A stretch of DNA of 64,000 nucleotides from Desulfovibrionaceae bacterium (GTDB lineage: Bacteria; Desulfobacterota; Desulfovibrionia; Desulfovibrionales; Desulfovibrionaceae). This document shows positions 1 to 64,000 of this stretch, piece by piece. The notes beneath the pieces were generated by a model, which had not been told where the DNA came from, made no database searches, and worked only from the letters and a program-made list of their open reading frames with translations. Made by a program: the position numbers and the translations under genes. The stretch spans positions 62,001 to 126,000 of the forward strand of contig JAFLSV010000001.1 of NCBI GenBank assembly GCA_022510785.1, given 5' to 3'. Position 1 is the stretch's first letter. Each line of letters opens with the position of its first letter.

Positions 1-133
1 ATACCGTTGCCGGCCCGCAAAGTGCGGATGCTCCGGGCCTTGCCGGCCAGGCAGGCGGGGCGGCTTTCCCTGCCAGACGGGGCTGGGATTTCTGTTTGAG
101 TGAGGCCATATTTTTTCAAGGAGTCCAGCAATC

Positions 134-1189
134 ATGAGTTCGTCGCGTTCTCAAGCCTACACCGACGCCGGGGTGAATATCAATGCCGGCAATGAGCTGG
201 TAAGCCGCATCAAGGCGTTGGTAGCCAGCACGCACACGCACGGCACACTGTCGGACATCGGCGGCTTCGGAGGCCTGTTCCGGCCTGATGTGAGCGGCAT
301 GCAGGCCCCTGTGCTGGTGGCTTCCACAGACGGTGTGGGCACCAAACTCAAGCTGGCCGCCATGTTCAACAAGCACGATACCGTGGGCATTGACCTTGTG
401 GCCATGAGCGTGAACGATATTTTGGTTCAAGGTGCGAAGCCATTGTTTTTTTTAGATTATTTTGCAACCGGCTCGCTGGATGTGGAGCAGGCTGTCGAGG
501 TTGTCGGCGGCGTGGCCGAGGGCTGCCGGCGTGCGGGATGTACCCTGCTGGGCGGGGAAACGGCGGAAATGCCCGGCATGTACGCCCCGGGCGACTATGA
601 TTTGGCGGGCTTTTGCGTGGGACTGGTCGACAACGCCCAAATCGTGGACGGCTCGGGCATCAGCGTGGGGGATGTGGTCATTGGTCTGGCCTCGTCGGGT
701 ATTCATTCCAACGGGTACACCCTGGTGCGCAAATTGTTTGAGGCCAGCGGCGCGCGTCCCGGCGACATGGTTCCCGGCACGGATCGCAGCTTCCGGGATG
801 TGCTTTTGGAACCCACGATTATCTATACCGATCTTTTGCGCTCGTTGCTGCGCGATCTGCATATCAAGGGCATGGTTCATATTACCGGCGGCGGTTTTTA
901 CGACAATATCCCGCGTGTGCTGCCCCAGCCTGTGTGCGCCCGGATTCATTTCGGCTCGTGGGGCGTGCCGCCCGTGTTCTCGTGGCTGCGTGAGCAGGGC
1001 GGCCTGACCTGGCCCGAAATGCTCCAGATTTTCAACTGCGGCATTGGCTTTGTTCTTATTGTGGATCGCCCCACGGCCGATGAAATGATGGCCCGCCTGA
1101 AGCCTATGCAGGTGAATGCCTGGGAGATCGGCGTTATTGAACATCGCCGTGATGCGGAAAGCGAACAGGTTGAAATCGAATTTGAATAG
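134..1189 (+). CDS. purM: Phosphoribosylformylglycinamidine cyclo-ligase
   Basis: Fifth step of purine synthesis: ATP-dependent ring closure of FGAM to aminoimidazole ribonucleotide in the cytoplasm. The 351-aa product has the usual family length. It shows STDGVGTK (about residues 64-71) and GGETAEMPGMY (about 140-150), both diagnostic of PurM, and a late HITGGGFYDN segment. The ATG is preceded by CAAGGAG at good distance. It is followed by a hairpin and then a DUF523 gene, so it may be its own transcription unit. Nothing unusual in the sequence. Confidence 0.97.
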   Translation: MSSSRSQAYTDAGVNINAGNELVSRIKALVASTHTHGTLSDIGGFGGLFRPDVSGMQAPVLVASTDGVGTKLKLAAMFNKHDTVGIDLVAMSVNDILVQGAKPLFFLDYFATGSLDVEQAVEVVGGVAEGCRRAGCTLLGGETAEMPGMYAPGDYDLAGFCVGLVDNAQIVDGSGISVGDVVIGLASSGIHSNGYTLVRKLFEASGARPGDMVPGTDRSFRDVLLEPTIIYTDLLRSLLRDLHIKGMVHITGGGFYDNIPRVLPQPVCARIHFGSWGVPPVFSWLREQGGLTWPEMLQIFNCGIGFVLIVDRPTADEMMARLKPMQVNAWEIGVIEHRRDAESEQVEIEFE

Positions 1190-1225
1190 GCCGGCCGCTT
1201 CGGCGGAATGTTCGCGCAATCCGGC

Positions 1226-1257
1226 GGCGGGAAAACGGGCGGCCCTGTTTTCCCGCC
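1226..1257 (+). terminator. Hairpin downstream of purM
   Basis: GGCGGGAAAAC-GGG pairs with CCC-T-GTTTTCCCGCC around a 3-nt loop, leaving one bulged base. It lies 37 nt after the purM stop and before the next gene. No clear U-run follows, so it may be a weak terminator or an mRNA-stabilising structure. Confidence 0.4.
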
Positions 1258-1300
1258 CCTGTGTTTCCGTCCTGTCCCGCCAGAGACAGAGGGTACCGAG

Positions 1301-1792
1301 GTGCAAGTCACCGGGAATACTGTGAAATATGTGGTCAGCGCATGTCTGGCGGGCATTGCCTGCCGCTATGATGGAGAAGCTCTCTCCCATCCCTTTGTCA
1401 TGGAGCTGGTGAACGGTGGCAAGGCGTTGCCGCTGTGCCCGGAACTTCTGGGCGGGCTTGGCGTGCCCCGCTGCCCGTGCGAACTGGTGAATGGGCGGGC
1501 ACGGAGCGCTGACGGCCGGGACTGCCACGCCGCCTACCAGGCGGGAGCGGCCGAAGCCTTGCGCCTGGCCCGGGCGGCGGGCTGCACCCATGCCGTGCTC
1601 AAGGCACGCTCACCTTCGTGCGGAGTGGGATGGGTGTATGACGGTACTTTTACGCATACCCGGGCCGGGGGAGACGGCGTGTTCGGCGGCCTGCTGCGAC
1701 AGGCGGGGTTTACCCTGATGACGGAAGAAGATGTGCCTTCCGGCGGCACAAGTTGCGCGGCCGGCCCGTCCCCGGGTGCGTCCGACCTATGA
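1301..1792 (+). CDS. DUF523 family protein
   Basis: A 163-aa protein of the DUF523 family, small cytoplasmic cysteine-rich proteins of unknown biochemical role. Visible hallmarks are VVSACLAG near the N-terminus, CRYDG shortly after, and KARSPSCG in the second half. The start is uncertain. GTG at 1301 follows a purine-rich stretch, while GTG at 1322 would give the family-typical KYVVSACLAG beginning. The longer ORF from 1208 includes the upstream hairpin and is unlikely. Its stop overlaps the cbiK start as ATGA, so the two are probably translated together. Confidence 0.8.
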   Translation: MQVTGNTVKYVVSACLAGIACRYDGEALSHPFVMELVNGGKALPLCPELLGGLGVPRCPCELVNGRARSADGRDCHAAYQAGAAEALRLARAAGCTHAVLKARSPSCGVGWVYDGTFTHTRAGGDGVFGGLLRQAGFTLMTEEDVPSGGTSCAAGPSPGASDL

Positions 1793-2589
1793 AACACGGT
1801 ATACTGCTGGTTGCGTTCGGAGCGGGCAACGCATGCGGCGCTGCCACATTGCGCCATATGCAGGCGCTGACGGAGAAGCGCTTCCGCCTGCCGGTGCGCT
1901 GGGCTTTCACCTCCGGCACCATGCGCGAACGTCTGGCCGTGGCCCGCACCAAATCCGATTCCGTGCTCAAGGCCTTGCGCCGTATGCGTTACGAACGTTA
2001 TACGCATGTGGCTGTGCAGTCGCTGCATATTATTCCGGGTCACGAATATTCCGGCGTGTGTGCCGATGTTCGCCTGGCCGGGGCGGAAGGCTCGCTGCGG
2101 CTGGCCGTGGGCGAACCGCTCCTGCGCGATGACGCGGACGCGGATGAAGCGGCCCGCGCCCTGCTGCGGCACCTGCCTCCCTCGCGTCTGCCCGGCGAGC
2201 CTGTGGTATGCATGGCGCACGGGACAGAGCGCGAGGCGCAGCGTTTGTATATTGGCTGGGGAAACGCCGTCTCACGCATGGATTCCGCCGTTCATGTGGC
2301 CTGCATGAAAGGGAGCCGTACCCTGGATTCGCTGCTGCCGGAACTGACGCGGCGCCCCGGCGGCAGACTGTGGCTGCTGCCGCTTTTGTCCGTGGTGGGC
2401 AGGCATAGCCTGGAGGACATGGCCGGAGATGGATCAGAGTCCTGGAAGTCTCGCCTGGAACGGGCCGGGTTTGCCTGTGTGACGGATTTGCGCGGACTGG
2501 CGGACGGCCCTTCGTTTGCGGAACTCTGGCTGCAGCGTCTGGCCGGAGCCGTGGCGGCACTTGACGTCCAGGGCCCGGCGGGGAAATAG
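1789..2589 (+). CDS. cbiK: Sirohydrochlorin cobaltochelatase, CbiK type
   Basis: Class II chelatase that inserts Co2+ (or Fe2+ for siroheme) into sirohydrochlorin. The protein starts MKHGILLVAFGAGN, has HIIPGHEY in the N-terminal lobe, MAHGTEREAQ in the second lobe and LLPLLSVVGRH followed by a C-terminal SWKSRLE stretch, all CbiK-like; 266 aa is the family length. Desulfovibrio is known to have a periplasmic and a cytoplasmic CbiK. This one shows no signal peptide and so should be the cytoplasmic form. ATG 1789 is chosen over the upstream in-frame start because it gives the usual N-terminus and an ATGA coupling. Confidence 0.9.
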   Translation: MKHGILLVAFGAGNACGAATLRHMQALTEKRFRLPVRWAFTSGTMRERLAVARTKSDSVLKALRRMRYERYTHVAVQSLHIIPGHEYSGVCADVRLAGAEGSLRLAVGEPLLRDDADADEAARALLRHLPPSRLPGEPVVCMAHGTEREAQRLYIGWGNAVSRMDSAVHVACMKGSRTLDSLLPELTRRPGGRLWLLPLLSVVGRHSLEDMAGDGSESWKSRLERAGFACVTDLRGLADGPSFAELWLQRLAGAVAALDVQGPAGK

Positions 2590-2670
2590 TGTGTGCGCGG
2601 AAAGTACCCGCCCGGCTCACGCCGGCGGTGGAAAGACAAAACCATACGGTATCCACAAGGAGCGGTTTCC

Positions 2671-3858
2671 ATGTCTGTTGTGTCAGAGCACATGGCCCGG
2701 TGCATAGCGCAGGGTTCCATGATCCGGCGTATGTTCGAGGCCGGTATTGAATTGCGGAAAAAATACGGCGCCGACGCCGTGTGCGATTTCAGCCTGGGCA
2801 ATCCGGATTTGGCGCCGCCGCCCGTGGTGGCGAAAGCCATGCGCGATCTGGCCGATCGTCTGCACGAGCCGGCCAGTCTTGGCTATATGCCCAACGCGGG
2901 TTTTCCGTGGGCTTTGGACAAGCTGGCAGCGTGGCTGAGCGAACAGCAGGGAGTCACTCTGACGCGCGCTGACGTCATGCTCAGCTGCGGTGCGGCCGGC
3001 GCCCTGAACGCTTTTTTGCACACCGTCCTCGAACCTGGCGACGAAGTGCTGGGAATTGCTCCCTATTTTGTGGAATATGGCTTTTATGCCGGCAATCACG
3101 GCGGCGTGTTTCGCGCGCTGCCCTGCCGTCCGGCGGATTTTGGCCCGGATTTTGCCGCCATCGAGGCAGCCATAGGGCCCCGCACCCGCGCCTTTATTGC
3201 CAATTCGCCCAATAACCCGTCCGGAGCCGTTTACAGCCTGGAGGACATGACCCGTCTGGCCGCTCTGCTGGATGAGGCCTCGCGCCGGAACGGCCGCCCG
3301 ATCTATCTGATTTCCGACGAGCCATACCGTTTTCTTGCCTACGACGGGCTGACCGTGCCGGGGGTGCTTCCCCTGTCGCCCCACGCCGTGGTGGTGGGCT
3401 CTTTTGCCAAAAATTACGGGCTGGCCGGGGAGCGTGTGGGCTATATCGCGCTGTCGCCTTCCCTGGAAGACAAGCACACCATGATGGCGGGGCTTATCCT
3501 GTCGAACCGCACCCTGGGCTTCGTCAATCCCCCTGTGGTGGGGCAATACCTTATGGCCGCCGCGCTGGGCAGCTCCACGGATGAGGCGCTGGCCGTCTAC
3601 ACCCGGCGGCGCGACCGCCTGGCTGGCATCCTGCGCGATGCGGGCTACGAGTTCACCCTGCCCAAAGGCACCTTTTATTTCTTTCCCAAGGCTCCTGGCG
3701 GCGATGATCAGGCCGCGGTGGCCCGGCTTACGGAACAGCGTATTCTGGCCGTGCCGGGCAGTGGCTTTGGGTATCCGGGGCACTTCCGCCTTTCCTTTGC
3801 CGTGGAGGACGCCGTTATTGAACGTTCGGCCGAGGGCTTCCGCAAAGCCAGGGGCTGA
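2671..3858 (+). CDS. PLP-dependent class I/II aminotransferase
   Basis: A 395-aa fold-type I aminotransferase. It shows the substrate segment SLGNPDLAPPP near the N-terminus, NSPNNPSG, SDEPYRFLAY (aspartate contacting the PLP ring nitrogen) and VGSFAKNYGLAGERVGY, which holds the Schiff-base lysine and the phosphate-binding arginine. The substrate cannot be read from sequence; aspartate- or alanine-type aminotransferases are the closest class. ATG 2671 is chosen because ACAAGGAGC lies just upstream; the ORF-track start at 2593 adds an Arg/Gly-rich leader without support. Confidence 0.9.
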   Translation: MSVVSEHMARCIAQGSMIRRMFEAGIELRKKYGADAVCDFSLGNPDLAPPPVVAKAMRDLADRLHEPASLGYMPNAGFPWALDKLAAWLSEQQGVTLTRADVMLSCGAAGALNAFLHTVLEPGDEVLGIAPYFVEYGFYAGNHGGVFRALPCRPADFGPDFAAIEAAIGPRTRAFIANSPNNPSGAVYSLEDMTRLAALLDEASRRNGRPIYLISDEPYRFLAYDGLTVPGVLPLSPHAVVVGSFAKNYGLAGERVGYIALSPSLEDKHTMMAGLILSNRTLGFVNPPVVGQYLMAAALGSSTDEALAVYTRRRDRLAGILRDAGYEFTLPKGTFYFFPKAPGGDDQAAVARLTEQRILAVPGSGFGYPGHFRLSFAVEDAVIERSAEGFRKARG

Positions 3859-3898
3859 GGCCGGCATTGCCGGCTCCGCGCAAAGTCTGGCAATTTTC

Positions 3899-3925
3899 TT
3901 GACATAGAAACAGGCAGCTTATAAA
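3899..3925 (+). promoter_or_regulatory. Putative sigma70 promoter of the yceD-rpmF-fab block
   Basis: A perfect -35 TTGACA (3899-3904) is followed after 15 nt by TATAAA (3920-3925), or after 16-17 nt by overlapping AT-rich hexamers. It lies 27 nt upstream of the yceD ATG. A short GCCGGC-ATT-GCCGGC hairpin just before it could end the upstream aminotransferase transcript. Confidence 0.55.
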
Positions 3926-3951
3926 TTGTCGCGTTCGCAGAGGACGCTGCT

Positions 3952-4503
3952 ATGGCCGTATCATGTCTCACGCTTTCCGAAATAGGCCCGGAGGGGCTGT
4001 CCCTGACTGTCGATGACCCCGCGGTCTGGGATATCCCTCTGGCGGAGTTTCGGGTGGCGTGCCGCGTGGTTCGCCCCCTGCGGGCGGAACTTTTCGTTGT
4101 GCCGCAGGACAATGGCTGCCTGCTGCGGGGCCGGATCACGGGTGAAGTCGCTCTGCCGTGCGATCGCTGTGCGGAAGAGACTTGTGTGGCACTGGATCAG
4201 GCCTTTGACGAATTCGAAGCGTATCCCGACCCGGGGGCCGCGGATGCAGAAAACTGCGACGAGCGGACACTGCTGGAAAACGGGAATGTGCTCCGCCTGG
4301 AACGCGGCGCGCCGGTGCTCGATGTTGCCGCTTTCCTGTGGGAGGAATTCTCACTGGCTCTGCCGCTGAAGCCTTTATGCTCGCCGCAGTGCCGGGGCGT
4401 ATGTCCCCTCTGCGGCAAAAACCTCAACGAAGGCCCCTGCGGCTGCCGCTCCGGCGGGAGCGATCCGCGCCTGGCCGCCTTGCGGAACCTGAAAGTATCC
4501 TGA
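3952..4503 (+). CDS. yceD: YceD/DUF177 family protein
   Basis: A 183-aa member of the DUF177 (YceD) family, which in many bacteria lies directly before rpmF and is linked to 23S rRNA or L32 handling. The sequence has a central CDRCAEE and a C-terminal cysteine cluster, CSPQCRGVCPLCGKN then CGC, which resembles a zinc-binding arrangement. It is separated from rpmF by 29 nt containing AAGGAG. The conserved yceD-rpmF-plsX order is strong support for the call; the molecular function remains inferred from the family. Confidence 0.9.
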   Translation: MAVSCLTLSEIGPEGLSLTVDDPAVWDIPLAEFRVACRVVRPLRAELFVVPQDNGCLLRGRITGEVALPCDRCAEETCVALDQAFDEFEAYPDPGAADAENCDERTLLENGNVLRLERGAPVLDVAAFLWEEFSLALPLKPLCSPQCRGVCPLCGKNLNEGPCGCRSGGSDPRLAALRNLKVS

Positions 4504-4532
4504 GGCTTCGCCCAGTTTTTAAGGAGATCATT

Positions 4533-4718
4533 ATGGCAGTTCAGCAAAACAAAAAATCCCATTCCAAGAAGGGTATGCGCCGTTCCCACGATCGGGTGGC
4601 GAAACCCACGGTCATTTATTGCTCCTGCGGCGCACCCACCGTGCCTCACAGTGTTTGCCCCTCCTGCGGCAAGTACAAAGGGCGCCAGGTTGAAACCGTA
4701 AGCGCCGATGAACAATAA
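4533..4718 (+). CDS. rpmF: 50S ribosomal protein L32
   Basis: A 61-aa ribosomal protein of the large subunit. It has the basic N-terminal KKSHSKKGMRRSHD segment and a CSC / CPSCGKYKG cysteine pair matching the zinc-binding version of L32. The start at 4533 follows TTTAAGGAGATC, a strong ribosome-binding site. Its end overlaps plsX by 11 nt, so plsX translation is probably coupled. A Zn-type L32 can be a target of zinc-dependent paralog replacement in other bacteria; no paralog is visible here. Confidence 0.97.
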   Translation: MAVQQNKKSHSKKGMRRSHDRVAKPTVIYCSCGAPTVPHSVCPSCGKYKGRQVETVSADEQ

Positions 4719-5757
4719 CGACCTTGTTCTGGCCGTGGACGCCATGGGGGGAGATTTCGGGCCTCCCGTGGTGGTTCCCGGCGCCCTGAGCGCGGCCCGG
4801 TCAACCGGAGCCAGGGTGCTTCTTGTCGGGCAGGAACATGCCATCCGCGAAAGCCTGGACAGCTTGCCCGCCAGGGATCGTCCCGAAGCTTTGTACGACA
4901 TTGTCCCCGCCAGCCAGGTGGTGGAAATGGAGGAAAAGCCTTCGGAAATCCTGCGCACCAAAAAGGATTCCTCCATTCAGGTCGCCTGCCGCCTGGTAAA
5001 GCAGGGGCAGGCCCGCGGCATTATCAGCGCCGGGCATTCCGGCGCGGCCGTGGCCTGCGGCATGTTCATCCTGGGGCGTATACCCGGGGTGGAACGTCCC
5101 GCCCTGGCGACCATTCTGCCCACGGAAAAAGCGCCCATGCTTCTTCTGGATGTGGGAGCCAATGTGGAATGCCGCCCCCATCATCTGTTTCAGTTCGGGC
5201 TTATGGGCACGACCTTCGCGCAGGATATTCTGGGCTATGAAAACCCACGCCTGGGCATCCTCAGCATCGGTGAGGAGGAAGGCAAGGGCAATTCGCTGGT
5301 CAAAAGCAGCTATGAATTGCTCAAGATGGCACAACACCTGAATTTCCTCGGCAATGTGGAAGGAAGGGATCTGTTCACCGGCAATGTGGATGTGGTGGTC
5401 TGCGACGGTTTTGTGGGCAATGTGGCCTTGAAGCTCAGCGAAGGTCTGGGAACTTCTCTGACCAATGTGCTCAAGCGCGAACTGCTGAGCTCCGGCCTCT
5501 TACCCAAGGTCGGCACACTGCTGGCCAGAAGCGCCTTCCGCAAGTTCGGGAAAATGGTGGACTATGCCGAGTATGGCGGCGCGCCCCTCCTGGGCTTGCA
5601 GGCTGTGGCCATTGTGTGTCATGGCGCTTCCAACTCCAAGGCCATTTCCAGCGCGGTGGCCATGGCCGCGACCTATGTGGAAAAGGGCACGCATAAACGC
5701 CTGGTCAATGCCATCAGCGCCAATGAGGAACTGACCAGATACGCCCGTTCGGTATAA
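4708..5757 (+). CDS. plsX: Phosphate acyltransferase PlsX
   Basis: Converts acyl-ACP and phosphate to acyl-phosphate, feeding PlsY-dependent phospholipid synthesis at the membrane. The 349-aa protein begins with the family signature LAVDAMGGDFGP and contains SAGHSGAAVACG, LLDVGANVECRP and VCDGFVGNVALK, all PlsX features. It starts inside the end of rpmF and is followed by fabH after 24 nt, the standard plsX-fabH-fabG-acpP-fabF lipid gene order. Confidence 0.97.
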   Translation: MNNNDLVLAVDAMGGDFGPPVVVPGALSAARSTGARVLLVGQEHAIRESLDSLPARDRPEALYDIVPASQVVEMEEKPSEILRTKKDSSIQVACRLVKQGQARGIISAGHSGAAVACGMFILGRIPGVERPALATILPTEKAPMLLLDVGANVECRPHHLFQFGLMGTTFAQDILGYENPRLGILSIGEEEGKGNSLVKSSYELLKMAQHLNFLGNVEGRDLFTGNVDVVVCDGFVGNVALKLSEGLGTSLTNVLKRELLSSGLLPKVGTLLARSAFRKFGKMVDYAEYGGAPLLGLQAVAIVCHGASNSKAISSAVAMAATYVEKGTHKRLVNAISANEELTRYARSV

Positions 5758-5781
5758 TTTTTCCTCTTGCCATTTCGTTTT

Positions 5782-6786
5782 ATGAATACATACAGTCACA
5801 TCTGCGGCCTTGGCAGCTTTGTACCCACCCGAATCCTGACCAATCAGGATCTTGAAAGCATGCTGGATACTTCCGACGAATGGATTACCAGCCGGACAGG
5901 TATCCGAACCCGCCACATTCTGGACGACGACGCCAACGCCTCGGACGCCGGAGCCGCGGCCGCCGCCGCCGCTTTACGCGACGCCGGACTGGAACCTGCG
6001 GATATTACCCATATTTTTGTGGCCACCTGTACCCCGGATTCCCTGTGTCCCAGCGTGGCCTGCCTTATCGCGGACAAGCTTGGACTGTCCTCCACGCAGC
6101 AGCCGCGCTGCGGGGAGCTCATGTGCTTTGACTTTAACGGCGCGTGTTCAGGCTTTCTGTATGGGCTGGAACTGGCCCGCGCCACACTGGCCCTGCATCC
6201 TGACGCTGTGGTGCTGCTGGTCGGGGCAGAGGCCCTGAGCCGGCGCCTCAATTTTCATGATCGTTCCACCTGCGTCCTGTTCGGCGACGGCGCCGGAGCC
6301 GTGGTGTTGCGCAACGGCGGCGGGGCTCTGTGGGGTGTGCGCGATGTGTCTTGCTGTTCCGATGGTTCCTTCCACCAGCTCATCAACGTGGGTGGCGGCA
6401 CCTCCATGCGCGTCAGGGCGGGAGATCCGGTGCCTGACGAGTTTTTTATTTCCATGCAGGGGCGTGAAGTCTTCCGCCATGCGGTGCGCTGCATGACGGC
6501 GGAAAGCAAAAAAATGCTGGAACGCAACGGGCTGACCGTGAACGACATTGATCTGTTCATCGCCCACCAGGCCAATCTGCGGATTATCGAGGCCGTGGGC
6601 AGTCGCCTGGATATGCCGGAAGACAAAATTTTTGTGAACGTCCAGAAGTTCGCCAACACCTCGGCCGCCACCTTGCCTCTTGCTTTGGATGATGCCCGCG
6701 CCCAGGGACGCCTGAAGCCCGGCATGCGGGTTCTTTTGGCCACGTTTGGCGGCGGCATGACCTGGGGCGCCGCCCTTTTGGGCTGA
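5782..6786 (+). CDS. fabH: 3-oxoacyl-ACP synthase III (KASIII)
   Basis: Condenses acetyl-CoA with malonyl-ACP to start type II fatty-acid synthesis. The catalytic Cys lies in FNGACSGFLYGL, the His in IAHQANLRIIEA and the Asn in KFANTSAATLPLAL. About 334 aa from ATG 5782; the ORF track uses TTG 5767, five codons earlier. Neither start has a clear Shine-Dalgarno, which may mean translation depends on coupling to plsX. Downstream, 110 nt separate it from fabG. Confidence 0.96.
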   Translation: MNTYSHICGLGSFVPTRILTNQDLESMLDTSDEWITSRTGIRTRHILDDDANASDAGAAAAAAALRDAGLEPADITHIFVATCTPDSLCPSVACLIADKLGLSSTQQPRCGELMCFDFNGACSGFLYGLELARATLALHPDAVVLLVGAEALSRRLNFHDRSTCVLFGDGAGAVVLRNGGGALWGVRDVSCCSDGSFHQLINVGGGTSMRVRAGDPVPDEFFISMQGREVFRHAVRCMTAESKKMLERNGLTVNDIDLFIAHQANLRIIEAVGSRLDMPEDKIFVNVQKFANTSAATLPLALDDARAQGRLKPGMRVLLATFGGGMTWGAALLG

Positions 6787-6896
6787 GCTTGAGTATATTT
6801 AGGTTCGTCCGGGATTGCGGCGGAAGCGGGGAAGCCTCAATTGAGTTTTCGCGCAAATGGGTATAAGGTGACGCATCAAGGAACAGGTGGTCTTTC

Positions 6897-7640
6897 ATGA
6901 ACGGTTTGACTCCCACGGCGCTGGTTACCGGCGCTTCGCGCGGCATAGGGCGGGCCATAGCCGTCACCTTGGGTGCGGCGGGATTTCAGGTCTATCTGAC
7001 CTATGTCAGCAAGCCAGATGAAGCCGAACAGACCGTATCGACCATTGAGCGGAACGGGGGCATGGCCCGGGCCTTTCGGCTGGATGTGGCCGACGCTTCC
7101 GCTGTGTCATCCTTTTTTCAGGATGAAATCAAGGATAAAGTAAGCCTTGAGGTGCTGGTCAACAATGCCGGCATTACGAAAGACGGTCTGGTGCTGCGCA
7201 TGAAGGACGAGGATTTTGATCGGGTTTTGGGCGTCAACCTGCGCGGCGCGTTCGTCTGCCTGCGCGAGGCGGCCAAAATCATGACCAGGCAGCGGCGCGG
7301 CCGGATTGTGAATATTGCGTCCGTTGTCGGGCAGATGGGCAATGCGGGGCAGATTAACTACGCGGCCGCCAAGGCCGGCCTTATCGGCATGACCAAATCG
7401 GCCGCCAAGGAACTGGCCAGCCGATCCATTACGGTTAATGCCGTGGCCCCGGGCTTTATCGAAACCGACATGACAGCCTCGCTCTCCGAGGAAGCGCGTC
7501 AGGCGTATGCCGCGGCCATCCCGCTGGGACGGCTGGGCACGGCGCAGGATGTGGCGGAGGCTGTGGCTTTTCTGGTCTCCGACAAGGCGGCCTATATCAC
7601 GGGGCAGATCCTGGCCGTCAACGGCGGTCTGTATTGTTAA
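6897..7640 (+). CDS. fabG: 3-oxoacyl-ACP reductase FabG
   Basis: NADPH-dependent reduction of 3-oxoacyl-ACP in fatty-acid elongation. This 247-aa short-chain dehydrogenase has the cofactor motif TGASRGIGRA, the NNAGIT segment, the active-site YAAAKAG (Tyr and Lys) and C-terminal FLVSDKAAYITGQIL. It lies between fabH and acpP, which distinguishes it from other SDR enzymes. An AAGGA sequence lies upstream of the ATG, somewhat far. No anomalies. Confidence 0.96.
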   Translation: MNGLTPTALVTGASRGIGRAIAVTLGAAGFQVYLTYVSKPDEAEQTVSTIERNGGMARAFRLDVADASAVSSFFQDEIKDKVSLEVLVNNAGITKDGLVLRMKDEDFDRVLGVNLRGAFVCLREAAKIMTRQRRGRIVNIASVVGQMGNAGQINYAAAKAGLIGMTKSAAKELASRSITVNAVAPGFIETDMTASLSEEARQAYAAAIPLGRLGTAQDVAEAVAFLVSDKAAYITGQILAVNGGLYC

Positions 7641-7669
7641 CCTGAAACATCGGATCCTTTGGAGGGAAC

Positions 7670-7903
7670 ATGGCTGTTGAAGAAAAAATCAAGCAGATCA
7701 TCAAGGATCAGCTCGGCGTGTCTGAGGATGAAGTGAAGCCCGAAGCCTCGTTTGTGGAGGATCTGGGTGCGGATTCCCTGGATCTGACCGAGCTGATCAT
7801 GACCATGGAAGAGGAATTTGGGGTGGAAATCGCCGACGAAGACGCCCAGAAGATTCTTAAGGTTAAAGACGCCATCAATTACATCGAAAGCAAGCAGAAG
7901 TAG
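7670..7903 (+). CDS. acpP: Acyl carrier protein
   Basis: A 77-aa acidic carrier protein. The phosphopantetheine attachment serine lies in [12 protein letters not shown] (Ser about residue 36), and the helix III region [17 protein letters not shown] is typical. A strong GGAGG precedes the ATG. ACP is needed in great excess over the enzymes around it. It is followed at once by a large hairpin before fabF, consistent with differential expression within one transcript. Confidence 0.98.
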
Positions 7904-7905
7904 AC

Positions 7906-7952
7906 CTGATGCGCCGGTGCCGCCGACTGGTTTAGCGGCTCCGGCGCATCAG
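7906..7952 (+). terminator. Long hairpin between acpP and fabF
   Basis: CTGATGCGCCGG pairs perfectly with CCGGCGCATCAG; after a T-T mismatch, GCCGC pairs with GCGGC around an 11-nt loop. It starts two bases after the acpP stop. There is no U-tract, so it is better read as an mRNA 3'-end stabiliser, processing site or partial terminator that keeps acpP mRNA more abundant than fabF. Confidence 0.65.
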
Positions 7953-7988
7953 ACCGAAGGGAACGCGCGTTCCTGTGAGGAGTGCAGC

Positions 7989-9236
7989 ATGAGCCGTAAA
8001 CGCGTCGTTATTACCGGCGTTTCCGCCATTACCCCCCTGGGGCTCGACGCGGCGGGCAGCTGGGAAGCCTTATTGGCCGGAAAGTCAGGTTTGGGGCCCA
8101 TCACCCACTTTGATTCCACCGAGTTTGACACTCATATTGCCGGGGAAGTCAAAAACTTCAATCCCGAAGCGCGTATTCCCGCCAAACAATGCCGCCGCAT
8201 GGATCGCTTTACGCAGTTTGCTGTGGACGGCGCGCTCCAGCTGCTTGAGGACGCCCGGCTGAGCATCGACGAAAAGAATGCCGATCGGACGGGCATTATG
8301 CTCGGGGTTGGGCTTGGCGGCCTGCAGACCATTGAAAATTTCCACTCAAAGCTCCTCGAAGCCGGCCCGGCGCGTGTTTCTCCTTTTTATATTCCCATGC
8401 TTATTTCCAACATGGCGCCAGGACAGGTGGCCATTTTCACCGGAGCCAGGGGCACGAACGTGGTTATGACCAGCGCCTGCGCTTCGGCCCTGCATGCCAT
8501 TGGCTATGCCTATACGGAAATTGTCATGGGGCGGGCCGACGCGGTGATTTCCGGCGGTATGGAGGCCACCATCACACCCATGGGTATTTCCGGCTTTACC
8601 TCCATGAAGGCGCTGTGCACCAGGTTCAACGATGAACCACACAAGGCCTCACGCCCCTTTGACAAGGATCGCGCGGGTTTTGTCATGGGTGAAGGCGCGG
8701 GCATGCTGCTTTTGGAGTCCCTGGATTCCGCCCTGGCCCGCGGAGCCCGCGTTTACGCGGAAGTGATCGGCTTCGGCGCGTCGGATGACGCGTATCATAT
8801 TGTGGCTCCGCTGGAGACGGGCCAGGGCATGGCCGCCTCCATGCAACGCGCCCTGGCGGATGCCGGAGTCAGGCCCGGGGACGTGGATCATATCAGCGCC
8901 CACGGCACCTCCACCCCGGCCAACGATGTGGGTGAAACCCGTGCCATTCATGCGGTGTTTGGATCACACGCGAAAAATATCGCCATTACGGCGGTGAAGT
9001 CCCAAATTGGACATTTGCTCGGAGCCTCCGGCGGGGTGGCCAGCCTTTTCGCCGCCAAAACGCTTGAAACCGGTATGGTGCCGGGCACCATCAATGTGGA
9101 GACGCCGGATCCGGAATGTGATCTCAATTACATGGCGGACGGCCCCAAGAAGCTTCATCCTCGCTGCGCCCTGATCAATTCCTTCGGGTTTGGCGGCACC
9201 AACGCAAGTTTGCTGTTGCGACGCTACGAGGCCTGA
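7989..9236 (+). CDS. fabF: 3-oxoacyl-ACP synthase II (KASII)
   Basis: Elongating beta-ketoacyl-ACP synthase, 415 aa. The catalytic triad is visible: Cys in TSACASALHA, His in SAHGTSTPAND and His in QIGHLLGASGG. It begins MSRKRVVITGVSAITPLG, typical of FabF. ATG 7989 follows GTGAGGAGTGC. The ORF-track start at 7818 reads through the end of acpP and the hairpin and is not credible. It is followed by glyA after 48 nt. Confidence 0.97.
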   Translation: MSRKRVVITGVSAITPLGLDAAGSWEALLAGKSGLGPITHFDSTEFDTHIAGEVKNFNPEARIPAKQCRRMDRFTQFAVDGALQLLEDARLSIDEKNADRTGIMLGVGLGGLQTIENFHSKLLEAGPARVSPFYIPMLISNMAPGQVAIFTGARGTNVVMTSACASALHAIGYAYTEIVMGRADAVISGGMEATITPMGISGFTSMKALCTRFNDEPHKASRPFDKDRAGFVMGEGAGMLLLESLDSALARGARVYAEVIGFGASDDAYHIVAPLETGQGMAASMQRALADAGVRPGDVDHISAHGTSTPANDVGETRAIHAVFGSHAKNIAITAVKSQIGHLLGASGGVASLFAAKTLETGMVPGTINVETPDPECDLNYMADGPKKLHPRCALINSFGFGGTNASLLLRRYEA

Positions 9237-9284
9237 GTTTCCCTGTGTTTGCCCATTGCGTCACCCGTCAATCAGGAGAAGGTC

Positions 9285-10535
9285 ATGCAGGAACTGATGC
9301 TTCAGGATCCGCAGGTCGCTGAGGCTATCTGGCAGGAAAGCCGCCGCCAGGTTTCCAGACTGGAGCTCATTGCTTCGGAAAATTTTGTGTCCGCGGCTGT
9401 GCGTGAGGCACAGGGGTCGGTTCTTACCCATAAGTATGCCGAGGGCTATCCCGGCAAGCGCTATTACGGCGGCTGCGAGTTTGTGGACATTGCGGAAAGC
9501 CTGGCCCGTGACCGCGCCATGCGGCTCTTCGGTTGTTCGTACGCCAACGTGCAGCCCCATGCGGGCAGCCAGGCCAACATGGCCGCCTATTTCGCCTGCC
9601 TGAAGCCGGGCGATGTCATTCTGGGGATGGATCTCTCCCACGGCGGACACCTGACGCATGGCAGCCCCGTCAATTTTTCCGGGCGTCTGTTTCAGGTTGT
9701 TTCGTATGGCGTGGAGCGCGAAACGGGACGCATCGACTACGAACAGATGGAAAAACTGGCCAGAGAGCACAAACCGGCGGTCATCGTGGCCGGGGCCAGC
9801 GCCTATCCGCGCATCATCGATTTTGCCCGCTTCCGCAAGGCAGCCGACGAAGTGGGGGCCAGACTGATTGTCGATATGGCCCACATTGCCGGACTGGTCG
9901 CCACCGGCCTGCATCCGTCACCTATTCCCCATGCCTTCATCACCACCACCACCACGCATAAAACCCTGCGCGGCCCGCGCGGCGGCATGATTCTGGCCAA
10001 TGAAAAAGAAGGGGAAGATGCCGTCAGGCGTTTAAACAGCCAGATTTTTCCCGGTATTCAGGGCGGGCCGCTGATGCACATTATCGCGGCCAAGGCCGTG
10101 GCCTTTGGCGAAGCCCTGCGTCCCCAGTTCCGCGCCTACCAGCAGCAGGTGCTCAAAAACGCCGCCACTCTGGCGGCCTGCCTGCAGACAGCGGGGTATG
10201 ATCTGGTATCCGGAGGCACGGATAACCACCTCATGCTTCTGGATCTCACCCGGAAAAACATCACGGGCAAGGATGCCGAACTGGCGCTGGACAAGGCTGG
10301 CATCACCGTCAACAAGAATACCGTTCCCTTTGAAACCCGGTCGCCTTTTGTCACTTCAGGCGTGCGGCTCGGTACACCCGCCCTGACGACGCGCGGCATG
10401 AAGGAAACGGAAATGCACAAGGTGGCGGAATGGATTGTGGACGCTCTGGCTCATCCTGCGGATGAGGCGCGTCTGGCGGCCATCCGGCGGGATGTGGAGG
10501 TCTTTGCCACACAGTTCCCCCTGTTTGCCTGGTAA
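9285..10535 (+). CDS. glyA: Serine hydroxymethyltransferase
   Basis: PLP enzyme interconverting serine and glycine with transfer of a one-carbon unit to tetrahydrofolate. The 416-aa protein shows [24 protein letters not shown], and [14 protein letters not shown] with the PLP lysine. ATG 9285 follows TCAGGAGAAGG and gives the usual length; the ORF-track TTG at 9249 would add 12 residues. It lies between the fatty-acid and riboflavin genes, a common Desulfovibrio arrangement, and supplies C1 units for purine and thymidylate synthesis. Confidence 0.97.
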
Positions 10536-10709
10536 CATATTCGGAAACCCGCTCATCGGGAGCCTTTGTGCTGAAGGGGAGCCTGCGCGCCTGAAAGCCC
10601 TGAAAAAGGCATGAAAGACCGCTGAACCCCGCGGCAAGCATGTGCGGCACACCCTTTCCAAGACGGCGAGCGCGTGGTAAATTTGCGTGGACGGCAAAGG
10701 ATGCGTGAC

Positions 10710-11207
10710 ATGGCGGAACAGGGCGCGGAACAGGGCAGGGTCAGCTGGCCCCAGTATTTTATGCGCATCGCCTGGCTTGTGGCGGAACGCTCCACCTGCC
10801 TGCGCAGAAGGGTGGGGGCAGTGGCGGTTAAAGATCGGCGCATCCTCGCGACGGGCTATAACGGCGCGCCGGCTGGCGTGCGGCATTGTCTGGAGGTGGG
10901 GTGCCTGCGCCAGCAAATGGCCATTCCGTCCGGGCAGCGCCACGAAATGTGCCGGGGGCTGCACGCTGAGCAGAATGTCATTATCCAGGCCGCCATTCAC
11001 GGGGTATCCCTGGCCGGGGCCGAACTGTACTGCACAACGCAGCCGTGTCTGATCTGCACCAAGATGCTGATCAACTGCGGCATCAGCACGGTCTGGCATT
11101 CTGAAAGCTACCCCGATTCACTGGGCGAGGCTATGGCCGCAGAGGCTGGAATGCGCATGGAACTGTTGCCGCTGGAATCCGCTCCGCCCTATGGAGTAAG
11201 CCTGTGA
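10710..11207 (+). CDS. dCMP deaminase family protein
   Basis: Zinc-dependent cytidine/deoxycytidylate deaminase, probably converting dCMP to dUMP for dTTP synthesis. The [11 protein letters not shown] motif (zinc His and catalytic Glu) and [10 protein letters not shown] (two zinc cysteines) are intact, and the N-terminal [15 protein letters not shown] and GYNGAPAG segments are typical of bacterial dCMP deaminases. ATG 10710 follows AAAGGA at good spacing; GTG 10674 or ATG 10701 are alternatives. The stop overlaps ribD by 4 nt, coupling it to the riboflavin genes. Confidence 0.9.
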
Positions 11208-12340
11208 ACGAGTCCCCCTACGCCCCATTTATGCGCGAAGCTCTGGCCCTGGCTGAACAGGGCCGCTGGCGCGCCGCTCCCAATCCCACGGTGGGGGCGG
11301 TACTGGTACGGGACGGACACATCATGGCCCGGGGCTGGCATGCGGCGTATGGCAGGGATCACGCTGAGACTGCCTGTCTTAAGGATGCCGCCGCCCACGG
11401 TGTGGATCCGGCGCAATGCACGCTTGTCGTCACGCTGGAACCCTGCAATCACCAGGGACTGACCCCTCCCTGCACCGACGCCGTGCTCGCGGCGGGTATC
11501 CGCCATGTGGTGATTGGCATGGCCGACGTCAATCCCGGAGCCTCGGGCGGGGCGGAACGGCTGCGCGAGGCCGGCGTCACGGTGGATATGGGCGTTCTTG
11601 AAGAGGAATGCCGTGACTCGATGGCTGATTTTCTGGTGTGGCAGACCACGGAACGTCCCTATGTGGTGCTCAAGATGGCCGCCACACTGGACGGCCGTAT
11701 CGCCACGCGCTCAGGGCATGCCCAGCGCATTTCGGGCGAACAATCGCGGCAGCGGGTCATGGCCCTGCGTGAAGGGGTAGGGCTGGCCGGGGGGGCCGTC
11801 CTGGTGGGGGGCAATACCTTTGCCCTTGACAACCCGCGCCTGACCGCCCGCACCCCCACCGCCGCGCGCCAGCCGCTGGCGGCTGTGGCCACATCACGCC
11901 TGCCCGGCATGGTTCCCGCCTTTCATCTTATTCAGGAGCGCCCGCAGGACTGTGTTTTTTTCAGTTCCGCAGCGCAGGCCGCTTCACCCAGTGCCGTGGC
12001 GTTGAAGGCCCGTGGCGTTCGTGTGTATGGTCTGGACAGAGCGCCGTCGGGACGCGGCCTTGATGTAGGGCAGCTGCTTGCCACGCTGAGGGCCGAGGAG
12101 CACTGCTTGTATGTTCTGTGCGAGGGGGGCGCCCGAATGGGCTTTTCCCTGCTGGAGCAGGGGGTGGTGGACGAATTTTTGCTGCATCTGGCGCCGGTGG
12201 TTCTTGGCGACGAAGAAGCCAAGCCCCTGTTTGCCGGGCGTCATGTGGATTCCATCGAGGAGGGGCTGCGCATGCACCTGACCTCGATGGATGTCCTGGG
12301 CGGTGATGTGCGGCTCAGTTTTCGGCCGGTGCGGGACTGA
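11204..12340 (+). CDS. ribD: Bifunctional riboflavin deaminase/reductase
   Basis: Catalyses the second and third steps of riboflavin synthesis: deamination of the pyrimidinone and NADPH reduction of the ribosyl chain. The N-terminal zinc deaminase domain has HAETACL and [12 protein letters not shown]; the C-terminal reductase domain (from about residue 145) begins [14 protein letters not shown] and contains [11 protein letters not shown]. Length of 378 aa fits. The GTG start overlaps the upstream stop. ribE begins one base after its stop, so the whole rib group is a tight operon. No FMN riboswitch was seen upstream. Confidence 0.95.
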
Positions 12341-12341
12341 C

Positions 12342-13031
12342 ATGTTTACCGGACTTGTGCACGGACAGGGTGAGGTGACCGCCCTGGAACGACACGGCGG
12401 GCAAATGCGCCTGCGCCTGCGTCCCTTGTTTGCGCTGCCGGATCCGCGCGTGGGGGAATCCATGGCCGTGAACGGCGCGTGCCTTACCCTTGAAAGCTGG
12501 GACGCCTCGTCGGGCAGCTTTGCCGTGTACGCTTCCATGGAAACTGTGAGCCGCACGTCACTGAATGGTCTGCGCGCTGGTGCGCGCGTCAATCTGGAAC
12601 GTGCTCTGGCCGTGGGAGATCGCCTGGGCGGGCATCTGGTCAGCGGGCATGTGGATACGGTAGCCCGTGTCAAGGGGCTCAGGCCGGCGGGTGATTCGCG
12701 CTGGTGCCGCCTGGTGTTTGACCCTGAGTGGAGCGCCCAGATCATTCCCAAGGGATCAGTGGCCCTGGACGGCATCAGCCTGACGGTCAACGCCTGCGGG
12801 CCAGGCTGGCTGGAAGTCAACGTCATCCCGGAAACCTGGCGGGTCACGACGGTGTCGGCCTGGGCGGAAGGCCATGCCGTCAACCTGGAAACGGATATGA
12901 TAGGCAAATATGTCCAGCATCTGCTGGCTCTTTGTACCCGCGGCGGAGCGGCGAAAGAACAGGAGGAACGCTCCGCTTCGGCGGGAGTCACGCTTGAGCT
13001 TTTGCGGGAGCATGGTTTTCTTGGTCTCTGA
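12342..13031 (+). CDS. ribE: Riboflavin synthase alpha subunit
   Basis: Dismutates two lumazines to riboflavin. The 229-aa protein is made of two similar beta-barrel halves: the first begins MFTGLVHGQGEV and contains VNGACLTLESW; the second begins near residue 98, after GGHLVSGHVDTVARV, and contains LDGISLTVNAC. Start at ATG 12342 rather than the ORF-track 12291, because MFTGLV is the invariant N-terminus of the family. It trails ribD by one base and precedes ribBA. Confidence 0.95.
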   Translation: MFTGLVHGQGEVTALERHGGQMRLRLRPLFALPDPRVGESMAVNGACLTLESWDASSGSFAVYASMETVSRTSLNGLRAGARVNLERALAVGDRLGGHLVSGHVDTVARVKGLRPAGDSRWCRLVFDPEWSAQIIPKGSVALDGISLTVNACGPGWLEVNVIPETWRVTTVSAWAEGHAVNLETDMIGKYVQHLLALCTRGGAAKEQEERSASAGVTLELLREHGFLGL

Positions 13032-13052
13032 GGCCGGAACGAGGTGAGCGAT

Positions 13053-14297
13053 ATGCCTGTGTGCAGCATTGAAACAGCCATTGAGGATATACGTCAGGGC
13101 AAGATGATCATTCTGGTGGATGACGAGGACAGGGAAAACGAGGGTGATCTCACCATCGCCGCCCAGTTCGTCACACCGGATGTCATCAATTTCATGGCCA
13201 GATACGGTCGTGGGCTCATCTGCCTGCCCATGGCCCCGGAAATGGCGGATGCGCTCGGACTGCCGCTTATGACCCAGCGGAACGGATCGCGCTTTGGCAC
13301 CAATTTCACGGTGTCCATTGAGGCGCGCGAAGGCGTGACCACGGGTATTTCCGCGGCCGATCGGGCTCACACAGTCCAGACAGCCGTGGCCGACGGCGCG
13401 CGGCCTGATGATTTGGTGACTCCGGGGCATATTTTTCCCCTGCGCGCCCATCCGGGCGGCGTTCTGATGCGGGCCGGACAGACGGAAGGCAGTGTGGATC
13501 TGGCCAGGCTGGCCGGACTCAAGCCTGCCGCCGTCATTTGCGAGATCATGCGCGACGATGGCGAAATGGCCAGGATGCCGGATTTGGAACTTTTTGCGGA
13601 AAAGCACGGGCTGCACATTGCCGCCAACAAGGATATTATCCGCTACCGCATGGACAGGGGGCAGGTGGCGGTACGCCGGGTGGCCGAAGCCGACATGCCC
13701 ACGCGATACGGTCATTTCCATATCATCGCCTACGAAAATTCTCTCGACAACCAGACCCATGTGGCCCTGTACAAGGGCGATGTGGGCAATGGGGAACCTG
13801 TTCTGGTGCGAATGCACAGTGAGTGCCTTACAGGCGATGTGTTCGGATCACGCCGCTGTGACTGCGGCGGACAGCTGGCCGCCGCCATGCGCCGGATCGA
13901 GAGCGAGGGCCGGGGCGCCGTGCTGTATATGCGGCAGGAAGGGCGCGGCATAGGCCTGGCCAATAAGATCAAGGCCTACGCCCTGCAGGACGATGGGCTG
14001 GATACGGTGGAAGCCAACAGGCGGCTGGGGTTCCGCCCCGACTTGCGTGATTATGGTGTAGGCGCGCAGATGCTGGTGGATCTGGGTATTCATTCCCTCC
14101 GTCTTTTGACCAATAACCCGCGCAAGATAGTGGGTCTTGCGGGGTATGGACTGCGTATTGTGGAACGGATACCCATTGAACTGGAGCCCTGCGAGGAAAA
14201 CGAAGACTATTTGTGGACCAAAAAGGAAAAAATGGGGCACCTGCTTGAGCTGGTTCATCCCAGGCATGATGCTCCCCGCGAGAAATGCCGAGGTTAA
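13053..14297 (+). CDS. ribBA: DHBP synthase / GTP cyclohydrolase II fusion
   Basis: Supplies both precursors of riboflavin: 3,4-dihydroxy-2-butanone 4-phosphate from ribulose 5-phosphate (N-terminal half) and the pyrimidine from GTP (C-terminal half). The first domain has [11 protein letters not shown] and [12 protein letters not shown]; the second has [21 protein letters not shown] with the zinc cysteines, [11 protein letters not shown] and LTNNPRKI. Both catalytic halves look intact. ATG 13053 follows GAGGTGAG; the GTG nine bases earlier is possible. Confidence 0.95.
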
Positions 14298-14333
14298 CGG
14301 ACACACTTTCCAGACAGGGGAAAAGGAACACAT

Positions 14334-14804
14334 ATGGAAGAAATCAGAACTCTTCAGGGGCGGATGGATGCCGCAGGTCTCAAAATTGTCCTGGTGGCTA
14401 CCCGTTTTAATGATTTTATGGTCGATCATCTCATTGGGGGCGCGGTGGATTATCTTACCCGCCACGGCGCCGCCAGGGAAAATTTGACCCTGGTGCGTGT
14501 TCCCGGAGCCTTTGAACTGCCGGTCGTGTGCAAGCGCCTGGCGGCTTCGGGAAAGTACAACGGCATTGTGGCCCTGGGCGCGGTTATCCGCGGGGCCACG
14601 CCGCATTTTGATTTTGTGGCCGCCGAGGCTGCCAAGGGCATTGCCCATGTGTCCCTGGAAAGCGGGGTGCCCATTGGTTTTGGCCTGCTGACCACCGATA
14701 CCATGGAGCAGGCCATAGAACGTTCGGGCAGCAAGGGCGGCAACAAGGGAGTGGAGGCCGCCTCCGCGCTTCTGGAAACCATCCGCGTGCTGGAACAGAT
14801 ATAG
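14334..14804 (+). CDS. ribH: 6,7-dimethyl-8-ribityllumazine synthase
   Basis: Condenses the two riboflavin precursors to lumazine, the substrate of RibE. The 156-aa protein has [13 protein letters not shown], the catalytic-loop segment [28 protein letters not shown] with the active-site His, and [17 protein letters not shown]. Together with ribD, ribE and ribBA it completes the pathway after GTP. It precedes nusB, as in many proteobacteria. Confidence 0.97.
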
Positions 14805-14836
14805 ATTCTGGTTTCGCTGAAGTTCCAGGATCACTC

Positions 14837-15334
14837 ATGGCCTTCGCCCCGGGAGATATCATGCCGCAAAAAACACCGCCGCGCCGTGTGTCGCGCGGCC
14901 TGGCCTTTCAAACCCTGTACGGGCAGGAATTTGTGTCCAGCCCTGACAGCGCTGATTTACGCCGGGCGTTCATGGCTGTGCCCCGGCAGACGGACGTTCA
15001 GGATGAAGGAGCTCCGACGGGGGAAGCTGACGCTTTTGCCTGGGAGCTGGTGGAAGGTGTATGGCAAAGACGTGCCGAACTGGACGATATCATCGCCCGG
15101 TTTGCCCATAACTGGCGGCTGGAACGTGTGGGCCGCGTAGAGCTGGCCGTGTTGCGGCTGGCCGTCTACGAGATGCTCTATCGGCCCGATGTGCCCGCGA
15201 AAGCCGCTCTGAACGAAGCTTTGGAACTGGAGCGCCAGTATGGCGAAGAAAAGTCGCGTATCTTTGTCAATGGCGTTCTGGATGCCGTGGTCAAGGCTCT
15301 GGATAAGGGCGAGTTGCGTCCTGTGACATGCTGA
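14837..15334 (+). CDS. nusB: Transcription antitermination factor NusB
   Basis: RNA-binding factor of the boxA antitermination complex used in rRNA transcription. The 165-aa all-helical sequence has the N-terminal RVSRGLAFQTLYGQEF and the C-terminal LRLAVYEMLYRPDVPAKAALNEALEL and FVNGVLDAV, characteristic of NusB. Two starts are plausible: ATG 14837 after CCAGGATC and ATG 14861 after GGGAGATATC. The ribH-nusB neighbourhood is widely conserved. Confidence 0.93.
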   Translation: MAFAPGDIMPQKTPPRRVSRGLAFQTLYGQEFVSSPDSADLRRAFMAVPRQTDVQDEGAPTGEADAFAWELVEGVWQRRAELDDIIARFAHNWRLERVGRVELAVLRLAVYEMLYRPDVPAKAALNEALELERQYGEEKSRIFVNGVLDAVVKALDKGELRPVTC

Positions 15335-15387
15335 AACGCGGGGCATCTCCTCTTTTTTCGATTTCTAGCAATGCTTGAGGATGTGGC

Positions 15388-17895
15388 ATGACTCTCTCTT
15401 CCCGTTATGACCCCCAACCCCTGGAAGAAAAATGGCAGAAGCGCTGGGCGGAGCGCGGCGAATTCAATGCGGATCCGGATGCTGTCAAGCCCAAGTATTA
15501 TGTGCTGGAAATGTTTCCCTATCCTTCCGGCAACATTCACATGGGCCATGTCCGCAACTATTCCATCGGTGATGTTGTTGCCCGCTTTCGCCGCATGCAG
15601 GGCTATAATGTTCTGCATCCCATTGGATGGGATGCATTCGGCCTGCCGGCGGAAAACGCGGCCATCAAGCATGGCGTGCATCCGGCCGAATGGACATACT
15701 CCAATATTGCCAATATGCGCACCCAGCTCAAGCGCCTGGGCTATTCCTATGACTGGCGGCGTGAAGTGGCAACCTGTCATCCTGAATACTACCGCTGGGA
15801 GCAGGCTTTTTTCCTGCGCTGGCTGGAAAAGGGCCTGGTGTATCGCAAAAAGGCCGCCCAGAACTGGTGCCCCCAATGCCACACGGTGCTTGCCAACGAA
15901 CAGGTGGAAGAAGGCCGGTGCTGGCGCTGTGACAGCCCTGTGGAGCAAAAGGATCTCACGCAGTGGTTTTTAAAGATCACCGCCTATGCTGATGAATTGC
16001 TGGAAGATTTGAAGCAGCTGGACGGCGGCTGGCCAGATCGTGTGCTGTCCATGCAGCGCAACTGGATAGGCAAGTCCGTTGGGGCGGAAATTCTCTTCCC
16101 CCTGGAGGGGCGCGAGGGCGAGGTTCGGGTGTTCACCACCCGCCCGGACACGGTGTTCGGAGTGAGCTTTATGACCCTGGCCCCGGAGCATCCTCTGGTG
16201 GAATCGCTGATTGCCGGACGGCCTGACGAACATGAGCTCCGAAGCTTTATCGAGAAGACCCGCAATATGGATCGCCTGGATCGGCAATCCGATCTGCTGG
16301 AAAAAGAGGGTGTCTTCACCGGAGCCTATTGCCTCAACCCCTTTACAGGCGAGCGTATTCCCATCTGGCTGGGTAATTTTGTGCTGGCCGAATACGGCAC
16401 CGGCGCGGTCATGGCCGTGCCCGCTCACGATCAGCGGGACTTCGATTTCGCCCGGAAATACGGGCTTGATATCCGGGTCGTCATCCAGCCTGAAGGGCAG
16501 ATCCTGAATCCTGACAGCATGGAAGCCGCCTGGACTGAACCGGGCACCATGGTTCATTCTGGAGAGTTTGACGCTTTGCCCAATGAAGAGGGCAAGGCCG
16601 CCGTGATTGCGGCTTTGGAGAAAATGGGCAAGGGCCGGCGCACAGTCAACTGGCGCTTGCGGGACTGGAATATTTCGCGCCAGCGTTACTGGGGCGCTCC
16701 TATCCCTGTGGTATACTGCGAGCAGTGCGGCATGGTGCCCGTTCCGGAAAGCGAGCTGCCCGTCCTGCTGCCGCTTGATGTTAAAACCTGCGACGATGGC
16801 CGTTCGCCTCTGCCCGATTTCACGTCCTTTGTGGAAACTGTCTGCCCGCGCTGCGGCAAACCCGCGCGGAGGGAGACGGATACCATGGATACCTTTGTGG
16901 AGTCGTCCTGGTATTTCGCTCGGTTCACCCATGCCCGTGATGACACGCAGGCTGTTGACAAGGACGCCCTCAGCTACTGGCTGCCGGTGGATCAGTATAT
17001 TGGCGGAGTGGAGCACGCCATCCTGCATTTGCTGTATTCGCGCTTTTTTACCAAAGTTCTGCGCGATCTTGGCTATTATCCGGCCCAGCTGAACGAACCC
17101 TTCACCAATCTGCTGACCCAGGGCATGGTTCTGAAAAACGGCAGCAAGATGTCCAAGTCCAAGGGCAATACGGTGGAGCCGTCGGAGATGATCGCCAGGT
17201 ACGGCGCTGATACCGTGCGTCTGTTCTGCCTGTTCGCCGCGCCGCCGGAACGGGATTTCGACTGGAGCGAAACAGGCATTGAAGGGGCGCATCGTTTTCT
17301 GGGCCGCGTGTGGCGTCTGTTTGCGGAGCTGCGTCCGGCCCTGTCTCCGGTTTCCGCCTGCTCCTCGGCGGCAAAAGCCGCAGTGGTGCCCGCGGCCCGT
17401 GAACTGCGTCTGCGGGAACACGCCACGGTCAAAAAGGTAGGCGAAGACATCGGCAACCGCTATCAGTTCAACACGGCTATTGCCGCGATTATGGAACTGG
17501 TCAATGCCCTGTATCTGACCAGGGACGAGCTGGCTCAGACTGACGCTGGCCGCAGTGTTCTTTCTTCGGCCATGGCCACGGTGCTGACCCTTCTTTTCCC
17601 CTTCACCCCTCATCTGTGCGAGGAATTGTGGGAAGATTTGGGGCATGAGGATTCTCTGGCCAGGGAAGGATGGCCGCAGTGGATGGAAGATGCCCTGCGG
17701 CGCGATGTGATGACGGTGGTGGTGCAAATTAACGGCAAGTTGCGCGGCAAGCTCGAAGCGGCCGCCGATACTTCCCGCGAGGAGCTGGAGAGGATGGCTT
17801 TGGCGGAACCCAACATTGCCCGGCATCTGGAGGGATTGACAGTGCGCAAGATCGTCGTGGTGCCCGGCAAACTGATCAATGTGGTGGCCGGATGA
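15388..17895 (+). CDS. leuS: Leucyl-tRNA synthetase
   Basis: Class I aminoacyl-tRNA synthetase charging tRNA-Leu. The 835-aa protein has the HIGH-type [13 protein letters not shown] near residue 49, the CP1 editing domain in its middle ([13 protein letters not shown] and [12 protein letters not shown]), the KMSKS loop [10 protein letters not shown] near residue 587 and a C-terminal anticodon-binding helical region. Length is slightly under the E. coli enzyme, as usual. Its stop overlaps lptE by 4 nt (ATGA). Confidence 0.98.
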
Positions 17896-18398
17896 TGGCA
17901 CGGGTCTGCGGCGTCCTGGTTCTCTGCCTGCTGATGGTGGCCTGCGGCTATCAGTGGCAGGGCTTTGACAATCCAACGGTGGACAGCGTGCTGGGTGACG
18001 GCTCCAGCACGCTGAAAATAGACAGCGTGGAGCAGGTATCCATGTACCCATGGGTACCGTATTATCTGCGTTCCGTCATCCGGGATGAGGTCAACCTGCG
18101 CAAGCTGGCCCGCTGGGTGGATTCGGGCTATGCCGACTATACCATGAGCGTGCGTATGCCGTCATTTCTGATTCGATCCTATGTGAGTGACGCGGAAGAT
18201 GTCACGCTGCTTAATGCCGCCACGGTACAGCTGGAGATAGTGATCGCCAAGGGCACCACAGGCGAGGTGGTCTGGCGTTCCGGAGTGATTTCATACTCTG
18301 AAAACTATGAAAACATGCAGGAAAGCGTAGCCATACGCGAAGTTTTGATCCAGGCTGTGAATCGGGGCCTGGAGCGTATGCAGCAAAAGGGCTTTTGA
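17892..18398 (+). CDS. lptE: LPS-assembly lipoprotein LptE-like
   Basis: Outer-membrane lipoprotein expected to plug and assist LptD in delivering lipopolysaccharide to the cell surface. The 168-aa protein starts with a short hydrophobic signal ending in the lipobox VACG, so the mature protein begins at Cys about residue 18. The rest has the low sequence conservation usual for LptE (DUF-type LPS assembly). Position between leuS and holA is the classical leuS-lptE-holA arrangement, which is the main support. Confidence 0.85.
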
Positions 18399-18471
18399 GC
18401 ACACCCGCTCCTGTGCCAGACGGCCATGTGGGCCTGACCTGTGGAGAGAACGGAGATACGCGCGAGGACGC

Positions 18472-19461
18472 ATGAAGATTCCCGGTTTTTATTTCTGTCT
18501 GTGCCCGGACAGCGCCCTGGCCCGCGAACATGCGGACGGTCTTCTGGAACGGGTGGACGCTTCCGGGCATCATGAAACGGGCCGGAAAAGGGAAGTCCGC
18601 ATCTTCTGGGCGGATGACGGTCTGGACGGACGCTTTTGGGAAGCGCTGACCATGCGGGGCCTGACGGATTGTCCACGCGCTTTGCTGGTGCGGGGGGCGC
18701 AAAATCTGCCGGCCGAGGTATGGAAAAAGCTGTCGGCCGTCCTGGGGACACCCAGGCCGGATATACTCCCCATATTTTTTCTGGAAAGTCCCTGGGAAAA
18801 GGGGCAGCCCAGGCTGCCGGCCCATATTGCCAAATTGCGCTGCCTCAAGTTCGCAGAGGAACAGGGCTGGGTGTGGCGTTCGCCAGGATTGGACGCCCGC
18901 GCCCTGCGCCCCTATATTCAGCAGCACGCGGCCTCTCGGGGCTTACGCCTGGAAGCCGGCGCGCTGGATGCGCTGTGCGCGGTGGTGACGCCCGACGCCA
19001 CAGCCGTGCGCGGCGTTCTGGAGCAGCTTGCGCTGGCTTCCCCGGCTTCCGCGGAAGGCAGGATAGGAACTGAGCTCATCCGGGCTATGGGCGGAAGCAC
19101 TCCGGAAGTTCTGATTTTTGAATTTATCCGCCATCTTCAGGCTGGCAATACGGCGGAAGTGTGGCGAACTGTGCTGCGCGAAGGGGACGGCGGGGAATCC
19201 CTGCTCTTTCCCCTGCTGGCGTTGCTGATTCGCGAAGCCAGACAGCTGTGGCAGATTCAGGCGGGGGAAAGCATCTGGCTGCCGCAGCAGACGGCCCATC
19301 TCAAGCGGAGTCTGGCATCCCGGCTGGGTACTTCCGGTCTGGCGCATCTGTTTGCCGTGTTGCTGGATGCCGAATGGGCCGTTAAATCGGGACGGCGCCA
19401 ACCGGTTCAGGCGCTGGAAGAGCTGGTGGGCAGCCTGACCCGGGTGTTCGCCTCCGCGTAG
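18472..19461 (+). CDS. holA: DNA polymerase III subunit delta
   Basis: Clamp-loader delta subunit that opens the beta sliding clamp. The 329-aa length and the helix-rich C-terminal clamp-loader domain (ALIREARQLWQIQAGES and SLASRLGTSGLAHLFAVLLDAE) fit HolA. As is normal for delta, no functional Walker A motif is present. Gene order leuS-lptE-holA supports it. The ATG follows a GCGCGAGGACGC stretch. Confidence 0.88.
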   Translation: MKIPGFYFCLCPDSALAREHADGLLERVDASGHHETGRKREVRIFWADDGLDGRFWEALTMRGLTDCPRALLVRGAQNLPAEVWKKLSAVLGTPRPDILPIFFLESPWEKGQPRLPAHIAKLRCLKFAEEQGWVWRSPGLDARALRPYIQQHAASRGLRLEAGALDALCAVVTPDATAVRGVLEQLALASPASAEGRIGTELIRAMGGSTPEVLIFEFIRHLQAGNTAEVWRTVLREGDGGESLLFPLLALLIREARQLWQIQAGESIWLPQQTAHLKRSLASRLGTSGLAHLFAVLLDAEWAVKSGRRQPVQALEELVGSLTRVFASA

Positions 19462-19500
19462 CGGATGCGTGACGTGCGGTCACGCAGAGGGACGACCCGC

Positions 19501-20184
19501 ATGAGCACTGTGGATAAAAAATACTGTACCGGCCACCGCGCCCGCCTGAGAAAGCGCTTTTTAAACGATCCACAGAGCGTCTATGGCTATGAAATGATGG
19601 AGCTGCTTCTTGGCTACGTCATCCGGCGGGCCGACACCAAGCCTCTGGCCAAGGAACTGGTGGAACGCTTTGGCGGTATCGCCGGTTTGCTGGACGCTCA
19701 TCCCACCGAGCGGAGAACCATACCCGGCCTGGGGCCTTCGACGGAAGTGTTTTTGGTTCTCCTGCGGGAAATCATTGCCCGCTACTTTGAAGAAACCGTA
19801 AAGAAAAAAACGGCCGTTACCCTGAACGACATCGCTCAGCTGGGGCGCTGCCGGCTGGCGGGATGTCCGCATGAGGAAGTGTGGGCCGCGGTGCTGGACA
19901 ATGGCAACAGACTGCTTACCTTTGAACGGATACACACAGGTTCCGTTGACCAGGTGCTGATATCGCCGCGTGAGGCCGTGGAACTGACGCTGAAATATAA
20001 GGCCAGCGCCCTGGTGCTGCTGCATAATCATCCGGGCGGCAGTTCACGTCCTTCCACGCTGGACACGGAAACGACAAACCGTCTTCGTCAGGCCATGAAG
20101 ATGGTAGGCTTGCGTCTTTTGGATCATCTCATCCTTGCGGATGGGCAGTGTTACAGCCTGATGACAGATAATCTGCTCGCATAG
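19501..20184 (+). CDS. radC: RadC family JAB/MPN-domain protein
   Basis: A 227-aa RadC-type protein: an N-terminal helix-hairpin-helix UPF0758 region (GYVIRRADTKPLAKEL, IPGLG) and a C-terminal JAMM/MPN metalloprotease-like domain with LLHNHPGGSSRPSTLD, which holds the HxH and downstream Asp metal ligands. The original DNA-repair role of RadC is disputed and the true substrate is unknown. ATG 19501 is preferred over the upstream in-frame start. It is followed 36 nt later by lon. Confidence 0.92.
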   Translation: MSTVDKKYCTGHRARLRKRFLNDPQSVYGYEMMELLLGYVIRRADTKPLAKELVERFGGIAGLLDAHPTERRTIPGLGPSTEVFLVLLREIIARYFEETVKKKTAVTLNDIAQLGRCRLAGCPHEEVWAAVLDNGNRLLTFERIHTGSVDQVLISPREAVELTLKYKASALVLLHNHPGGSSRPSTLDTETTNRLRQAMKMVGLRLLDHLILADGQCYSLMTDNLLA

Positions 20185-20220
20185 CCCTTATGGGCTGGGG
20201 CAGTTTCAAAGAGTTAGACC

Positions 20221-23016
20221 ATGAATGATGAACACAAGGTTTCCTTCTCTTCTTCCCGGCGAACCCGCAAGGCACAAGGAACAGGCGGGGTCATTTCCAT
20301 ACCGGACAAGGATCCTGGGGACAGCCCTGTGGCGCTGCCGGATTCTTCCTTTCCTGAAAATCAGGCCGAAGGCGGCGCCTTGTTTGATGATGCTATTCCC
20401 CTGCCGCCTGTTCCCTCGCCTGAGTATCCGGACAGCCAGGATGAGGAAAAAGACTCTGAGGAGACGGAAGAGCCCGCTGATGACTCCGACGCCAACGATA
20501 GACCTGACGATCAGGATACTCCGAAGCGGCCCCGGCGGCGTGTCCGCCGTCCGTCCGCGGTCACGGTCAGTCTGGAGCGGCCCAGCGGCATGGACAGCAC
20601 CCAGCAGATTCTTGCTGAAATTCCGTCCACGCTGCCCGTTGTGCCCCTCCGGGACAATGTGGTGTTTAATTCCATGATCGTGCCGCTGTACGAAAGCCGT
20701 GAAAGATCCATTCTGGCGGTGGACACGGCGCTGGGCAGCAATCGCTTTCTGCTTTTGTGCACCCAGAAGGATGCTTCGGTGGATGAGCCTAGCCCCGATG
20801 ATCTGTTTGCCGTAGGGTCGGTGGTGATGATTCTGCGGATGCTCAAATTGCCAGACGGCCAGGTGAAAATTCTGGTTCAGGGACTGGCGCGGGCACAGAT
20901 CAGGAGTTTTGTGGCCACCGAACCGTTCATGGTGGCGCGTGCGGAGATTTTGCGGGAAAAAGAGGCCGGGCCGCACGATGTGCGACAGGAGGCTCTGATT
21001 CGTTCCGCCCGCGAGCAGAGCGAAAAAATTTTAAATCTCCGGGGTATTCCTACCGGCGATATCATGGGCGTTTTGATGGCGGTGGACGACCCGGGCCGTC
21101 TGGCGGATCTTATCGCGGCCAACATGCGCCTGCGCGTGAGCGAGGCCCAGGCCCTGCTGGAATGCCTGGATCCCATGGAACGCCTGCGCATGGTCAACGA
21201 CCATCTTTCACGCGAGGTGGAAGTGGCCGACATGCAGGCCCGTATCCAGAATATGGCTCGCGAGGGCATGGACAAGGCACAGAAGGATTATTTCCTGCGT
21301 GAGCAGATGAAGGCTATCCGCCGGGAACTGGGTGACAACGCCGATCAGGAAGAGGAACTGGAAGAACTGGGCAAGGCCCTTGACAAGGCCGGTTTGCCGC
21401 CCGAAGCCCGCAAAGAGGCGGACAAGCAGCTGCGCCGTCTGGCCGCCATGCACGGCGATTCAGCCGAAGCCTCGGTTATCCGCACCTATCTGGACTGGCT
21501 GGCGGATCTGCCCTGGAAAAAAGTGTCGCGCGATCGTCTGGATATTGTGAAGGCCAAAGAAATTCTGGATGAGGATCACTTTGGTCTTGCCCGGATCAAA
21601 GACCGCATTCTTGAATACCTCAGCGTGCGCAAGCTCAATCCCGACTCCAAGGGCCCCATCCTGTGTTTTGTCGGCCCTCCGGGCGTGGGCAAAACTTCGC
21701 TGGGGCGCTCCATCGCGCGGGCCATGGGGCGCAAATTTCAGCGTATATCGCTGGGCGGCATGAGAGATGAAGCGGAAATACGCGGCCATCGGCGCACCTA
21801 TATCGGGTCAATGCCCGGTCGTGTCATCCAGGCCGTCAAACAGGCGGGAACGCGCAACCCGGTTCTTGTTCTGGACGAAATAGACAAACTGGGCAGCGAC
21901 TTTCGGGGCGATCCGTCTTCGGCCCTGCTGGAGGTGCTGGATCCCGAACAAAATTCCCATTTCAGCGACCACTACCTGAATCTGGAATTTGATCTGTCCA
22001 GAGTTCTCTTTCTGTGCACGGCCAATCAGCTGGATACCATCCCCTCAGCCCTGCTGGATCGCCTGGAGGTCATCTCACTGCCCGGCTACACGGAACAGGA
22101 AAAGCTGACCATTGCCAAAAAATATCTCGTGCCAAGGCAGCGGGGAGACAACGGACTCAAGGAGGCCGATATCACGGTGCGGGATGCGGCCATTGCCCGC
22201 ATCATACGCGAATACACACGGGAAGCGGGCTTGCGCAACCTGGAACGCCAGTTGGGTACGGTGTGCCGTAAATTGGCCCGCCGCAAGGCAGAGGGCCAGA
22301 AAGGCCCCTTTGTGGTGGCGGCCGCTCAGGTGCCCAAACTGCTGGGTGCGCCGCGCTATCTGGACGAAGAACGTGAAAATACGCTTATGCCGGGTGTGGC
22401 TCTGGGACTGGCCTGGACCCAGGCCGGCGGTGAAGTGCTGCATGTGGAAGTGAGCACCATGAAAGGTACAGGGCACCTGACGCTCACAGGCCAGTTGGGT
22501 GATGTCATGAAGGAAAGCGCTCAGGCTGCGTTAAGCTATGCCCGTTCCCACGCCGAGCATCTGGGTATTGAACCGGACTTTGCGGATAAACTGGATATCC
22601 ATGTCCATGTTCCCGCCGGAGCCACGCCCAAAGACGGCCCATCCGCCGGAGTAACCATGGTGACGGCCCTGGTTTCTGCGCTGACCGGCCGGCCTGCTCG
22701 CACCGATACCTGCATGACCGGAGAAATCACGCTGCGCGGCCGGGTTTTGCCCGTGGGAGGCATCAAGGAAAAAATTCTGGGCGCTGTGGCGCGTGGTCTG
22801 CAACATGCCGTTATTCCCAGCCAGAATGTCAAGGATCTGGAAGAGATCCCCGCCGATTTGCGCCGCCGGATTGACATCAGGTCTGTAGACAGTATTGATG
22901 AACTGCTGCCCCTGGTTCTGACCGACAAGGCAAAGGCCGCGCACAGGCAGTCCACGCCTGAGGCCAGAAAAGCCTGGCCCGCCGCAAAACAGAAAAAGAA
23001 AGCCGCCGCGCGTTAA
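20221..23016 (+). CDS. lon: ATP-dependent protease Lon with N-terminal extension
   Basis: AAA+ serine protease degrading misfolded and regulatory proteins in the cytoplasm. The 931-aa protein has a Lon substrate-binding N-domain starting near residue 140 (LPVVPLRDNVVFNSMIVPL), Walker A GPPGVGKTSLG, Walker B LVLDEIDKLG, and a proteolytic domain with the catalytic Ser in PKDGPSAGVTM and Lys in GGIKEKILGA. About 125 residues before the N-domain are acidic, Pro/Asp/Glu-rich and end in a basic KRPRRRVRRPS patch; this extension is not part of normal LonA. The C-terminus has a Lys/Ala-rich tail. Confidence 0.96.
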   Translation: MNDEHKVSFSSSRRTRKAQGTGGVISIPDKDPGDSPVALPDSSFPENQAEGGALFDDAIPLPPVPSPEYPDSQDEEKDSEETEEPADDSDANDRPDDQDTPKRPRRRVRRPSAVTVSLERPSGMDSTQQILAEIPSTLPVVPLRDNVVFNSMIVPLYESRERSILAVDTALGSNRFLLLCTQKDASVDEPSPDDLFAVGSVVMILRMLKLPDGQVKILVQGLARAQIRSFVATEPFMVARAEILREKEAGPHDVRQEALIRSAREQSEKILNLRGIPTGDIMGVLMAVDDPGRLADLIAANMRLRVSEAQALLECLDPMERLRMVNDHLSREVEVADMQARIQNMAREGMDKAQKDYFLREQMKAIRRELGDNADQEEELEELGKALDKAGLPPEARKEADKQLRRLAAMHGDSAEASVIRTYLDWLADLPWKKVSRDRLDIVKAKEILDEDHFGLARIKDRILEYLSVRKLNPDSKGPILCFVGPPGVGKTSLGRSIARAMGRKFQRISLGGMRDEAEIRGHRRTYIGSMPGRVIQAVKQAGTRNPVLVLDEIDKLGSDFRGDPSSALLEVLDPEQNSHFSDHYLNLEFDLSRVLFLCTANQLDTIPSALLDRLEVISLPGYTEQEKLTIAKKYLVPRQRGDNGLKEADITVRDAAIARIIREYTREAGLRNLERQLGTVCRKLARRKAEGQKGPFVVAAAQVPKLLGAPRYLDEERENTLMPGVALGLAWTQAGGEVLHVEVSTMKGTGHLTLTGQLGDVMKESAQAALSYARSHAEHLGIEPDFADKLDIHVHVPAGATPKDGPSAGVTMVTALVSALTGRPARTDTCMTGEITLRGRVLPVGGIKEKILGAVARGLQHAVIPSQNVKDLEEIPADLRRRIDIRSVDSIDELLPLVLTDKAKAAHRQSTPEARKAWPAAKQKKKAAAR

Positions 23017-23080
23017 TGGATCAATTTAATAGAATCGTGCCGCGAGTTCCTTCCGCGCGATTTCAAAGGGCAGATTCCGT

Positions 23081-23155
23081 AGCTTCCTTTTTCCCGGAAT
23101 CCCTGCTAGCTTCCATGACGTGGCTCCTCCTATCGGGTTGGGTTCGTTTGTCACC
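23081..23155. repeat. Dispersed repeat, copy A
   Basis: About 62-75 bp starting AGCTTCCTTTTTCCCGGAAT and ending with ATCGGGTTGGG. A diverged second copy lies at 35574-35650 in the same orientation. The copy abuts the 3' end of the low-GC glycosyltransferase gene. On the minus strand it contains AGGAGG followed by an ATG (23116) opening an 18-codon frame, but this frame is not kept in copy B. Confidence 0.5.
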
Positions 23156-23329
23156 TAGTCCCAAAATAAAATTTTGTCACGGCGCACCATAAACAGTTCT
23201 GTTTCTTTAAGTGAACAGGATATAGCGTGAGATTTTTCTTTATAATGCCTTCGTTTTTTTCCAAGAAGGATATAAGACAATATTAAACATCTTAAATAAT
23301 TAATTTTTCGTTTTTTATATCCAGAAACA

Positions 23330-24228
23330 TCAAAATATTGCTGGCATATCTGCTTTAATTTATCTGCATAAGGAGATTTTGCTGCATATTTCCAAAAATA
23401 GATATCATACTCTCTGCCTTTAAGGATACCATTTTTTTTCCATGGTTTCATATTAGATCCACCATAATGAATGATGGCAGGATGCTTTAAAGCCTCTAAG
23501 CCGCCATCTACAAGAAAGTAAAATTTTTTGCTAGCTCTCATAAAATTATATTTAATTGGTAAAAATCGTACTTTTTTATAAAAAATGCTATTAAGAACGT
23601 CTTGATCATCATACATGATACCTCCTTTCTGTTCAATCTGTTCTAATAAAAATGGAAAAGAGAAGTCATGACGAATGAGATCAAGATTAAGGAGTAATAC
23701 TCCAGAATTAAAATATTCACTTGCATCCTTCATTAGCAAAGTATCTTGAATAAATTTCTTAAAATTTTCAGTCACAGAGCGAATAAAAAAATGAACTATG
23801 ACAGCTGCAGCATAGTAATTTGTTACATCTGTATGATATAAATTTGCTATATCTTCTAAAATAATAGTATCGCAATCAAGGTATAAGACTTTATGGTATT
23901 TTTTTAACAATTCTGGCAAGAAAAGTCTGTAGTATGCCGCAAATGATAGCCAATTTACATTTTTTATTTTACTCATATCCCACATTTTAAGAAATGGCTC
24001 AATATTATATACACGAATAGATATGTTCTTTTTATTTATAATCATTGATTGAAACATATAATTATAATTTTCAATAAATTTATTTGCTACAATAATAATA
24101 TCATATTTTTCTGAATTTGAAGTGTTATCTATTATTGATTGAATTGAAGCGAAAATGGGTATAATGATATTTTCATCACCACAAAAAACAATAGAGATAC
24201 CGTTATCAAAAGCGGGATAAATTTCAGT
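23330..24228 (-). repeat. GT8 module, unit 2 of tandem duplication
   Basis: About 0.9 kb encoding the second GT8 domain, from TEIYPAFDNGISIVFCGDEN to the end of YADKLKQICQQYFDV. It is alignable along its length, at protein and partly DNA level, to unit 1 at 24229-25129. Boundaries are approximate. Confidence 0.75.
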
Positions 24229-25129
24229 ATATGCGTGACATATTTGCCTTAATTCTTCTGTGTAGGGACATTTTGCAGCGAATCTCCAAAAATAACTATC
24301 ATAGTTATTGTCAGTATTAAGTCCATCTTTTTCCCAGGGTTTGCTTTGTCCAGTATAGTGAATAATAGCTGGATTGTCTAAAGCATCAGAGCCATCCTTT
24401 ACAAGGAAATAAAAATCCTTGAGCTTCCATGAGAAATTATATTTTGGCGGCAAGAATGATACTTTTTGATAAAAAATGCTATTAAGAACATCTTGAGCAT
24501 CATACATAATTCCTCCTTTCTGTTTTGCCTGCTCCAGAAGAAACGGAAAAGAGAAGTTATGGCGGATGAGGTCAAGGTTAAGAAGTAATACTCCAGCATT
24601 GAAATATTCACTTACATCTTTCATTTGCAGGTTCTGCTGTATATGGCGTATAAAATCTTCATTTATGTCCTTCATTGTAAAATAATTTTTGACGGCTGCA
24701 ACGTAATAATTTGTTATATCTGTATGATATAAATTTGTTATGTCATCAAGAATAATGGTATCGCAATCCAAATATAACACTTTATGATATTCTTTCAGTA
24801 ATTCTGGTATAAAAATTTTGTAATATACAGCATGCGATAGACTTTTTGTGATTTTTATATTATTTATATCATATTGTTTGATAAACGGTTCAATATCATA
24901 TACGCGAATTGATATATTATTTTTGTTTATAGCAACTGATTGAAGCATAGAAATATATTTTTTGCAAAAATTATTGGCAATAACAACAATATCATAATTC
25001 TCTCTCTCTCTCTCTCTCTGAAATATTATCAACTATGGATTGAATCGAAGCAACGAGTGGTATGATATAATTTTCATCCGCACAAAAAACAATAGAAACT
25101 GCGTTGTCAGAAACTGGATGGATTTCGGT
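24229..25129 (-). repeat. GT8 module, unit 1 of tandem duplication
   Basis: About 0.9 kb encoding the first GT8 domain, from TEIHPVSDNAVSIVFCADEN to YTEELRQICHAY. It carries the (GA)10 tract, which unit 2 lacks; unit 2 has NTSNSEKYDI at the equivalent place, the same length as unit 1 would have with five GA units. Confidence 0.75.
24999..25018 (-). repeat. (GA)10 dinucleotide microsatellite
   Basis: Ten uninterrupted TC units on the plus strand (GA on the coding strand), flanked by TTTCA upstream and ATTATGAT downstream in the coding sense. It lies 41 codons after the ATG of the GT8 gene. Frame continuity needs 2n-1 divisible by 3, that is n = 5, 8 or 11; n = 10 breaks it. Confidence 0.95.
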
Positions 25130-25189
25130 TGCAGGCAACATGTTATTTCTCCTGTCAGATTCACTAGATGTCAGTAGTCGTTATGTTTT

Positions 25190-26041
25190 TTAATGAGGAA
25201 TACGCCGCAGCAGGAGCAGATAGCCGTTACGCACGGCGATGTAGGGTTCCAGCGAGGCGGAGACCACCTGTTCATAGGGTTTGTAGAGCTTGTCCATATC
25301 ATTGAACCGGAACCCCACTGAACTGGCCAGATTGGTCTGCCAGTTCAGAAAGTAATTGTGGGGAGCGGCGAACAGGTCGCCGACCATGCCCACGCTCTCC
25401 CTCGCGGTGCTGGGCCCCACGAAGGGCCAGACCAGATAGGGGCCTTCGCCCATGCCCCACACAGCCAGCGTATGCCCAAAATTTTCCGTTTCCGGGTGGT
25501 AGGGATAGAGCGGTTTGCTCTGACTGGCCACATCCGCCAGTCCCAAGCTGGTCATGGTATTAATGCAGAAACGGCCGAATTCTACCCCCGCCTGGGTAAA
25601 CTTGCCCTGCAATACGCTGTTAAAAAAACGAACCGGGGCTCCCAGATTGTGGGCAAAATTGGATATGCCGCTCCGCATAGAGGCGGGAAGCACCTTGCTG
25701 TACCCCTCATGAACCGGCTTAATCACCTTCAGCAGCAACACGTCATTAAAGTCGAACCAGAAGCGGTTCCAGGATTCAAAGGGATCAGAGACGGCCACCG
25801 CGGGGCTGTCGTCGTCATAATCGTCCAGGCTGAAGTCATCCCCGGGGATATCCAGGCTGGCCCCTCCCTTGGCGGGGCCTGGGCCGGAGTCCGCATGGCT
25901 TGCCGGTGGAGCAGAAACGTCAGCCGCCGCTGCTTGTTCCATGTGCTGAAGCGCCCGCTCCTTTCCGGCGCCGGCATCGTGCCCGGCACAGGCGCAGAGC
26001 GGTAAGAGAGCGCTTACAACCAGGATGCGTAACGGCATCAT
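25190..26041 (-). CDS. mlaA: Outer-membrane lipoprotein MlaA (VacJ)
   Basis: Outer-membrane component of the Mla system, which removes misplaced phospholipids from the outer leaflet and passes them to MlaC. The precursor has a hydrophobic signal and lipobox LCAC; a Pro/Ala/Asp-rich linker follows before the VacJ domain (SDPFESWNRFWFDFNDV, SNFAHNLGAPVRFFNSVLQG, GMGEGPYLVWPFVGPSTARESVG). ATG 26041 has GAGG upstream and gives a compact signal peptide (283 aa); the ORF-track start at 26068, just after the mlaC stop, is also possible. It is the last gene of the mla operon. Confidence 0.93.
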   Translation of the reverse strand: MMPLRILVVSALLPLCACAGHDAGAGKERALQHMEQAAAADVSAPPASHADSGPGPAKGGASLDIPGDDFSLDDYDDDSPAVAVSDPFESWNRFWFDFNDVLLLKVIKPVHEGYSKVLPASMRSGISNFAHNLGAPVRFFNSVLQGKFTQAGVEFGRFCINTMTSLGLADVASQSKPLYPYHPETENFGHTLAVWGMGEGPYLVWPFVGPSTARESVGMVGDLFAAPHNYFLNWQTNLASSVGFRFNDMDKLYKPYEQVVSASLEPYIAVRNGYLLLLRRIPH

Positions 26042-26069
26042 GACGTGCCGCCTCAATGTGTTACCCATT

Positions 26070-26699
26070 TCAACGCTCTTTGCTTTTGTTCAGCTGTTCC
26101 TGAGCTTTTGCCTGCACCCGCCTGATAAGATCATCCGGACTGCCCTTGCCCAGAATGTCGCGGAACTGATCACGATAGTTCTTGATCATGCTGATACCTT
26201 CAATGATAATGTCGTACACGACCCATCGATCATTTTTAACCAGCATGCGGAAGGCTGCGGGATAGGTTTTATCACGCCCCAGAAAGTCCATCTGAATTTC
26301 GACACGAGTTCCGTTATTGGAGCTTAATTCGCCGGTGAACTGAATTTGCTGTCCATCATAAGCATCCAGCGTATCAATATAGGTATTGCGCAAGAGCTCG
26401 GTAAAGGCCGTCTGAAAATCCTTTTTCTGCTCAGGGGTGAATTGGCGCCATTGCGGCCCTACGGTGCGTGTGGAAAATTCCTCGAAATCAAACAGGTCAA
26501 GAATGGCGTTTTCAATTTTCTGGCGCTGTGCGGCGCGGGTATCCGGATTTTTGAAAGCCGGATCGTTGAGCAGGCCCAGGATATTTTGCGCCCCCTGTTC
26601 CGCGGCGGCCCTGGCTGTGCCGGGATCCGCCCGGGCGGGAGCCGTCGCCAGCAGACAGAGGCACAGTGCCGAAACTATCCATGTATGCCATCGTACCAT
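26070..26699 (-). CDS. mlaC: Periplasmic phospholipid carrier MlaC
   Basis: Soluble periplasmic shuttle that carries phospholipid between MlaA at the outer membrane and MlaFED at the inner membrane. The 209-aa precursor starts with a Sec signal peptide (VSALCLCLLATAPARADPG) and then the MlaC/Ttg2D fold: FEEFSTRTVGPQWRQFTPEQKKDFQTAF, and VYDIIIEGISMIKNYRDQF near the end. Its ATG shares a base with the mlaD stop, indicating coupled translation. Confidence 0.93.
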   Translation of the reverse strand: MVRWHTWIVSALCLCLLATAPARADPGTARAAAEQGAQNILGLLNDPAFKNPDTRAAQRQKIENAILDLFDFEEFSTRTVGPQWRQFTPEQKKDFQTAFTELLRNTYIDTLDAYDGQQIQFTGELSSNNGTRVEIQMDFLGRDKTYPAAFRMLVKNDRWVVYDIIIEGISMIKNYRDQFRDILGKGSPDDLIRRVQAKAQEQLNKSKER

Positions 26700-27142
26700 C
26701 AGACGCCTCCAAACACGACTTTGCCGATCAGGGATTCAAGATCAAGAGTGGGCTCGGTATCGGTAATGGTATCGCCGTTTTTCAGCAGGGTATCCGAGCC
26801 GCCCGGCGCAAGCGAAATATATTTGTCGCCGATAAGGCCGCTTGTCTTGACTGACGCCATCACGTCGTCGCTCAGGTTGACGCCGTCGTTAATGCGCAGA
26901 TCGACCTCGGCCATGAACGTGTCGGGATCAAGCCGTATGGAGCTTACCCTGCCCACGGCCACGCCCGCGATTTCCACGCTGGCGCCCATGCGCAACCCTG
27001 TCACGGATGAAAAGCGGGCGGTCACGGTATAGCCGCTGGAGTCGAACACTTCCATGCGCCCCAGCTTGATCGTGAGATATGCGACGCAGACAAGTCCCAA
27101 AACGACAAAAACGCCTACTATGGATTCCTTGGCGAATCTCAT
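26699..27142 (-). CDS. mlaD: MCE-domain protein MlaD
   Basis: Inner-membrane-anchored MCE protein that forms the hexameric lipid channel on the periplasmic face of MlaFED. The 147-aa protein has one N-terminal membrane segment (SIVGVFVVLGLVCVAYLTI) and an MCE domain (YTVTARFSSVTGLRMGASVEIAGVAVGRV; LIGDKYISLAPGG). ATG 27142 follows AAGGAAGG; the ORF-track TTG at 27160 overlaps mlaF and is less likely. Length is slightly short of E. coli MlaD (183 aa), lacking part of the C-terminal tail. Confidence 0.92.
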   Translation of the reverse strand: MRFAKESIVGVFVVLGLVCVAYLTIKLGRMEVFDSSGYTVTARFSSVTGLRMGASVEIAGVAVGRVSSIRLDPDTFMAEVDLRINDGVNLSDDVMASVKTSGLIGDKYISLAPGGSDTLLKNGDTITDTEPTLDLESLIGKVVFGGV

Positions 27143-27156
27143 GACGACCTTCCTTA

Positions 27157-27987
27157 TCAATCATCCAGCCACTCGGCAAGCGCCGAACGGACAACCGCGT
27201 CCAGCGGCGGAGCGACCATGCGGCGGGCTTCTTCAGGTTTGCGATCCAGAAACTGGCGAATGTACGGGTCATCACTGGATTCCAGCGCTTGCCGGGAGCC
27301 GGAAAACACGGCCTGCCCCTTTCGGATTACCAGCACATGATCCGCGATATGCGCCACACTGCCGAGATCGTGGGTAATCACCACTGTGGTCATGTGGGGA
27401 TAATGGCGCTTCATGTCCAGCAGCAGTTGATCCATCTGTGCGGCGGTAATGGGATCAAGTCCTGAAGTTGGCTCGTCACAGAACAGAACCGGAGGCTCGG
27501 TGACAATGGCCCGCGCCAGCCCGGCACGCTTGCGCATGCCGCCGGAAAGTTCGCTGGGGTAAAAGTCGGCAAACGCTTCCAGCCCTACTAATTGCAGAGT
27601 GCGCATGGCGGCCTCGCGCAGCATGTTTTGGGGCAGAGTCGTGTGCTCCCTGAGGGGAAGTGCCACATTTTCGGCCAGGGTGAGCGCGCCCAGCAGCGCG
27701 CCATCCTGGAACAGAACGCCGAAACGACGGCGCACTTTATGAAACTGACGGCTCGACAGGGAAAAGATGTCGCGGCCTCCCAGCAGAATACGTCCAGAAC
27801 GTGGAGCGGTCAGGCCCAGAATAATGCGCAAAAGGGTGGTTTTGCCGCAACCCGATTCACCAAGAATAACGCTGATCGCCCCGCCGGGCAGGCAGGTTGA
27901 CAGATCGCTGAGGACAAGATGGTCGCCGTAGCCTCCATCCAGATGCTCAATGCGTATATCCCAGGCGTGGTCGGTGTGGGCAGTCAT
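27157..27987 (-). CDS. mlaF: Mla system ATP-binding protein MlaF
   Basis: Cytoplasmic ATPase of the MlaFEDB ABC complex. The 276-aa protein has Walker A GESGCGKTTLL, Q-loop region FGVLFQDGALLGALTL, signature LSGGMRKRAGLARAI, Walker B VLFCDEPTSGLDP and switch His in VVITHDLGSVAH. ATG 27987 gives the normal ABC N-terminus; the ORF-track start at 28140 runs far into mlaE. Eight bases separate it from the mlaE stop. No mlaB (STAS) gene is present in this operon. Confidence 0.93.
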   Translation of the reverse strand: MTAHTDHAWDIRIEHLDGGYGDHLVLSDLSTCLPGGAISVILGESGCGKTTLLRIILGLTAPRSGRILLGGRDIFSLSSRQFHKVRRRFGVLFQDGALLGALTLAENVALPLREHTTLPQNMLREAAMRTLQLVGLEAFADFYPSELSGGMRKRAGLARAIVTEPPVLFCDEPTSGLDPITAAQMDQLLLDMKRHYPHMTTVVITHDLGSVAHIADHVLVIRKGQAVFSGSRQALESSDDPYIRQFLDRKPEEARRMVAPPLDAVVRSALAEWLDD

Positions 27988-27995
27988 TCCGGGCC

Positions 27996-28787
27996 TCAAA
28001 GCAGGAAAGAAGTCAGCACATAGTCGCCCATGAGGGTCAGCACGCAGCTCATAACCACGGCGGATGTGGTGGCGTTGCCCACGGCTTCCGCGCCCTTGCC
28101 GTCCTTGCGCAGATGAGCGGTGTAGCCCTGATAGCAACATACGGTCACCACGAGAACCGCAAACACAAAGGCCTTGAGAAAGCCACCCGACACGTCGGTC
28201 ATGGTGACGCTTGATTCAATGCCGGAAAAATAGCGTCCGTCGTTCAGGCCAAGGAGAACACAGGCCGACAGATATCCGCCGAAAATGCCAATGACGTCAA
28301 ACAGGGCTGTGAGCAGGGGGAACGCAAGCAGTGAGGCGAGCAGCCTGGGAGTAACCAGATAGCCCACGGGGGCAATGTCCATCACGTCCAGCGCGTCGAT
28401 CTGATCCGTGATGCGCATGACTCCGATCTCGGCCGTCATGGCCGAGCCGGCACGGGCTGTAACCATGATGGCCGTAAGCACAGGGCCCAGTTCACGAATG
28501 AGGGTCAGGGAAATAAGCGAGCCCAGCATGCCTTGCGCGCCAAACATGGACATGGCGTAAAACGCCTGCAGCCCGAGCACCAGACCGGTGAAGAGACTGA
28601 ACAGCAAAATAACCAGCATGGACTGGGCGCCCACAGTGTAAACCTGTTGGAAAACTTTGGAAAACAGGCGCCGGGCGCGGAAGGTTTGCCACAGCGCGTC
28701 AAGCAAAAACAGGGCCATATCGCCCAGACGGTTCAGAACGGCGAGGACAGGCGCTGCCAGTGTGGTGGAACGTGTGTTTGTGCTCAT
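27996..28787 (-). CDS. mlaE: Mla system permease MlaE
   Basis: Integral inner-membrane permease of the Mla lipid transporter. The 263-aa protein has several hydrophobic segments and the MlaE signature around LIRELGPVLTAIMVTARAGSAMTAEIGVM and EQIDAL-like DQIDALDVMDI. First gene of the mlaEFDCA set on the minus strand. ATG 28787 (MSTNTRS) or ATG 28808 could be the start; neither has a clear ribosome-binding site. The gene is divergent from hypC, with 235 nt between them that should hold both promoters. Confidence 0.92.
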   Translation of the reverse strand: MSTNTRSTTLAAPVLAVLNRLGDMALFLLDALWQTFRARRLFSKVFQQVYTVGAQSMLVILLFSLFTGLVLGLQAFYAMSMFGAQGMLGSLISLTLIRELGPVLTAIMVTARAGSAMTAEIGVMRITDQIDALDVMDIAPVGYLVTPRLLASLLAFPLLTALFDVIGIFGGYLSACVLLGLNDGRYFSGIESSVTMTDVSGGFLKAFVFAVLVVTVCCYQGYTAHLRKDGKGAEAVGNATTSAVVMSCVLTLMGDYVLTSFLL

Positions 28788-29022
28788 ACCATTAACCGGT
28801 ACTAGCATAGCGTATCAGCGAAGCCTTGGCAATCTCCGGAATGCGTCCATATGGGATCCACGCCATGAAAATACGCCTGGCAGCGCTAAGCGCGGCGGAA
28901 AGAACGGGCCTTTTGCGCGATACCGCGGGAGCGCGCGCCTGTGCGGGCTTTTCCGGGTTTCCCCTTGCGCGCGGGGCTTTTCTGACATATATGGGCGAAA
29001 AGCATGTCCTGAGGAGAGTATT

Positions 29023-29271
29023 ATGTGCCTTGCCATTCCTGTGTGTGTGACTGAATGCCCGGAGGAGGGCAGGGCCCGTGTCCGCGTGGGCAGCGGCGAA
29101 ACCTTTATGGACATCTCAACATTGCTTTTGTCTGAGCCTGTCAAGCCGGGCGATTATGTCATTGTGCATGCCGGATTTGCGCTGCGCGTGCTTGATCCGG
29201 AAGAAGCGCGCGAATCTCTCGCGTTGTTCCGGCAAATTGCCGAAATGGGCGGCATGGCTTCAACCCTCTGA
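29023..29271 (+). CDS. hypC: Hydrogenase maturation factor HypC/HybG family
   Basis: Small chaperone that binds the [NiFe]-hydrogenase large-subunit precursor and HypD during Fe(CN)2CO assembly. The 82-aa protein starts with the essential MCLAIP, where the N-terminal Cys after Met is the functional residue, and has the OB-fold segment KPGDYVIVHAGFAL. ATG 29023 follows GAGGAGAG. It stands apart from other hyp genes. It supports a hydrogen-metabolising anaerobe. Confidence 0.94.
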   Translation: MCLAIPVCVTECPEEGRARVRVGSGETFMDISTLLLSEPVKPGDYVIVHAGFALRVLDPEEARESLALFRQIAEMGGMASTL

Positions 29272-29511
29272 TTTTCTGCCGCCGCAGGGGCGGCCAGCGC
29301 GCGTTGTCACCGCATCCATACGTTTACCCTGCCATGCATGACGAAAGCGCGGCGCTCGCAGGCCGTCTCTTCCAGCCTTGCGCAATCCGCCTTTGTTTTT
29401 TATGACAGCGGCGTCGGCGCTCACACTTGATTGAGCGAAGGGCGGGCATCACACGGACGCTTCCAGGGCGAAGTGACAAACTTTTTCCCGCGTGCTCAAG
29501 GAACAGCCGTT

Positions 29512-30114
29512 ATGGACACCATATTCAGCGAATTTTTCAGTACCGCTCTTAAACTGTTCGCTCTGATGACGCCACCCGCCGTGCTGAGCGCGTTTTTGAG
29601 TGAAACCAAATCATATTCGGCCGAGCGCAAGCGATCCACCGCCATACATACGGGCGTAGCGGTATTTGTGATCGGCGTGGTTCTCTATTTTTTCGGAGAA
29701 AGTATTTTCGGCATATTTGGCTTCACCCTGGATGCTTTCCGCATAGGTTCAGGCGTGCTTCTGTTTCTTACGGCCGTTTCCCTGATGAATGAAACCATGG
29801 ATCACCAAGCCATGTCCGGTGACGAGGATATCAGCGTGGTGCCGCTGGCCATTCCCCTGTGCATGGGACCAGCCTCCATCGGTACCGTCATGGTTATGGG
29901 GGCTTCTGCCGTTTCCCTGCGGGAAAGGCTTATCGGGGCTTCCGCCCTGCTGGTGGCTTCAGGGGGAATTCTTCTTCTGCTGCTCATGGCCGAAAGTGTG
30001 GAAAAGGTCTTGCGCCGGACGGGCATTGCCGTGCTGTCCAAGCTGACCGGGCTGCTTCTGGCCGCCATAGCAGCCCAGGTTATTTTTACCGGTATTCATT
30101 CTTTTTTGCAGTGA
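29512..30114 (+). CDS. MarC family integral membrane protein
   Basis: A 200-aa MarC/UPF0056 membrane protein of unknown substrate. It has about six hydrophobic segments (for example GVAVFVIGVVLYFFG, LIGASALLVASGGILLLLL, LTGLLLAAIAAQVIF) and the MarC features AIPLCMGPASIGTVMVMG and the early LMTPPAVLSAFL. ATG 29512 follows CAAGGAACAG; the upstream ORF-track start adds a non-family leader. MarC was once linked to multiple antibiotic resistance but that role was not supported. Confidence 0.88.
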   Translation: MDTIFSEFFSTALKLFALMTPPAVLSAFLSETKSYSAERKRSTAIHTGVAVFVIGVVLYFFGESIFGIFGFTLDAFRIGSGVLLFLTAVSLMNETMDHQAMSGDEDISVVPLAIPLCMGPASIGTVMVMGASAVSLRERLIGASALLVASGGILLLLLMAESVEKVLRRTGIAVLSKLTGLLLAAIAAQVIFTGIHSFLQ

Positions 30115-30170
30115 GGACGCCTGACAGGACACAGCGGCAGCGTTGCTCCGATGCGGGAAAGCGGGCAGGG

Positions 30171-30476
30171 CTAAGCTTCAGCAGCCTTGCGGCGGCGCGC
30201 CCACCACGCCCAGTCCCTGCATTCCTCAGGCAGATTCGGATCGCGTGCCTGGGCCACCGCACAGCAAAAAACGTCGTATTGGCAGATATCCACGCTTTGC
30301 CCCGTGCGGCGGCACAGCTCGTCATACAAAAGCCGGGGATCGGAGGCGGCAAGCTTGGCCGGGGTATCGACTCCCAGCAGCAGCAAATCCCGGAGTGTGG
30401 CCGGCCCCACGGAACACAAATTCAGCAGGGGATGATTTTTGGGCGCAAGCTTGCCTGAAGAGGTCGATTGAGCCAT
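30171..30476 (-). CDS. Cdd1-like helix-hairpin-helix protein
   Basis: A 101-aa protein resembling the Cdd1 (pathogenicity-locus) family: an HhH-type segment LLNLCSVGPATLRDLLLLGVDTPAKLA followed by DPRLLYDELCRRTG and SVDICQYDVFCCAVAQA. The helix-hairpin-helix suggests nucleic-acid binding, but no function is established. ATG 30476 has GGAG at seven bases; the ATG two codons earlier is too close to it. It is convergent with marC and divergent from the permease gene at 30643. Confidence 0.75.
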   Translation of the reverse strand: MAQSTSSGKLAPKNHPLLNLCSVGPATLRDLLLLGVDTPAKLAASDPRLLYDELCRRTGQSVDICQYDVFCCAVAQARDPNLPEECRDWAWWARRRKAAEA

Positions 30477-30642
30477 GCACATACTCCGTCAAGCGCGGCG
30501 TCACCCCTGCCTGAATCAGGTGATTTGCCTGCTTGGCAAAAAATAGTGCCTATACTATGAAAAGTCAAATCCACCGCCATACACTATATTTAAAATAAAG
30601 CATTGTATCATGATTCTGGTATGGCATAAGGAGCTCTAGCCT

Positions 30643-31797
30643 ATGACCGACGATAAGCAGCGTTTTGAATCCCGAGCCTTCTTAGTGCTGTTGGCCGTTG
30701 CCACTGGTCTGTTTGGGTGTTTGCTGTTTCCTTTTTTTGACGTTGTATTCTGGGCTGTTGTCATTGCCGTGCTTTTTGAACCGTTCAACGTCTTTTTGCG
30801 CGACCGGCGCGGGCTGCATCCCAATATGGCATCACTGCTGACGATTCTTTTCTGTCTGCTGGTCATGATTGTTCCCCTGGCGTGGATATTCTCGTCCTGC
30901 GCGCAGGAAGCGGCTGCCCTGTACGCGCGCCTGACGGCCGGTACAGCCAGTCTGGCCGATACGGTGGATAAGCTGCGGGAAACCTTTCCCTCTGTGCTGA
31001 AGTGGCTTGCCCGGTATGGATACGATGCCGCATACATCAAGGCGCAGCTCAGGCAGATGACCCTCGGCGCCGGAAAGTTCATTGCGGCCAATACTGTGGC
31101 CTTCGGGGGTGGCGCGGCGCATTTTCTGACCAGCCTGGCACTGGTGCTTTATATCGCATTTTTTCTGGTGCGTGACGGCGAACGCTTCAAGGCGCTGCTG
31201 ATTCTTGCCCTGCCTTTTGGCGATGAGCGGGAAAAACTGCTGCTTCGCAAGTTTGCGGAAGTCATGCGGGCCACGGTGAAGGGAAGCCTGCTGGTGGCTA
31301 TGGTTCAGGGAACATTGGGAGGACTGATTTTCTGGGCGCTGGATATTCACGCTCCGGTGATGTGGGGCGTTGTGATGACGCTGCTGTCGCTTATTCCTGT
31401 CGTGGGCGCGGCTCTGGTATGGGCGCCTGCCGCGCTGCTCCTGCTGGCAGCCGGGCATTTGTGGCAGGGACTCATTTTGATTGCCTATGGCTCCTGCGTT
31501 ATTGGGCTGGCAGACAACCTGCTGCGTCCCCTGCTTGTGGGGCGAGACACCAAGCTCCCGGATTTTTTGATTTTACTGTCCACCCTGGGTGGCTTTATCA
31601 TGTTTGGCATGGACGGCTTTGTATCCGGCCCCACCCTGGCGGTGCTGTTTGTCACCGTTTGGCAAATATTTATCGATGAACGCGAACCTCTGATCGCGGC
31701 GGACAATGCCCCGCGCGTGAATTCCGGGGCGAACGGACATACGTTGATCCGTCCGAAACGAGCAAACCGGCGGCCTCGGCGCCTGAGGGCACGGTGA
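30643..31797 (+). CDS. AI-2E family transporter (PerM/YdiK-like)
   Basis: A 384-aa membrane protein of the AI-2 exporter (TqsA/PerM/YdiK) superfamily. Hydrophobic segments lie at about 12-50 (two), 65-90, 150-170 and in a cluster from 210 to 340, with a soluble helical region at 90-150. GDNLLRP-like IGLADNLLRPLLVG and FGMDGFVSGPTLAVLF are family features. The substrate is unknown; members are not all autoinducer exporters. It ends with an Arg-rich tail (RPKRANRRPRRLRAR). An AAGGAG precedes the start. Confidence 0.85.
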   Translation: MTDDKQRFESRAFLVLLAVATGLFGCLLFPFFDVVFWAVVIAVLFEPFNVFLRDRRGLHPNMASLLTILFCLLVMIVPLAWIFSSCAQEAAALYARLTAGTASLADTVDKLRETFPSVLKWLARYGYDAAYIKAQLRQMTLGAGKFIAANTVAFGGGAAHFLTSLALVLYIAFFLVRDGERFKALLILALPFGDEREKLLLRKFAEVMRATVKGSLLVAMVQGTLGGLIFWALDIHAPVMWGVVMTLLSLIPVVGAALVWAPAALLLLAAGHLWQGLILIAYGSCVIGLADNLLRPLLVGRDTKLPDFLILLSTLGGFIMFGMDGFVSGPTLAVLFVTVWQIFIDEREPLIAADNAPRVNSGANGHTLIRPKRANRRPRRLRAR

Positions 31798-31809
31798 GCA
31801 ATCCTGCCA

Positions 31810-31837
31810 TTGACAAAAATTATAAATAGAGTATGTT
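31810..31837 (+). promoter_or_regulatory. Putative sigma70 promoter of the TRAP operon
   Basis: TTGACA (31810-31815), a 16-nt A/T-rich spacer and TATGTT (31832-31837), about 120 nt upstream of dctP. The long 5' leader that follows contains GC-rich segments but no riboswitch that I recognise. Confidence 0.55.
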
Positions 31838-31956
31838 CTAATAAATAAAAGGGAACTTGTGGGCCTGTTCGCCGTGAGAGCCGAAAAAAGTGTGAAACAT
31901 CCACTTGGCGCATCATGGAAAACATTCGGCCAATTTGGGAACCAAAGGAGTATGGT

Positions 31957-33027
31957 ATGTGCAAAAAGTTTGCAGGCATGGCTCTTGCCGCTTTGGTGGG
32001 CGGAGTTCTGGCGTTTGGGGGCGTGGCTGAAGCCAAGGGTTTTAAAGATCTTTCCTTCAACGGAAGCTATCTGCCCCGCCATCCAACCGTGGTGCATGTG
32101 TTCGAGCCCTTCTTTAAAGCCGCTGAAGAAAAATTTCCGGGCAAGAATGGCTTGAGCTTCCACTATTTTGCCAGTGGCGATTTGTATCCTGAGGCGGAAG
32201 GCATGACCGCCCTCACGGACGGCCGCGTGGACTTCGGATGCGTGCGTCCCGCAATTTTCCCCGGTAATATGAACCTGCTGGCCTCTGTGGCCATTCCCGG
32301 CATGTGCCCGAACGCCACCGTGGGTTCGCTGGTCACGCAGGAACTGCTGGATGAATTTCCCGAAGTGCGGGCCGAACTGCCGCAGAATTCTTTGCCCTTT
32401 GTGGGCTGGGCCTCCGCTCCCTATCAGATCCATACGATCACTCCCGTCAGGAATATGGAAGAACTGAAGGGCAAAAAAATCATCGTGTGGGACGCCACCA
32501 CCCTTGAAATTGCCAAGGCTCTGGGCGCGACCCCCATACGCATGGCCTCTCCCGATACCTACCTGGCCCTGTCCAAGGGTATGGGCGACGGCGTGCTGTG
32601 CCCTCTGGCGCCGCTGCGTTCTTACAAAATTACCGAAGCGACGAAGTATCACCTGATTCTGAACGTCGCGGTCAACACTTTCATCATCGATGTGCATAAG
32701 CCCCTGTGGGATGAAATGCCGCAGGATATGCGCGACTGGCTGAGTGCCGAGGGCGGAATCAAGATGGCCCGGGCCTGCGGCAAGAGCCTTGATGACGGCG
32801 CGGCCGCGGACACAAAGTGGATGGAAGATCAGGGGCATGAGTTCTTCTATCTTTCCGATGAAGAACGCGCCAAGGCACTGGAACCCCTGGCCGTGTTCAT
32901 CGACCAGTGGAAAACCGAGGAATGCAAGGGCATGGATCCCGCTCTGGTGGACAAGGTGCTGGCCTTTGTCCAGGAACGCAGCCGCTACCATACGGATCAG
33001 TGGAACGCCGGAGCTTACAAGGACTAA
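31957..33027 (+). CDS. dctP: TRAP transporter substrate-binding protein DctP
   Basis: Periplasmic solute receptor of a tripartite ATP-independent (Na+- or H+-driven) transporter. The 356-aa precursor begins with a Sec signal (MCKKFAGMALAALVGGVLAFGGVAEA), followed by a DctP fold with the helix-strand pattern EELKGKKIIVWDATTLEIAKALGATP and the connecting PDTYLALSKGMGDG. The ligand, usually an organic acid, cannot be inferred. ATG 31957 follows AAAGGAGTAT. It lies directly before the fused membrane gene, with a strong hairpin between them. Confidence 0.92.
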   Translation: MCKKFAGMALAALVGGVLAFGGVAEAKGFKDLSFNGSYLPRHPTVVHVFEPFFKAAEEKFPGKNGLSFHYFASGDLYPEAEGMTALTDGRVDFGCVRPAIFPGNMNLLASVAIPGMCPNATVGSLVTQELLDEFPEVRAELPQNSLPFVGWASAPYQIHTITPVRNMEELKGKKIIVWDATTLEIAKALGATPIRMASPDTYLALSKGMGDGVLCPLAPLRSYKITEATKYHLILNVAVNTFIIDVHKPLWDEMPQDMRDWLSAEGGIKMARACGKSLDDGAAADTKWMEDQGHEFFYLSDEERAKALEPLAVFIDQWKTEECKGMDPALVDKVLAFVQERSRYHTDQWNAGAYKD

Positions 33028-33044
33028 GGCCTCAGTCCGATTTC

Positions 33045-33072
33045 ACGCCGCCCGCATCTGTGCGGGCGGCGT
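33045..33072 (+). terminator. Hairpin between dctP and dctQM
   Basis: ACGCCGCCCGCA and TGCGGGCGGCGT form a perfect 12-bp stem with a 4-nt loop, 18 nt after the dctP stop, followed by TTTGCG. Probably an attenuator or mRNA stabiliser keeping the binding protein in excess over the permease. Confidence 0.7.
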
Positions 33073-33152
33073 TTGCGTCCATAGCGCTCACTTCTGTCGG
33101 CTTTCCCGGATAACCGCGCATTTTTGCGCTGAATCGCGTCACTGAGGTTTGT

Positions 33153-35090
33153 ATGACAGACTCCACCACTCTCGGGCAGGGGGATCTCCCAAAGCAGGAC
33201 GGATCTTTGGCACGGCTTGCCTTCCTGCTTGATCGGCTGTGCTCCAAAGCCAACTGGCTGGCATACATTGCCGTGGCTATTATGCCTGTGCTCATTTGCG
33301 CGGACGTGGTAGGGCGGATTGTGGGAACCGGAGTGCCCGGGGCGCTGGAGCTGCAGCAAAATCTTCTGGTTCTGGCCACATATGGCATCATGGGCTGGCT
33401 GCAGTCGCGCGATCAGCACATGAGCATTGACTTTGTCTATAAGCACATGAAAGGCGGCGGCAAAGCCTGGGCTGATGTGTTTGTGATCAGTATGACCCTG
33501 GTGATTCTGTGTGTGCTGTCCTGGGAATCCGTGCATATCTTTATGACCAAGATAGGCACACTTTCCCTGGAACTGTATCTGCCCCTGGAACTCTATTACT
33601 GGATGCCCATATTCGGTCTGGCCCTTACCTTGATTGTGGTCGCCCTCCAGACGGTTCGCCACATCACGGGGGCATTGAGGGACGGACACGCCCTGAGCGT
33701 GGTGCTTGCCCTGATGCTGACCGCGGCTTTGGTATACCTTCCGTTCTGGTACCGGGAATCGGACTACGAAGTGTCCAATCTGGTGCTGGGCGGCATTGCC
33801 TTTTTGCTGCTCTTTTTCTTCCTGTTCATGAAAATGCCCATCGGATGGACCATGTGCACCATCGGCGCCATGGGCTCCATTGCCATCTACCGCACGGTCA
33901 ACGCCGCCCTGGCCGTGGTGGGCTCCACCCCCTACAGCGCCACGGCTTCCTATAGCCTGGTGGCGCTGCCATTGTTTGTGCTCATGGGCTGTCTCATCTT
34001 ATATTCAGGCATTTCCGTGGATTTGTTTAATTCCGCCAACAAGTGGATTGGTCACCTGCCCGGCGGCATGGGCATGGCGGGCGTGGCGGGCTGCACCGGC
34101 TTTGCGGCCGTATGCGGCGATTCTTTGGCCACCGCCGTGACCATGGGGTCCGTGTCGTTACCTGAAATGCAGAACCTCAAGTATGATCCGGCCCTGGCCA
34201 CGGGGTCTCTGGCGGCGGGCGGCACGCTGGGTATCCTCATCCCGCCGAGCGCCGGTTTTATTATCTACGGCATTGTCACTGAAGTTTCCATCGGTCGTTT
34301 GTTCCTGGCTGGTCTCATGCCTGGCTTGCTGCTGGCGGGCATGTTCATGACCTATATCTATATCACGGCCGTCCGCCATCCGGAAATGGCTCCGCGCGGC
34401 CCCCGGTACAGCCTGAGTGAAAAGGTGCGCTCCTCGTTGGGGCTGCTGCCTATTCTGGCTTTGTTTGTGCTGGTGCTGGGCTGCATTGTGAAGGGGATAT
34501 GCAGCCCCACGGAAGGCGGCGCCGTGGGCGTGGCCGGAGCATTCTTCTATGCTCTGGCACGCCGCAAGCTCACAAAAGAAAATTTGCTGGCATCCCTGGA
34601 TGAAACCGCTATCCTGACAGGGCGCATCATGCTTATCATGGTGGGGGTGGGGATGCTGAGCTTTTTCTTCGCCCAGTCGCGCCTTCCCTTCCTGCTGGCG
34701 GATTTTATCGCAGGGCTTGAGTTCAACAAGTTCGTCATTTTTGGCATTATCGTGGTTATATACGTCATTCTTGGCTGCATGATGAACGTCATTCCCATGC
34801 TGATGCTGACCCTGCCGTCCATCTTCCCCACCGTGCTGGCCATGGGCTTTGACCCTGTGTGGTTCGGCGTGGTTTCCGTCATGATTATGGAAATGGGGCA
34901 AATTACCCCGCCTGTTGGCGTGGTGGTGTTTGCCCTGTCCGGCGTGGCCAAGGGCATCCCCATGGAAACCATATTCAGGGGGATTGTCCCCTTTGTGGCC
35001 ATCATGATTGTGGGCGTCATTCTGGTGACCGTCTTCCCCGGCATCGCCACATGGCTGCCCTATTCCATCATGGGACCTGAGCTTATGTGA
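33153..35090 (+). CDS. Fused TRAP transporter permease DctQM
   Basis: Inner-membrane part of the TRAP transporter with the small (DctQ) and large (DctM) subunits in one chain of 645 aa. The N-terminal about 190 residues have four hydrophobic segments with the DctQ-like LQSRDQHMSIDF; from about residue 200 the DctM part follows with VALPLFVLMGCLI, AGCTGFAAVCGDSLATAVTMG, SLAAGGTLGILIPPSAGFIIYG and MGQITPPVGVVVFALSG. Fused QM proteins are common in TRAP-TAXI and some DctP systems. It follows dctP by 125 nt with GAGG before its ATG. Confidence 0.93.
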   Translation: MTDSTTLGQGDLPKQDGSLARLAFLLDRLCSKANWLAYIAVAIMPVLICADVVGRIVGTGVPGALELQQNLLVLATYGIMGWLQSRDQHMSIDFVYKHMKGGGKAWADVFVISMTLVILCVLSWESVHIFMTKIGTLSLELYLPLELYYWMPIFGLALTLIVVALQTVRHITGALRDGHALSVVLALMLTAALVYLPFWYRESDYEVSNLVLGGIAFLLLFFFLFMKMPIGWTMCTIGAMGSIAIYRTVNAALAVVGSTPYSATASYSLVALPLFVLMGCLILYSGISVDLFNSANKWIGHLPGGMGMAGVAGCTGFAAVCGDSLATAVTMGSVSLPEMQNLKYDPALATGSLAAGGTLGILIPPSAGFIIYGIVTEVSIGRLFLAGLMPGLLLAGMFMTYIYITAVRHPEMAPRGPRYSLSEKVRSSLGLLPILALFVLVLGCIVKGICSPTEGGAVGVAGAFFYALARRKLTKENLLASLDETAILTGRIMLIMVGVGMLSFFFAQSRLPFLLADFIAGLEFNKFVIFGIIVVIYVILGCMMNVIPMLMLTLPSIFPTVLAMGFDPVWFGVVSVMIMEMGQITPPVGVVVFALSGVAKGIPMETIFRGIVPFVAIMIVGVILVTVFPGIATWLPYSIMGPELM

Positions 35091-35128
35091 CATAAGCCAA
35101 AATGGGCATCTGCATTCTTTGTGATGCG

Positions 35129-35155
35129 AAAAGGCCGGGATATTCCCGGCCTTTT
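35129..35155 (+). terminator. Intrinsic terminator of the TRAP operon
   Basis: AAAAGGCCGGGA and TCCCGGCCTTTT form a perfect 12-bp stem around a 3-nt loop, 38 nt after the dctQM stop. The A-run and T-run symmetry makes it usable in both directions. Confidence 0.88.
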
Positions 35156-35759
35156 CCATGAGCGCCGCTCCCTTTGTCGGCACGCGCGTCCCCAGATGTC
35201 CTGAACACGGCCATGCCCGTCAACGTGCGCAACCGTGCCATCTGATACTGCAACGACCAGGTCATGGCCGGCCACCCGTCAGTGCGACGCCATTTCCCGG
35301 GCGCCGGGCCGGGCGCTCAGGGTAGGGCGACGGCAGCGCCTTGGGCAAGGTCATTGCGCTTTTGGGAAACAATTCGGGCAAGCTTCAGCGCGCGTCTCAA
35401 TCTTTCCGTTGCCGGAACCCCTGGCGCAATATTCACGGGCCAAAGCGGTGTTTCGGGAAACAACATGGCTTAAACGGGAAGAAAGGTTGCCATCCGGCAC
35501 GGGCGGCTCACGTCTTCTCCCTGGAAATGGAGCGGCTGGAAATCGGGGGACTGATCAATCAGGTCAAAAGTGAAGCTTTCTTTTTGCCGGAATCCCTGAT
35601 ATCTGTTCAAGGTGGTGGCTTCTTGCATCGGGTTGGGCGCTTTTACCACAATTCTAGCCAATGTGGCGGGCCGCTTCCATTTCCTGGGCGTGTGAAACGT
35701 TTTCCGCCAGGCATTTCTTTCTGTCTTTCAGAAGATTTTTGTGAGAAGGGGGGGATTTC
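35156..35759. other. Intergenic stretch without a convincing gene
   Basis: About 600 bp between the TRAP terminator and a small ORF. Open frames here (for example 35341-35766 plus, 35470-35661 minus, 35060-35275 minus) lack recognisable protein features. The stretch holds repeat copy B (35574-35650) and two short related motifs GGGAAACAA near 35366 and 35457. It may contain gene remnants. Confidence 0.5.
35574..35650. repeat. Dispersed repeat, copy B
   Basis: AGCTTTCTTTTTGCCGGAAT through ATCGGGTTGGG, the diverged partner of the copy at 23081-23155. The outer blocks are nearly identical while the middle differs and is two bases longer. Confidence 0.5.
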
Positions 35760-36002
35760 ATGTTAAACTTTAAGTATTTGAAAGAAATTGAAACCTACAT
35801 GAAATCCGGTGAGATGGAAAAGGACTTCACATGGTCGGTGGAAGAACGCCGCCACGAAATGCTGGATTTTTTGGATAAACTCATGGATCTTGGGGAACTG
35901 GCCGATCAAACGGCCACGGCCATTATTTTTAAAGGCTCGGCCCTGGGGGCGCTGATGGGCACGCCCAAATCCCAGAAAGGTTCCCCGCCTGAGGCCGGGT
36001 AA
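35760..36002 (+). CDS. Small hypothetical protein
   Basis: An 80-aa protein I do not recognise. It is charged and helical in character: MLNFKYLKEIETYMKSGEMEKDF, then SVEERRHEMLDFLDKLMDLGELADQTATAI, and a Gly/Ala-rich end. The ATG has a strong AAGGGGGG eight bases upstream, which argues for real translation. It stands alone between the TRAP operon and the convergent rsmG. No signal peptide or membrane segment. Confidence 0.6.
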   Translation: MLNFKYLKEIETYMKSGEMEKDFTWSVEERRHEMLDFLDKLMDLGELADQTATAIIFKGSALGALMGTPKSQKGSPPEAG

Positions 36003-36018
36003 CACATAGCCAGGCCGC

Positions 36019-36744
36019 TCAATCCCGCTCCGTTGTCAGGGCATAGAAGCGGCGCATGTCCGCGCCCACCCGGTAGCGGGCGGATGCTCGTATGCGCCAG
36101 CCGGTTGCCGGGCCGGGGGCGTTCCGTGTACCTGGCTCTATATCCTCTTTTGTTAGGAGGATGACATATCCCCCCGGCGCCAGGTACGGACGCACCAGCC
36201 GCAGAAGTTTCGGCCAGGGCATAAAGGCCCGGCTGATGACACAATCAGCCTGTCTGCCCGGCATAAAGGCTTCGGCCCGCCCCCGGAAAACATGAGTACC
36301 GGGCAGAGCTATGCGCGTCAGCACCGTGGACAGAAAAATCGCCCGCTTTTCCCTTGCCTCCACCAGCCAGTATTCACCGCGCGGCCATACGATGCGCAGA
36401 GGTATGCCGGGCAGTCCCGCCCCGGCGCCCAGATCCCAGAGGCAGGGAGATGCCGTATGCGTGCCCTGCGCGCTGGCGCCGGCCTCAGGCAGGATGTCAG
36501 CGCTGAGAAAACGGGCCAGCTCAAAGCTGTCGAACACCAGTCGATCGAGCGTTTCCGCCCAGGAATGCGTGCCCACCAGATTCATGGCCCCATTCCATCG
36601 CATGAGCAGGCCGAGGTACGCAGCCAAGGCATTTGCCTGATCCGTTTTCAGTTCCCAGCCGGCCCCGCGGCAGCGTTCGGCAAGCGCGGTGGCTGTGCAG
36701 GGCGTTTCCTTAGAATTGATCGTCTTCACTGCGCCATGCGTCAA
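36019..36744 (-). CDS. rsmG: 16S rRNA (guanine527-N7)-methyltransferase
   Basis: SAM-dependent methylation of G527 in 16S rRNA. The protein shows YLGLLMRWNGAMNLVG, the SAM-binding DLGAGAGLPGIPLRIVWP, EAREKRAIFLSTVL and VISRAFMPWPKLLRLVRPYL, all RsmG features. The track start is a TTG 35 nt inside the upstream acyltransferase gene; GTG 36729 is an alternative and the exact start is unclear. It is the last gene of a minus-strand cluster with rsmE and rarA, not next to gidA/mnmG as in many bacteria. Confidence 0.92.
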   Translation of the reverse strand: MTHGAVKTINSKETPCTATALAERCRGAGWELKTDQANALAAYLGLLMRWNGAMNLVGTHSWAETLDRLVFDSFELARFLSADILPEAGASAQGTHTASPCLWDLGAGAGLPGIPLRIVWPRGEYWLVEAREKRAIFLSTVLTRIALPGTHVFRGRAEAFMPGRQADCVISRAFMPWPKLLRLVRPYLAPGGYVILLTKEDIEPGTRNAPGPATGWRIRASARYRVGADMRRFYALTTERD

Positions 36745-37489
36745 AGGTTTTTCTGATAAAGCTTACCACTGCGGCATGTTCTTCCCTGCCGTTGCCCGTT
36801 ACGGGCACGGGAGATCCGAAACGAAAGCGGATGGGCAGCCGAGGCCGGATGAAGCCGATATCCTTGACAAGAAAACCCGTGCCCCAGGCGTCACTTTTGA
36901 GGGCCAGCGGCATTACGGGCACCCCTGCCTTGCGGGCCAGCTTAATACCCAGACTGCTGAACTGGCGCTCGTCCACCGTATGGGAGCGCGTGCCCTGAGG
37001 AAAAATAATGACCGAACGGCCGGCATCCAGATGGCGTTGTCCGCCGTCCAGCACCGAGGCCAAGTCCTCGCGGGGATTGGCACGCCCTACCACAATCGGT
37101 TCGCGTGAGCGCAGCACGGGGCCGAGAAAGGGATATTTGAGCAGCGAATTTTTGACCACAAAGGTCACGTCCCGCACGGGCTGAATGATTCCTGGCAGAA
37201 CAAAGGTTTCCAGCGTGCTCATGTGATTGGCCACAAAAACACAGGGGGTGTTCAGACTGCGCACATGGTCGAATCCGTCAATGCGGATATCCGCCCCCAC
37301 CGCTTCCAGGGCATGCCCCACCGCTTCACTGCTCAAAATCCAGTCGTCGGCTGAGTACACGCCGGCCGCGGCCTGCTTGCCGGCCTGGTATAAGAGCGCG
37401 AGCAGGCGTGCATAGAAGCGCAGGCTGGGGAATAAGCGGGAAGCGGGGGATGGCGTCCGGTAATTGCCGGCGTAGGGGTGTGTATTCAT
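36710..37489 (-). CDS. PlsC-like lysophospholipid acyltransferase
   Basis: Probable 1-acyl-glycerol-3-phosphate or related acyltransferase at the inner membrane, 259 aa. The family block I is VANHMSTLETF, which keeps the His but has Glu where HX4D has Asp; block III reads FPQGTRS instead of FPEGTRS. GVPVMPLAL gives block IV. The two substitutions could shift activity or specificity. ATG 37489 (MNTHPYAGN) is preferred since the longer ORF lies over rarA. It overlaps rsmG and follows rarA by 28 nt. Confidence 0.85.
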   Translation of the reverse strand: MNTHPYAGNYRTPSPASRLFPSLRFYARLLALLYQAGKQAAAGVYSADDWILSSEAVGHALEAVGADIRIDGFDHVRSLNTPCVFVANHMSTLETFVLPGIIQPVRDVTFVVKNSLLKYPFLGPVLRSREPIVVGRANPREDLASVLDGGQRHLDAGRSVIIFPQGTRSHTVDERQFSSLGIKLARKAGVPVMPLALKSDAWGTGFLVKDIGFIRPRLPIRFRFGSPVPVTGNGREEHAAVVSFIRKTFDAWRSEDDQF

Positions 37490-37517
37490 AGGCTCTTGCC
37501 TGCAGCAATGTGCTCCG

Positions 37518-38795
37518 TTAAGAGTTTTTGTTTGGGCTGTCCGGCTCATCCTGATGCAGGCTTCGCCACCAGGCCGCCAGGCGGGGTTCCTCGCCCTGGT
37601 CTTTGGGTTGATAGTAACGTTTGCTTGCCACTTCAGGCGGCAGGTAATCCTGCTCCACCCAGGCTCCGGGAAAATTGTGCGGGTACTTGTACGTTTCGCC
37701 GTACCCCCATTCCTTGTGCAGTCTGGTGGTGGCATTGCGAAGATGGAGGGGAACCGCTTGGGGCCCGTTGGTCTTCACTTCGCGCAGCGCGTTGTGATAG
37801 GCCGCGTACGCGGCATTGCTCTTTTTGGACAGAGCGAGATAGACCACGGTTTCAGCCAGCGGAATATAGCCTTCGGGCATTCCCACAAATTCTACGGCCT
37901 GCTGACAGGCCACGGCCAGCGGCAGCGCATGAGGATCCGCCAGGCCGATATCCTCCGAAGCGGAAAGAATGAGACGGCGGCAGACAAAGCGTGGGTCTTC
38001 TCCTCCTTCCAACAGGCAGGCCAGGTAATAGAGCGCGGCGTCAGGGTCGCTGCCCCGGATGGATTTTATAAGCGCCGAGGCCAGTTCATAATGGCTGTCA
38101 CCGTCTTTGTCGTGACGGGTGAGCGCTTCGGGCATGGACTGCCGCACGCCGTCAAGATGGCGCTTATCCTCCGGCAGGGCTGCTGCGTGTTCCACCAGAT
38201 TGAGCAGGGTTCGCCCGTCGCCGTGAGCCATGCTGCTCAAAAAATCCAGGACATCAGGGCTCAGGTCTATGCCCGCCCTGGCCGTTCCGCGTTGCCCGAG
38301 CGTGATCAGGTCGGTTTTGCTCAAAGGACGCAGGCGCAGCACATGCAGGCGGGAGAGCAGCTGGCGGGTAACACTGAAAGAGGGATTTTCCGTCGTCGTG
38401 GCCAGCATGGTGATATCGCCATTTTCCAAAAGGGGAAGGAAAAAATCCTGCTGCGCTTTGGAAAATCGGTGCAATTCGTCCAATACCAGCACATCCACAC
38501 CGGAGAGCTGGCGCCTGAGCTGCTGCAGACCCACCTCCGGGGCGCTCAGGCGCAGAACATTGCGGCCCCGCGCTTTGGCCAGAAGCAGCGCCAGGGTGGA
38601 TTTGCCGCAGCCCGGCGGCCCAAACAGCAAAAGACTGGGAAGACGCGGCGAATCCAGCAGGGCCTGAATACGATCTTTAAGGTGGGGCTGCCCCACAAAG
38701 TCCGCCGTCTCCGAGGGGCGCAGACTTTCAGCCAGGGGCTGGGAAAGGGGCATGGCGCTTTTCTCATGCGTCCGCACATCCGGCATTGTTCGCAT
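37518..38795 (-). CDS. rarA: Replication-associated recombination protein RarA (MgsA)
   Basis: AAA+ ATPase of the clamp-loader/RuvB-like group acting at stalled forks. The roughly 425-aa protein has an early RPSETADFVGQPHL, Walker A FGPPGCGKSTLALLLA, Walker B VLVLDELHRFSKAQQDFFLP, sensor 1 ATTENPSFSVTRQLLSR, and a C-terminal tetramerisation domain (IKSIRGSDPDAALYYLACLLEGGEDPRF and ADPHALPLAVACQQAVEFVGMPEG). The start is uncertain among ATG 38810, 38795 and 38786; GGGAGAT lies between the first two. Confidence 0.93.
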   Translation of the reverse strand: MRTMPDVRTHEKSAMPLSQPLAESLRPSETADFVGQPHLKDRIQALLDSPRLPSLLLFGPPGCGKSTLALLLAKARGRNVLRLSAPEVGLQQLRRQLSGVDVLVLDELHRFSKAQQDFFLPLLENGDITMLATTTENPSFSVTRQLLSRLHVLRLRPLSKTDLITLGQRGTARAGIDLSPDVLDFLSSMAHGDGRTLLNLVEHAAALPEDKRHLDGVRQSMPEALTRHDKDGDSHYELASALIKSIRGSDPDAALYYLACLLEGGEDPRFVCRRLILSASEDIGLADPHALPLAVACQQAVEFVGMPEGYIPLAETVVYLALSKKSNAAYAAYHNALREVKTNGPQAVPLHLRNATTRLHKEWGYGETYKYPHNFPGAWVEQDYLPPEVASKRYYQPKDQGEEPRLAAWWRSLHQDEPDSPNKNS

Positions 38796-38824
38796 ATCTC
38801 CCTGCCGCATACGCGGTATCTCTG

Positions 38825-39562
38825 TCAGCGTTTGTCAGCGGCGTGTTCCTGGCGTTTCCACCAGTGCAGGCCCAGAGCCATGACGGCAGCTGTTTCCCAG
38901 CGCAGAATGCGCGTGCCCATGCTCAGCGTCTTAAACCCCGCGTTCTCCAAAGTGTGAACCTCACGAGGGCTGAAGCCTCCTTCCGGGCCCACCACGCAAA
39001 CCGTATCACCGGGCAAGCCAAGGGCTTCGTCATCAAGAAACGCCTGATGCGCATAATCGCTTTCCACAAGCGCCTGTTTATGGGCGCAATCTTTGGCAGC
39101 GGCGATTAATTCATCCACCCCTCCGGGCAGGGTGCGCAGCTCTGGCAGCCAGGGATTTCGGCATTGCTTGGCTCCGGCGATCAACTGTCCTTCCCATTTG
39201 GCGTGGATATCACCGGGCACGGGGAACTGGCTGCGATCAGCCTGCCAGAACCACAGGGCGGAGGCTTCCAGTTCCACAGCCTTTTCCAGAATCCATCCCC
39301 GCCGGGCGGCTTTGCCCCAGCCCGCCGCCAGAATGACCCGCGACCCGGGTTCAGGGTGCGTGCGTTCGCGGAGAATCGCAAGCTCCACGCTCTGCCTAGA
39401 TGTTTTAACTATGCGGCACACGGCTTCCCGGCCCCGTCCGTCCAGCAGTGTCACGTCCTCACCGGGCTTCAGCCGCAGCACGCGCAGCAGATGATGGGCC
39501 TCGCTTCCTTCGAGAAAAAGATGCTGTGCCCAGGCGTTCGGGGGCAGAAAAAAGCTGTGCAT
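38825..39562 (-). CDS. rsmE: 16S rRNA (uracil1498-N3)-methyltransferase
   Basis: SPOUT-class methyltransferase modifying U1498 of 16S rRNA. The 245-aa protein has an N-terminal PUA-like part (HHLLRVLRLKPGEDVTLLDG), then KAARRGWILEKAVELEASALWFW and the knot motifs VCVVGPEGGFSPREV and LSMGTRILRWETAAVMAL. A GGGAGAC precedes its ATG. It follows the unrecognised 576-aa gene by 42 nt and is co-directional with rarA. Confidence 0.94.
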   Translation of the reverse strand: MHSFFLPPNAWAQHLFLEGSEAHHLLRVLRLKPGEDVTLLDGRGREAVCRIVKTSRQSVELAILRERTHPEPGSRVILAAGWGKAARRGWILEKAVELEASALWFWQADRSQFPVPGDIHAKWEGQLIAGAKQCRNPWLPELRTLPGGVDELIAAAKDCAHKQALVESDYAHQAFLDDEALGLPGDTVCVVGPEGGFSPREVHTLENAGFKTLSMGTRILRWETAAVMALGLHWWKRQEHAADKR

Positions 39563-39604
39563 GGGAAGTCTCCCTGTCCGGGCTTTGCGTATGGAGCGGG
39601 CCAG

Positions 39605-41335
39605 TCAGGCAGCCGCCTCATCGCTGGCCTGATGAGTTTTGCGTATGGCGTTGAAATCATCGAGCAGCACCACCAGGCGGCCATATTTGCGCCGTACCTC
39701 CTGCCCGGCCCTGGTCAGAGACTGTTCCGCCTTTTCCACATAATGGCGTCGCAGATAGCGATCGTTCAGCATGGCTTCAATATGGTGAATAGTGGCCGCT
39801 ACCAAATCGTCGAAGTAAACGGAAACCTCAAATTTTAATTCCTGCAGAAGGGTCAATGCTTCAGACAGCATACGATCATAATTGAGGTGCTCATTCCGAT
39901 ACACACGGGTTCGTATTTCTTCCAGGCAGCGAATTTTACGGGCTTGCTGAATATAACGATAGCGTTTGCGCACTTCCTGTTTGAGGTCAGCCAGTTCATC
40001 CAGACTGTCAGAATGATCAAGATTGGCAAAATAATTGTCAAGAACTTTGCCCGTATTGGTAAAAAACTCCTCACTATAGCCTATAATGCGCCGCTGATGC
40101 TTGGTCAACCAGACGTACAGGAATTTGAGGCGTTTTTCATCGGTATCGGTATTTTCTACAATCTCCGTGCGTTTGAACACGACACGGCCCGTGTATTCGC
40201 CGCGAACAATATCGTTGAGGCGCAAAATGAGGTTGGTGGAATCACGGATGATATTCAGCCCGTCGATATTTTCACCGGTCAACGGGTGGATGATCTGCTG
40301 AGACAGGACAGACAGGGCGCGATCCTGGCGCACGTTGTCCGGATCATAGGAGTGCTGGCGATAGCATACCCGCAGCAGGGCCACCCTGTTTTTTTCATCC
40401 ACAAAGGCGCTGCTTTCATGCAGGGTATCCAGCACCTCTTTCTGATCTTCATCGATACGGATAAGAGCGATTTTTTCCACATGGGGGTAGCGGGTGGCCG
40501 TGCCGTCGTTCCAGATGGACGTGATCACTCTGTCCGACTGGCCCAGCACCCGGATAAGAAAACGCTCGCCCATCTTATGAAGCCGTCTTGCGAAAAGCGC
40601 GGCAGACGAACGCCGCTCAGACGCCACGGGGAAGCCATACAGTTCCATAAGAAACTGCATGACAAAAGAACGGTTGCGTTCGTACAGGTCGTTGTTGCCC
40701 ATCTGGAATTTTCCGATACGCATGCCAAATCGTTTGAGTTCACCATCAATATCAGAGGGCAGTGATGCGAAGACCCCGGCCATCTGGAAGTGATCATAGG
40801 CATTTTTGGCCAGGACATGAGCGCGATCCATGCATAATATATAGGGCAATAGTGAAGGGTATAATTCCAAAGCTGTTGTATCAAGGCGCTGAAATTCTTT
40901 CCTGAACTGATCATGGAGAGTACGTGGCAAACGTGTCAGCAGTGTTTGCATATTAGAACCAAGTATAGTGCTTTCAAGAGGACAACATGGCCCACGCGCT
41001 ATATCCAGTAAATCAGTGACAGGGTGAATAATATCATACTGAAAAATTTCATTAAATGACAAAAGAGGACGATCAAACACTAAAAGAGAAAAACCTGGGA
41101 GGTTGTGATATTCGTATACATCAGGCTCAAAAGAAGGTAATAAGGAGCGAGGCTCTACAAGTGGGTATTCTTTCCATTCAGAAAACGGTCTGATAAGACA
41201 TTCTCTTATATGAACAAAGTCAAGAAAAAGTTTAAGTTCCATCATGCTTGTGATAGAAAGCCCGTCACAAAAGATGGCTTCGTCCGCAAAAAACGGCCAT
41301 TTTCCCGAAGAAAAGGCTTTTTTCCAGTCAATCAC
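39605..41335 (-). CDS. Unrecognised 576-aa protein
   Basis: A large soluble protein that I cannot assign. No signal peptide, membrane segment or nucleotide-binding motif is visible. The N-terminal third is aromatic-rich and contains VYEYHNLPGFSLLVFDRPLL; the middle has FQMGNNDLYERNRSFVMQFL and VEKIALIRIDEDQKEVLD; the last 200 residues are highly charged and probably helical (LADLKQEVRKRYRYIQQARKIRCLEEIRTRVYRNE, LRRHYVEKAEQSLTRAGQEVRRKYG). GTG 41335 follows CGAAGGGGA; the track uses TTG 41359. First gene of the rsmE-rarA cluster. Confidence 0.7.
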   Translation of the reverse strand: MIDWKKAFSSGKWPFFADEAIFCDGLSITSMMELKLFLDFVHIRECLIRPFSEWKEYPLVEPRSLLPSFEPDVYEYHNLPGFSLLVFDRPLLSFNEIFQYDIIHPVTDLLDIARGPCCPLESTILGSNMQTLLTRLPRTLHDQFRKEFQRLDTTALELYPSLLPYILCMDRAHVLAKNAYDHFQMAGVFASLPSDIDGELKRFGMRIGKFQMGNNDLYERNRSFVMQFLMELYGFPVASERRSSAALFARRLHKMGERFLIRVLGQSDRVITSIWNDGTATRYPHVEKIALIRIDEDQKEVLDTLHESSAFVDEKNRVALLRVCYRQHSYDPDNVRQDRALSVLSQQIIHPLTGENIDGLNIIRDSTNLILRLNDIVRGEYTGRVVFKRTEIVENTDTDEKRLKFLYVWLTKHQRRIIGYSEEFFTNTGKVLDNYFANLDHSDSLDELADLKQEVRKRYRYIQQARKIRCLEEIRTRVYRNEHLNYDRMLSEALTLLQELKFEVSVYFDDLVAATIHHIEAMLNDRYLRRHYVEKAEQSLTRAGQEVRRKYGRLVVLLDDFNAIRKTHQASDEAAA

Positions 41336-41606
41336 GACGTATATTCCCCTTCGCAGCAACTTTTTTTATTTTTTGGTTTTGTGCCTCGTGTTCCTGCCTC
41401 ACTCATATTTCGGTTTTTTTTCTAGCACAAAAAAGGACGATATTCCAGTACCTGAATCGCATCTTTCCCCAGCGGGAAGGGTAAAAATATACGAAAGCGC
41501 ATTATCAGCGACTTAATTTTCTGATCGAACCCTTGGGAAACGGCTTGCCCCAAACCCGCCTGCTTGGTACAAGAAAACACCCAAACCCCTTAGCCAGGCT
41601 GTTCCC

Positions 41607-42650
41607 ATGATTGCCCAAACTCCTGCACAATCCCTGCTTGCCCTGGTGGCCAGTGTTTTTGATGCGTATTCCGTCGTGCTGTTTCAAACCGATGACGAAA
41701 GCGGGCAAAGTGAGGCCCGCCTGAGTGCGTGTTTCAGCCAGGGCGGGCAGATTGCCCACGGCGCGTCTGTGCCCCCCGGAAAGGGTCTGGTTGGCTGGAT
41801 ACTTCGCAACAAGGCTCCGCTTCTGGTGGATTCCATTGACCAGAACCAGGCTTTTTTGGGGTATTATCAGGAAGGAGACGAGCCGGACATCCGTTCCTTT
41901 ATGGGCTGCCCCGTGCCCGGCGGGGGCGCCTTGTGCGTGGACAGCACCCGGGCGGGCGCTTTTGCGGGCAGCCGCCAGAAGCTTCTGCCCCTGTTTGCGC
42001 ACATGATTCCGCAGTTGCAAAATCTGGCCCTGCACAGCGATCATAACCGGGAAGTCAGCGTATACTTCCATGCCCTGGAACGCATGGCCGAGCTGCGCAC
42101 CTCGTATGCGGGCTGGGGTGAATATCTCGACAGGCTGCTGGCGCTGCTCAAAGAGGTCACAGATTTTGACTACGCGGCCTTCACGTCACGGGTGGAGGGC
42201 AGCGCGGAGTATATTGTGGAAGGTGAATGTCCGCCCCTGCTCACCAAAGACGGCAATCGCGCGGAATTGCCGGTTAACAGCGGCATCGTGGGCTGGGTGT
42301 TCCGCAATGAGGAAGGAGTGCATAATGATGGCGTCGGCGGGCAGGGCGCCACTCCCATATTCGGCAAAAATCCATTGGTGCCGGACTTTGCGGCCGCCAT
42401 CTGCCTGCCGGTGACCGTGGAGGGCTGCACATGCGGCGTATTGTGTCTTGCCGCGTTAAAGCCGCATCCCGTAAGTCCTGAACTGCGTTCCTTCCTGCAT
42501 ATGACGGCGGATGAGATGGCGCGGCAGCTGGATTGTATCGCACTGCGCTACCGAATCCACAATCTTCTGCCCCGGGCCTCGCTGCAGCGGAGCGGGGCGG
42601 TGCCTTTTGATCCGGACGCGCCGCCCGTGCCCGGAACCGACGCCGATTAA
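41607..42650 (+). CDS. Tandem GAF-domain protein
   Basis: A 347-aa soluble protein with two GAF-like modules, about residues 10-140 (PPGKGLVGWILRNKAPLLVDSI, MGCPVPGGGALCVDS) and 165-310 (PVNSGIVGWVFRNEEGVHND, CLPVTVEGCTCGVLCLAAL). GAF domains bind small ligands such as cyclic nucleotides, heme or flavin, or serve as folds only. No kinase, cyclase, HD or DNA-binding output domain is attached, so it may regulate a partner. Divergent from the 576-aa gene; ribosome-binding site weak. Confidence 0.8.
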   Translation: MIAQTPAQSLLALVASVFDAYSVVLFQTDDESGQSEARLSACFSQGGQIAHGASVPPGKGLVGWILRNKAPLLVDSIDQNQAFLGYYQEGDEPDIRSFMGCPVPGGGALCVDSTRAGAFAGSRQKLLPLFAHMIPQLQNLALHSDHNREVSVYFHALERMAELRTSYAGWGEYLDRLLALLKEVTDFDYAAFTSRVEGSAEYIVEGECPPLLTKDGNRAELPVNSGIVGWVFRNEEGVHNDGVGGQGATPIFGKNPLVPDFAAAICLPVTVEGCTCGVLCLAALKPHPVSPELRSFLHMTADEMARQLDCIALRYRIHNLLPRASLQRSGAVPFDPDAPPVPGTDAD

Positions 42651-42710
42651 TAGCGGAAATATTGCCGCCATCAAGGGGTGTCTCCGCGCATGGAACGGCG
42701 GAGTACCCGT

Positions 42711-43298
42711 TCACACCCCGCTGGCAAACAGGCGGCGCGTCTTGCCGAATACCCAGCCCGACCGGACGGCCCATATCAGTTCAGGCGTCAGCAAGTCCGG
42801 CTGATGGCGAACCAGACCCTGCAATTCATCGGCGTCAACGAACATGCCGTCGCACACAATTTCAGGGGCAGGGGACGGGGGTGACGAGCCTGCCCCGGTC
42901 AGAAAAAAGGTGGCGGACAGGCTGGCTCCGCCGCTGTCTGTATACGGGAGGGAGGCCACGGAACGAATAGTGGCGACCTCAATGCCGAGCCGTTGGCGCA
43001 ACTCGCGCAGGGCCGCTCCCTCCAGCGATTCCCCGGCCAGCACGTCACCGGTGACGGAAATATCCCATAAGCCCGGATGACGAGCCAGGCGCGGGGCGCG
43101 CCGGGTCAAAAAAAGCTGGCCGCGACTGTCCCGCACACCCACAAGCACAATACGCCGGGGCAGTTTGCGGCGCAGGGCGGCACTCAACGGAGTAAGCATC
43201 AGGGGACGGTCATACCCGTCGGCAATCTCCACCAGAGACCCCAGGTCAGGAGGGGGATTGATATACGGGCAGTCGGACAGAGAACGGACAAAGCGCAT
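42711..43298 (-). CDS. Nudix-fold protein with degenerate Nudix box
   Basis: A 195-aa Nudix-family protein resembling the IPP-isomerase-like branch (RGQLFLTRRAPRLARHPGLWDISVTGDV). Its Nudix box reads G-x5-E-x7-RELRQRLGI: the metal-binding EE pair of REUXEEXGU is replaced by Gln and Arg. Hydrolysis by the usual mechanism is therefore doubtful. Divergent from rimI with 46 nt between the starts. Function unknown. Confidence 0.75.
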   Translation of the reverse strand: MRFVRSLSDCPYINPPPDLGSLVEIADGYDRPLMLTPLSAALRRKLPRRIVLVGVRDSRGQLFLTRRAPRLARHPGLWDISVTGDVLAGESLEGAALRELRQRLGIEVATIRSVASLPYTDSGGASLSATFFLTGAGSSPPSPAPEIVCDGMFVDADELQGLVRHQPDLLTPELIWAVRSGWVFGKTRRLFASGV

Positions 43299-43344
43299 GC
43301 GGATACCGGTATGGCGTCAGGCGGACTTGCCCGGCGGAGGAAAG

Positions 43345-43839
43345 ATGAAAACGGCAGTCTTTACGAGGCTGGGGCCAGACGATATGGCCGCTGTGGCTGA
43401 ACTGGAAGCACGTTGCTTTTCATCCCCATGGCGGGAGGATCAGCTGCGGGCGGCTCTTCTTTCGCCTCATTTCAGCGCGTATGGCATGAAAGGTCAAGAC
43501 CGGCTGTTCGCCTATATTTCTTTGAATCTGGTTCCCGGTGAAATCGAGGTGCTGAATATTGCCACCCATCCGGAATACAGGCGGCGCGGTCTGGCGCGGG
43601 CCCTGCTGCGCTGCGCCCTGAAGGCTGCGGCGCCCGTTGTGGAGCGGGGATACGGCGTGCGCGCCTTTCTGGAAGTCAGGGTTGGCAATGTCCCGGCTCT
43701 GGGCTTGTACCGATCGCTGGGCTTTGCCCGTGTGGGAGCGCGCAAAGGCTATTACCGCGATACAGGCGAAGATGCGCTGATTCTCCGTGTCGATCTGAGC
43801 GCCGTACCTGCCGCGGCGGAAAATGACGCCACACTGTGA
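43345..43839 (+). CDS. rimI: Ribosomal-protein-S18-alanine N-acetyltransferase RimI
   Basis: GNAT acetyltransferase for the N-terminal alanine of S18. The 164-aa protein has the acetyl-CoA loop THPEYRRRGLARALL (R/Q-x-x-G-x-A) and the RimI-type C-terminus EVRVGNVPALGLYRSLGF then YYRDTGEDALIL. ATG 43345 follows CGGAGGAAAG exactly; the upstream 60-codon extension in the track is an overlap with the divergent Nudix gene. Confidence 0.9.
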   Translation: MKTAVFTRLGPDDMAAVAELEARCFSSPWREDQLRAALLSPHFSAYGMKGQDRLFAYISLNLVPGEIEVLNIATHPEYRRRGLARALLRCALKAAAPVVERGYGVRAFLEVRVGNVPALGLYRSLGFARVGARKGYYRDTGEDALILRVDLSAVPAAAENDATL

Positions 43840-43893
43840 TGCCGGGTGACGGACATCCCGACTTGGGGGAGGGCACGGTGCGCGTTCCATGGC

Positions 43894-43926
43894 AAAAAGC
43901 GCCGCCTCTGAAATACGGGGCGGCGC
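43894..43926 (-). terminator. Intrinsic terminator of the secG operon
   Basis: On the minus strand GCGCCGCC pairs with GGCGGCGC around a 12-nt loop and is followed by TTTTTG. It lies 37 nt after the secG stop. On the plus strand there is no U-run, so it mainly serves the minus-strand genes. Confidence 0.8.
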
Positions 43927-43963
43927 CTTGATTCATGCGATGTATGCCTGGGGCGTCAGAGGG

Positions 43964-44467
43964 TCAGGATGTGGAACCGCTTTCGTTCTTTGGCGCTTCG
44001 GATACTGGCGCCGTCTCGGCTTCGTCTGGGACTGGGGCCGCCGCTTCGGAACCTGGCGTGACTGCTGCGCCGGCCGGGCTTTCCGGGGTTGATGGTTCCG
44101 AGGCCTGGGTGACATCAGCCTGGGGAGCCCCTGCCTGTGGCGCGGCCTCAGTTCCGGCGGGCGCTGTGGTCACCGGCGCGGGGGGCGGCATCACTTCGTC
44201 TCCGAAGCGCACATCCAGGATGCTTGAGCCCTTATCATGACCTGTACTGGTCATGATGTTGTAAAACAGTGAGGTGGCGATGAACAAAACGGCCAGAACG
44301 GTGGTGAGCTTGACCAGAATACCGCCCGCCCCGGCACTGCCAAAGACAGAGCTGTTGCCACCGCCGCCGAAAATGACGCCCATGCCTTCACGCCCGGCCT
44401 GCAACAGCACCAGTATGACCAGCACGACACAGACAATAACATGAAGGGTCAGAATGGCTGTCTGCAC
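43964..44467 (-). CDS. secG: Protein translocase subunit SecG with extended tail
   Basis: Small membrane subunit of SecYEG. The first 75 residues are standard SecG: two hydrophobic helices (LTLHVIVCVVLVILVLLQAGREGMG and LTTVLAVLFIATSLFYNI) around GGGGNSSVFGSAGAGG. The remaining about 90 residues are a Pro/Ala/Glu/Thr-rich low-complexity tail. GTG 44467 follows AGCAAGGAGCG and is clearly better than the track start inside tpiA. 167 aa versus about 75-110 usual. It follows tpiA by 16 nt, the familiar tpiA-secG pairing. Confidence 0.93.
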   Translation of the reverse strand: MQTAILTLHVIVCVVLVILVLLQAGREGMGVIFGGGGNSSVFGSAGAGGILVKLTTVLAVLFIATSLFYNIMTSTGHDKGSSILDVRFGDEVMPPPAPVTTAPAGTEAAPQAGAPQADVTQASEPSTPESPAGAAVTPGSEAAAPVPDEAETAPVSEAPKNESGSTS

Positions 44468-44483
44468 GTTTCGCTCCTTGCTT

Positions 44484-45239
44484 TCAGGCCGTGACAATCC
44501 TGATAAAATTTTCAGCCTGCAAAGAAGCACCACCTACCAGCACTCCGTCAACATTGTCAAGAGCCAGAATGGCCGCCGCGTTGTCAGGTTTGACACTTCC
44601 GCCATACAGCACCCTGATGTTCTGCGCCTGTGAACCGAGAAAGTCCTTCAGCAGGCCGCGAACCAGGCCATGGGCGTCCGCAATATCCTCAGACAGGGCG
44701 GTTTTTCCCGTGCCTATGGCCCATACGGGCTCGTAGGCCACGGCCAGGGCATCGGGGCTGAAGCCCTCAGGCAGATCAGCCAGGCCTTCGCGCAGCTGTT
44801 CCGTCAGCACGTCTTTCAGTTTACCCGCTTCGCGTTCGTCCAGGGTTTCCCCGACGCACAGGGTTACACGCAGGCCGTGCCTGAGGGCAAAGCCGGTTTT
44901 TTGTCCCACAAAGGCATTGCTTTCACCCAAAATGTGCCGGCGTTCCGAGTGGCCGGTCAAGACCCATGTCGCGCCGCAGGCGCTGATCATGCGCGCTGAA
45001 ATTTCGCCGGTAAACGCGCCCTCCTCGGCGGGGTACAGATTCTGCGCGCCCACCATGGCGCCGGATAAGGCGTTCATGGCTCTGGCAACGGCTTCCAGTG
45101 CGGTGAAGGGCGCAAAAACCAGCACGTCGCGCCCGGCGGGACAGGCGCCGCCCAGTTTTTCGGCAAGGCTCGTCACTGTGGCGGCAGCTTCAGGGCCAGT
45201 TTTGAACATTTTCCAGTTAGCGGCAATCAATGTTTGCAT
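44484..45239 (-). CDS. tpiA: Triosephosphate isomerase
   Basis: Interconverts dihydroxyacetone phosphate and glyceraldehyde 3-phosphate. The 251-aa TIM barrel has catalytic Lys in AANWKMFKT, His in LTGHSERRHILGE, Glu in VAYEPVWAIGTGK and the phosphate loop LYGGSVKPDNAA. ATG 45239 follows TCAGGAGCAT. It is paired with secG downstream and lies 120 nt after the YmdB-like gene. Confidence 0.98.
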   Translation of the reverse strand: MQTLIAANWKMFKTGPEAAATVTSLAEKLGGACPAGRDVLVFAPFTALEAVARAMNALSGAMVGAQNLYPAEEGAFTGEISARMISACGATWVLTGHSERRHILGESNAFVGQKTGFALRHGLRVTLCVGETLDEREAGKLKDVLTEQLREGLADLPEGFSPDALAVAYEPVWAIGTGKTALSEDIADAHGLVRGLLKDFLGSQAQNIRVLYGGSVKPDNAAAILALDNVDGVLVGGASLQAENFIRIVTA

Positions 45240-45359
45240 ACCATGCTCCTGACAAGCGGAAATTGTCTGTTTTTATCCTTGCTGGCTCCAAAAGACAAGA
45301 CATTTTGCCTCCAGGAACTCCGCCAGGCGGATACCTGCGCCTCTGTCTGCCGGGAGCTT

Positions 45360-46172
45360 TCAGAGTCGCACCGCAGAGGGGCAGGCGTCCTGGAACAGGC
45401 GGATGGATCTGGCCAGACCGCTTTCCTCATCAATGTCAAGCAGCGCGCCGTTAAGGCAGGCACGGCCCCTGGCTGGTTTAAAGGCTGCGGGCCGCTGGCT
45501 GAGAAAGCGGGACAGCACGGCGTCGGCATCCATGCCCAGGGCCGACGGCTCCACGCCGCACATGCCCAGATCGCTCAAAAAGGCTGTGCCCTTGGGCAGA
45601 ATTTGCGCGTCGGCCGTCTGCACATGGGTATGCGTGCCCAGTACGGCGCTCACCCGGCCATCCAGGGCCCAGCCAAGAGCTTTCTTTTCGCTGGTGGCTT
45701 CGGCATGGAAGTCCACCAGGCGCACAGGGGGGGCCTGCATCTCGTCCCACTGCCTGACATGCTCCAGGGCGACAGCAAAGGGATTGGGAAGGGGCTCCAT
45801 GAAGGTGGTTCCCTGAAGGTTCAGGATGAGCAGCCGGCGTCCGTCCGGCAGCGTCAGATCCGTGTGTCCCCGCCCCGGCGCGGGAAAAGGGATATCCGGA
45901 TAATTGGCGGGACGCACAATACGCCGATCCGACTCCAGACGGGCATAGACTTCGCGGTGTTTCCACACATGGTTGCCCGAGGTCACCACATCCACCCCGG
46001 CGGCGAAGACTTCGTCCAGTGTGTCCGGTGTCATGCCCGTGCCGCCGGCCATATTTTCACCGTTGATCAGCACACAATCCAGGCGAAGCTCCCGCCTGAG
46101 CGCGGGCAGTCGTTCCTTGAGAGCCAGCCGCCCGGGCTTGCCCACCACATCGCCCAATGCCAGTATGTTCAT
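45360..46172 (-). CDS. YmdB family metallophosphoesterase
   Basis: A 270-aa calcineurin-like phosphoesterase of the YmdB (TIGR00282) group, reported in Bacillus as a 2',3'-cyclic nucleotide phosphodiesterase. Metal-binding motifs are MNILALGDVVGKPGR, INGENMAGG, TSGNHVWKHRE and LGTHTHVQTADA. The start overlaps the HD-gene stop as ATGA, so the two phosphohydrolases are co-translated. In Bacillus ymdB is paired with rny; here its partner is the HD-domain gene. Confidence 0.9.
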   Translation of the reverse strand: MNILALGDVVGKPGRLALKERLPALRRELRLDCVLINGENMAGGTGMTPDTLDEVFAAGVDVVTSGNHVWKHREVYARLESDRRIVRPANYPDIPFPAPGRGHTDLTLPDGRRLLILNLQGTTFMEPLPNPFAVALEHVRQWDEMQAPPVRLVDFHAEATSEKKALGWALDGRVSAVLGTHTHVQTADAQILPKGTAFLSDLGMCGVEPSALGMDADAVLSRFLSQRPAAFKPARGRACLNGALLDIDEESGLARSIRLFQDACPSAVRL

Positions 46173-46984
46173 GCCTGTTCCCGGTTGGTTTGAGGACTAA
46201 GTGCGGGATGCAGCAAAGTCCGCAGATAGAGAACGGCCTTTTCTATTTCCGGAAGCCGGGGCAGGCCGTCCAGTATCGTGTCCATCACCCCGCTGTGCGC
46301 CAGGGCTGAACGGGTGGCGGGAAAATTCAGCTCGTGCAGCCAGGTGCCAAGCAACAGCCGGAAGTCATTGACGTAGCGCAGATCGCTGTAACGGATGACC
46401 CGGCCCGCCAGCACATCCGCCACAACGGAAGCTGTCCAGGCCTGCGGCTCGTCGCGCACATGCAGAAGCACCGAATCCTTTTCCGGCAGTGCGTTGTCCA
46501 GATGTCCCGCTATAATCCGCAGGATATCAAGCTTATCCGCCTCGCGCACCATGTCGGTGATCAGGCGGGCTCCAGGCGTCAAGTCCGGGGGCAGGGTATG
46601 CTGGTTGTGCAACCCGATGGCTGTTTCCGCAAGTGTCCGCACCCGATCCGCCTCGTGCCGGAAAAAGCCCTGTTCGTGAATAAGCTCTAGCCCAAGTTGG
46701 GCGTGGTTGACAGAGTGGGCGTCCACAAAGGTGTGGTAATCGCGGAACTGGGGAAAACGTCCGCAGTCGTGGTACAAGGCCGCGAGCACAGCCGCCCGGG
46801 CCAGATCCTTGTCCTTGGCAAGCTCAGAGGAAGGACGCTCCAGCGTGACCAGAAGCTCCACATGTTCAAGCACCTGAAACGAGTGTTCCACCTTAAGGCG
46901 CAAGGGGCCGTTTTCCACGCCCACGGTATAGGGCTCCACAAAGGCCAGGAACTGCTCACGATGTCCTGTAATATCAATGTTCAT
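46169..46984 (-). CDS. HD-domain phosphohydrolase
   Basis: A 271-aa HD-superfamily protein. Metal ligands are visible as the early VEHSFQVLEH His, the HD pair in LAALYHDCGRFPQF, and later His and Asp positions in ETAIGLHNQH and READKLDILRIIAGH. Substrate unknown; HD proteins act on nucleotides or RNA. It overlaps the upstream small membrane gene by 11 nt and the YmdB-like gene by 4 nt. Confidence 0.85.
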   Translation of the reverse strand: MNIDITGHREQFLAFVEPYTVGVENGPLRLKVEHSFQVLEHVELLVTLERPSSELAKDKDLARAAVLAALYHDCGRFPQFRDYHTFVDAHSVNHAQLGLELIHEQGFFRHEADRVRTLAETAIGLHNQHTLPPDLTPGARLITDMVREADKLDILRIIAGHLDNALPEKDSVLLHVRDEPQAWTASVVADVLAGRVIRYSDLRYVNDFRLLLGTWLHELNFPATRSALAHSGVMDTILDGLPRLPEIEKAVLYLRTLLHPALSPQTNREQA

Positions 46985-47252
46985 GCGTATCCCCGGCGCT
47001 CTTCAGGCCGTTTTCGGCACTGTCCGCGCGTTTTTCCTCAGTCAAAGCGTATTTGCTGCGCCACGCATGCAGCCGGGCCTCACGGGCGGCGGCTTCCCCG
47101 GCGCGTATTTCCTGGTTGCGCCGATCCCAGGCGGGATCGCGGAACAGGCCCCGCGGGCCGAACAGAGCGCGCAGCAGGAGAACCACAGCCCCGCATATCG
47201 CCAGCATGACGACATAGCCGCCCCAGCGGCTCAAGAACAGACTTTCCAGCAT
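46974..47252 (-). CDS. Small single-pass membrane protein
   Basis: A 92-aa protein with one N-terminal hydrophobic segment (GGYVVMLAICGAVVLLLRALFG) and a charged cytoplasmic-type tail (RRNQEIRAGEAAAREARLHAWRSKYALTEEKR). No family recognised. It heads the HD-ymdB-tpiA-secG minus-strand cluster and overlaps the HD gene by 11 nt, which supports real translation. Divergent from dnaE with about 225 nt between. Confidence 0.7.
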   Translation of the reverse strand: MLESLFLSRWGGYVVMLAICGAVVLLLRALFGPRGLFRDPAWDRRNQEIRAGEAAAREARLHAWRSKYALTEEKRADSAENGLKSAGDTHEH

Positions 47253-47478
47253 AATATACTGATTTTATTAAAAATAACTTCAGGATGGCCAGGGTCACGG
47301 CGTGAATCCTGCCCCATCCAGGCACTGAAAGCAAGACTCGCCTTTCTTCAGACGGGCCGCACGGCTTCGCACGTCATCGGGGATACCTATTTAAATGGTT
47401 GCCTCCCGGGCTTTGCGCAGGTATTCTGATTAAGTCTGCCTTCCTTCCTCCGGCTTTCTAACTGGGAAAAACACCGTT

Positions 47479-50400
47479 ATGTCCAACTTTGTCCATCTTC
47501 ACTGCCACACGGAATACAGCCTGCTTGACGGAGCCATACGCATCAACGACCTGGCCGCGCGCGCGAAAGATTTTGGCATGCCGGCCGCGGCCATCACCGA
47601 TCATGGCAATATGTACGGAGCGGCCTATTTCTATATGGCGTGCAAAGATGCGGGGATTGAGCCCATTATCGGGTGCGAGGCCTATGTCACCCGCGATCAT
47701 ACCGATACCACGTCCGATGTGGCGAGGGTGCGGCACCATCTTATTTTGCTGGCGCAAAATCTGACCGGCTATAAAAATCTCCTTAAGCTGGTCAGCAGAA
47801 GCTGGCTGGAAGGCTTCTATTCCAAGCCGCGCGTGGATAAGGCCATGCTTCGTGAGCACAGCGAAGGCATCATCGCGCTGTCGGCGTGCCTGGCTGGGGA
47901 AATTCCCCGTACCTTGCTTGGAGCCAACAATTTTATCACCGGCGGCGGCACCTTTGACGATGCCATCCGCCTGGCTGAAGAGTACTCTTCGTTTTTCCCC
48001 GGACGTTTTTATCTGGAAATCCAGTCCAACACCCTGCCTCAGCAGGGGCTGCTCAATACCAGGCTGCTGGAACTGGCCGAGGCCACCAAGCTGCCCCTAG
48101 TGGCCACCAACGACTGTCATTACCTGGAAGCGGCCGATGTGGAGGCGCACGACATTTTGCTGTGCATTCAGACCCAGAGACGGGTGGATGACGCAGATCG
48201 TATGCGCTTTGAGGCCAAGGATTTGTATTATAAGTCCGCTGATGAAATGGAAGCCGCGTTTTCCCATGTGCCGGAAGCGCTGGAAAATACCATGAAAATC
48301 GCGGAGATGTGCTCGGGGCTTGAAATCCAGCTGCACGCGCCGCCCTATCATTTTCCCGTCTATGATCTGCCCGAGGGCATGACCCTGGAGACGGAATTCC
48401 GCCGTCTGGCGCGCGAAGGTCTTGAGCAGCGCCTGGCCAGACATCCCGACCGGGACTCCATCAACCATGACGAATACCGGGAACGCCTGGAAATGGAACT
48501 CCAGGTCATCTGCGACATGGGCTTTCCGGGATATTTCCTCATCGTGCAGGACTTCATCAACTGGGCCAAAAACAAAGGCATTCCCGTGGGGCCGGGGCGC
48601 GGCTCGGCGGCGGGTTCGGTGGTGGCCTGGTCATTGCGCATTACCAACCTTGACCCGCTGCCGTACCATTTGTTCTTTGAACGTTTCCTGAACAGCGAAC
48701 GTATCAGCATGCCTGATATTGACGTGGACTTCTGTGAAAACCGGCGCCTGGAAGTGCTTGAGTATGTGACACAGAAATATGGCAAGGACAAGGTTTCACA
48801 AATTGCCACGTTTGGAACCATGAAGGCCAAGGCCGTGGTACGCGACGTGGGGAGGGCCATGGGCCTCTCCTTCAACGAAACATCGCGCATCGCCAAGCTC
48901 ATTCCCTTCGACCTCAAGATGACCCTGCGCAAGGCACTGGATACCGTGCCCGAACTGGCGGAACTGTACAGAAACGATGCCGTCATTCACAAGCTCATAG
49001 ATATTTCCATGCGGCTGGAAGGGCTGGTGCGCCACGCATCGACTCATGCGGCCGGAGTGGTGGTGTCTGACCAGCCCATGGACGAGTATCTGCCCTTGTT
49101 TAAAGGAAAAAAGGGCGAACTTGTCAGTCAGTTTGACATGAAAATTGTGGAAAAGGTCGGTCTGGTGAAATTTGACTTTCTGGGTCTGCGCACCATGACC
49201 CTTATCCACAACACTCTTGAAAACATCCGCAGCCAGGGCAAAGAGGCGCCCGACCTTGACACGTTGCCCCTGACCGACCCCAATGTGTACGATGTGTTTA
49301 CCAGGGGCGACACGGACGGCGTCTTTCAGGTGGAAAGTTCGGGCATGCGGAAATACCTGCGCATGCTCAAGCCCAACTGCTTTGAAGACCTGATAGCCAT
49401 GCTCGCCCTGTACCGGCCCGGCCCCCTCAATTCGGGCATGGTGGACGAATTTATCAAGCGCAAGCATGGTGAAATCAAGGTAAGCTATCCCTTGCCCGAC
49501 CTGGAGAAATGCCTGCGCGATACCTATGGGGTTATCGTCTACCAGGAACAGGTGATGCAGATTGCGCAGATTGCGGCCCGCTACACCCTGGGCGGGGCCG
49601 ATCTGCTGCGCCGGGCCATGGGCAAGAAAAAACCCGAGGAAATGGCCAAACAGCGCTCCATCTTCCTGAAAGGCGCCCTGGAACGGGATGTTCCCGAAGC
49701 CACGGCCAACGAAATTTTCGACCTGATGGAAAAATTCGCCGAATATGGCTTCAACAAGGCCCACAGCGCGGCCTATGCCCTCATTTCTTACCACACGGCA
49801 TATCTCAAGCTTTACTATAAGGTTGAGTTTATGGCCGCGCTGCTGAGTTCGGAAATCGGCGACCAGGATAAAATTCTCAAGTATGTGTCCGTGTGCCGGG
49901 ATATGGGCATCGAGGTGCTGCCCCCCAGCGTGCAGGAAAGTTCCGAGGATTTTTCCGCGCATGGCGAAGCCGTGATGTTCGGGCTGGGCGGTATCAAAAA
50001 TGTGGGAAAGGAAGCCATCAACGAAATCGTCCAGGCCCGCGGGGAGGGCGGCCCGTATCAATCCCTGTATGATTTGTGCCAGCGGGTCAGCCTGCGCAAG
50101 GTCACCAAGCGCGTGCTCGAAAGCCTGATCAAGGGCGGAGCCTGTGATTCGTTCGGAGTCAGCCGGGCCGCCCTGCTGGCCGCCCTGGACACAGTCGTGG
50201 CACGGGCTCTGAAAAAGCAAAAAGATAAGCAGTCCAATCAGGCGTCTTTGCTGATGTTCGCCACGGCGGTGGAGGAAAAGCCTCTGGGCGGCATCGGCTT
50301 TGAGTGCCCGGAGCAGGCCACGCCGGAATGGGATGATGATCAGAAGCTTGCCTTTGAAAAGGAATCGCTGGGCTTTTATCTGACCAGCCATCCCTTGCAG

Positions 50401-51030
50401 CCGTTCCGGCACGACATGCAGCGCCTGGGCCTCATGTCTCTGGAAGATGTGCGCGAAGGCCAGGTACGGGCAGGTGTGCTCGTGACCGGGGTGCGCGAAA
50501 CCCTGACCAAAAAGGGTGAACGGATGGCCTTTGTGCAGATTGAAGACCTTACCGGTCACGGCGAGGTGGTGTTTTTCCCAAAAACATACGGCCCGCTGAG
50601 GGAAATACTGCAGGGCGAGCGCGCCTTGCTGGAACTGGAGGCCACGGTGGACACCACGGACGACGCCGCCGTGTACGACGATGAAAACGAAGAGCAGGAG
50701 GCGTCGCGGGAGGTCAAACTGGTGGGGATTTCGGCACGCCCTCTGCTGGAGGCCTGTCAGGACAGCAATCATCCGGTGCCTGTGCCCTATCCGGTGGACT
50801 GTCTTTCCGAAGCTGACGCGGCGGAATTCAAGGCCATTTTGGAAAAGCATCCCGGCACGTCGCCCGTCCATCTTCAGTTTGAGCTGGAGGGAAAACACTG
50901 CGTCATGGAACTCGGGCCCCGCTGGCTCGTCCAGTCGAGCCCGCAATTCCATAAAGATATCGAAGACTGGATCGGGCTTCATCGCATTCCGGCACGGGCC
51001 GGTGACGTTGCCGGGGGTGGAGCGGCATGA
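47479..51030 (+). CDS. dnaE: DNA polymerase III alpha subunit
   Basis: Replicative polymerase catalytic subunit, 1183 aa. The N-terminal PHP domain begins FVHLHCHTEYSLLDGAIRI; the polymerase active site has GPGRGSAAGSVVAW and MPDIDVDFCENRR with two catalytic Asp; the third Asp region lies near VGLVKFDFLGLRTM. C-terminal parts include tandem HhH (FGLGGIKNVGKEAI), an OB-fold (VLVTGVRETLTKKGERMAFVQIED) and a tail. DnaE1 type rather than PolC. Its stop overlaps queD as ATGA. Confidence 0.98.
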   Translation: MSNFVHLHCHTEYSLLDGAIRINDLAARAKDFGMPAAAITDHGNMYGAAYFYMACKDAGIEPIIGCEAYVTRDHTDTTSDVARVRHHLILLAQNLTGYKNLLKLVSRSWLEGFYSKPRVDKAMLREHSEGIIALSACLAGEIPRTLLGANNFITGGGTFDDAIRLAEEYSSFFPGRFYLEIQSNTLPQQGLLNTRLLELAEATKLPLVATNDCHYLEAADVEAHDILLCIQTQRRVDDADRMRFEAKDLYYKSADEMEAAFSHVPEALENTMKIAEMCSGLEIQLHAPPYHFPVYDLPEGMTLETEFRRLAREGLEQRLARHPDRDSINHDEYRERLEMELQVICDMGFPGYFLIVQDFINWAKNKGIPVGPGRGSAAGSVVAWSLRITNLDPLPYHLFFERFLNSERISMPDIDVDFCENRRLEVLEYVTQKYGKDKVSQIATFGTMKAKAVVRDVGRAMGLSFNETSRIAKLIPFDLKMTLRKALDTVPELAELYRNDAVIHKLIDISMRLEGLVRHASTHAAGVVVSDQPMDEYLPLFKGKKGELVSQFDMKIVEKVGLVKFDFLGLRTMTLIHNTLENIRSQGKEAPDLDTLPLTDPNVYDVFTRGDTDGVFQVESSGMRKYLRMLKPNCFEDLIAMLALYRPGPLNSGMVDEFIKRKHGEIKVSYPLPDLEKCLRDTYGVIVYQEQVMQIAQIAARYTLGGADLLRRAMGKKKPEEMAKQRSIFLKGALERDVPEATANEIFDLMEKFAEYGFNKAHSAAYALISYHTAYLKLYYKVEFMAALLSSEIGDQDKILKYVSVCRDMGIEVLPPSVQESSEDFSAHGEAVMFGLGGIKNVGKEAINEIVQARGEGGPYQSLYDLCQRVSLRKVTKRVLESLIKGGACDSFGVSRAALLAALDTVVARALKKQKDKQSNQASLLMFATAVEEKPLGGIGFECPEQATPEWDDDQKLAFEKESLGFYLTSHPLQPFRHDMQRLGLMSLEDVREGQVRAGVLVTGVRETLTKKGERMAFVQIEDLTGHGEVVFFPKTYGPLREILQGERALLELEATVDTTDDAAVYDDENEEQEASREVKLVGISARPLLEACQDSNHPVPVPYPVDCLSEADAAEFKAILEKHPGTSPVHLQFELEGKHCVMELGPRWLVQSSPQFHKDIEDWIGLHRIPARAGDVAGGGAA

Positions 51031-51419
51031 GTCGCGCAATCTGGCGTCTGACGGTGCGCGGCGAGTTTTCCGCGGCCCACGCTTTGCGGCATTATCAGGG
51101 CAAGTGCGAAAATATGCACGGCCACAACTACACGGCGGAAATGAGCGTGGAAGGCGAAACCCTGACCCCGGATACCGAGTTTATTGTGGATTTCAGTGAA
51201 CTGAAAAACTTGCTCCGGGCGGAACTTGCCAGGCTCGATCACAAGAATCTCAACGTGACGCCCCCTTTTGACCGTATCAACCCATCCTCCGAAAATCTGG
51301 CCCGCCATCTGTGGCAGCGGCTGGAACCGCAACTGCGAGATCGGCCCGTGCGCCTGATCGGAATCACCGTCAGCGAAACAGGCGCCCAATCCGCCACATA
51401 TTGCGAAATATCGGAGTAA
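51027..51419 (+). CDS. queD: 6-carboxytetrahydropterin synthase QueD
   Basis: Converts dihydroneopterin triphosphate to 6-carboxytetrahydropterin, an early step to queuosine and 7-deazaguanine compounds. The 130-aa protein has zinc His in FSAAHAL and MHGHNY, catalytic Cys in GKCENMHGH, LDHKNLN and the late SETGAQSATY. It overlaps dnaE by 4 nt and the next gene by one base (TAATG). Other queuosine genes are not in the window. Confidence 0.93.
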   Translation: MSRAIWRLTVRGEFSAAHALRHYQGKCENMHGHNYTAEMSVEGETLTPDTEFIVDFSELKNLLRAELARLDHKNLNVTPPFDRINPSSENLARHLWQRLEPQLRDRPVRLIGITVSETGAQSATYCEISE

Positions 51420-52000
51420 TGCCGGTGTGGTTTCGGGTCAGCTCTCGCGTTGCCCGGCTCGCGGCAACCTGTCTGCGCACGGGGGCGCGGGTTCTTGTCA
51501 TAGGCCCGGATTCTTGTCATGCCCTAATCACAGCTCTGAAAAAGCGCGGACTGGATGTTACGGGCATGACCTCCCTGCCGTGGCGCGCTCACCATGCCGG
51601 TGCCAGTCAGTCGCCTGATGCTCCATGGGATATGCTTATCCTGTTCATGGCCCTTTCAGGCACTGAGGGGGCGAATCGCAACGCCATGGCGGAAGCGGCC
51701 CGGGGATTGGCTCCTCTGGCCCTGCTTGTGGATTGGAAGAGGGCGGAGCGCAATTTGGAGGTGCCCGCTGATGTCGTGCGGCGCTTTTTTTTCTTTGTGA
51801 CTCAACCCCGTGCCTGGCGCTGCGCCATGGCGGGCTATGACAAGGCCGGCGGACTGAATGCCGTGCTCTATGCCTGGCGGCGGCGGGGCAGGGTGGTGGC
51901 GCAGCAAGCGTGCCTGGCCGGCTGTGTCGGCCTGGCGCTTGTCGCCTGGGAGCAAGGCCTCGCAGAGACAAAGGGAGAGCGGAGCGGTTTGGCTGCCTAA
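51419..52000 (+). CDS. Unrecognised 193-aa protein, methyltransferase-like
   Basis: I cannot assign this protein. Its N-terminal half has a Rossmann-like rhythm (GARVLVIGPDSCHALITALKKRGLDVTGM, then PWDMLILFMALSG) that could be a diverged SAM-binding fold, but the glycine motif is not intact. The segment HHAGASQSPD is encoded by a short dispersed repeat also found at 53855. ATG 51419 overlaps the queD stop, so the two are coupled. The stop overlaps the convergent DUF3179 stop (CTAA). Confidence 0.6.
   Translation: MPVWFRVSSRVARLAATCLRTGARVLVIGPDSCHALITALKKRGLDVTGMTSLPWRAHHAGASQSPDAPWDMLILFMALSGTEGANRNAMAEAARGLAPLALLVDWKRAERNLEVPADVVRRFFFFVTQPRAWRCAMAGYDKAGGLNAVLYAWRRRGRVVAQQACLAGCVGLALVAWEQGLAETKGERSGLAA
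51583..51619 (+). repeat. 37-bp dispersed repeat, copy 1 (inside a CDS)
   Basis: GCGCGCTCACCATGCCGGTG plus 17 further bases, matching 33 of 37 positions at 53855-53891 in the same orientation. Here it is read in frame as RAHHAGASQSPD. Confidence 0.55.
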
Positions 52001-53130
52001 CGCGGCGCGACTCCGTCACCCATGACCAGGGCGCTGTCAGGCACCACAGTGGGGCCAGGGACAAGTTCGGTTTCCGGATTAAAGGCCGCCCAGGCGAACC
52101 AGAAAGCATAAATGCCAAATTTCTGTTCCATGGAGGCGCCCTCCAGGTTGCCCCTGACACAGCGGCCGTCCATATCCCATTCGCTACGGGTTTGGATGTC
52201 GCGCAGAACGCCGTCCTGCCATACGAAAAGGGCAGGACTGTGACCTTCCCATACCGAACGTTCAAAAACGCGGGCCACATCCAGGCGGCTGTCGTATATG
52301 GCTACCAGTGGCGTCAGGCCAGAATAAAAATTTGCCACTTTGACTTTGCGTATGTAGTTGACGTCCACCGCCATGAAATTATTGTCTATTTCCAGACCCA
52401 ATATTTGCGTTTTGGCAGGAAGACGGCTGTCAAGGCGGGTGAGTGGGTAGAGGATGCGTTCATCATCATAGTAATTATCTGGCGTAAGATATGAACCATA
52501 CGGATCGCGATTATAATTGCGCCAGCCCCCGCGGGGTGTTTGAAGAACTTTGGCATCAGAATAAAATTCCCGAGCATGTCCCCAATTGGACCAATAGCAG
52601 GGAAGAATGCGCAGGCCTGTGCCCGTCAACGGGCCATCAATGGCCACTCCAAGCATTTGCGACCATAAGCTTCCGGTATTTCTGTCAATAAGAACAGCAT
52701 TGCTGTTAAAGAGGCGGCCCTCAGCATCCAGAATCAGGTTCTGATTATTCGCCCGTGCGGCATACACAGCCAGGCAACCACTGAGAGGGCAATAGGAAAT
52801 GCAGAACGGCTCACCTTTTATCACTTCATTGACCACTTCATGCCAGACCAGAATTTTTTGCGGATAAATACGCACTCCATCAGGCAGTGGCACGACAAAA
52901 ACAGGATCATTGGCCTCAAGGCCCATACTGGCTTCCCGAACCTCCACAAAAGCGGGGCTGTTCAGCGAAGGAATATCGCCGTGCACCAGACCTGTTTTAA
53001 TCAGTTGGTCGGTCATGGCGCGTAATTCCTTGAGAGTATGAGGCATGGCATCTGCGAACTGCGGAGCCATGACAGAAGCGAGGACAATCAGCGCGGCAAG
53101 CGCAAAACGGCTGAAGCGGGACTTTTTCAT
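51997..53130 (-). CDS. DUF3179 domain-containing exported protein
   Basis: A 377-aa protein with a Sec-type signal (SRFALAALIVLASVMAPQFADA) and a DUF3179 domain whose hallmark is ISYCPLSGCLAVY (usually TYCPLCGT), preceded by YPQKILVWHEVVNEVI. Members are periplasmic or extracellular with unknown function. Its stop overlaps that of the convergent 193-aa gene. It is flanked on both sides by copies of a 37-bp repeat. An AT-rich 5' region should hold its promoter. Confidence 0.85.
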   Translation of the reverse strand: MKKSRFSRFALAALIVLASVMAPQFADAMPHTLKELRAMTDQLIKTGLVHGDIPSLNSPAFVEVREASMGLEANDPVFVVPLPDGVRIYPQKILVWHEVVNEVIKGEPFCISYCPLSGCLAVYAARANNQNLILDAEGRLFNSNAVLIDRNTGSLWSQMLGVAIDGPLTGTGLRILPCYWSNWGHAREFYSDAKVLQTPRGGWRNYNRDPYGSYLTPDNYYDDERILYPLTRLDSRLPAKTQILGLEIDNNFMAVDVNYIRKVKVANFYSGLTPLVAIYDSRLDVARVFERSVWEGHSPALFVWQDGVLRDIQTRSEWDMDGRCVRGNLEGASMEQKFGIYAFWFAWAAFNPETELVPGPTVVPDSALVMGDGVAPR

Positions 53131-53392
53131 GCGAGCATATCCGAAATTTGGTCAAAGGCAGTATGGTTTCATGACACGCCGGACATTTTCTCCCTGAAAT
53201 TATCTTGGGAGAGCTCCCGAAAAAAACCAAACAAAATCAAAAAGATAGCAAGAGACGGGCACGCCAAACAAACAAAACCAACTGCAATAAAAGACAAAAA
53301 CCTAAGCATTAATGCCACCTGCCATAACCTAAAGATGAATCTGACACCGTTTTTTCAGCAGCCTCCAAAAAAACAAAAGGGGAGGGTGCGCC

Positions 53393-53470
53393 ATGAAGAG
53401 AAGAACCAAAAAACAACCCGGCAACCCGTCAGGAATTCTAGGCATACAGTTCTTTTCCTATCAACGATGA
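53393..53470 (+). CDS. Possible 25-aa basic small protein
   Basis: ATG preceded by GGGGAGGG at six bases opens MKRRTKKQPGNPSGILGIQF and five more residues before TGA. Basic N-terminus, hydrophobic middle. It could be a leader peptide or a toxin-sized protein, or chance. Supported only by the ribosome-binding site. Confidence 0.25.
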   Translation: MKRRTKKQPGNPSGILGIQFFSYQR

Positions 53471-53854
53471 TATAAACCAGTCAGAGGAGCAAGCACAACG
53501 GAGAGTATTGTTCATGAATGTTTCCCGGCTGGTTCAACCCCTGTGATTGTTTTACCGGAAAACTGAACGAGGAGCAAGGGCCTGTTGTCTTCATTTCGCA
53601 CGATTTCGGGGTTTCCGCTGATCAGGCTGTACCCTGGGCTCCCTGCGCAGCGAGATAAAAGTTTACATAATTTACATTATGGGACAAAAATATTCCCTCT
53701 TTCTCCACGCCTGATGGCGTGCTCCCCCGCATGCCTTTATGGTACTTGCCGTCCTTTCACAGGGTTCCGGAATTCCCCGTCAATTCCCTCACAGCGTCCG
53801 CTGCGCCGGCGCAGGCATCCTGATTTTTCCGGAGCGCCCTCATCCCGCGCCACA

Positions 53855-53891
53855 GCGCGATCACCATGCCGGTGCCAGCCGGTCGCCGGAT
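53855..53891 (+). repeat. 37-bp dispersed repeat, copy 2 (intergenic)
   Basis: GCGCGATCACCATGCCGGTG plus 17 further bases, four mismatches to copy 1 at 51583. It contains the inverted pair CACC-ATGCC-GGTG. Confidence 0.55.
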
Positions 53892-54006
53892 TTCGGTTTT
53901 GCCGCGCGGAAAAAGGCCCGAGGCTTGCGCCTCAGCCCTTCATGGCGTAATGTCAGCATTGTTTCACAAGGCTTGGCCTCTCGGCCCTGATGGAAAGGAT
54001 TCCCCT

Positions 54007-54621
54007 ATGAGTTTTCTGAAATCCAGCACGACCTTTACACGCTTTCGCGTGATTGACGAGGTGCCTGCCGGTTTGTGGGCGCGCATCCCGGACAAACTCA
54101 GGCAATTCGCGTTTCAGGATATTGACGATATTCCACAGGAGCGCAGCTTCGGCTGGACGAATTTTGACGATATGCTCGACACATCCTGGCGGATCAGCCC
54201 GCCGGAAAAAGCCGACTATATCGCCTTTACGCTCCGCCTGGATACCAGGCGCCTTCCCCCGGCTGTGCTGAAAAAACATACCCGCATCGCCGTTCAGGAG
54301 GAGGAAGCCCGTATCCGGGAACTGGGCAAAAAGTTTGTGGCCCGGGAACGCAAAAAGGAATTGGCCGAACAGGTCAAATTGCGCCTTATGGGCCGCTTTT
54401 TGCCTATTCCGGCCGAGTTCCAGGTGCTTTGGGCCACCCAGCGCGGTCGCGTGTATCTGGCTTCCACCCAGACCAAGATTATTGAACTTTTCCTTGAGTA
54501 TTTTGTGCGCACTTTTGATGTGCATCTGGAACAGCTCCTGCCGTATGGCCTGGCCCTGTCCTTGCTGGGAGACGATGCCTCTGCCCGCCTGGATGCCGTG
54601 GAAGCCACCAGGTTTCTATAA
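54007..54621 (+). CDS. RdgC-like recombination-associated protein
   Basis: A 204-aa protein resembling the N-terminal part of RdgC, a ring-shaped DNA-binding protein that restrains RecA. Similar pattern: FTRFRVIDEVP start, FGWTNFDDM (RdgC GWVPP region), TLRLDTRRLPPAVLKKHT (LP-x-x-V region), then a charged helix EEEARIRELGKKFVARERKKEL and FLPIPAEFQVLWATQRGRVYLA. E. coli RdgC is 303 aa, so this is short. The next gene may supply a partner domain. Assignment is by pattern, not alignment. Confidence 0.65.
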   Translation: MSFLKSSTTFTRFRVIDEVPAGLWARIPDKLRQFAFQDIDDIPQERSFGWTNFDDMLDTSWRISPPEKADYIAFTLRLDTRRLPPAVLKKHTRIAVQEEEARIRELGKKFVARERKKELAEQVKLRLMGRFLPIPAEFQVLWATQRGRVYLASTQTKIIELFLEYFVRTFDVHLEQLLPYGLALSLLGDDASARLDAVEATRFL

Positions 54622-54624
54622 TGT

Positions 54625-54643
54625 CTTCCGGCAAAGCCGGAAG
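54625..54643 (+). terminator. Hairpin between RdgC-like gene and its neighbour
   Basis: CTTCCGGC-AAA-GCCGGAAG, a perfect 8-bp stem starting three bases after the stop. A T7 run lies about 20 nt further on, not directly after the stem, so termination is uncertain. Confidence 0.4.
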
Positions 54644-54704
54644 CGCGGGAAGACGGCTGCCTCTCTTTTTTTGCTGACCTGCTTAACAAGCCAAGGATAT
54701 ATTC

Positions 54705-55265
54705 ATGGCAGATGCCGCATACATAGGCGAAAATACGGATGTGGTGCTGGGGCGGGAATTTCTCACCTGGCTGTGGTTCCGCAGCGAGACTTCCAACGGG
54801 CTCTTCCGTATGGGCACGCAGTCGGGCCACGAGGGCGAACCCTTCAGCGTCAACATAGAGCAAAGGGTTGTGGTTCGCGGTGGCGAGGGCCAAAATCTGG
54901 AAATGGCCTCGGTATCCGGCTCTTTGTCTCCACTGCGCGAGGCCCGGCTTGGCCTTCAGACCGGCAAGCTGGTGGTGCGCGCCCTGGTTCGGCTGGAAAA
55001 GGACGGCCTGGCCTGGCAGGTTACGCTGAAGGCCGAGGACTTGGGCCTTGGCTCCCTGCGTACACCGGCCATAGCCAGAAATGACGAGGGCGATGACCCT
55101 GACGCGCTGTTTCTGGAAAAGATGTACCTCATCGAAAGCAGCCTGGACATGCTGGATGACCTGTACCGCCAGTTTCTGGAACTGCGGCTCGCTCCCGCCT
55201 GGGAAGCCGAGGCCGCAGCCGTGGCCGACTGGATGCGGCACGACATCAGCCAGGGCGCCATGTAG
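54705..55265 (+). CDS. Conserved-looking partner of the RdgC-like protein
   Basis: A 186-aa soluble acidic protein. Notable segments: [56 protein letters not shown] and [31 protein letters not shown] recall proteins of this type lying beside short RdgC-like genes in deltaproteobacteria, but cannot verify it here. An EFLTWLW element near a C-terminal RdgC domain suggests that the two genes are halves of one functional unit (inference). It follows by 83 nt and precedes two permease genes. Confidence 0.6.
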
Positions 55266-55285
55266 GACACAAGGGAACCGGGGCA

Positions 55286-56338
55286 ATGCAGAGCGCACCT
55301 GTGGATAGTGCCCGGCGCTCGCGGGCGGGCGCGCTGGCTTTGCGCTTTGTGCGCAAGCTGGCGTGGATGCTCATCGTCCTGTGGGGTATCACGGTGGTGA
55401 GTTTCTTTGTCATCCACCTGGCGCCCGGCACACCCACCGACATGCAGGTCAGCCTGAATCCCCTGGCCGGAGATACGGTTCGCGAGCGTCTCAACGCCCT
55501 GTATGGACTGGATCGCCCTCTGCCGGTTCAGTATATGGACTGGCTGAACAGGCTGGTTCATCTGGATTTCGGGCACTCCCTGTCCAGCGACGGGCGTCCC
55601 GTCATGGACAAGATTGTGGAGCGCCTGCCCCTGACGGTGGGCATGAATGTGGCTGTCCTGCTCCTGACGCTGCTCATCGCCGTGCCCATCGGCGTGGTGT
55701 CGGCCGCCAGGCAGGGTTCGCTTCTGGATAAGACGCTGACGGTTCTTGTCTTTCTGGGCTTTGCCATGCCCAGTTTCTGGCTGGCCTTGCTGCTTATGCT
55801 GCATTTCAGCATCAACCTTGGCTGGCTGCCCCTGTCCGGTCTGACGTCACTCAATTTCACCCATCTCGGCGCTCTGGAAAAAATTATGGATGTCGCCCGC
55901 CACCTGGTTCTGCCCATTCTGGTAGGGGTGGTGGGCGGTGTGGCCGGAACCTCCCGCTATTTGCGCTCATCCATGCTGGAAGTCCTGCGCCAGGACTATA
56001 TTCTGACCGCGCGCGCCAAAGGCTTGCCGGAACGGAAGGTTATTTTCCGGCATGCGCTGCGCAACGCGCTTCTGCCGGTTATTACCCTCCTCGGGTTGTC
56101 CGTGCCCGGCCTTATTGGCGGCAGTGTCATCATTGAAAGCATTTTCGCCCTGCCAGGCCTGGGGCAGCTGTTCTACATGGCCGTCATGGCCCGCGATTAT
56201 CCGCTGATAATGGGCAATCTGGTGCTGGGGGCCGCCCTGACCCTGCTCGGCAATCTGCTGGCCGATGTCGGGTATGCCCTGGCCGACCCGCGCATCAGGG
56301 CCGGAGCCCGGTTCGGGGGCCCGGGAGGCGGCCTGTGA
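55286..56338 (+). CDS. Dpp/Opp-type ABC transporter permease (DppB-like)
   Basis: A 350-aa inner-membrane permease of the peptide/nickel class. It has an N-terminal TM ([26 protein letters not shown]), the DppB lead-in [19 protein letters not shown], further TMs and the EAA-loop region [27 protein letters not shown]. It overlaps dppC by 4 nt. No substrate-binding protein or ATPase gene is next to it, so the substrate is undetermined. Confidence 0.9.
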
Positions 56339-57204
56339 ATCTCAGGCGTCACGGCATGCTGCTTGCCGGGCTTGTCATTGTCCTCGGCATGAGTCTGCTG
56401 GCTTTGCTTGCGCCATGGATAGTTCCCTACGATCCCACGGCCTTTGATCTGGATGCTGTGCTCATGGCACCCTGCTCCGCTCACTGGCTTGGCACCGATG
56501 CCCTGGGGCGCGACGTGCTTTCCCGTCTGCTCTATGGCGCGCGGGTTTCCCTGTGGGTTGGCTTTGTGGCCGTGGGCATTTCCGTGATCATAGGCATGTT
56601 TCTCGGTTTGCTGGCCGGGTATTTTGGAGGATGGATCGACGAAATTATCATGCGCGGCGTGGATGTCATGCTGTGTTTTCCGTCCTTTTTTCTCATCCTG
56701 TCCGTGATTGCCTTTCTGGATTCCAGCCTGGTCAATATCATGGCCGTCATAGGGCTGACCTCATGGATGGGCGTGGCCCGTCTGGTACGGGCCGAAACCC
56801 TGTCCCTGCGCGAACGCGATTTTATCGCGGCTTCCAGGCTGGCCGGGGCAAGCCCTGCCCGTGTGCTGGTCATCCACATTTTACCCAATGCGCTCACGCC
56901 TGTGCTGGTATCGGCCACGCTGGGTGTGGCGGGGGCCATTCTGGTGGAATCCTCTCTCAGTTTTTTGGGACTGGGCGTCCAGCCCCCGTATCCCAGCTGG
57001 GGAAACATGCTCATGGAGGGGAAAGCCACCCTGGAAATTGCCCCATGGATGTCCCTGTACCCGGGACTGGCCATTCTCATCACCGTGCTGGGCTACAACC
57101 TTTTGGGTGAAAGCCTGCGCGATCTGCTCGATCCCCGGCTGCGGCAACGCATCGACGCCGGCCGCCCCAGGCCTTTTCGCGGTCGTATCCGCTTGCGCGC
57201 GTAA
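56335..57204 (+). CDS. Dpp/Opp-type ABC transporter permease (DppC-like)
   Basis: A 289-aa partner permease. It shows [28 protein letters not shown], typical of DppC/OppC, and the EAA loop [29 protein letters not shown] followed by [21 protein letters not shown]. The GTG start overlaps the DppB-like stop. ATP-binding subunits must be encoded elsewhere or shared. It is followed 70 nt later by recN. Confidence 0.9.
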
Positions 57205-57274
57205 GCCGCACAGAGTATGACCTTCTGCAGACGCCGAACGGCAGCTTCGACACCCCAACAGGGAAACGACTGAT

Positions 57275-58855
57275 ATGTTGGAATATCTGCGAATCCGCGA
57301 TCTGGCCCTGATTGAGGACATGGAACTGGAATTCGGGCCGGGCATGAATGTTCTGACAGGTGAAACCGGCGCGGGTAAAAGTTTCATTCTCAAAGCCATC
57401 AACTTTCTGCTGGGCGACAAGCTCAGTGTGGATATGGTGCGGCCGGGCCGTGAACGCGCCCAGGTGGAAGCCCTGTTTGCCGGAAATGACGGCGCTCTTG
57501 TGTTGCGCCGCGAGCTGATGGCCGAAACAGGGCGCAGCCGCTTTTTCCTAAACGGCAATCTGAGTTCGCAGGATGTCGTGCGCGATCTGCGCCCATCGCT
57601 GGTGCTCCATGCCGGTCAGCACGGCCAGCAGCGCCTGCTGCAACCCGCGTATCAGGCCTTTCTGGTGGATTCCTTCATGGCCGCACCGGAATTGCTGGAA
57701 CAAAAGGATATGGTTTTAAAGAGCCTGCGCGCATGCGCCGACCAGCGGCGCGACCTTGAGGCAAAAGTGACAGTCTTGCGCGAACGGCGCGACCTGCTCG
57801 AAATGCAGCAAAAAGAAATTGACCGCGTGGCGCCTGAAGCGGGCGAGGAAGAACGCCTGGAAGCGCAGCGGGCCGAATTGCGGAGCGTGGAACGCTTACG
57901 CGAGCAATATGACCGGGGGCTCGGACTTTTGCGCGGTGAAGACGGGCACGGACTGCTGGAATTTTTGGGTGGTCTGGAACGTGTTCTGGAAACGTTGGGC
58001 CATGATGACGACACACTGACCCCGTTTCTGGACTCGCTTCTCAGCTTCCGGGAAGAAATGCAGGAACTGGATCGGCTGTTTCGCCACCCTCCCCTGCCCG
58101 CCGGCACGGGGGATCCGGATCAGCTGGAAGCCCGCCTGTACGCGCTTGCCCAGCTCAAACGCAAGCTGCACAGAACCCTTCCGGAAATCTTATCCCTTAA
58201 AGAAGAAGTTGAACAAAATCTTTCCTTTCTTGATTCCTGCGGCCTGGATATCCACCGCCTGGAAAAACAGGAAAGTGAACTGGCCCAGACTTTGTCCGGC
58301 TTGCTGGACAGGATCAACAGCGAACGCAGAACGGCGGCCGCACGTTTTTGCCGCGCTCTGGAAGGGGAATTGGCCGGGCTGGGCTTTTCCGACCGCGTGC
58401 ATGTGGAGCCGGACATGACGCTTTATGAGCTATGGCCCGCTGTCGGCGCCGTCCCGGCCTGCCAGGAGGAACGTGTGCGCCTCTTGTGGGCGCCCAACCC
58501 CGGCCAGCCTCCGCAACCCCTGGATCGTATTGCCTCAGGCGGGGAACTTTCGCGTTTTCTGCTGGCCGTGGTCGGCCTGCAGGCCCAAAGCGAGGGAGCC
58601 ACGCTCATTTTTGACGAAGTGGACGCAGGCGTGGGCGGTCTTACCCTCAACCGGGTGGCGGAACGCCTTGAGCGGCTGGCAGGGCGGCGGCAAATGCTGC
58701 TCATCACCCACTGGCCGCAGCTGGCGGCACGGGCTGGGCGACATTTTCGCGTCACCAAGGAAGTTCTGGACGACGAAACCTTTACCCGATGTCAGCGCCT
58801 GCGTGACGACCAGCGCGATGCGGAACTTGCCCGTATGGCCGGACAGGAAGACTGA
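57275..58855 (+). CDS. recN: DNA repair protein RecN
   Basis: SMC-like ATPase for double-strand break repair. The 526-aa protein begins MLEYLRIRDLALIEDMELEFGPGMNVLTGETGAGKS, with Walker A GETGAGKSF; the signature is LDRIASGGELSRFLLA and Walker B LIFDEVDAGVGG, followed by LLITHWPQLAARAGRHF. The central charged region (residues about 150-340) should form the coiled coil. Slightly shorter than E. coli RecN (553 aa), as expected for a shorter arm. No LexA-box was recognised upstream. Confidence 0.95.
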   Translation: MLEYLRIRDLALIEDMELEFGPGMNVLTGETGAGKSFILKAINFLLGDKLSVDMVRPGRERAQVEALFAGNDGALVLRRELMAETGRSRFFLNGNLSSQDVVRDLRPSLVLHAGQHGQQRLLQPAYQAFLVDSFMAAPELLEQKDMVLKSLRACADQRRDLEAKVTVLRERRDLLEMQQKEIDRVAPEAGEEERLEAQRAELRSVERLREQYDRGLGLLRGEDGHGLLEFLGGLERVLETLGHDDDTLTPFLDSLLSFREEMQELDRLFRHPPLPAGTGDPDQLEARLYALAQLKRKLHRTLPEILSLKEEVEQNLSFLDSCGLDIHRLEKQESELAQTLSGLLDRINSERRTAAARFCRALEGELAGLGFSDRVHVEPDMTLYELWPAVGAVPACQEERVRLLWAPNPGQPPQPLDRIASGGELSRFLLAVVGLQAQSEGATLIFDEVDAGVGGLTLNRVAERLERLAGRRQMLLITHWPQLAARAGRHFRVTKEVLDDETFTRCQRLRDDQRDAELARMAGQED

Positions 58856-58983
58856 GACCGGTACGGCGTATGGCGGTATTTCCGCTTTCACGGGCTTCGT
58901 GAACGGTTCTTCGCGGCGCCTCGCTCATCCATGATGTTGTGCCAGGCCAGCGGCGTTGTGCGGTCAGAAAGCCGTGAACCTGT

Positions 58984-59460
58984 CTATTCGTGATGATAAG
59001 GGGTGTTGCGCAACAGGGACTCTGCCCTGTATAGTTGCTCAAGCAGCAGCACCCGGGCCAGCTCGTGGGGCAGTGTTTGCGGGCCGAAGGCCACCAGGTG
59101 GCGGGCCCGCGTCCGCACGGCCTCGTCCAGGCCGAAGGGGCCGCCCACCACAAAGCAGGGGCGGCGCGTAGCGTCAGCGGATATTTCGTCCAGCCAGCGC
59201 GCAAAATCGCGCGACGTGCGGGAGCTGCCGCGCTCGTCCAGGCAGATGACAATGTCGCCTGGCGCAAGAATGCGCAGGATATTCCTGCCCTCTTCCTGAA
59301 CTTTACGCTCCGGGGGCAGGGCCGGGTCGGCATCGCGGACGACGCTTTCTGTCACGGTGCGCCAGCGGGCAAGCCGTTCCAGATAGTGGTTCGCGGCATC
59401 GCGCCAGAACCCTGCGCGCGGACGCCCCACAGTGATAAGGCGTAAAGGTTTAAGGCTCAT
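58984..59460 (-). CDS. rlmH: 23S rRNA (pseudouridine1915-N3)-methyltransferase
   Basis: SPOUT methyltransferase acting on helix 69 of 23S rRNA. The 158-aa protein has ICLDERGSSRTSRDFARWLDEI, FVVGGPFGLDEAV and HELARVLLLEQLYRAESLLRNTPYHHE, the RlmH signature ending YHxE. Length is typical. Divergent from the Sua5/YrdC gene with a 42-nt gap; convergent with recN. Confidence 0.95.
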   Translation of the reverse strand: MSLKPLRLITVGRPRAGFWRDAANHYLERLARWRTVTESVVRDADPALPPERKVQEEGRNILRILAPGDIVICLDERGSSRTSRDFARWLDEISADATRRPCFVVGGPFGLDEAVRTRARHLVAFGPQTLPHELARVLLLEQLYRAESLLRNTPYHHE

Positions 59461-59502
59461 GCGGGCAGGCTACCCCGCGCAAGCCACGGAGGCAAGGCAT
59501 AC

Positions 59503-60132
59503 ATGCGGCGGATTTCCATGCATGAGGCGGCAACCCGTTTGAAAAACGGGGGGCTTGTGCTGTACCCCACCGAAACATTTTTCGGCATAGGATGCCGCGT
59601 GAGTGATGAGGATGCCATTGCCCGTGTTTTTCAGGTGAAGCGCCGACTGCTCGCCATGCCCCTGCCCGTTATTCTGGCGGATGCGGAGCAGCTGCCTCTG
59701 GTCGCGCAGGTGGAGCCGAGCCTCACTGACGATGTGAGGCGGCTGACGAGCCTGTTCTGGCCTGGCCCCTTGTCAGTCATTCTGCCCGCGCGTATGCATA
59801 TTTCTCCCCTGCTGACAGGGGGAACCGGCCATATTGCGGTGCGTGTCAGTCCCCATCCGGTGCCGGGCGAGCTGGCCGCGCTGGTCGGCGAACCCATTGT
59901 GGCCAGCAGCGCCAATATCAGCGGACAGCCGGCTGTGACCCGGGCCGAAGCCCTGAATGCTGAACTTGTTGAAGCGGTCGGGGCCGTGCTGGATCAGGGC
60001 CCGGCGCCTTTGGGCGGCGCGCCTTCCACTCTGGTGGAGCCGCTGGGCAAGGGCCGGCTGCATATACACCGTTCTGGCGCTGTCACTGAGGATCACCTTC
60101 AGGCCGCCGCTTTTCTGCCCGAAAGGCCCTGA
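59503..60132 (+). CDS. L-threonylcarbamoyladenylate synthase (Sua5/YrdC family)
   Basis: Probably makes threonylcarbamoyl-AMP for the t6A37 modification of ANN-decoding tRNAs. The 209-aa protein has GLVLYPTETFFGIGC, the conserved basic KRRLLAMPLPVIL, LFWPGPLSVIL and VASSANISGQPA. It has the YrdC domain only, without the C-terminal Sua5 domain. ATG 59503 or 59518 could be the start. It lies 66 nt before the thiamine operon. Confidence 0.9.
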   Translation: MRRISMHEAATRLKNGGLVLYPTETFFGIGCRVSDEDAIARVFQVKRRLLAMPLPVILADAEQLPLVAQVEPSLTDDVRRLTSLFWPGPLSVILPARMHISPLLTGGTGHIAVRVSPHPVPGELAALVGEPIVASSANISGQPAVTRAEALNAELVEAVGAVLDQGPAPLGGAPSTLVEPLGKGRLHIHRSGAVTEDHLQAAAFLPERP

Positions 60133-60198
60133 AGCATCCAGGGTTTTGGTGTCGCCGTCTTTGAAATCCCGGCGACTGAATCTACAAGGAGAAGAAAC

Positions 60199-61056
60199 GT
60201 GGAAAAAGCGACACACGAGACGCTGCGGCATGAAATAGAGGACGCTGTGCGCCTTGCGCGGGAAAAAAATCCCCTGGCGCCGTCCATTACCAATACGGTG
60301 ACTGTCAATGTGGTGGCCAATGCGCAGCTTGCCGTAGGCGGATCGGCGGCCATGATTTATCTGCCGGATGAAGGGGAAACCATGGCTGAAGTGGGCGACG
60401 CCATGTATATCAATATGGGCACGCTGTTTCCCGTTTACGCGGAAACCCTGCCGCGCACGGCAAAGGCGCTTTCACGGCAGGGAAAGCCGTGGGTTGTGGA
60501 TCCCGTGGGCATCGGAACCGGCGGTCTGCGCACGAGCCTTTTGCTGGGGTTTCGCGCGGAGAAGCCGACGATTATCCGGGGCAACGCGTCGGAGATCATC
60601 GCGCTGGCAAGGCTGTGGGAGCTGTGTGGCGGCAATGCGGGCGTTCGCGGCGTTGACGCCACGGATACGGTGGAGGAGGCGCGCCCCGCGGCGATAGCCC
60701 TTGCGCGTCATACGGGTGGGGCGGTGGCCGTGTCGGGGGTCGTGGATCTCGTCACGGATGGGAAAGTCATGGCGCGGGCAGAGGGCGGATCGAAATTTTT
60801 ATCCATGATTACGGGAGGCGGCTGCTCCCTGGGCGGCGTGACGGCGGTGTATGCGTGCGTGGCGGCGCCTTTTGTCGCGGCGCTGACGGCCACGGCAATT
60901 TATAATTTCGCTGGGGTCAAGGCGGAAAAACGCGCCGAGGGGCCGGCAAGCTTTCAGACGGCGTTTCTTGACACGCTCTACCGGGCGACGCCGGAGGATG
61001 TAAGCGCCCAGCCCTTCACGCTGGAATCTGTCGAAAAAGAGGAAGGACACAGATGA
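60199..61056 (+). CDS. thiM: Hydroxyethylthiazole kinase
   Basis: Salvage kinase phosphorylating 5-(2-hydroxyethyl)-4-methylthiazole. The 285-aa protein has ITNTVTVNVVANAQLAVGGSAAM (family ANxxLAxGASPxM), VVDPVGIGTGGLRTSL, IRGNASEIIALA and MITGGGCSLGGVTAVY with the catalytic Cys region. GTG start after ACAAGGAGAAG. It overlaps the next gene as ATGA. No TPP riboswitch fits in the 66-nt leader. Confidence 0.93.
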   Translation: MEKATHETLRHEIEDAVRLAREKNPLAPSITNTVTVNVVANAQLAVGGSAAMIYLPDEGETMAEVGDAMYINMGTLFPVYAETLPRTAKALSRQGKPWVVDPVGIGTGGLRTSLLLGFRAEKPTIIRGNASEIIALARLWELCGGNAGVRGVDATDTVEEARPAAIALARHTGGAVAVSGVVDLVTDGKVMARAEGGSKFLSMITGGGCSLGGVTAVYACVAAPFVAALTATAIYNFAGVKAEKRAEGPASFQTAFLDTLYRATPEDVSAQPFTLESVEKEEGHR

Positions 61057-61358
61057 ATGTTCTGGTTGCGTTGGCGATAGCGCCCTATGGAACAGGCGAG
61101 GAACTTTCGGCGGAGGTGGCGGAGGTCATCCGCGTGATTCGCGCCTCGGGGCTCAAAAACAGGACAAATTCCATGTTTACCGAAATTGAGGGCGAGTGGG
61201 ATGATGTCATGCGTGTGGTGAAGGATGCGACGTTCGTTCTGGCGGGCAAGGGCATACGCACGGAAGTCGTTTTAAAGGCGGATCTGCGGCCCGGCTATAC
61301 CGATATGATGACCACAAAGACGGCGCGTGTCGAAAAAATATTGGAAGGCGGGCAATGA
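61053..61358 (+). CDS. MTH1187-family thiamine-binding protein
   Basis: A 101-aa protein of the MTH1187/YkoF-type thiamine-binding fold (PF01910). It begins NVLVALAIAPYGTGEELS, the family start, and has SMFTEIEGEWDDVMRVVKDA and GIRTEVVLKADLRPGY. Related domains bind thiamine or its pyrimidine. Overlap on both sides (ATGA with thiM and thiE) ties it to thiazole salvage and thiamine phosphate synthesis; it may sense or carry a pathway compound. Confidence 0.87.
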   Translation: MNVLVALAIAPYGTGEELSAEVAEVIRVIRASGLKNRTNSMFTEIEGEWDDVMRVVKDATFVLAGKGIRTEVVLKADLRPGYTDMMTTKTARVEKILEGGQ

Positions 61359-62068
61359 AGACCATGCGGGAGGCGTTGGATATTTCTGCCTATCTGGTTG
61401 TAGGCCCGGAGAACACACAGGGGCGTCCCGTCCGTGACATTGTCCGCGCGGCGCTGAGGGCGGAATTCACCTGCGTGCAGATCCGCTCGAAGGAAGCAAG
61501 CGCCCGGGAGATGATCGACCTGCTCCGCGGCGCGGCGGAGGAAATTGCGGCGGCAGGCGCGTCGGAGCGTGTGGCTCTTCTGGCGGATGATCGGCTGGAT
61601 GTCGTTCTGGCGGCGCGAAACCTTGGTGTCAAGGTGGACGGCGTGCATGTCGGACAATCGGATATTCCGCCGGAGATTTGCCGCGCGTATCTGGGACAGG
61701 CCGCCGTGGTCGGCCTTTCCGCGCGGACGGATGAACTCATCAGCTATGTGCGGGACACCGATACCGGCGCCATCGATTATTTCGGCGCGGGGCCGCTTCA
61801 CGAGACAGCGACGAAGCCGGACTGCGGGCGCGACGCTCAGGGAAATATTATCACGCGCAGCTTTGCAGAGCTTGAAGAACTGGCCGCGTCAAGCCCCATA
61901 CCGGTCGTCGTCGGGGGCGGCGTTAAAGTTTCGGACATCCCCAACCTGGCAAAAACAGGCGTGGCCGGTTTTTTTGTCGTCAGCGCCGTGGCGGGCGCGC
62001 CGGATCCGGAAAAAGCGGCGGCGGAGCTTGTTGCCGCCTGGCGGAAAAACAGGGAGCATAATTCATGA
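61355..62068 (+). CDS. thiE: Thiamine phosphate synthase
   Basis: Joins hydroxymethylpyrimidine-PP with thiazole phosphate to thiamine phosphate. The 237-aa TIM barrel contains FTCVQIRSKEASAREMIDLL, LLADDRLDVVLAARNLGVKVDGVHVGQSDIPP, DYFGAGPLHETATKPD and VVVGGGVKVSDIPNLAKTGVAGFFVVSAV. It is some 20-25 residues longer than the usual enzyme. ATGA overlaps on both sides place it inside one operon. No thiD (HMP-P kinase) gene is seen here. Confidence 0.92.
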   Translation: MKTMREALDISAYLVVGPENTQGRPVRDIVRAALRAEFTCVQIRSKEASAREMIDLLRGAAEEIAAAGASERVALLADDRLDVVLAARNLGVKVDGVHVGQSDIPPEICRAYLGQAAVVGLSARTDELISYVRDTDTGAIDYFGAGPLHETATKPDCGRDAQGNIITRSFAELEELAASSPIPVVVGGGVKVSDIPNLAKTGVAGFFVVSAVAGAPDPEKAAAELVAAWRKNREHNS

Positions 62069-62559
62069 AAAAGAGTGCCAGATGTCCTCACTGCGGGGCG
62101 GAAATCGGCAAATACCGCAATCCCTTTCCCACGGCGGATGTTGTCATCCATGACCCCGATCGGGGTATCGTCCTGGTAAGGCGGGGGCATGAACCCCTGG
62201 GCATGGCGTTGCCCGGAGGCTTTGTGGAAGAGGGAGAAAGCGTGGAACAGGCCGCCGTCCGGGAAATGCGCGAAGAAACAGGCCTTGATGTGGAACTTGC
62301 GGGTATTCTTGGCGTCTATTCCGCCCCCGGGCGCGATCCGCGATTTCACACCATGACCGTCACCTTTGTGGGAAAGGTGGCTGATCCCGATGCATTGTGC
62401 GCCGGCGACGATGCGGCCGACGCCTCTTTTTACCCCCTGGACGCCCTGCCTGAGCCTTTGTGTTTTGATCATGCGAGGGCCGTGGAGCATTTTCGCCAAT
62501 ATCTGGCCGGGCAGCGGCCTCTTCTGCCCTGCTGTGAGCCTGTCCCTTCGCCTGCCTGA
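62065..62559 (+). CDS. Nudix hydrolase of the thiamine operon
   Basis: A 164-aa Nudix enzyme with an intact box, GGFVEEGESVEQAAVREMREETGLDVE. The N-terminus carries CPHC, which may form part of a small zinc site with no second pair visible. The general shape is that of ADP-ribose/NADH-type pyrophosphatases. Its ATG overlaps thiE, suggesting that it hydrolyses a thiamine-related pyrophosphate or cleans up toxic analogues (inference). Last gene of the four-gene unit. Confidence 0.87.
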   Translation: MKKSARCPHCGAEIGKYRNPFPTADVVIHDPDRGIVLVRRGHEPLGMALPGGFVEEGESVEQAAVREMREETGLDVELAGILGVYSAPGRDPRFHTMTVTFVGKVADPDALCAGDDAADASFYPLDALPEPLCFDHARAVEHFRQYLAGQRPLLPCCEPVPSPA

Positions 62560-62678
62560 TTCGGGAAAATTTTTTCACGCCGTCCGCATGTTCCACACTG
62601 CCCGGGAAAAGCGGAAATCCAGGCCAGCCGGCACCTTTCAGGCCTTTTCGGAATCTTTCTTGAGAATATCTTGAGTTT

Positions 62679-62710
62679 TTGACAAATTCCATGTACAGCA
62701 AAAAGCATAC
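62679..62710 (+). promoter_or_regulatory. Putative promoter of the 140-aa gene
   Basis: TTGACA at 62679-62684 in an AT-rich stretch, with AGCATA/CATACA 19-21 nt downstream as a weak -10. It lies about 80 nt upstream of the ATG at 62766. Confidence 0.3.
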
Positions 62711-62765
62711 ATGACCGGGACGGACAGCAGGGTCGGAATTTTCAGACCCCAACGAGGAATGCCGC

Positions 62766-63188
62766 ATGCCACAAGTCGCCGCGCGCATAAGCGATGAACA
62801 GGAAAAATGGCTCAAGGACTATTTTCGCACCAAAAGCGCCGGTGCGGAGTTCATTCTGCCGTGGGCTGTGGATACCTTTTTCCGGGCCATCAATTCGCTG
62901 AAAGCCATGTTTACCGGGCCGGAACTGAAAACCATCGTCGAAGCCCACAAGGATATGCGCCTCATGCCCGATCACACGCGTCTTTCCTATCTCATGCTGC
63001 GGGTTCTGGATGCATGCGATACCAACAGCCTGCATATCCGGAACGGCGCCAGCCGTTCCAGCCTGGAAGCCAAGCTGAAGCGGCTGGATGACACTCAGGC
63101 AACGGCTCTTATGGTGTGGGCCTCGGCGTTCTGGGTCAGCCGCAACTGCTCGGCGGAAAATCTGGATGAATACATCAAGGCCTATTGA
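62766..63188 (+). CDS. Hypothetical 140-aa helical protein
   Basis: A soluble 140-aa protein I do not recognise. Features: MPQVAARISDEQEKWLKDYFRTKSAGAEF, which resembles the opening of ribbon-helix-helix or small regulatory proteins, then AVDTFFRAINSLKAMF, a region of charged helices, and ALMVWASAFWVSRNC near the end. It stands as a single gene between a possible promoter and a clear terminator. The gene has the GC content of its neighbours. Confidence 0.7.
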   Translation: MPQVAARISDEQEKWLKDYFRTKSAGAEFILPWAVDTFFRAINSLKAMFTGPELKTIVEAHKDMRLMPDHTRLSYLMLRVLDACDTNSLHIRNGASRSSLEAKLKRLDDTQATALMVWASAFWVSRNCSAENLDEYIKAY

Positions 63189-63211
63189 GAGATTTTTTAT
63201 GCGCGCGCCAG

Positions 63212-63249
63212 AGGGGCGGCGGGCATAAACCCGCGGCCCCTTTGTTTTT
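63212..63249 (+). terminator. Intrinsic terminator
   Basis: AGGGGC-G-GCGGG pairs with CCCGC-G-GCCCCT around a 6-nt loop with one G-G mismatch, followed by TTTGTTTTT. It ends the 140-aa gene and lies directly before the metallophosphoesterase start. Confidence 0.88.
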
Positions 63250-63260
63250 CGGGGTACTGT

Positions 63261-64000
63261 ATGGCGGTATATGTCCGCAGCCGCATGTTTTTTTCCGTAA
63301 GCATCCTCGTCATGCTGGCAGCTGGCGCCTATGTCTCATGCCGCCTGCTTGCGGGGCGTCAGCTTCCTCTGTGGCTGATCATCGCGCTGACCTGTTTCAT
63401 TCTGCTGATTTCCCAGACCATTTCCCTGATGCGGCTCCTCATTATTTCCGCGGCAAAGATACCCTTTGCCTGGCTGCGGGTGGGGGGATTCATGGCCTGC
63501 CTGTTCACAACCGCGGTCAGTCTGCTCGTTGTCCGCGACCTTGTTCTCATCCTGTTGTGGATTGGGCAGCGCATGCCCGGAGCGGCCGCGACGGCCGCAC
63601 TGGCAGCCTGGCTGAACACGCCGCGTGCGGATGCCTGTCTGCTGGGCGGCAGTGTGCTTGCAGCCGCTTTTTTCATGTGGCGTACCCTGAGGGTACCACG
63701 CATCCGCGAAGTGGAAATTTCCATGGACGCTCTGCCGCATGAACTTGACGGACTGCGGCTTGCCCAGCTCAGTGATTTGCATATGGGGTCAACCTTCAAC
63801 GGCCAGTGGCTGCGCGAGGTTGTGGAACGCACCAACGCCATGCAGCCGGATTTTGTGCTGCTTACCGGCGATCTGGTGGACGGCAGGCCCGCCGTGCTTG
63901 GTGAGGACATGAAAGCGCTTGGCACGTTGAAGGCCCGATATGGCGTGCTGATAACCGTGGGCAATCATGAATATTATTCCGGCCTCATGCCCTGGGTGCA
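63261..64000 (+). CDS. Membrane metallophosphoesterase, partial (YkuE/YaeI-like)
   Basis: Runs past the window end and so is missing from the ORF track. Translation from ATG 63261 gives an N-terminal region with several hydrophobic segments (SVSILVMLAAGAYVSC, LWLIIALTCFILLIS, a later LLVVRDLVLILLWIG), then a calcineurin-like phosphoesterase domain: AQLSDLHMGS, LLTGDLVDG and VGNHEYY, three of the metal-binding blocks. Such proteins in the YkuE/YaeI/YpbG group act on lipid-linked or nucleotide phosphates at the membrane. About 246 codons are visible; the C-terminal half is cut off. Confidence 0.88.
   Translation, partial: MAVYVRSRMFFSVSILVMLAAGAYVSCRLLAGRQLPLWLIIALTCFILLISQTISLMRLLIISAAKIPFAWLRVGGFMACLFTTAVSLLVVRDLVLILLWIGQRMPGAAATAALAAWLNTPRADACLLGGSVLAAAFFMWRTLRVPRIREVEISMDALPHELDGLRLAQLSDLHMGSTFNGQWLREVVERTNAMQPDFVLLTGDLVDGRPAVLGEDMKALGTLKARYGVLITVGNHEYYSGLMPWV

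Follow-up and report, generated by a model that had tools for sequence, protein, structure and literature searches.

A two-domain GT8 glycosyltransferase gene with an out-of-frame GA tract, a probable phase-variable locus in a Desulfovibrionaceae bacterium

Organization of the GA-tract gene

The window, i.e., the whole 64-kb stretch of DNA that was analyzed, carries on its minus strand a gene whose start codon, ATG at 25141-25139, was read directly. It lies 7 bases after the Shine-Dalgarno sequence AGGAG (25149..25153, minus strand), which was read directly and was also scored as such. The first 41 codons (25019..25141, minus strand) encode strand 1 and helix 1 of a GT8 domain and lead into the proposed switch, a 21-bp A(GA)10 tract (24999..25019, minus strand). 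Translation of the start frame through this tract at n = 10 ends after residue 49 at a TGA/TAA-type stop (24992..24994, minus strand). The remainder of GT8 domain 1 and the whole of domain 2 are encoded in a second frame by 613 codons and a stop (23155..24996, minus strand), and this frame is free of stops, while the other two frames there have stops at 8.6% of codons. A reading-frame check of the gene revealed no lesion other than the out-of-frame tract. Frame arithmetic for n = 3 to 15 gives full-length proteins only at n = 5, 8, 11, and 14, with 658, 660, 662, and 664 amino acids, respectively; at n = 10, the product has 49 amino acids, and the gene would be ON after the gain of one unit or the loss of two. 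These readings bear out the original prediction, which had described a good ribosome-binding site before the ATG at 25141, 41 codons running into (GA)10 and a quick stop, 600-odd further codons open in another frame, and full-length products at 5, 8, or 11 units, with one added unit turning the gene ON; 14 units can be added to that series.

A(GA)10 is the sole perfect dinucleotide run of at least 6 units in the window, 6 dinucleotide units being the cut-off for a repeat tract used in phasome surveys (PMC6321876). Under a first-order Markov model of the window, runs as long as this tract are expected at a rate of 4e-9 per window and 1e-7 per 2.2 Mb. Its length and its unit, which is no multiple of 3, place it among the SSRs, and it lies inside a coding region, where the number of units decides in which frame an otherwise intact gene is read. 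A TTG codon at 25032, just 5' of the tract, shares the frame of the long open reading frame and has no Shine-Dalgarno sequence. A K-G-G-I-M-Y-D stretch conserved in both GT8 domains (window positions 24510-24530 and 23610-23630) is coded by AAAGGAGGAATTATG and AAAGGAGGTATCATG, which combine a strong Shine-Dalgarno sequence with an in-frame ATG within the domains; from these letters, an internal start during the OFF state is conceivable.

The gene lies 48 bp downstream of mlaA (25190..26068, minus strand), the last gene of the mla cluster, with which it is probably cotranscribed. The convergent neighbor, lon (20221..23016, plus strand), is no part of the switch. A search with Lon matched Desulfovibrio MAGs at 64 to 68% identity, which places the source organism in this group but does not assign it to a species. 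The G+C content of the GT8 gene is 29.7%, compared with 58% for the window, and no match to it was found beside mlaA in 12 genus relatives with mlaA (about 1.5 kb compared; 394 bp in L296). The gene was probably acquired and placed at the end of the mla operon. Searches of genome-contig and viral-contig collections with the GT8 query returned no relatives. Matches in phage records are distant (at most 32% identity), and a phage origin of the gene is therefore unsupported.

The encoded protein and the site of the tract

The predicted protein contains two tandem Glyco_transf_8 (PF01501) matches of 137.7 and 131.8 bits (curated cut-off, 24.3), in agreement with the predicted two-domain GT8 gene. 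Domain 1 (24328..25068, minus strand) is matched when read across the tract, and domain 2 is located at 23431..24192 on the minus strand. The two domains share 63% identity over their main part, both have the D-x-D metal-binding motif as DCDT (DGDT in relatives), and an alignment with relatives shows that the conserved GT8 features are all present in both. Each of the seven best relatives in the genus has a single domain, with 41 to 50% identity to domain 2. A profile built from domain 2 and these seven proteins identified WbbM and LgtC as the closest solved structures, which agrees with the lgtC-like architecture proposed originally.

Exactly five residues separate the end of helix 1 from strand 2 (YDI) in domain 2 and in all seven relatives, SNSEK in domain 2 and SADEC, SDDEC, SAGEY, SSTEN, SPEHR, or SAENN in the single-domain relatives. 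In domain 1, the spacer begins with S and ends with N, with an E-R repeat in between; at n = 5, it would again have five residues (S-E-R-E-N), so that the proposed match in length between the n = 5 form and domain 2 holds and extends to the seven relatives. In an AlphaFold model of domain 2 (mean pLDDT, 74.8), the tract-equivalent residues 40 to 45 form a turn between a helix (residues 23 to 39) and a strand (residues 46 to 52). From this model, the turn that joins helix 1 to strand 2 would plausibly tolerate extra Arg-Glu pairs. The turn position and the five-residue spacer of the relatives suggest that the GA tract probably grew out of a short charged turn. No GA tract was found in orthologs of the GT8 gene among the relatives examined. 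The frameshift of the OFF state cuts strand 1 and helix 1 of domain 1 off from the remainder of the protein.

A second GA tract in a type ISP restriction-modification gene

In a pattern search of the source genome (2.2 Mb, 99.5% complete), (GA)7 was found just twice, in the window and at G000:C13:25150-25192. The latter is an A(GA)21 tract that splits an otherwise intact type ISP restriction-modification gene (L023:9240-14106, on C13 of the source genome). Over its two frames, this gene encodes, in order, Mrr_cat_2, ResIII, Helicase_C, ISP_coupler, Eco57I, and Type_ISP_C domains, i.e., the single chain with nuclease, helicase, coupler, methyltransferase, and ISP specificity domains that defines type ISP enzymes, and a restriction-modification profile with 1646 positions is matched by its two halves at 3-288 and 295-1640. 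The gene is OFF at 21 units, and 19 or 22 units would give 1620 or 1622 residues. It thus shares its frame offset with the GT8 gene, both being OFF in the assembly and both one unit from ON, and at both tracts the flanks are concordant, with the same gene on both sides. The type ISP gene adjoins a gene for an opacity-type outer-membrane protein and lies downstream of flhA and a flagellar-type sigma factor gene. The predominant functions of phase-variable loci are surface structures and restriction-modification systems (PMC11868660), and the GT8 family and the type ISP enzyme represent these two classes. No other single observation speaks as strongly against chance or simple decay as the finding that the only two long GA tracts of the genome lie one in each of these classes, both in genes that are intact otherwise. 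The type ISP gene is most likely governed by the same slippage mechanism as the GT8 gene.

GA tracts across the genus, family, and phylum

The assembled sequences of a collection with one genome per species were searched for further tracts. (GA)7 tracts are present in 9 of 19 genus genomes and (CA)7 tracts in 2 of the 19, with one tract each. (GA)8 tracts with a terminal A occur in 43 of 288 family genomes, representing 13 of 44 genera, and, by the listing of a phylum-wide sample, in 18 of 378 genomes outside the family, where they are mostly single; many tracts per genome are found there mainly in family f82. Genomes of f82 that are rich in long GA tracts include G499, G520, G540, G614, and G649. 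G060, which is assembled as a single contig of 3.70 Mb, carries at least 24 tracts, which measure 28 to 80 bp, many of them without a long reading frame on both sides, and these may be intergenic or promoter tracts.

By Pfam assignment, the genes that bear or adjoin tracts include those for GT2, GT1, and GT92-like glycosyltransferases, FkbM methyltransferases, acyltransferases, type ISP and Eco57I-type methylases, an autotransporter, an outer-membrane efflux protein, DctP binding proteins, sulfatases, GGDEF/EAL proteins, and sigma-54 activators. Where both flanks of a relative's tract belong to one gene, ON and OFF frame states are mixed. A GT2 gene (L138) is OFF, as is an acyltransferase gene (L154) with profile matches of 2-59 before the tract and 67-324 after it. 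At L157, an FkbM gene is ON, with a Shine-Dalgarno sequence and an ATG followed by 38 bp of GA, and adjoins an FkbM gene with 36 bp of GA that is OFF. The region L157:4252-10192 has three adjacent FkbM-methyltransferase genes with GA tracts of 36, 38, and 22 bp in differing frame states, two of the tracts lying directly 3' of a start codon. Several tracts, in L130, L132, L140, L142, and L155, have TC on the sense strand and are found at the start codon or up to about 30 codons downstream of it; they are mostly in exported-protein genes and would encode Leu-Ser repeats in the signal peptide.

Draft assemblies misjoin at long tracts, so the unit numbers and states in drafts are merely indicative. 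The idea that every tract-split draft gene is a switch was rejected: L165, L166, and L167 in G017 join halves of different genes, are probably misassembled, and were excluded from the ON/OFF argument. A related 1.4-kb segment with a frame of about 450 amino acids and no Pfam family precedes the GA tracts of L139, L165, L167, and L258 in three genomes and is followed by different genes (an acyltransferase end, a type ISP end, and an unknown gene). The assemblies may be misjoined at the tracts, or else gene halves have really been exchanged by way of them. Codon-usage scoring was too weak for placing genes around tracts.

Phase variation and alternative explanations

The length and position of the tract, which are far beyond chance, the recurrence of such tracts in typical phase-variable gene classes with mixed frames, and the near absence of (CA)n tracts support the phase-variable reading. 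The GT8 locus is very probably a translational contingency locus that switches by slipped-strand mispairing and is now in the OFF state, as the original prediction had it, the out-of-frame 10-unit tract being its sole lesion. Against this reading stand the OFF state of both tracts in the source genome and the lack of a GA tract in the orthologs of the relatives examined. Slipped-strand mispairing at replication would add or remove GA units at high frequency. After the gain of one unit or the loss of two, the cell would make the GT8 glycosyltransferase with both domains, about 660 residues long and with some additional Arg-Glu dipeptides in a surface turn, whereas it would otherwise make the 49-residue fragment. 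Judging from its family, the enzyme would probably modify a surface glycan by sugar addition, with O-antigen, capsule, or surface protein as candidates; LPS is a putative target, and capsule or protein glycosylation is equally possible. Switching would make the surface of the population mixed with respect to one sugar addition, e.g., against phages or a host, and through the second locus, a single restriction and methylation specificity would likewise vary within the population. The GA-tract mechanism is most likely shared by many relatives in the family. Beyond the single locus, there is a reasonable case that a branch of the Desulfovibrionaceae has a genome-wide set of phase-variable genes (surface-glycan, restriction-modification, exported, and signaling genes) carried almost wholly on (GA/TC)n tracts, despite intact mutS.

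It is unlikely that the GT8 gene is a recent pseudogene, in which a single expansion of the tract by slippage was followed by ongoing decay without selected switching. The gene is OFF now, and this is the only allele in the source genome; in addition, it is low in G+C, probably acquired, and absent from the same place in the genus relatives examined, all of which would fit decay. However, no second lesion has arisen across 613 codons, the intact type ISP gene of the same genome, from a typical switching class, has the same lesion, and ON and OFF states are mixed among the relatives. Moreover, since a 10-unit tract remains unstable, reversion to ON is expected.

The tract is merely 21 bp long, well inside a short read, and is located within a 186-kb contig with both flanks from the same gene. 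An assembly or sequencing error that hides an in-frame tract (e.g., 11 units) and a constitutively ON gene is thus quite improbable, although dinucleotide tracts are error-prone and misjoins at long tracts occur in draft relatives; a miscounted n would still leave a potential switch. We consider it scarcely credible that the full protein is made at n = 10, either through slippage during transcription or translation of the tract or through a start at the TTG (25032), with the tract being no genetic switch. Such slippage, which repeats can induce in polymerases or ribosomes, is known mainly at A/T homopolymers, and the TTG, although in frame and just 5' of the tract, is not preceded by a Shine-Dalgarno sequence and as a start would drop strand 1 and helix 1 of domain 1.

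Comparison with known phase-variable systems

LgtC is a phase-variable GT8 enzyme of Neisseria and Haemophilus, an alpha-1,4-galactosyltransferase that transfers galactose to lactose on lipooligosaccharide, and its gene has an intragenic repeat. The gene described here shares with lgtC the GT8 fold and family (E value of 2e-27 against the LgtC structures 1g9r and 1ga8, a similarity at the family level only) and the arrangement in which an intragenic repeat would control a glycosyltransferase by frameshift. In contrast to the poly-G or tetranucleotide repeat of lgtC, the repeat here is a GA dinucleotide, and the gene encodes two tandem GT8 domains, belongs to a Desulfovibrio-like host, and lies behind mlaA, outside an LOS cluster. 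The best solved relative of the GT8 domains is WbbM (6u4b; E value of 7e-50), a Klebsiella O-antigen enzyme, although the match spans one domain of a 606-residue chain, and we know of no repeat control of WbbM.

The closest precedent for the repeat itself is M.MmyCI of Mycoplasma mycoides subsp. capri, which was shown experimentally to be OFF at (AG)12 and ON at (AG)10 (PMC3498834). It likewise has an AG dinucleotide tract in the coding region and an OFF length that gives an early stop, but it is a type III DNA methyltransferase from an unrelated lineage and not a glycosyltransferase. Cj0031 (cj0031c) of Campylobacter jejuni is a phase-variable type IIG single-chain restriction-modification enzyme (PMC4889913); it is comparable in this respect with the type ISP gene at G000:C13, whose domain arrangement is different. 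Poly-G tracts are dominant in Campylobacter (PMC6321876), and the hif promoter of Haemophilus influenzae contains (TA)n (PMC2651432). In the open-access literature, no report on point concerning phase variation or repeat tracts in Desulfovibrio was found. The mechanism is already known; what is apparently new is its use in this lineage, the dependence on a single dinucleotide, and the proposed GA control of a type ISP enzyme.

In a 2025 review, the apparent restriction of genomes rich in phase-variable genes to pathogens was called a major open question, and database bias was suggested as one reason (PMC11868660). If the reading proposed here is true, the present lineage is a multilocus phase-variable lineage outside the classical pathogens that is based on one dinucleotide, and with many dinucleotide switches in Desulfovibrio-like bacteria, that question could be tested in a lineage of anaerobes. 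Such switches, lying in surface-glycan and restriction genes, would also bear on the phage resistance of these bacteria, and the GT8 locus and its type ISP companion provide two simple, countable candidate switches as a starting point.

Mismatch repair and strand bias

The mutS1 gene is present and intact in the source genome and in the tract-rich genus members, being cut only by a contig end in G001. Loss of mutS was thus rejected as the reason for the persistence of the tracts, which are not simply its outcome. Among 72 tracts from G001, G002, G003, G012, G016, G017, and G060, the flanks show that GA is carried by the C-rich strand (negative GC skew) in 61 cases, with small skews and gene orientation uncontrolled. 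These 61 cases include 22 of the 24 tracts of G060 (sign test, p = 4e-5, gene orientation likewise uncontrolled), and the C-rich, GA-bearing strand is perhaps the lagging strand.
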